Source: Saccoglossus kowalevskii
Lineage: Eukaryota; Hemichordata; Enteropneusta; Harrimaniidae
Length of the DNA stretch: 28,175 nt
Assembly: GCF_000003605.2 (NCBI RefSeq)
Contig: NW_003122433.1
Coordinates: forward strand, 58,467 to 86,641
Direction of reading: 5' to 3'
In this document: positions 1 to 28,175 of the stretch, one piece after another
Numbering within the stretch: position 1 is the stretch's first letter
Layout of the letters: each line of letters opens with the position of its first letter
Notes under the pieces: generated by a model
What the model saw: only the letters and a program-made list of their open reading frames with translations
What the model was told of the DNA's origin: nothing
Databases searched by the model: none
Made by a program: the position numbers and the translations under genes

Positions 1-1770
1 AAGCAGGTATTGGTTTAGACAGGTTTCACTAAAGCAGGTGTTGGTTTAGACAGGTTTCACTAAAGCAGGTGTTGGTTTAGACAGGTTTCACCAAATCAGG
101 TATTGGTTTAGACAGGTTTCACCAAATCAGGTATTAGTTTAGACAGGTTTCACTAAAGCAGGTGTTGGTTTAGACAGGTTTCACTAAATCAGGTGTTGGT
201 TTAGACAGGTTTCACTAAAGCAGGTGTTGGTTTAGACAGGTTTCACTAAAGCAGGTGTTGGTTTAGACAGGTTTCACTAAATCAGGTGTTGGTTTAGACA
301 GGTTTCACCAAATCAGGTGTTGGTTTAGACATGTTTCACTAAATCAGGTGTTGGTTTAGACAAGTTTCACTAAATCAGGTGTTGGTTTAGACAGGTTTCA
401 CTAAATCAGGTGTTGGTTTAGACAGGTTTCACCAAATCAGGTATTGGTTTAGACAAGTTTCACTAAATCAGGTGTTGGTTTAGACAGGTTTCACTAAAGC
501 AGGTGTTGGTTTAGACAGGTTTCACCAAATCAGGTGTTGGTTTAGACATGTTTCACTAAAGCATGTGTTAGTTTAGACAGGTTTCACTAAAATATCAGGT
601 ATTGGTTTAGACAGGTTTCACTCAAATATCAGGTATTGGTTTAGACAGGTTTCACTCAAATATCAGGTATTGGTTTAGACAGGTTTCACTCAAATATCAG
701 GTATTAGTTTAGACAAGCTTCACTAAATCAGGTGTTGGTTTAGACAGGTTTCACTAAAGCAGGTGTTGGTTTAGACAGGTTTCACTAAAATATCAGGTAT
801 TGGTTTAGACAGGTTTCACTAAAGAAGGTGTTGGTTTAGCCAAGTTTCACTAAATCAGGTATTGGTTTAGACAGGTTTCACTAAAGCAGGTATTGGTTTA
901 GACAGATTTCACCAAATCAGGTATTGGTTTAGACAGGTTTCACCAAATCAGGTATTGGTTTAGACAGATTTCACCAAATCAGGTGTTGGTTTAGATAGAT
1001 TTCACCAAATCATGTATTGGTTTAGACAGATTTCACCAAATCAGGTATTGGTTGAGACAGGTTTCACTAAAATATCAGGTATTGGTTTAGACAGATTTCA
1101 CGAAATCAGGTGTTGGTTTAGACAGATTTCACCAAATCATGTATTGGTTTAGACAGGTTTCACTAAAGCAGGTGTTAGTTTAGACAGGTTTCACTAAAAT
1201 AGCAGGTATTGGTTTAGACAGATTTCACGAAATCAGGTGTTGGTTTAGACAGATTTCACCAAATCATGTATTGGTTTAGACAGGTTTCACTAAAGCAAGT
1301 GTTGGTTTAGACAGATTTCACGAAATCAGGTGTTGGTTTAGACAGATTTCACCAAATCATGTATTGGTTTAGACAGGTTTCACTAAAACAGGTGTTGGTT
1401 TAGACAGATTTCACAAAATCAGGTGTTGGTTTAGACAGATTTCACGAAATCAGGTGTTGGTTTAGACAGATTTCACCAAATCATGTATTGGTTTAGACAG
1501 ATTTCACCAAATCATGTATTGGTTTAGACAGGTTTCACTAAAGCAGGTGTTAGTTTAGACAGGTTTCACTAAAGCAGGTGTTGGTTTTACAGGTTTCACT
1601 AAAGCAGGTGTTGGTTTAGACAGATTTCACCAAATCATGTATTGGTTTAGACAGGTTTCACTAAAGCAGGTGTTAGTTTAGACAGGTTTCACTAAAATAT
1701 CAGGTATTGGTTTAGACAGGTTTCACTCAAATATCAGGTATTGGTTTAGACAGGTTTCACTCAAATATCA
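1..1770. repeat. 31-bp tandem repeat (minisatellite/satellite) array
   Basis: About 56 head-to-tail units of roughly 31 bp run from the window edge, so the array is cut on its left side. The core of every unit is ggtttagacaggtttcac, followed by a variable linker such as taaagcaggtgtt, caaatcaggtatt or cgaaatcaggtgtt. A 34-bp subtype with an extra 'ata' (aaatatcaggtatt) clusters near 590-720, 790 and 1690-1770. Between about 1090 and 1550 the subtypes recur in a fixed order (cgaaatcagg, ccaaatcatg, taaagcagg), giving a higher-order period of about 94 bp. No long open reading frame crosses the array. Confidence 0.97.
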
Positions 1771-1900
1771 CTTGTCAATTTAGACATGTTTTAGTTAAGA
1801 CATGTGCAGTTTAGACAGGTTTCATTTAAGGCAGGTTTGGGTTTCAGACATGTTTTATCTATGACATGATTATACTTGGGCAGGTTTCAGTTGAGACTTA
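1771..1900. repeat. decayed edge of the 31-bp array
   Basis: Fragments of the unit (tttagacatgtttta, cagtttagacaggtttca, gcaggtttgggtttcagaca, gcaggtttcagttgagac) continue past the regular array with rising divergence and irregular spacing. This is the usual picture at an array margin, where homogenisation is weak. Confidence 0.8.
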
Positions 1901-3560
1901 TTTTACTGTTGAAAGTTTCAATAAGAGTTATTTAATGGATGGTACAATACATGAACATTGAAGCGGTACAGCTGTCAGTGACAATTAAATCAATATTATT
2001 CTATTCTAGTAGTAGAATGTACAACAATCATGTTTCTCACTTGTAAATCTTTACCAACTCATTCTATTTAAAGACATACTTTAAAAAGATGAATTATTTG
2101 ACTAAACAAATCATGGATCCAGGCAGACAGTGTATGATCATCTTCTAGGCCAAAATCTGTAACATACAGGGTAAGAAGCACAGAGCAGTTCATAGGAACG
2201 TATTGTGTTTCTTGAAACACATTGTAACCAATACAAGGGTTTACTACAATCATAAAACTGGATAATAGTGTGGCTATTAACAGAACCTCAGAATGGTAGC
2301 ATTTTCGATCTAACAGCCAAACAGTGGAAGGATTGCTCCTCTCGAACATACATGTACTATGTATAATATGATAGTGACAAGGGAATACCCATAATTTAAT
2401 GCACATTTCAAAACCTGTATACAGAACCATATAAATATGGAGTGAATAATTCTATATTTTCAATGGTGTGCACAATTTGGCTTTTCATTTGTCCCATATT
2501 TAATAAGGGAAATAAAATAGAATTTCAAATCGGTCTCCTTCTCATACACTTACATGTACCTCCTATATGCAAGACAATAGTGACTCTCGCTGGATAAATT
2601 CTTAACATGCGTAGAATATTGTTACCGTAATTCTGGAGAGGGATCACCGCAGTTACGTTCATTAGAACGCAATTTGGACCCACTCAGTTTCATTTGGCTT
2701 CATTCATCCATTAGTTTGACCTAAACCTCGCAGACCATACACATGTTCTACATACGTGTTTGATGCCATTTTCTGTTATATGGTATTTATTATACATGTA
2801 TGTCACCAATCATATTAACGTTCATTTCGGATGAAGAGTTTTATGCCGACTGCTACATTACAAGACTTCTTTTAGTTCATAGTAAGGCCAGGAAAAAAAA
2901 AATCTCTGTTTCTTGTTTCATAGAAATTTTAAAATGAGGCGATTTTTTTTTTTTCGAACACTGAGCTAAAATGAGGGGAAATTTGAAACAAGTACGAGTA
3001 CAAGTGCATTTTGGAATGCTTTAGATATTTTTTTTTCAGCCTAAAGGACATCTTATTTTTTTATGTTCGCTTATTCTATTGTGGTCTGTTTGAAATTTCA
3101 CTTCAATTTGTATAGGCACCTGGGCTATAATTATAATTTTCTTTTAAACTGTTCTGTCAAAAGAGCAAGTAATTACTTGTAAACCGGTCCATCATGGCAA
3201 CCTAGTGCAATTCTGCAATCATTGACAGGGTTCTTAATGACATGATGGGTAATTTCACCTTCATTGCTCTCAACAGGATAGCTGTACTACATCATCATAT
3301 CAAAGAAATCAATACAATTATGCTCATTTCAGTTCACCAATGAGTATATTATTTCAGCTCGTGCAGTGAGCAATGATAATCTTGGCACATGTTGAATCCA
3401 GGTGGTCTTTTGAGACAAAGATCACATACATTATGGGAATAATTAGACTCAGTCCTACTGTTCACACATATTTTGGCACATGATAATGCATAAGACTTCT
3501 GTAAGCCTTTCGATATTTTTAAACGCTCTGTGTTTAACCATGTTAACAGTAGTAAAACAA
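1901..3560. other. intergenic or intronic, no gene seen
   Basis: AT-rich sequence with homopolymer runs. Open frames here are short, lack splice context and show no recognisable domain. A stretch at 2883-2935 (aaggccagg, A-run, tcttgtttc) faintly resembles the end of the 4561-4939 element but is not a clear copy. Confidence 0.6.
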
Positions 3561-3570
3561 AAATGTAAAT

Positions 3571-3710
3571 GTCTGCACACGCGCAGGAATTGAGTTCCAA
3601 GCGGCGTTAACAACATGCGCTAAAAACGCAAAGGCTCATGGGTAGACGCTTGTTTGTAAACAATGACATGCAATGACCATCTGAAGCATGCGCAGGTGAC
3701 TCTCCCGCTT
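3571..3710. mobile_element. short inverted-repeat element (MITE), copy A
   Basis: This block matches 19754-19919 along its length, sharing the core gctaaaaacgcaaaggctca followed by tgggtagacg and tgtttgtaaacaa. The ends are GC-rich and roughly inverted (ctgcacacgcgcag against catgcgcaggtgac). The two copies look about 80% alike by eye. It is non-coding and most simply a miniature inverted-repeat transposable element. The left boundary is less certain than the right. Confidence 0.75.
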
Positions 3711-4303
3711 TAAAAAAGCAGTGTAGTTGCTGAAACTTAGCATTCTGGTTTTTGAAAAACAGTATAAAGGGTAAAAGGAAAATCACTCAAATCTGAAAAG
3801 TAATTGAAGTCTTCAATTGCATTTAAAAAAATACACGAAATGTGATTCCACAATACAGTTTTTCAGTATTCCACCTTGTGAACCCAATATCAAACATCTT
3901 GCGATGACACAAACAGTGGACTCCTTTTTTCATTGTGGTTGTTTATGATTCTCTGTCACGTAATCCTCAACACACATAATGTTGTATTGTTTATCACAGC
4001 TGACAAAAATCAAAGTAGACATTTCTCATCCACGGTTGAAACCAGAGTCTTATTTCATACATGTACGTTACCAGTGGTTCAGATTAACCCAGCATTACCG
4101 GTAAATAATAAGGTAAGGAAAGTAGAAATTTACAAAATAACGTCAAACTTTTCGCATTCCCCATGGCTTTGACATTGTTTAAATGAGCATTCTCAATTTT
4201 TTTGGCAGTTTAATTTGCTTTTGAAATGAATAACCAGCTAGAATAGAGCAAATTTTCATAATGGAATTCATCTTTTACACATTAAAGTGCACATTTTTGA
4301 TAT
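3711..4303. other. no gene seen
   Basis: AT-rich, with no open frame that has splice context or domain content. Nothing else was recognised. Confidence 0.5.
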
Positions 4304-4518
4304 TACTGTAAAATACTTTATTTTAACTTGGAACTGATTTTCGCTATTTTCGCTGGAGGAATGATTCAGTGAAAATAAAATCCAGCGAATTTACTTTTTT
4401 TCCTCTATTTTACATTCAACTAATCCAAAATCACTGAAAATAAAATCCACACAAAACACCCAAAAAGTCTTTTCAGCGAAAATTAATTACAGCTTTAAAA
4501 TTAAAGTATTTCACAGTA
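4304..4518. mobile_element. TA-flanked MITE, mariner-like ends
   Basis: The left end reads TACTGTAAAATACTTTATTT and the right end is its near-perfect reverse complement (AAATTAAAGTATTTCACAGTA), so the terminal inverted repeats are about 23 bp around a 215-bp element. If the outer TA is the duplicated target, the element begins CTGTAAAATAC, consistent with a Tc1/mariner-type non-autonomous element. The interior holds repeated 'tttcgctgg' and 'gaaaataaaatccagcga' stretches in both orientations and no coding capacity. Confidence 0.85.
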
Positions 4519-4560
4519 CAGTATGTTATATCATACATACCTGCATACAATTTTTTTTTT

Positions 4561-4939
4561 GTTCATGAGGCCAGACTTTTTTTATTCCTTGTTTCTCGAG
4601 TTTTTAGAAGGCAATTTTTTTGAGGAGGGTAGAAGAAAAATAAAATTAATTCTTTTTTTCCATTAGATTTGTGTGATTCTCAAAGAATTGTAAATAAGAT
4701 AATTGATCGGAGAGAAGAGAAAAAAGGAAATAAAACTTTATTCCATGTATAACCTTGTTTCTCATCTGTGCGGTAAAAAAATAAAGATAAAAATATTATT
4801 TTTTTAGCATTCTTTGGCGCTTACAAGTCGCCGGGCGCGAGAAATTACGCTGAAATAAAATTATATTTTTATTTCATTTTCGGCTCCTGTTCATTAGGCG
4901 GGTTCGAGAAACAAGGGATAATAAAAGTCTGGCCTGAAC
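4561..4939. mobile_element. 380-bp terminal-inverted-repeat element
   Basis: The left end gttcatgaggccagactttt, continuing into tattccttgtttctcga, is mirrored at the right by tcgagaaacaagggataata followed by aaagtctggcctgaac. This gives inverted repeats of about 38 bp. The interior is AT-rich and carries another 'ccttgtttctca' near 4752. There is no clear target-site duplication and no open frame. The superfamily is not assigned. Confidence 0.8.
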
Positions 4940-5870
4940 TATTATTACCTTGTTCCATATAAGAGATAATTTGTGTTATTGAAAACCTATGTCCACCAGA
5001 GAAAAAAACCCAACAACATTGTATCAATTGTCTATATAACTAAAGCACAATCAAAGCTAGCTATTGACATCTTGATTATTAGCTGTTGTTCTGTTTATGA
5101 TGCACAATATGCAAAAAACTTGTTTCGAAGCGGGCACTATGTAAATGCATGAAAATGTCAAAAGCAACAAAACAATCATGATACAGAGGTGGCAAACACA
5201 ATAATGATAAAGTATTTGTGAAATTACCAAACAAGTTTCACATCAGAGCTACCATAGGCTTCATATAATTTTGAAAAATACTTAGATGTGTTGAATTTGA
5301 AACTAAGAACTTCAATGACAACATTTATAACTAGTAATCATAAGTTAGTAATAGAAATAGGAAAACGTACACATCAAAAATTTACAGACAATCTACACAG
5401 AATGATAAGATATGCTCTCAATATAAATTAATATGCCAACAAATCATACAGTATAAGACATTAAATTTCCACAAGAAACACAGGATGATCTCCGGAAATT
5501 TAATTTCATGATGATGATGATGATGATGATGATGTAATACTACAAAATATAGGCAACTATATTCATAACACATTTCAATCAAGAAATGAAAATGCCATTT
5601 GATATGTAACACTTGCTTTATTCCATTACCAACTTACTTCCTTTTTTTTTTTATAGTAGTAGTTATCACAACTAATATTTATTGCGAGTAACCTATAGAA
5701 ACTTTTTATTTCTAAGGATGCAATGAAGTTATTATTATAAGTTGCATCATTTTGCCGTAATATAATGTAATGCCACTCACAATGTGTTTGATCTCTAGTT
5801 AATAAAAATCTTCTTTTCTAAGGGTTTATGTGTATCCTTGTGCACTAGAGTGCACTTGGACCGGCGAAGT
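4940..5870. other. no gene seen, one microsatellite inside
   Basis: AT-rich sequence. The only landmark is the ATG microsatellite at 5508-5534. The short minus-strand frame across it encodes only the corresponding poly-histidine run and has no other gene-like property. Confidence 0.5.
5508..5534. repeat. (ATG)9 microsatellite
   Basis: Nine uninterrupted ATG units. Confidence 0.98.
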
Positions 5871-5873
5871 TTT

Positions 5874-6190
5874 GCAACAGTGTTTTCAACATTTCCAGAT
5901 CTCCCATAAAACAAAAGCAAAAGCCATGTTTTTAAACAAACCACTGTTGTATTAAATAGATACTCTTTAGATAAAAAAAAAAATCATCAAAACCTGTTTT
6001 CAGAGATATTTTTCAATCTGACAGTTTAACAATAAAGAGGTTGTGTATTGTGAGACTAAGCAGTGTGTTCATTGGTGGAATGGGAAAGTGATCTCATTAT
6101 TGAAATGAGAATCAGCAACACTACTAATCACCGTTTATTTAAATTTTGGGAAATACGTAAATGTTGAAAACTCTGTTGCAAAACTTTCTC
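5874..6190. mobile_element. inverted-repeat element, about 320 bp
   Basis: The left end gaagttttgcaacagtgttt continues into tcaacatttccag and 'ctccca'. The right end is its inverse (tgttgaaaactctgttgcaa then aactttc, preceded by 'tgggaaatacgtaa'). The arms are about 40 bp with a few mismatches. The interior is AT-rich and non-coding. I see no clear target duplication, so exact ends are approximate. Confidence 0.75.
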
Positions 6191-7395
6191 CTTACTTTAG
6201 TTCACAGTGATCGACGCACAAGCCAACTAACTATGCACCTATTTACATGTACACTGACTTGACGTCACAGTATCGCATTATTGTCGTGAGTGAGTACAAC
6301 TTATAGGAAAGCAGGAGAGTGATTACTCAACTCGGATATCCTATCCTATAGACTTTCTTGCCCAAATTTGTCTGCTTTTTTTTGTATATTCCTCAATATT
6401 TGTAGAAGTGAATTTTTGACAACAGACAAAATTTGAGTAAATTTTCAGTTTTATGTTTGGCTATTTTTGTCCCAATCTTCTGAAGGAAAGTGCAGACTAT
6501 AAACGGGACTATTTTGTGAATTTGTGATGAAAAAAGGTAACTGGTGGTGAAAAGGTTAATAGCATTGCTTTCCTAATCACTCACGTTACACTGTGTTCAT
6601 GGGAGACATTTTTAGCATCCAGGCTATATTCAAAAAGCAAGGCCAGGCTAAGACATATTAATGTACGGATTGTTGTCAAATGTTATGACGCTTTGACGAC
6701 TCTGGATATCCAGATTTGTATTGATAATATGCTTAATAAAAATACAAAAACAACACAGATGGTTATTAATCCTACACTTTAGACCACTTTTTTATTACAT
6801 GTGATCCATGATAGATTTAATACATTTGGAATGCCCTCAGGCATCACAAAGCTTAGTTTACAGGTTTGAGAGACAGTTGCGTTGAGGACCATTTTGTGCA
6901 ACAGTACGTATTTTTTTAATGCAAAAATAAACCTGCCTAAAATAAATCAGTTAAGATGAATGTTGCCATATCAATGAATGGAAAAATTATATGTAGGATT
7001 TAGTGTGCACAGTGATTGGTACAGGTTTAGTGAGACTGATGTGGCTGTCACTTTAGGTAAATCATTCAATTCATGTTTGGGTGAGATTGCGATCTTGTTA
7101 AATTTATCCTTGTTTTTATTTTGCTTGATTTCTGTATTTGCTCAATCACAAAAGGATGCGCATCTACGATGGAAGCGCACGAGAGACAAAAAAAAAATGT
7201 TTGCTTCAGTGAGATTGTTTTTAATTACAGTACACCAAACAGAGCATTTACATACTTTTAAGGGTTTTTAAAATAATTGCAAATTATCAATCGATGCGAT
7301 GGTTTGTGGTTGATTTATAAATATCAAAATAACATTTAGAAGCTCAAAATGGTGCAAAAAATGTCTTTGAAAACCATTACAGTAACTGTACGTCA
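6191..7395. other. no gene seen
   Basis: AT-rich. A plus-strand frame at 6978-7271 has a hydrophobic stretch but no splice context, signal or domain that would support it as a gene. Confidence 0.5.
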
Positions 7396-7755
7396 ATGGT
7401 GTGGATCACGGTGTGGAGGGACTGTGTGGATCACGGTGTGGAGGGACTGTGTGGATCACGGTGTGGAGGGACTGTGTGAATCACAGTGTGGAGGGACTGT
7501 GTGGATCACGGTGTGGAGGGACTGTGTGGATCACGGTGTGGAGGGACTGTGGATCACGGTGTGGAGGGACTGTGTGAATCACAGTGTGGAGGGACTGTGT
7601 GGATCACGGTGTGGAGGGACGGTGTGGAGGGACGGTGTGGAGGGACTGTGTGGATCACGGTGTGGAGGGACTGTGTGGATCACGGTGTGGAGGGACTGTG
7701 TGGATCACGGTGTGGAGGGACTGTGTGGATCACGGTGTGGAGGGACTGTGTGGAT
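7396..7755. repeat. 25-bp minisatellite, about 14 units
   Basis: The unit is ggatcacggtgtggagggac plus tgtgt (25 bp), repeated head to tail with a few variants (gaatcacagtg near 7478 and 7576) and shortened 15-bp units around 7617-7645. Because 25 is not a multiple of three and no frame of the unit has a stop on the plus strand, a long open frame (7349-7780) crosses the array and would encode a 25-residue periodic peptide. That frame is best read as a by-product of the repeat: there is no domain, signal peptide or splice context. Confidence 0.95.
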
Positions 7756-10175
7756 GAATATACTTTTGAATAGAGCTTAGTATCCAATCAGTGATCAGTC
7801 TCATACATAAAGACCAATCCAAAAGGGCGTTGCAATAGCAGAACATAACTTCCCGTTTGAATTTGAATTCACATTTATATTTACAAACAAATTTCAGTTA
7901 CTCCAGGTTTTATAAAGGTGTGAATTTTTTTGATGGACATTTATAAAACATTTATCCAGAAAGACTCTAGCACTTCATTCAAATAAAAAAAGATGTTTTC
8001 ATTGGCTTTAGAGACAATTTGGTAAAATCCGTCACCAAATTAGTTTTTTGCAGGGTTTCTTCAATCATTGGTCGAAAAATAGATTTCATCAAATTTGTTT
8101 ATAATGATTGAAATTGGAGTGATTCATTTACTAAAATAAATCTGATAGATTGAAAGTAAAAGTAGTACCATTATCGTTTGGTACACAACATTTATAAATA
8201 TAAATATTTTATACAAGCAAATTCATGCCTTCATGAAACCCACTGTAACAACACAACATAGGTAAAAGGAAATAAGTGCTATAGAATAAATACTGTGTAT
8301 AACTGTGACTGCCATATTGAAGGCAGTGTAAACAGCGATGTGAATCAAAATATTAGTGAACTGCAAAAGACTGAGCGGGAATCATGCAGTCATACATCCC
8401 AGGGAATATACCAATATGCTTCTGTTGTATCTATACCACAGCGTTGTTACATTGTACATGTAATGAGTGGCAATCTGTCTGTGCATTCAGAGTGTACGAA
8501 TCTAACGTCAATCTAATCTAGGAGTGCAGTTAGTAATCAATCAGATACAATAGTATTACTACGTCTAAAAAATTATAATCAAAAGTGCTAAGAATTACCA
8601 TTACAATAAAGGTGATTACACAATAGGGTCTACCATGCATGGATACAAGAGAATATACTAGTCAAATAATCACAATCGTTAAAATATTATATGGTCTTTG
8701 ACTCCAGTAAATGAAACGTGATTACCTAACTAATTGTCACATAAAGCAATTACAAGGCAGAGGGGAACAAAATTGTCATTCTGATAACGCTACCTGCATG
8801 TACCCATGTATTTAATGATACTCAAACTATTTTTTTTATAAAAATATAACAGATTATTTTTATTTTATTTTAAGTAAATCAAGTGTGTTTGAACCATTAA
8901 AACAAAAAGTGTATTCACTTACTTTGATTTGGTTGATGATTTAGTTGTTATTACTAATTTGGTCGTCATTTTTAAAATTTAGCGATGTAGATTTATTTTC
9001 AAGTAAGGAGAAAAAATGAAAATGTAGGTGGCCTTAACAAAACTCAAAGCAAAAAAGTAACCAGTATTTTATTCAAAGCAGGTGACGGACTACTTACTTA
9101 TTTCTACATCATTGAAAGTCTGCATTAAATGCTTAACTACATTTTAGTCAATGTGAGGCTACTTAGAAGATTGTGCCTGATTGGCTACCAAGCCCTAACA
9201 ACCAACAATCAGACCAATCAGAGAGAAGCTTGTTTGTTGACAGTTTTATTCAACATATCAAATATTGTTTTGTATATATGCAAAGACTCAATTGTAAAGT
9301 AACAGAAAGGTGTGAACCAAATTGTTGAAAGACAAGATGAGAGGACTAATTTATTTTCACGTGTAGGGGAGGGAGCTGGATGGAAATAGAAGAGGGGCAA
9401 TTGGCACTACAGAAGAAATCTAAATAAAAGAAGCAGTCACAATATTTTCAATTCCATTAGAGAATTCAAATCACACAGTACCAGATGGGATGAACGAGAC
9501 AAAATTATTGCATATATGATAAGCAGACTATACCTTTATCAATTTTAACTCAATATTGAAAACAAATGCAGATACCAGTATTTTTTTTTTTTTTTTTTTT
9601 TTGATAACCGGATAGTTATTTTGACATTTGAATAGTAATGTGCCTTGATGTGCATATGCTCCTAAAAATAACTTGGCATTAAAGCGCAAAAATATCTAAA
9701 ATCATTAAAGCCAAACAATTTTTTCATTTTTCATAATCCTGCCATATGTCATTATGACAAGATAGAATTTCATTATAACCCCTCCCCCCAACCAAAAACA
9801 AATTAGACAGATACATGAACTACAACTATCACAATTAAATTCAATAAACAAGTTTTTTTAGCTAGCTTGTTATTTTACCTAATTTACCCTGTAGCTACAA
9901 GTATCATCTATTTTCTCACCACAAAAAGAAATCTATTTCTCAGATGTTACGTGTTTTGTTTGACTTATTACCACCTCACGCAAGTACATATGCTTCATGA
10001 ACTGTTTCGAAATTAATTTTTTTTTTTTTATGTTATGAACCAGTTAATTTGTGGTTGGATTTGGTCACATTCCAACATGAAGGATTTCAACAGAAGTTGA
10101 ATTTAGAAATTACCGATTCACTGTAATATTCAAACGTTAACTCCATTCATTGCTGATAGAAACACTTTCAACGTA
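7756..10175. other. no gene seen; poly-T tract inside
   Basis: AT-rich. It contains a 22-base T run at 9581-9602 and scattered short frames without domain content or splice context. Nothing else was recognised. Confidence 0.5.
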
Positions 10176-10643
10176 CAGTGGCCACTCGCTAAGTTGAGGA
10201 ATCCAAGCAAAAACCACGACTTATCGAGGGTCGTGACTTACCGAGGGGGTCTCATGAAAGGGGGGGTTATGAATTGAAAATTGATAAAAGGCACATATAG
10301 ACATATATGGGTCTATTTTTACTTTAGTACGTTTTCTTTATAGGACAATATCACAGCATCCATGTGGACATGGATTCAACTCAGTGCAACAAGTTTTATG
10401 GATCTTTATGACAGGGAAATGGCCAAGAAGTATGTAAAGTTGCGACTTCATATTTAATTCGAGTCAGGTCATCGTGTATCTTAATAATTAACAGCAAGTA
10501 CAAATGTAGGTGTTAAGTTGCCTCCTCCAGTTTAACTATGCGACAAAACATTAGTTCTTTTACTTCAAAACTGTCGGCAAAACACAGTTGCGACTAAGTC
10601 GAAACTGTGATTCACTGAGGTGCAATTTAGCGAGGGATCACTG
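10176..10643. mobile_element. pogo/Tigger-like non-autonomous DNA transposon
   Basis: The left end CAGTGGCCACTCGCTAAGTT and the right end (inverse CAGTGATCCCTCGCTAAATT) are terminal inverted repeats, and both are flanked by TA, the target used by the Tc1/mariner supergroup. The CAGT...CTCGCTAA pattern and the adjoining sub-terminal motifs (gacttatcgaggg, gacttaccgaggg on the left; gactaagtcga, ttcactgaggt on the right) are characteristic of pogo/Tigger elements. At 468 bp it is too short for a transposase and no transposase frame is present, so it is a deletion derivative mobilised in trans. Confidence 0.88.
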
Positions 10644-10645
10644 TA

Positions 10646-11681
10646 TTTACACAAGTGTCTTAAAAGTACAAACGTTGCATAAATAGATGAAACCCACAGA
10701 GTTGAGTGCAGACCATACCAGAATAAAACAGCCATTCCATGTCGAAAAGGGGAATGGAATATTATGATGCCTTTCAAGTAGATGAAGGTCAACCAATCAG
10801 TGACTGTGTACAAAACATGGGATATCAGCCATCCAGAAAGACAGGATAGAAAGTTTTTGATACAAACTGGAGCTGAATAATTATGCAAAACATCTATAAA
10901 CGCATAACTCGGAAATTACTCATTAAATTGGAATAAATCAATAAAGTCTGTATTCAGAAATTATCAAAATCACACCTTATGGCTTATTATTGCCTCCAAA
11001 TCCGGAACTTTTCTCTAATCATAAAGGGCTGATACAGGTCATCGTCGCAAATCATTACCCTTTTATGGTTACTGTTTAGCTTTCTTGCATTGTTTTTTGT
11101 GACGAGAAGGAACAAATTTTGAACAAAACATAAGGTCTGGCGGGCGAGAATGCAAATGGTATGTAATTTGAAAAGTTGCTCGGAATAACCGGTACAAAAC
11201 AATTTTGTATACCCTACTCCTGCACTTTAAGATTGTGTTGATCAAATCTTGACAACACCCACACTAGTACTACTATGTAACAAATCCATGTACATGCTTT
11301 TCATTCCCAGGGTAGTAGGCATTGTACGAGTATTCAATTGTATGGCAGTTTCATTTATTATCCCCAAAAAGTACCCAGCTTGGAAGAAGGGTGTGTGAAA
11401 ATGACAGTTGTGCATTACAGAGAAAATTATGTCACCCAGATGAAGATGCAAGTTGACCAGATAAATGAATACAGATATTGAGTGGGTTTAATTTCACACC
11501 CTCCACTAATAAATTATTTGTTCAAGTGGCTTCATAAATAACTGTCATTTATATAGATATTAAAAAAAATATTAAACACATATTTATTCAGTTTATTTAT
11601 TTAATCCGTTATACGACGATCAATGCCTTATAGTACTAGTAGCCTACTTGTCGATACTAGAGGTAAAATCAACGGTAACTG
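10646..11681. other. no gene seen
   Basis: Mostly AT-rich sequence with short minus-strand frames that lack domains and splice sites. It would be intronic if the 12489-12612 exon belongs to a gene running leftwards. Confidence 0.5.
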
Positions 11682-12153
11682 CGCAAAGGGTAGCTGCAGT
11701 TCTGTAGCTCGCTTGGTTTCGCTGTCGGTTATTTTGTTCGTCGTGGTGTTAACGCGAAACCAGGGAGCTACAGTTCCATCCTATGCGAGTTACCATATTT
11801 TACCGACCTGAAATCAGGTCGGGCCGTAGCAGCCGTTTTTTTTTCATTATTTTCGCCTCAAGTTTCNNNNNNNNNNNNNNNNNNNNNNNNNNNNNNNNNN
11901 NNNNNNNNNNNNNNNNCCCTCAAAATAATTGATGAAATAGTTTCGGGACCCATCGACAGTAGAAAAGTTGAAACTTGAGGCGAAAATAATGAAAAAAAAC
12001 TGCTGTTACGGCCCGACCTGATTTCAGGTCGGTAAAATATGGTAACTCGCATAGGATGGAACTGTAGCTCCCTGGTTTCGCGTTAACACCACGACGAACA
12101 AAATAACCGACAGCGAAACCAAGCGCGCTACAGAACTGCAGCTACGCAAAGGG
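11682..12153. mobile_element. Mutator-like (MULE-type) element with long TIRs and 9-bp target duplication
   Basis: Two inverted arms, 11691-11866 and 11970-12144 (about 175 bp each, roughly 97% alike by eye), begin TAGCTGCAGTTCTGTAGC. They are flanked by the perfect 9-bp direct repeat cgcaaaggg (11682-11690 and 12145-12153). Long TIRs of this size with a 9-bp target duplication are the hallmark of the Mutator superfamily. Each arm contains an inner palindrome (ccgacctgaaatcaggtcgg). The centre is 53 known bases plus a 50-base assembly gap, so the internal sequence and the true length are unknown. No transposase is visible. Confidence 0.82.
11867..11916. other. assembly gap (50 N)
   Basis: Exactly 50 N, most likely a placeholder length. 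It sits between the arms of the inverted repeat, where hairpin formation commonly breaks assembly. Confidence 0.99.
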
Positions 12154-12488
12154 CAACATTTTACGGTTTGTTCTTTCCGGGTTACATCAGGATCTGCAAG
12201 GTATCGAGTACGAACGTGGGTTTACGGCTTGTTCGAGCGCCGCACCGACTGCTGTACATAGACAACCAGAATGATCATTCCAATGTCGGGTTACTTTGAA
12301 AGACGGAAGTACTGCTTACTGACCACATAAGTGAAAACACGGTATGATAAATAAACCAAACTGGGGTCGGCGACCGGCGACATAATGCATAGTACCAGGG
12401 CTACACATCGCCGGGTCAACTGCGGCGTAGACTATCGCACATCATTTGAAAGCACGTTTTAAATCAAACGATAAATGAACAGACTCAC

Positions 12489-12612
12489 CTGGCCGTGCGT
12501 TCAACAGAATCAACGTAAACGTTACGAAAACCAGGAAAGACAGCAACACTATTCCATTTCTTCGTAAGGCCATTGAGATAAATGCATTGCGCAGGCGTGA
12601 GATCGACCTCAT
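12489..12612 (-). CDS. first coding exon with signal peptide or type II membrane anchor (partial gene)
   Basis: Forty-one codons plus one base run from an ATG at 12612 to a consensus donor (CCAG, then gtgagtc) at 12488. An in-frame TAA lies 5' of this ATG, and G at -3 supports it; a second in-frame ATG lies 13 codons downstream at 12573. The peptide starts with a basic segment (MRSISRLRNAFIS, then MALRRN) followed by a hydrophobic stretch of about 19 residues at positions 20-38 and then NARP. This is the layout of a signal peptide or of the short cytoplasmic tail and anchor of a Golgi type II enzyme. The exon ends in phase 1, so the rest of the gene must lie to the left. I found no convincing next exon within 1-12480, so the product is unknown and the gene may continue outside the window. 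Confidence 0.5.
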
Positions 12613-12653
12613 ACCCTTTAGGAGGTGTAACCTTCTTAAGATGGCGTGTTTAT

Positions 12654-15599
12654 ATTATGATTACGTTGTCGACCAAATTGGACACACGCACAGGAAGGTC
12701 GATTGCAGATTTGATGTCTTACTATGAATGATGAATGGGCGTATTACTAAATACACGTGAATAAATATAATGAATGTGTCATGTTCTACAATGGAACTAC
12801 ACCATGGTTCTACAGTGGTCGATTAATATTCGAACACTTGGGGGCGCTATTTGTAGAGTTTTGATGCTCACCACAGATAACGCTTGTTTATAATATCTCC
12901 GACAACTTTGGGTTGGTTGTCTGAGTTTATAGGGGATGTAACTGTACCTGTACATGAATGAAATCAAGTTTTCTCTTTTATTTAGCTTCACAATTGACAG
13001 TAGCTAATGCTCAGTATTAGTCATCCAATAAAACCGTTTTCGATTTTTCCATTCACTAAATACTTGGTTTTTTTTTCTTCTCGTATGACACTAGAAATAT
13101 ACCGGGAAACGGAGATGGTAACGTCACATTGCACCGCGTCCACTCTTTCTTACATTACGAAATTCAAAAATCAATTATCCGCAAATATCTTTATTGATTT
13201 GCTCATTTTTTTAATTTAAAACGTACTTTACTAAAATGTAAAACACGGTTCATTATTCGGAAAACGTGCGTAATGGACACCACTTACGCCGACAACGCAC
13301 AGTCCGACAAACAAATATGAGCAGCATTTCCAATTTTTACCCATTGTAATCCATTCATACACAGCTTGAAAAAGTAATAATCCCAATCTATATAATTAGG
13401 CCCTCCGCATGATCCCTAAAGGTCACACATCTTGGCATGTTATGGGGGTGCTGCTTTTCTATGGGAAAGAAATGTGTTAACCCCATATTGAATTATGCAA
13501 AGAATTGTGGGATAGAAAATTGAACTATAGAGGGCGTTGGAAGGGAATCATATCTTTTCCATACAACCCTGTGCTCAGCCTGAGGCTAACATCCATAAAC
13601 TGTAAACGACTCCTGTTTCCAAGTAACGCATTATTTTCGCCAGACAGATACGTTACAAATCTGTGGCATATGGTGGCCATTCGTACTCACGTAAGTAGCG
13701 CATGTTCATTTCAGAAAAGTATAGAAATGTGAAAGCATGTTAACGAAGTGCTCGCGCGTAGACTGGTAGTCTTTTGTTTGTTTATCGGTGTTTTGACAAA
13801 AATATGATTACCGCGGAACGTAACATAATAATTCATAATATTTTATATTATTAAAAAACAAACAAGAAACTGTATGCAAGTCTACCGTGGCTCTTGTACG
13901 TCTTAGACTGTTGTCTATGAGATTAAACTGTTCCAACTTTTGTTCTTCTGACAATGGCTGTATTTCTCATTTGACGGTGATAATATAGATCGTGCTATTC
14001 GATCACACATGATGACAGTAGCCCAGTAGGCACTGAGCGCCTATTAGTTATAATACACGCTCTGATCGTATCAATACGCTGCAACTCAAGTTAACAGCTG
14101 ACCCACAATGGTGGTATTACAATCGTGACAGTTGTTGGTTTAATGTCAGAAGATCAACCTACTTGTTTATAGCACGAGTTCATACAGGCTGCTATTTTTT
14201 CCATTGAAGTGTATGTTACAAAGAAAGGATTAATCCGATATTTCCACAGAAGATGACTGCCTAACAATCATACATGTACACTTGCCATATTTGAATAAAT
14301 TCGTGTAACCCCGTCAAAAATCATCTGAATTCAGAAACATTGAAATAACACATTATCTTGGGTCATATGTTGTGATTAATAATGGTTCCAGAAAAGGTTC
14401 TTGAGGTATGTACTATTTCTCTAGTTGATTACTTGACGCATGGAGCAGGGAACAACCACTGGTGGCGCTGTATACACTCAAAATATGTTTATGCTTGCCA
14501 ACGCCCACGCCGGCGAACAGTGTAAAAAGCACTTGACACTTGATGAATTTGGTGACCAGTTTACGGTTTAAGTTTATTGCGATAGAAAGCGTGGACCGTC
14601 TTAAAAAAAACACAATAGTCAAAGTAGGGTCAAGATCAAGTATTCTAGTACGTGATTCCGGCGTTTCATATTAAATATTTTCTATTAATAATTGCATTTT
14701 AAAATAATATTCATGAGATATGCCTACGTCAGTGCGCATGCCTCGGGCCATTTTTTCCGTATTCCACAAGGTAACTTTCAGAAGAGATGCTGAATTGTTC
14801 GAGTTACGGCCATCGAGTTACAAAAACATCATCGAGTTACAAAAAATGACCCATATTTCACAAACTACGCCCACCTTTGCAAAACCACTCCCAAATTGTA
14901 ACTCGATGTTAACAGGATTTCGAGTTACGGGCAACATAAATTGTTGGTTTTGTTGAACGTCCAAATTTAGTAACTTGATTTGTTATTATCAGTTAACCAA
15001 CTGGAAATATACAACGTCAAACGAAATGAATGTACACACTAGTAAATATGTATATGACTGATTATTCGCGATATCCAAATGCTGCTAATAGCCTCTGTTT
15101 CTGTGCGTGAGTGCTCGCGTGTCTTTATCCGTGTTTTTCTGAAGGTAGACAGTTTCTCAAGGAAGGCAATGTGAATGTCGAAACCATGAGTGCAGCTAGG
15201 TGAAAGATTAAATTACATGTACAACGAAAATAAATATATAAAACGCGTAAACAACATGTAACAAATACTACCAGTGTCACCCAAGTATTGATTTTCAAAC
15301 GTCTTGCTAATCATGATTCGTCGTTTGTTGCTGACTAGAAATGGCGGCGTTCTTGAGACGTGAATGGACCCGGGGAATAGAATCAAAGATCAGCCAATAT
15401 ACCCACTTTTATTTATAGTAGCGGATAAATGCATTTTAAATGAAAAAACGCTCGTCAGTAAATCGAACGTGAAGGGCAAGTCCGTATGTAAAAAAATGCC
15501 TTAATAAAAACAATAAAAATATATGAATAATAATAAGAAAGAAACATGTTCTGACCAGTTTCCACGAATGAAACTCATTTTATCTGTACACTCATTCCA
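12654..15599. other. intergenic, no gene seen
   Basis: AT-rich with short unsupported frames on both strands. The only structured part is the TCGAGTTAC cluster at 14799-14928, listed separately. Confidence 0.5.
14799..14928. repeat. cluster of five TCGAGTTAC motifs
   Basis: The 9-mer TCGAGTTAC occurs at 14799, 14813, 14832 and 14920 on the plus strand and inverted (GTAACTCGA) at 14898. The copy at 14832 and the inverted one form 13-base arms (catcgagttacaa / ttgtaactcgatg). It could be a degenerate inverted-repeat element or clustered protein-binding sites; the sequence does not decide. Confidence 0.6.
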
Positions 15600-15605
15600 T
15601 TTATT
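15600..15605 (-). promoter_or_regulatory. poly(A) signal AATAAA
   Basis: AATAAA on the minus strand about 40 bases beyond the stop codon at 15645, a natural 3' end for the secreted-protein gene. Confidence 0.6.
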
Positions 15606-15644
15606 TGCAAAACATTCGATAAATACTAACGATAGTAAGTGACG

Positions 15645-18447
15645 CTATTGAATGTACACTTTGCGTGCTGGACATGTGCCTGTCGTATCGCCGCTCAGGT
15701 CAATATAAAACGCCTCGGTGTCGATCTCACCGGTCCGCAGAGCTTCTTTCATAGCGATGTAGTTAAAACACAATGGTATCGGATGTGGTATTTTTAGTAT
15801 TACCCTCAGCATTCCGCCTGTTTTTATTCCCCGTATACAATATGACATTTTACTGACTAGATATGCTTTCATCCTGGTGAGCTCTTCTGGGTACATCGCC
15901 AACTCGTCTCGTTGTCTCATCTGAAAGAGGAACATAAGTTTGTTTTCACTGAGTACATGAAAATATGTTATCACACAGTATTATCAAAGATAGAATATCA
16001 GAATTTAAATCTCAGTCAATATAACCGAGTGTCAAAATAGTGAAATTAATCCTTTTACATTTGGATTATGAATAGTGTTCTTCCCACAATGCTGCTAATG
16101 TTGGCTCCGGATTCGGATTTAAATTTATTATGGGGTCGGGCTCGAGTCATTGAAAATATTTACCTCAATTTCGGATTTCATAAACAATAAAAATCACGCC
16201 TTTGTAGTGTTAACCGTATTGATGCTAAATATCGAGCATGATTTATTGTTTTAGAAACATTATGTTTGTCTCGAAGAAAATTTGCCACAACATTTTATTG
16301 ATTGTCATTTTTTTTTTACTATTTGACTTACACGTGTCAAATTTCGTTCAGGATAAGTTTAAAAGATCACAAAAATAAAAAAAAAAGCAAAAACATCATA
16401 TCTGGTAATGTAGTTCCACTGTCATTTACTCGAACCCGAACCTGAAAATTAACCCAAATCTGATTTCGAATCCGACGCCAAATTCAGCATCCGTGATCAT
16501 CAAGTTTATTTTTACACCGAACAAAACCGCCTTCGTTTGACGAAATAATTAACCACAGAAATACACATGCGCATTGAAATAATAACGCGTACATCTGGTA
16601 ACGAGTTAATATGAATCCAGTTCAATACTGTGATAACTGACAGAACCGCAACAAATGGATGATTGATACGGGAATATATGATGCGGGCCTTTGCGTGGTG
16701 ACAATAAATAATATATAATTAGAGGCACTTCTGATTTAATAAACAATATGCTCAAGTGAGGTCAGAGTTCTCGTGATGACAATGATTAGGTAATTCTTGA
16801 AAAATGTGTACATAAAATCAGACTTTCCGTATTTTGTATTCACTCTTCGGGTCATCGTGGGCATGCACTTACATTTTTTTGTGCAAAATTCAAAAAAAAA
16901 AATCGATTTCAAAAATAAAAAAAATGACCAGAAACCATTTCCGTTGGTCTTGGCCTTACATATAAACACGGATATTCACATTAATATGACAACAAAAATG
17001 GTTACCATCATATGGACCGGATAGTGCGTGTCGATGTCACCGGGGATCGGAGGGCACACATGACGCCATTTCATCTCAGGACTGTCGTTTACAGAACATT
17101 CCGTGATGACTGTCTGATTTGGGTTATGCGCCCTCATATCTACAAGAACAGGAAGTCACGTATCAAGGTGTATCTTACCAAACGGGGAAGAGGGTGAGGA
17201 AAGGAATAGCAAACACACGATGCTGAAGCTGGCCCTGGATTCGGGTTCATAATCTAATTAATTTTTGGTTTGGGTTCGAGTCAGTCTGATTTGACTTATT
17301 AGTTCAATGTTTTTTTTCACAAACCTTTCTAAGACAACACAATTCACGCTAATGTAGTACCATCTTTAATTTATTGACTACTAAATACTGCATATTTGCC
17401 ATTTCAAAGGATACAAAACATATTTGTGTTTCCTAAAACAGTGGCGGCGGCACGGAGGGGGGAGGCGGTCGCCCCCTCAAAATATTTTGGGGGGCGTCGC
17501 CCCTCCAAATACAAGCTGAAACCCTTTATGTCAACAAATTTTCCTCTCAAAATGCAGCAAATAGCGTTTCAGAAGGTCTAAATTTGAATTTGTTTAAGGG
17601 GACATGCCCCCGGACCCCCCAGTAAGGTCGCCCATGAAAAATTTCGTGCCACCGCCTCTGTAAAACCGATGAATACAGACAGCATAAGCATATAAATATT
17701 CAAAATCCCAGAACCCCAAAAGGAACACGAATCTGAATCCGCGACCAACTGTACCAGTAGTCTGCCCTGCACATATACACCAGAATAATAATATCCACAG
17801 AATTTTGAGAAATATTACAATGGTCCAGATTGACAACTATCTTTCTCAATACTACATTAGCGACGTTTTGACAGCCATACAAGTTTAAGATCAAATTCAC
17901 CCTAAATAGTACTCTGGTGTCACAAACCTCAAACAACTAATACATGTATTATAGGTGTCTGAGCACAAACGTGTGAATCATAGCGAATTAGCCGTTCCAG
18001 TACTACCCGACAGTACTCTTAGAACTTGTATTATTCATACACAGCAATGCGAGGAATCAACTTTTGGTAAAAATCGCGGTCTAGGAAAACTTCTTCAAAC
18101 CATTTCAAACAATTATTCAACTTGAAAAAAGCACCCCTTGAAAGAACAAATCCACGAAAAAGGTCGGCCCCTTATTACATACACTGGTTCGAAATATGGT
18201 CCTATCAGTGTCATATGTCACATATTATATCAATACAGCAAAAATAAAACCGTTTGATTCCTTAAAATGGGACCCCTTGCCCCGTTGAAATACCCGTTTA
18301 GATATTATATCTGTACTTACCGCCCGGGTCTCCCATGATGTAGCCATCAACTGCCGCACCAATCACCAACAGCGTCACCAGTGTTGAAAACAAATTTCCA
18401 ACAACACACAGACATGTATTCGACATGAATGACGTCATATTCACCAT
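15645..18447 (-). CDS. three-exon gene for a small secreted cysteine-containing protein, family not recognised
   Basis: Coding exons are 18447-18321, 17139-17006 and 15920-15645. Junctions are GGGCG/gtaagt, ttcttgtag/ATATG, GATG/gtaacc and ctctttcag/ATG. Phases match (1 then 0), giving one 178-residue frame; each exon is open only in this frame over its length. The start AAAATGG fits Kozak well, and a pyrimidine-rich tttag just 5' suggests an additional non-coding first exon. Residues 12-35 form a hydrophobic signal peptide with likely cleavage near AAVDG. The mature part, about 140 residues, has cysteines at 57, 71, 115, 138 and 170, a central CPPIPGD segment, and an N-glycosylation site at N50 (NQT). 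No membrane segment follows. The middle exon's donor (gtaacc) is weaker than consensus. The size and odd cysteine count suggest a secreted ligand, possibly a disulfide-linked dimer, but I match it to no known cytokine or growth factor. Confidence 0.6.
16094..16488. mobile_element. inverted-repeat element inside the second intron
   Basis: The left end (gttggctccggattcggatt ... gggtcgggctcgagtca) and the right end (inverse gctgaatttggcgtcggatt ... ggttcgggttcgagtaa) pair as imperfect inverted repeats of about 65 bp around a 395-bp non-coding element. A partial relative starts at 17221. Confidence 0.7.
17221..17400. mobile_element. partial second copy of the 16094-16488 element family
   Basis: gatgctgaagctggccctgg, then attcgggttc ... 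ggtttgggttcgagtcag, matches the inverted right end of the 16094-16488 element (gatgctgaatttggcgtcgg, attcg ... gttcgggttcgagt). The inner part shares 'cacg...tgtagt' blocks. No matching opposite end was found, so it looks truncated. Confidence 0.55.
17439..17660. mobile_element. CAGTGGCGG-ended MITE (hAT-like ends), copy 1
   Basis: The ends are CAGTGGCGGCGGCACG and its inverse CGTGCCACCGCCTCTG. The 222-bp element is flanked on both sides by taaaa. CAGTGGCG-type termini are common among hAT elements, although those usually duplicate 8 bp, so the superfamily is tentative. It lies in the first intron of the secreted-protein gene. The interior is GC-rich (ggggggcgtcgcccctcc) and shares 'ccctcaaaatgcagcaaata' with the copy at 23866. 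Confidence 0.8.
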
Positions 18448-19753
18448 TTTGAACTAAATACACAAACACGAGTCAAAAGCACAATGGTAATTTTTATTTG
18501 TTGAGTAAATTTGTTGCGATATCACTGAAGCCCGTGTGAAATGCAAATTAATATACGTACAAAAACTCATCACGTGTAGTACATTATTTTAACTAATTAT
18601 ATCAAATATGATAAATTGTCTTTAAATGAAAAAACTATATACTACGTGCTGGTGTATTTAATACTGGCGACACCTCACCGCCGAATTGGGGAGGAAGAGG
18701 GGTGTCACCCATATGTTTAAAAAAGTTCTTTGTTATAAAAATAATCTCACATCAAATTCATGATTTTATATTGCAATGAGAACCAAAAAACTTACTAATA
18801 ATGTAAATAGCAAAAATGGCGTATTGCAGGATTGTATGATGATGCAATGCCGGGATTAACAGTTTGTCTTTGAATATTTTATAACATATGTTAATATCAC
18901 ACACAATTCTTAATTATGAATGTTGCCGGGGTTAGATTCCATGGAAATTCATTTTAAATAATGTGTACATTAACACAGATTTCTCGATAATTTACGATAA
19001 GAACCTGCAATGAATACACATCGTGACGTCACAGACAATCGTGTTTCGAAAAGAGAAGTCATTTTTGTAATATCTAAATATAAAAGCGCCACAGTCGCAA
19101 CACCGCGTATTGTTCATGGGTCCCATGCGACCTATGCAACGCGTAGAAAATACACAATTGTTTGTTTAGAAGAAATCCGAATAAACGCTGTATGACGAGT
19201 GTAGGTATACGTATCGATGATAGAGGTAAAATGACCTCCATGCATTGAACACGCGTTTCCGTGGAAAAAAAAACATATATAGATAGAAATGATTGTTTGT
19301 ATAAATACAAGCAAAAAAAGATTGTAATACGAACGGATTAAATAAGGTATTGGAGTCACATTACCTTGATACACCCAAGCATGCACGTTAACTCTTGAAA
19401 TTGACAACGCCACATTTTATTCCATTTTATACCAGTACAAAATACACTACGTATGCATTGCCTATTGGCTATTCGATTTTCATTTAATCTACAACACGAA
19501 GCTTGCGAAAACGCATTTGTAACCAGCTTTGCGTGACTTGGTGTTCTTTTATGGCCAATCAATTTACGGTAAAATTGTCATGGGGTGCGCGTGAAAACAA
19601 GTGTGTATGTTTGATTAATGCAGCGTAAAGAACATATGCACGCGACTAAGCTGTAGCGAGGTTTAATAGAAATTTCCCACTCATTTAATCACTGCTTTAC
19701 ACTTGATCATGTCTGCAAACATGGTTTTTGTAAAATTAGTTTTAGTATTTGTC
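18448..19753. other. upstream region of the secreted-protein gene; no further gene seen
   Basis: It should hold the promoter and any non-coding first exon of the gene starting at 18447. No TATA-type element could be placed with confidence, and no other coding segment was recognised. Confidence 0.45.
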
Positions 19754-19919
19754 TTTAAACCGGAGGAGTCGCTGCCTGCGCACGCGCAGAAATTCAGTCC
19801 CAAGCGACGATAACAACGCACGCTAAAAACGCAAAGGCTCATGGGTAGACGATTGTTTGTAAACAACGACACGCTATGGCAGTCTACCGCATGCACAGGC
19901 GACAACTCCTCGCTTTAAA
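19754..19919. mobile_element. TTTAAA-flanked MITE, copy B
   Basis: The left end tttaaaccggaggagtcgct (then gcctgcgcacgcgc) is mirrored by the right end (inverse tttaaagcgaggagttgtcg, then cctgtgcatgcgg), giving inverted repeats of about 33 bp. The TTAA inside each flank fits a TTAA-targeting, piggyBac-type element. The core matches copy A at 3571-3710. Confidence 0.82.
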
Positions 19920-21371
19920 AAAACGGGCCTATCATTTGTGATTCGCAAGAAAGTAAACATGATAAGATTTTAACCGTTGGAAAAACAGTTTTTGCAAACT
20001 ATGAAGAATTTAGAAAAGCTGGGCCTATCACACAATAAAAACAGCGTATTGCGTGCGACAAGACATGTTTTAAAGTTTGACTGGGCTTTTCCCGCCCGGT
20101 TTCTCTAATAATTTTATTACAACTCTCGATAATGAACCATTTACTGACTGTCACATCTTACAGACATTTAACATTGCTAACAATCGATTGACAATTTTTC
20201 CATTAAGCCCACTTCACAATCATTTAGCTACAGCGGAACAGCATCTCGACTATTGACTATTGAATTTTAGTTTTAGTATTGCCATGAATGAAGAAGGTAA
20301 TCAGCAGCTGGTTGAATGCACTCACCGGTATACTTGGTACGACACTTGTTCTTAGCAAGCAATTACATATTGTCCGTGGACGAGGATGAATTTTCAAGGT
20401 GTACCAATAATTTGATTCACTTGAATCTAGGGTCCAGCCGAATAAGTGATATTAATACTGATTCCGTGGGTAAATTGGTTAAAACTTGAGAAGTTAGAGT
20501 TAAAGAAAACCCTAATACAATTACTAGTATACTGAGATCATATATTTTCAAGGGATGTCAATCTTTACTTAATCTGAATCTCAATAATCACACCACACCA
20601 CACCATCATACCAATAATGACAGTGTTTTGTTGTATTAGACAGTGGCGGCGGCACGGAGGAGGGCAGTCGAAAAATGTTGGGGGCATCATAGTGCTGTGA
20701 ATAACAATTTTATATGTGTTGTTCACATTACTCTCTATATTGATAATATAACACGTATAATAGTAGGAAACATGTTTTCAGTAATTCAAAAACAATACTG
20801 TTATTTTGCTTCTGTATTTATTCGTTTGTTGAGGATTTCATGTAATGCTCATTTAATCAATTTTATATGTTCACCCATAATGGTTTTTCTCTGTTTTCTT
20901 TTAATCGTTGAAATATATTCTCCATTATTAGGGGATATCGATGTACGGGGGTAAGATGCATCTGACCGGAAACTAATCGATAACAATACACATTAAAAGT
21001 CTTAGTACACTAAACTTTTTATTTGTTTTTATAGTGTATAATGGTATATAAGATACATTATAAATTTGTGATCAATGAGTTCAGGTTAAAGTCGATAAGC
21101 AAAAGATGAATAAACGTGTAATCGATATTATGTTGTTGTAGAATAGGGGAACATATAGGCATGCATAAATGTGTATGCTCAGTCGCTGTTTCACTTTTAG
21201 TTCAACAGACACGTGACGAAAATGGCTGCCGAGATCTCGCCGGGAGCCACGAGACTTGTTTTGTTGTTTACACAAGTCCCATGGCTCGTATAAGGTCTAA
21301 ACAATAACACACGTTTATATACTCTTCCGATATTTGACATATTCGGGATACGTATTTATTCGATACAATAA
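19920..21371. other. no gene seen; partial repeat at 20641
   Basis: A 50-bp left end of the CAGTGGCGG family (cagtggcggcggcacggagg) starts at 20641 with no matching right end, so it is a truncated copy. A short ATG frame at 21222-21293, in a CG-rich patch, encodes 23 residues and has no support as a gene. The rest is AT-rich and unrecognised. Confidence 0.5.
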
Positions 21372-21540
21372 CAATCTCCATATTTAACACAACGTGTATG
21401 GCCTAGGCTATTTTCATTTTCAGTGTATGATCAATATACGTGTCACAATCATGATAATCTCTATATTTAACACAACGTGTATGGCCTAGGCTATTTTCAT
21501 TTTCAGTGTATGATCAATATACGTGTCACAATCATGATAA
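21372..21540. repeat. 83-bp tandem duplication, two copies
   Basis: The segment beginning atatttaacacaacgtgtat is repeated with an exact 83-base offset (21381 against 21464). The two copies look identical apart from one base near the start, so the duplication is recent. Confidence 0.95.
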
Positions 21541-21985
21541 GCTAAACCACCTGCCTGTCAACAGTGTCACATACAGCGGCTAATATAACACGTTTAATTG
21601 CATTCAATATCTTTCACAATACCCAGTCTAGTGTGTATCCATCGTTATACAAAATTAAACAATTATTTTAGTTATTATAATCATAGTGTCAATAAACAAG
21701 CTGGCAATAAACGTTGTACATCTAAGTTTGCGATGTTTTCCTACCACACGTTCATAGCGAAGTCTCCCTAGCACATGTCTCTCTGGTACATGTCGTCCTA
21801 GCATACGTCTTGGACACATGTGCGATTACGCACGTCACGTGCACGTGGTAGAGCAACATACAATGTCGGTACCTTTATAATACTATATATATCCATTATA
21901 ATTACATGGGTTAGTAACATATAGTTCAGACACATTTCTATCATAAATGATTTGTATTAGTATTACTTCGTTGTATATCATCATC
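21541..21985 (-). other. probable 3' UTR region of the LRR-Ig gene
   Basis: Non-coding sequence beyond the stop codon at 21986. An ATTAAA variant poly(A) signal on the minus strand (plus-strand tttaat, 21593-21598) is the nearest candidate; no AATAAA is closer. The true transcript end is uncertain. Confidence 0.4.
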
Positions 21986-23635
21986 TTAAACGTTCGCCTG
22001 GTGGTCATATAATGTTTGATAAATCGCTTCCTCGTCTTTAACCAGTGCGGTATAGCGCCGCTCGCGTTCTGGGACCTCATAGGCGTAATCATAACCGGGA
22101 TTGCACGTGCCAGCCGGAGCAGAGTTCCGGGTGGTTGGTGGGATAGTTGGGTTATCATCCGGTATTATTTCAAAATATTCAGGGATAACTTTTATTGCGG
22201 GGTTATCGGTGTTGTTTTGGCGGATGTTTTCTGTTTTTTCTGTCTGTAATGGGAATGTGACGAGCTGGTTAGCATGTGCAGTGCTCGCCGGTGACACGTC
22301 GCGCTGCGACTCTGGGTTACCTTGCCTGTTTGCTATTGGTGAAGTCGATGGCGAAGACCTCACTGTGCTCGGCACGCCAAGGTTATTAAACACTTCACAG
22401 TTGAAGTTTTGTTTCTTTTTATTCTGTCGGGAAAACCAAACGTAAAACAGTAAAGCACACAGTAGAAGCGTACCGAAAAAGGTACCGAAGAATGTTCCCA
22501 AGATTTGTCCCGTTGCATCGCACTGGCTCACTGGGGCAATTGGACTTCCTTCCGGCGTTGTCTCGGGTGTGCTTGAAATTCGTCCAATGACTGTGAGGGC
22601 GATGGCGACGCTAGTATCGCCCTCTATGTTCGCCGCTCTGCAAGTATATTTCCCATCATCGGTGTAATCAACATCGCTTATCACTAGAATTCCATTCTCG
22701 TACGTTGTGAATTTTTCACCCTTGTCGTGGTTGGGTGGTATGTACCGCCCTCGTGGCGTGGACCACGTGATAATAGGTTCTGGCTGACCAGAAGCGTTGC
22801 AAAATAATTCCACCATCGTACCCGCCATGGCGATGACGTCATCGCTGTAGTAGTCTATTCTCGGACTTATGCAAATAAGATCATCTTCGCTCAGCTGGGT
22901 GAGCTTTCGACCACTTAAACTGGGCGGAGAGTAACATATCGCCCCAGACAGAAAATTACCAGGACGACCACTCCAAGCAAGTAAATCTATCAATCTGCAG
23001 TCGCATTGTAGCGGATTGTCGTCAAGATACAGTTGCGACAGCCGTGGCAGAGAATCGAGAACACTTCCACTGAACGTCTCTACCTGGTTTGTTTCCAGCT
23101 TCACGACCATAAGCTCCGATAGATCATCCAAATACAGACGTTCCAGACCCGCTAAATGATTGTTGGACAACGACAATGTTTGTAGTCCCGATAGTCCAGC
23201 CAACGACGTATTAGCCAGTGAGCTAAGTTTGTTACTTGACAAGTCGAGATAGAAAAGTTGGGACAAACACGAGAACACGTCCCCGGGTAACATTTCTATT
23301 TCGTTCATTTGTAAATATAGCATTCTTAATAGTTCAACTCCGTTAAATGCCTGGAGTTGTATTTCTGAAATAAAATTATCGCTCGCATCTAAGGTATTCA
23401 GTAAAGGAAAATGTGAGAGTTCGTTCGCGTGAAGCGTGGAGATGAGATTACCAGCCACGTTGACATCGACGACGTCCGTATGTATAGGTATTCTGGTGAA
23501 GCCACTGTATCCACAGTTTTCGTGCGTGCCTTGGGGAATGGTTGTCGTGCAGTTGTAGAGGCATGCTGTAACCGCAGTCTGTAATGTAAGCGACGCATAT
23601 ACATGTATGAAGAAAATACCACGTAATGACGTCAT
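21986..23635 (-). CDS. LRR-Ig transmembrane receptor with a C-terminal ITAM
   Basis: 549 residues in one coding exon. The start is the Met at 23635: the exon opens at 23650 after a strong acceptor (ttttttctctacag), A is at -3, and a signal peptide follows at once (about residues 1-24). The open frame continues 69 codons further 5', but that part is intron. Residues 25-41 hold a degenerate N-terminal cap (C25, C29, C41). Leucine-rich repeats of exactly 24 residues start at 78, 102, 126, 150, 174 and 198. A C-terminal cap spans 207-255 (C211, C213, C234, C255). An I-set Ig domain spans 257-349 (C279, W291, DDGKYTC with C332). The membrane segment is 378-401, followed by a basic stop-transfer (RQNKKK) and a 148-residue tail. 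The tail holds Y519 (YEVP, a YxxP site) and YTALVKDEEAIYQTL at 528-542, matching the ITAM rule YxxL-x7-YxxL. N28, N142 and N280 are glycosylation sites. This is a cell-surface recognition receptor that should signal through Src- and Syk-type kinases; the ligand is unknown. Confidence 0.94.
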   Translation of the reverse strand: MTSLRGIFFIHVYASLTLQTAVTACLYNCTTTIPQGTHENCGYSGFTRIPIHTDVVDVNVAGNLISTLHANELSHFPLLNTLDASDNFISEIQLQAFNGVELLRMLYLQMNEIEMLPGDVFSCLSQLFYLDLSSNKLSSLANTSLAGLSGLQTLSLSNNHLAGLERLYLDDLSELMVVKLETNQVETFSGSVLDSLPRLSQLYLDDNPLQCDCRLIDLLAWSGRPGNFLSGAICYSPPSLSGRKLTQLSEDDLICISPRIDYYSDDVIAMAGTMVELFCNASGQPEPIITWSTPRGRYIPPNHDKGEKFTTYENGILVISDVDYTDDGKYTCRAANIEGDTSVAIALTVIGRISSTPETTPEGSPIAPVSQCDATGQILGTFFGTFFGTLLLCALLFYVWFSRQNKKKQNFNCEVFNNLGVPSTVRSSPSTSPIANRQGNPESQRDVSPASTAHANQLVTFPLQTEKTENIRQNNTDNPAIKVIPEYFEIIPDDNPTIPPTTRNSAPAGTCNPGYDYAYEVPERERRYTALVKDEEAIYQTLYDHQANV

Positions 23636-23865
23636 TATGTTTAATGCAATCTGTAGAGAAAAAAAATAATACAATTTAAACTTGTTGATTGAGTTAAAGT
23701 TTGTCAAATCGTTTAAAGTGTTTCTGGCCTGGAGAACGCTATTTGCCACCCCCCCCCCCAAATTATTGCCAAAGATAATGCATAAAACGTCTGCACTATG
23801 CAATAACACATGATACATGGACACGCGATGTGAAGCGACCATCGGAATTTAAGCATATAAGTAAT

Positions 23866-24077
23866 CAGTGCTGCAGAGGGGGCTCGCCCCTCGAAAATCG
23901 AGCTGAAACCTTTTGTGTCAGCAAAATATGCCCCTCAAAATGCAGGAGATAGCATTTCAGATGGACTAGATTTCAACATTTTTAACGGGGAGCATGCCCT
24001 AGTAAGGTCGCGTCTTTGTCGCGGGGTTGGTGAGCAGTTCTCTCCCCTCCATATACAATTTCGTGTAGTCGCCTCTG
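23866..24077. mobile_element. CAGTGGCGG-family MITE, copy 2 (diverged)
   Basis: The order of blocks matches the copy at 17439: ctcgcccctcgaaaat, gagctgaaaccttttgtgtc, cccctcaaaatgcaggagat, agtaaggtcgc, tttcgtgtagtcgcctctg. The left end is degraded (cagtgctgcagagg) while the right end keeps cgcctctg. It lies inside the 5' UTR intron of the LRR-Ig gene. Confidence 0.78.
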
Positions 24078-24205
24078 CAGTGGAATAAATAGATTATTCA
24101 TTTACCAAAGTTCCAGTTTTCGTACATACCGACATACGTATAGTTATTATATTATAGTGATTGAACCCAGTTCAGGAGAATGAATAAGATAAACAAGTAA
24201 CTTAA

Positions 24206-24336
24206 TGGGAAGTGGTCGTCGCGCAGCGCGTGTTCGAATTCCTTGTAAACAAACAGTATACAATGTATTTTACACGCGTTGTATACGTCGCCATGAGTCC
24301 CATATCGAACAGGACGCGGCGCGACGACCACCGCCC
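24206..24336. mobile_element. TTAA-flanked palindromic MITE
   Basis: TTAA lies on both sides (24202-24205 and 24337-24340). The ends tgggaagtggtcgtcgcgca and (inverse) gggcggtggtcgtcgcgccg pair over about 40 bp, and the inner part (gtaaacaaacagtata / tacacgcgttgtatacg) continues the fold, so most of the 131 bp can form a hairpin. It is non-coding; the TTAA duplication points to a piggyBac-type mover. Confidence 0.8.
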
Positions 24337-24470
24337 TTAAAGTTGCCCAGTCATCGAGTTCTTACATATTTATTGATCAGCTGATCGGGTTAGGGCAGAA
24401 AAAGAAATGAAACACGTTCTCGCAAATAAGCAGTAACTGCAAAATAGATAAATAAAAAAAATGAAAAAAA

Positions 24471-24562
24471 GGTGACTGTTGCGCGTTTGAATTTCGGGTA
24501 AACAAACAACGTTTTTCGCACGCGTTGTTTACGTGGCTTGGGATCGAACACGACACGTCACC
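24471..24562. mobile_element. diverged relative of the TTAA palindromic MITE
   Basis: Shares gtaaacaaacaacg, cacgcgttgtttacgt and ggatcgaacacgacacg with the element at 24206-24336 and has its own inverted ends (ggtgac / gtcacc). It is about 130 bp from the first copy and shorter. No TTAA remains at its ends. Confidence 0.65.
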
Positions 24563-24718
24563 AAGACCAGATTCTAGAGCAGTTCTTCTAGATCTACACT
24601 GGGTCAGAAAACTACTTACTGAATAACACGCGCATGCTATGTGTTGAACTAGTTTGGCAATTACATTTCACACTTCGCAGTGGATGGTTTTATTATTACT
24701 GTTATTAGCCTGACTTAC

Positions 24719-24800
24719 CTGAGATTTTAGAAACACGCTTTACGTTGATATTCGTTCATAGATGTACATGATTTCAGCTGTATTCCTTTATTGACGTCCC
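24719..24800 (-). other. non-coding first exon of the LRR-Ig gene (5' boundary unknown)
   Basis: Sequence ending aaaatctcag directly before a perfect gtaagt donor. The exon is upstream of the coding exon on the same strand and contributes only 5' UTR. The transcription start is not visible; the end coordinate given here is nominal. Confidence 0.5.
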
Positions 24801-26608
24801 AGATACAGTGTCAATAGAGATCATCTGCGCAGTTATGCTGTTTTTTAAACAATGAAACACACGTTGCAATGTGACGATCCTCAAGTTATCATGTATAAGT
24901 CAACCGTCAACTTACGTCATTCATACTTCGGCGTCGCCAATATCTTGCGTATTCAGATGAGTGGCTTCAAATTTACGACGGATATGTGCGTCGGGATTCA
25001 AGCTGTCATGTGATATTATGGCCATGGCAACAAGTCATGCCATCCGCTTTAGGTTGATTTTACGTTAAAAAATAACCGTATATTGATATAGGTCCAATAA
25101 AAACGAACACACGGCCTATTTGTCAGCTGTCTAATGCAGACCGATTTAAACCGTTCATCGAATTTACAACTCCAATGACGTAATCATCTGAGGGGATACC
25201 TTAAAAGTTTGCAACGAGTAACCAGAAATTATGGCAACATAAACTACCTGTATATCGAGGTTTCTGTTGTGTGGGGGACTGAGTACATTGATATCAGTAA
25301 AACGATCAAGGTCATAGTTCAAATACGATAAGAGATATGCTGTGTGTATTTGGACCTCGCCCGTATAAATTCGAAAAACGTACGTCACACTGTATAAGGA
25401 GGTAGTAACGAAGATTGATAACGTTTATAAGTGAACTTATGTATGACTCATTGTGGCGCTATGTTATGTCCCTGCGTTCACTGACAACGACTTCAGTGTA
25501 TGATTTATAGCGCACAAGATTCGTATGAACATACATACAATTTATCCATTGAAAATGTGCATAATTTTATTTTATTTCTGTAATTATAAGAATATTATTA
25601 TTATACACATCAATGCATTAAATTCTCGGCTAAGTACTTGTGTTATTAAAACACCCTCTACCGGTAATTGTTCGCCAGTCAGATACGTTTGAACTAACAC
25701 AGTCACTGATTACATGTATACTATCCACCAACAGGTTATAGTCTCTAGAAATATTTACCGGGTTATTTATAAGATAAGGTAACTATCTGATAAACGTGAC
25801 TGCCCGTCACTTACAGTATGTTATATAGTTCTATTATTGAACAAGGTGATAAAATGTCTGATCGTGTGATTCGTTATACTAGTATGTCTGAAAAAAAAAT
25901 AGTATAAAACAACCTTTGATCTGGTATAAGTTGAAATATTCAGTCTAATTGTGTTTGTGTATAGGCTTTCTTGGTTAATAGTTCAGTAGCCTCATTGCTC
26001 GAGCTCTCTGCGTTAGACGAATATACTCCTTTTGATGACCATCGACGCACCAATGTCTTACCTATGAGTCGTCATAAACTACGGTTAAATTGTTTGTACG
26101 GTACATACTCTGTATTTGCCGATTCCCTGTATTCTCGGGGGCGGACATCCGGGCATTTTCTACCGCCTTGCAACCCTCGCGGTGAAAACAAAGACCAAAA
26201 ACTCGCAGAAAACGGTACTTTGCGATGGTTGTTGAGAGTCCCCTGAACAGTGTAACAAGATTAGCCCTACGTGTGCAACATATATGAATTTGGTTGTTTC
26301 AGGATTACTTCAAAGTTGAGTTTGTGTTGATTTCTCGAGTTTTCACCGGCTCCACCGCCATTCCACAGCAGCGCGCACAAAGCCCATAGAAATACGTGGT
26401 ACAGTGGTGCGCGTCTTAGCAACGTAGAACGTCCGTGACGTAGCTCCGACCCCGAGGATATTCTATTGTTATTATAACCTTGTGGTTTGGTCTTTGTACA
26501 CACCGTGACCGCTGTACCCACATGTACACACGCCTACGTCATGATACCGCCACGTTCTGTCTAATTGCGTTCCGTCTAATTATACTATATAAAAATAACA
26601 TGTTGTTC
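24801..26608. other. intergenic between the receptor and the scaffold gene, no gene seen
   Basis: It should contain the promoter of the LRR-Ig gene. Open frames at 25971-26246 (plus) and 26267-26521 (minus) have no recognisable domain. The plus frame follows a possible acceptor (tttgtgtatag at about 25964) but has no matching exons. Confidence 0.45.
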
Positions 26609-26614
26609 TTTATT
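26609..26614 (-). promoter_or_regulatory. candidate poly(A) signal AATAAA
   Basis: Minus-strand AATAAA about 275 bases beyond the stop codon of the gene ending at 26889. It is the first canonical signal I see downstream. Confidence 0.45.
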
Positions 26615-26888
26615 TTCAGGAATAATAACTATTAGTATTATCACCAGTAGTAATGACACTGTGTATAGCATAATTTCAATTTTCTAAACTGGATTGCTGT
26701 TGCTAAATACGACGAATATGCCGATATTTCCCAGAAGAAGTAGCCATCTTGAAATTCCTTTAAGGCCATAATAGAATACATGCTCTGAAACGCAAAATTA
26801 AGATTCCCGCAATACAATAACAAAAATCAGTGAGGTAACTTTAGTCCATCTAACAGGATAACGAAATCACGATTCAAATATACTCCAT

Positions 26889-28013
26889 CTATTCCGGCAT
26901 GTCATACACTTCATCGTCTGTAACGCCCAGGACCATGTATTGTTCATCGCTTACAGCGCCCATGTATTGGGAGTCTCTTTCTCCGGACTCCATTTCTGTA
27001 TATTCCTCCTCATCCTGACCTAGGTCCATCCCCGTGTACTCAGTGTCGGTACTGACTGGCACTTCATACACCTCGTCTTGTGTTGTCCCTACTGCAGTCG
27101 ATATTATCGGTGCGTCGTGGTTGAATGACTTCGTCGTGCCTGCTTTATCTTTCTCAGACTGTTGAACATCTAGGTTGTCCTGACCTAGAGATTGTCTCCA
27201 TTCTTCCAGCGATGATGTTGGTTCGTTTGGTTCCACGTACACTTCGTCATCTGTGGCACCCTCAACCGCGTCTTCTTTGCAATTCGTCGATGGATGTGTT
27301 TTTTGTTGAAATTCAACGTTTTCGTAGGCTTCACTGGGTCCGTTTGACTCATTAAATCCGCTACTGGGAATCCTTTCCTTTTTCGTATTTCCATCGGCCA
27401 CATCCACTTTAGATTTTTCTTTCTCAACCTTTCTCTTTGACTTTGGTTTAAACAACTTTGGTCCACGTTTATTCCAACCTCCTCCGGACTTGTCGTTTGT
27501 GTTCTTATTATTGTTTTGTCCGACACCTACAACCACATCGTCTTGGGTTTGCGACTTTCTCCAGTCTTCAACTGACAACTCAGATTCATTCGGGTTAACG
27601 TACTCGAGTTCTTGTTCTGTGGTGACTTGACCATGATCGCGATCAGGTTTGCGATTTGGCTGTTCAACTTGAAATTCCACGTTCTCATAGGCCCCATTGT
27701 CATCAGCAACGGTCACCGTACTCCCTGTCTGCGGTTTCATGACAGGCTCATCTGTATACTGGTTTTTGTTTGCAGGACGGATCCACTTCCACCAAGAATT
27801 ACCGTGCCTTCGCTGCACTGTTGGAGACTCGACATCGTCGCTCGGTCGCATTTTCTCACGCAAGTAAAAGTAATACAACAAGAAGAAAAACAGACAGGTC
27901 AACAACAGCGTCACAAAAAAGGTAACTGCGATGGCTGGACCAAAGTTGCAATTGCTGCTACAGTCACATAGATCGTCTTCAGACCAATCATAAGTAGTTA
28001 CCTCCATTACCAT
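26889..28013 (-). CDS. LAT-like transmembrane scaffold with multiple SH2-docking tyrosines
   Basis: 374 residues in one exon, starting at the Met at 28013 (a second Met at codon 3 has a better Kozak context) after an in-frame TGA. There is no signal peptide. About 25 N-terminal residues (acidic, with C16, C18, C22) precede a membrane segment at 26-50 and the basic LREKMR, so the topology is probably N-out. The rest is a low-complexity acidic tail without a folded domain. Tyrosine motifs are: YENV at 109 and 230 and YVNP at 138 (YxN, Grb2-type SH2); YVEP 259, YEVP 316 and YDMP 370 (YxxP, Crk-type), each preceded by DEV; YTGM 326 and YTEM 338 (YxxM, PI3K p85-type); YMGA 350 and YMVL 359. A lysine-rich patch spans 182-202. 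Residues 108-160 and 229-282 are a duplicated module. Layout matches vertebrate transmembrane adaptors such as LAT by analogy, not shown homology. Alternatively it is the last exon of a larger receptor. Confidence 0.85.
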   Translation of the reverse strand: MVMEVTTYDWSEDDLCDCSSNCNFGPAIAVTFFVTLLLTCLFFFLLYYFYLREKMRPSDDVESPTVQRRHGNSWWKWIRPANKNQYTDEPVMKPQTGSTVTVADDNGAYENVEFQVEQPNRKPDRDHGQVTTEQELEYVNPNESELSVEDWRKSQTQDDVVVGVGQNNNKNTNDKSGGGWNKRGPKLFKPKSKRKVEKEKSKVDVADGNTKKERIPSSGFNESNGPSEAYENVEFQQKTHPSTNCKEDAVEGATDDEVYVEPNEPTSSLEEWRQSLGQDNLDVQQSEKDKAGTTKSFNHDAPIISTAVGTTQDEVYEVPVSTDTEYTGMDLGQDEEEYTEMESGERDSQYMGAVSDEQYMVLGVTDDEVYDMPE

Positions 28014-28069
28014 TTGCGTGTGAGGTGTTCTTCGGTGTCATCCGCTCACCGTGAGATGGAGTGGTGGAA
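28014..28069 (-). other. 5' leader part of the scaffold exon, with splice acceptor
   Basis: The exon opens at 28069 after tatcatttcag. Read in the frame of the downstream protein, it gives PPLHLTVSG and then a TGA at 28041-28039, so the coding frame cannot extend through it as sequenced. It also contains a donor-like CACG/gtgagc, which would allow alternative splicing. Upstream exons lie beyond the window. Confidence 0.55.
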
Positions 28070-28098
28070 CTGAAATGATAAACGATGTCATAATGAAT

Positions 28099-28101
<3 letters not shown>

Positions 28102-28131
<30 letters not shown>
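28102..28131. repeat. (AT)n microsatellite
   Basis: About 15 uninterrupted AT units in the intron upstream of the scaffold exon. Confidence 0.97.
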
Positions 28132-28138
<7 letters not shown>

Positions 28139-28175
28139 CATACGTGGACAGAGAAATTAAGACACGACTACATGA

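What the first reader, a model, noticed from the sequence alone, without database searches (positions are those of the whole stretch)
21986..22090. ITAM in the tail of an invertebrate LRR-Ig receptor
The last 22 residues hold YTALVKDEEAIYQTL, an exact YxxL-x7-YxxL immunoreceptor activation motif, inside the receptor chain itself and preceded by a YEVP site. In vertebrates ITAMs usually sit on separate adaptor chains or on a few receptors. An LRR-Ig ectodomain joined directly to an ITAM would be a self-contained pattern-recognition receptor feeding into Syk-type kinases.
Basis: partly seen in the sequence, partly recalled or inferred. Interest (0 to 1): 0.78.

Follow-up and report, generated by a model that had tools for sequence, protein, structure and literature searches.

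The report
ITAM-tailed LRR-Ig receptor, invertebrate genome
A gene of an apparently invertebrate animal joins a leucine-rich-repeat and immunoglobulin ectodomain to a tail carrying a textbook immune activation motif, and a second receptor in the same genome has the same motif and spacing, so this looks like a single-chain activating receptor, though its function is untested.

Summary
Window 21986-23635 (minus) encodes, in one exon, an LRR-Ig-TM protein whose 148-residue tail contains YTALVKDEEAIYQTL, an exact YxxL-x7-YxxL. Shuffling gives the exact form in 0.00022 of tails, the looser x6-8 form in 0.0055. As a bare pattern it is cheap: the x6-12 form occurs 12 times in the window's six frames, 11 in short frames. 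The best support is a distant single-exon LRR-Ig receptor, L006 (33% identity), with YADLSNVDSNIYQQL, same spacing. Of 14 TM-bearing LRR tails examined, 2 have the exact form (0.007 expected); 12 do not. The genome has an SH2-ankyrin-SH2 gene of SHARK/HTK16 layout whose SH2s match SYK best, and Src-family and SHP2-like SH2s. Its kinase domain was not seen; a true Syk could not be searched for. Orthologues could not be tested. Invertebrate ITAM/ITIM receptors are already in print, so this is a new variant of a known kind. Phosphorylation, ligand and response are inferred.

The parts
21986..23635 (-). Coding sequence, single coding exon, 549 codons plus stop: signal-peptide-like start, LRRNT, LRRs, LRRCT, Ig, stalk, TM, tail
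   Evidence: Open frame, Pfam, hydropathy and coordinates
23651..23666 (-). Candidate 3' splice acceptor (pyrimidine run ending in CAG), 15 bases before the ATG, suggesting an untranslated exon upstream
   Evidence: Read by eye; no transcript evidence
23009..23563 (-). LRR N-terminal cap and leucine-rich repeats
   Evidence: Pfam LRR_8, 3 stretches, E 1.9e-29; coordinates; the cap is read by eye
22868..23017 (-). LRR C-terminal cap (NPLQCDC...)
   Evidence: Read by eye; this stretch aligns with LRRC4B
22589..22864 (-). Immunoglobulin domain, I-set
   Evidence: Pfam I-set 3e-14, residues 259-350
22433..22504 (-). Transmembrane helix, no charged residue
   Evidence: Hydropathy maximum 2.08; the only confident region of the single-sequence model
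21989..22432 (-). Cytoplasmic tail, 148 residues, 7 tyrosines
22166..22177 (-). YFEI, a further YxxI site in the tail
22070..22081 (-). YEVP site, 5 residues before the ITAM
22010..22054 (-). ITAM: YTALVKDEEAIYQTL, exact YxxL-x7-YxxL

Best explanation
A single-chain activating cell-surface receptor. The LRR-Ig ectodomain binds a microbial or self ligand; clustering lets a Src-family kinase phosphorylate Y529 and Y540 of the tail; the doubly phosphorylated ITAM recruits a tandem-SH2 kinase (SHARK-type, or a Syk not yet searched for) and starts a phagocytic or inflammatory response. YEVP may dock a further SH2 adaptor. Shown: the architecture, the motif, the same motif in a second receptor, and DNA encoding SHARK-like, Src-family and SHP2-like SH2 domains. 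Inferred: phosphorylation, binding, ligand and response.
For: Exact ITAM in the tail of a Pfam-confirmed LRR-Ig receptor. A second LRR-Ig receptor, L006, with the same YxxL-x7-YxxL (shuffle 0.00044 for its tail). 2 of 14 TM-bearing LRR tails have the exact form against 0.007 expected. Neither tyrosine of the window motif fits the strict ITIM consensus. A locus with SH2, ankyrin repeats and SH2 in this order (Pfam SH2 6.9e-21, Ank 1.7e-10, Ank_2 1.1e-12, SH2 4.8e-8); both SH2s match SYK best among solved chains (3.1e-23; 1.1e-9). Src-family SH2 (best Yes, Fgr, Fyn). Uncharged TM, so no sign of pairing with an adaptor chain (inference). PMC10253181 section 18: invertebrates have one Syk-like gene plus HTK16/SHARK. 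PMC5978004 passages: SHARK mediates ITAM-dependent signals, and the distribution of Syk implies ancient ITAM receptors.
Against: No orthologue could be examined. 12 of the 14 TM-bearing LRR tails lack an ITAM, among them the three relatives that score best (L003, L004, L005). The best solved relatives of the ectodomain are LRRC4B and LINGO-type proteins. The kinase domain of the SHARK-like gene was not seen, because the DNA beyond its second SH2 reads N; the search for Syk did not complete. The loose motif is common in chance frames. No expression data.
Confidence: 0.58

Rival explanations
1. A cell-adhesion or neuronal LRR-Ig protein (LRRC4-, LINGO- or kekkon-like) whose YxxL sites are endocytosis signals or isolated SH2 sites, the ITAM spacing being accidental.
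For: The best solved relatives are LRRC4B (5.4e-41) and LINGO-type proteins. YTAL and YQTL also fit the YxxPhi sorting consensus (recalled). The loose motif is common in chance frames, and 12 of 14 LRR tails lack it.
Against: Exact form 0.00022 by shuffle, and the same spacing in a second, distant LRR-Ig receptor.
Confidence: 0.27
2. An inhibitory or dual receptor: the tyrosines mainly recruit SHP2- or SHIP-type phosphatases, as in the amphioxus inhibitory LRR receptor BbLcLRR.
For: An amphioxus LRR receptor with ITIM or ITIM-like tyrosines associates with SHIP1 and damps T-cell signalling (PMC8211107 passages). That paper accepts ITIM sites such as DDYATV that lack the classical residue at -2, so by its looser rule the tyrosines here would pass too. 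SHP2-like tandem SH2s are in this genome. The first tyrosine of the second receptor, LHYADL, fits the strict ITIM consensus.
Against: Neither ITAM tyrosine of the window gene, nor any other in its tail, fits the strict ITIM consensus; the paired spacing is that of activating motifs.
Confidence: 0.12
3. A chance motif in an ordinary, perhaps unexpressed, LRR-Ig paralogue.
For: Twelve loose matches in six frames of the window; the last 72 residues have no other match in the genome better than E 2.49.
Against: Location at the C-terminus of an intact long frame with domain support, and the second receptor.
Confidence: 0.03

Closest known systems
Oyster CgIgIT2 and oyster 'BCR-like' signalling (PMC11999971, section 15 and passages read; the primary papers were not read)
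   Same: Single-chain invertebrate Ig-superfamily receptor said to carry an ITAM and to act in haemolymph defence
   Different: Five Ig domains, no LRR mentioned. The review calls the motif an ITAM, while the title of its reference 93 calls the receptor inhibitory, so its polarity is unsettled here
Amphioxus BbLcLRR (PMC8211107, passages read)
   Same: LRR-TM receptor whose tail tyrosines are phosphorylated by a Src-family kinase
   Different: LRRs plus a WSC domain, no Ig domain listed; ITIM or ITIM-like sites; inhibitory; associates with SHIP1
Hydractinia and Botryllus allorecognition receptors (PMC12065747, passages read)
   Same: Invertebrate receptors reported with ITAM or ITIM motifs, in animals that have the matching signalling proteins
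   Different: Ig/Sushi region in the Botryllus receptors, Ig-like domains in Hydractinia (recalled); allorecognition
Drosophila Draper with Shark (recalled; listed as reference 35 of PMC5978004)
   Same: The receptor chain bears its own ITAM and uses a SHARK kinase, the layout found in this genome
   Different: EMI/EGF ectodomain, phagocytic receptor (recalled)
Oyster CgLRRIG-1 (PMC11999971, section 15)
   Same: Transmembrane protein, LRR-Ig by its name, on haemocytes, said to recognise a bacterium
   Different: No ITAM is mentioned in the section read
LRRC4B and LINGO
   Same: LRR-Ig ectodomain
   Different: Vertebrate neuronal proteins without an ITAM known to me (recalled)

Membership tests
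ITAM-bearing receptor | YxxL/I-x6-8(12)-YxxL/I in a cytoplasmic tail | tested here: met
ITAM-bearing receptor | Same motif in other receptors of the genome | tested here: met
   1 further receptor, L006, of 13 other TM-bearing LRR tails
ITAM-bearing receptor | Motif conserved in orthologues | not testable with these tools
   The only animal genome open to search is the window's own, which 'has no relatives here'
ITAM-bearing receptor | Both tyrosines phosphorylated by a Src-family kinase and bound by tandem SH2 | not testable with these tools
   Bench test; a Src-family SH2 is encoded
ITAM pathway | Tandem-SH2 kinase in the genome | tested here: inconclusive
   SH2-ankyrin-SH2 gene seen, SH2s SYK-like; kinase domain not seen; the Syk query did not complete
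LRR-Ig receptor | LRRs with caps, Ig domain, TM | tested here: met
   LRR and Ig by Pfam; TM by hydropathy; caps by eye, the C-terminal one also in the alignment
ITIM receptor | Strict consensus [S/I/V/L]xYxx[L/I/V] | tested here: not met
   0 in the window tail; 1 (LHYADL) in the L006 tail
TLR-type receptor | TIR domain in the tail | tested here: not met
   No TIR among the 10 Pfam families matched at E 0.1 or better

The most novel reading that the evidence does not exclude
A small family of germline, single-exon LRR-Ig receptors that carry their own ITAM is an innate sensing arm feeding SHARK/Syk kinases, supplying one of the ITAM-bearing upstream receptors that PMC5978004 infers for the ancient Syk-CARD-CC-Bcl10 pathway.
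Probability: 0.25. Interest if true: 0.72.

Novelty: new variant of a known kind. Interest (0 to 1): 0.46.

Why it matters
If it works as proposed, LRR recognition is wired straight to ITAM signalling in one chain, a pairing that vertebrates mostly split between TIR-type LRR sensors and ITAM receptors (recalled). PMC5978004 infers, from co-distribution, ancient ITAM receptors upstream of Syk and the CARD-CC/Bcl10 complex in invertebrates; the passages I read name none, and a concrete candidate makes the idea testable. In nine searches of the held papers, judged from the listings and the passages read, I met no LRR-Ig receptor with a paired ITAM. Most subscription papers are not held and the listings were capped, so this does not show absence from print.

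Tried and rejected
Structure: AlphaFold2 on the single sequence gave mean pLDDT 35.8, with only the TM region confident; not used, and no fold search was made. Tail homology: a query of the last 72 residues found itself and one weak match, E 2.49; L006 did not come up. ITIM (strict) and TIR readings: not met. Tandem LRR neighbours of L006: no frame of 110 or more residues looks LRR-like by eye in a 7 kb stretch on each side. The neighbouring frame P0002: no Pfam match at 0.1, no NCBIfam match at 0.01, best PDB match E 0.16. NCBIfam matches of the two receptors are generic LRR matches far below the cut-offs. A 111-residue frame at 15645-15980: no Pfam match. Amphioxus FrLRR: an LRR receptor without cytoplasmic tail, not comparable (PMC10199209 passages). 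Organism: not identified.

Not answered: the genome search reported a busy machine in 32 calls. The SH2 family request (15) was answered on repeat (20). Lost: the Syk N-SH2 query, the L006 paralogue query, COX1. So 'no Syk seen' is no evidence of absence, and the number of ITAM-bearing LRR receptors is a lower bound.

Full report
What was checked. The window is the end of contig C1510 of a 572 Mb genome in 4830 contigs. On the minus strand an open frame of 620 codons ends at 21986. Its likely start is the Met at 23635, 15 bases after a pyrimidine run ending in CAG, so the whole coding part probably lies in one exon behind an untranslated one (by eye). The protein has a signal-peptide-like start, LRRs (LRR_8 1.9e-29), one I-set Ig domain (3e-14), a TM without charged residues, and a 148-residue tail. 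Residue numbers are those of P0001, whose residue 2 is the Met.

The motif. YTALVKDEEAIYQTL lies at 22010-22054, followed by YDHQANV and the stop. Both halves are YxxL and the spacer is 7. Shuffling the tail 200,000 times gives the exact form in 0.00022, x6-8 with L/I in 0.0055 and x6-12 in 0.0123. As a caution, the x6-12 pattern occurs 12 times in all six frames of the window, 11 of these in frames of 27 to 59 residues: as a bare pattern it is common.

Relatives in the genome. The protein query gave 39 matches at E 1e-5 or better from 79 scored of 216 candidates; 30 were fetched, the window's own among them. No close copy came up: the next four rows have 26-33% identity. From the 30 loci I kept 16 distinct LRR frames that end in a stop, have at least 300 residues and at least two L..L.L..N repeats, and hold no N run; frames cut by a locus end, shorter ones and ones with N were dropped. 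2 of the 16 (L010, L022) had no hydrophobic stretch above my TM limit and were dropped too, which left 14. Of these, 2 have the exact YxxL-x7-YxxL in the tail, the window gene and L006 (C4127), against 0.007 expected from shuffling each tail, or 0.17 for the x6-12 form; 12 have none. L006 is a single-exon LRR-Ig-TM protein (LRR_8 1e-54, Ig_3 1.7e-8) with YADLSNVDSNIYQQL, a YVN site and YHSV. The three relatives that score best, L003 to L005, have no ITAM. The query with the last 72 residues did not bring up L006 at all, so either the motif is old and the rest of the tail drifted, or it arose twice; I cannot tell which.

The signalling partners. The SH2 family search gave 27 matches. One locus on C2592 holds in order an SH2, two ankyrin-repeat stretches and a second SH2 (Pfam SH2 6.9e-21, Ank 1.7e-10, Ank_2 1.1e-12, SH2 4.8e-8). 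Both SH2s match SYK best among solved chains (3.1e-23; 1.1e-9, the latter query joined from two exon pieces). That layout is HTK16/SHARK, which PMC10253181 section 18 calls unique to invertebrates; this also suggests that the genome is an invertebrate's. The DNA after the second SH2 reads N, so the kinase domain was not seen. Further SH2s match SHP2 (1.9e-87), the Src family (Yes, 1.9e-25) and PI3K p85 (1.4e-16). A true Syk was not tested: after genome search gave no further answer.

How it most likely works. Ligand-driven clustering, Src-family phosphorylation of both YxxL, recruitment of a tandem-SH2 kinase, activation. The anatomy fits; every biochemical step is inferred. The strict ITIM consensus is not met in this tail, but the amphioxus work accepts looser ITIM sites, so an inhibitory role is not excluded. 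The best solved relatives of the ectodomain are LRRC4B and LINGO-type proteins, so a role in adhesion is the main rival.

What is known. The held literature already reports invertebrate ITAM or ITIM receptors: oyster CgIgIT2 (PMC11999971 section 15; the title of its reference 93 says inhibitory), Botryllus and Hydractinia (PMC12065747 passages), Dscam with a single YxxL called an ITAM (PMC6851185 passages), and an inhibitory amphioxus LRR receptor (PMC8211107 passages). PMC5978004 (passages) infers ancient ITAM receptors upstream of Syk and the CBM complex. The iScience paper on oyster BCR-like signalling is not held. Against that background, the joining of an LRR-Ig ectodomain to an activating-type ITAM is a new combination as far as I could see, not a new kind.

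Verdict. Observation confirmed. Interpretation plausible and partly supported. Conservation and function remain open.

Noticed in passing
26889-28037 (-): The C-terminal part of a second apparent transmembrane protein with a tyrosine-rich tail: AYENVEFQ twice, YVNP and YVEP, VYEVP, YTGM and YTEM, VYDMP. No Pfam or NCBIfam match. The window ends where the contig ends, so the rest of its ectodomain may lie on another contig.
   Followed up: partly
4-1766: Satellite-like array of 56 copies of a 31-base unit, 90% matches.
   Followed up: no
7399-7755: Array of 14.3 copies of a 25-base unit that leaves a 146-residue repetitive frame open; probably not coding.
   Followed up: no
21373-21540: An 83-base unit repeated twice, 98% matches, downstream of the receptor gene.
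   Followed up: no
L006 (C4127), ORF L006:646-2817 +: Second LRR-Ig receptor with an ITAM of identical spacing, and an ITIM-like LHYADL that shares its first tyrosine.
   Followed up: partly
L065, + strand, about 4350-4770: A simple repeat read as YPTL units mimics ITAM patterns in two frames; a trap for motif scans.
   Followed up: no
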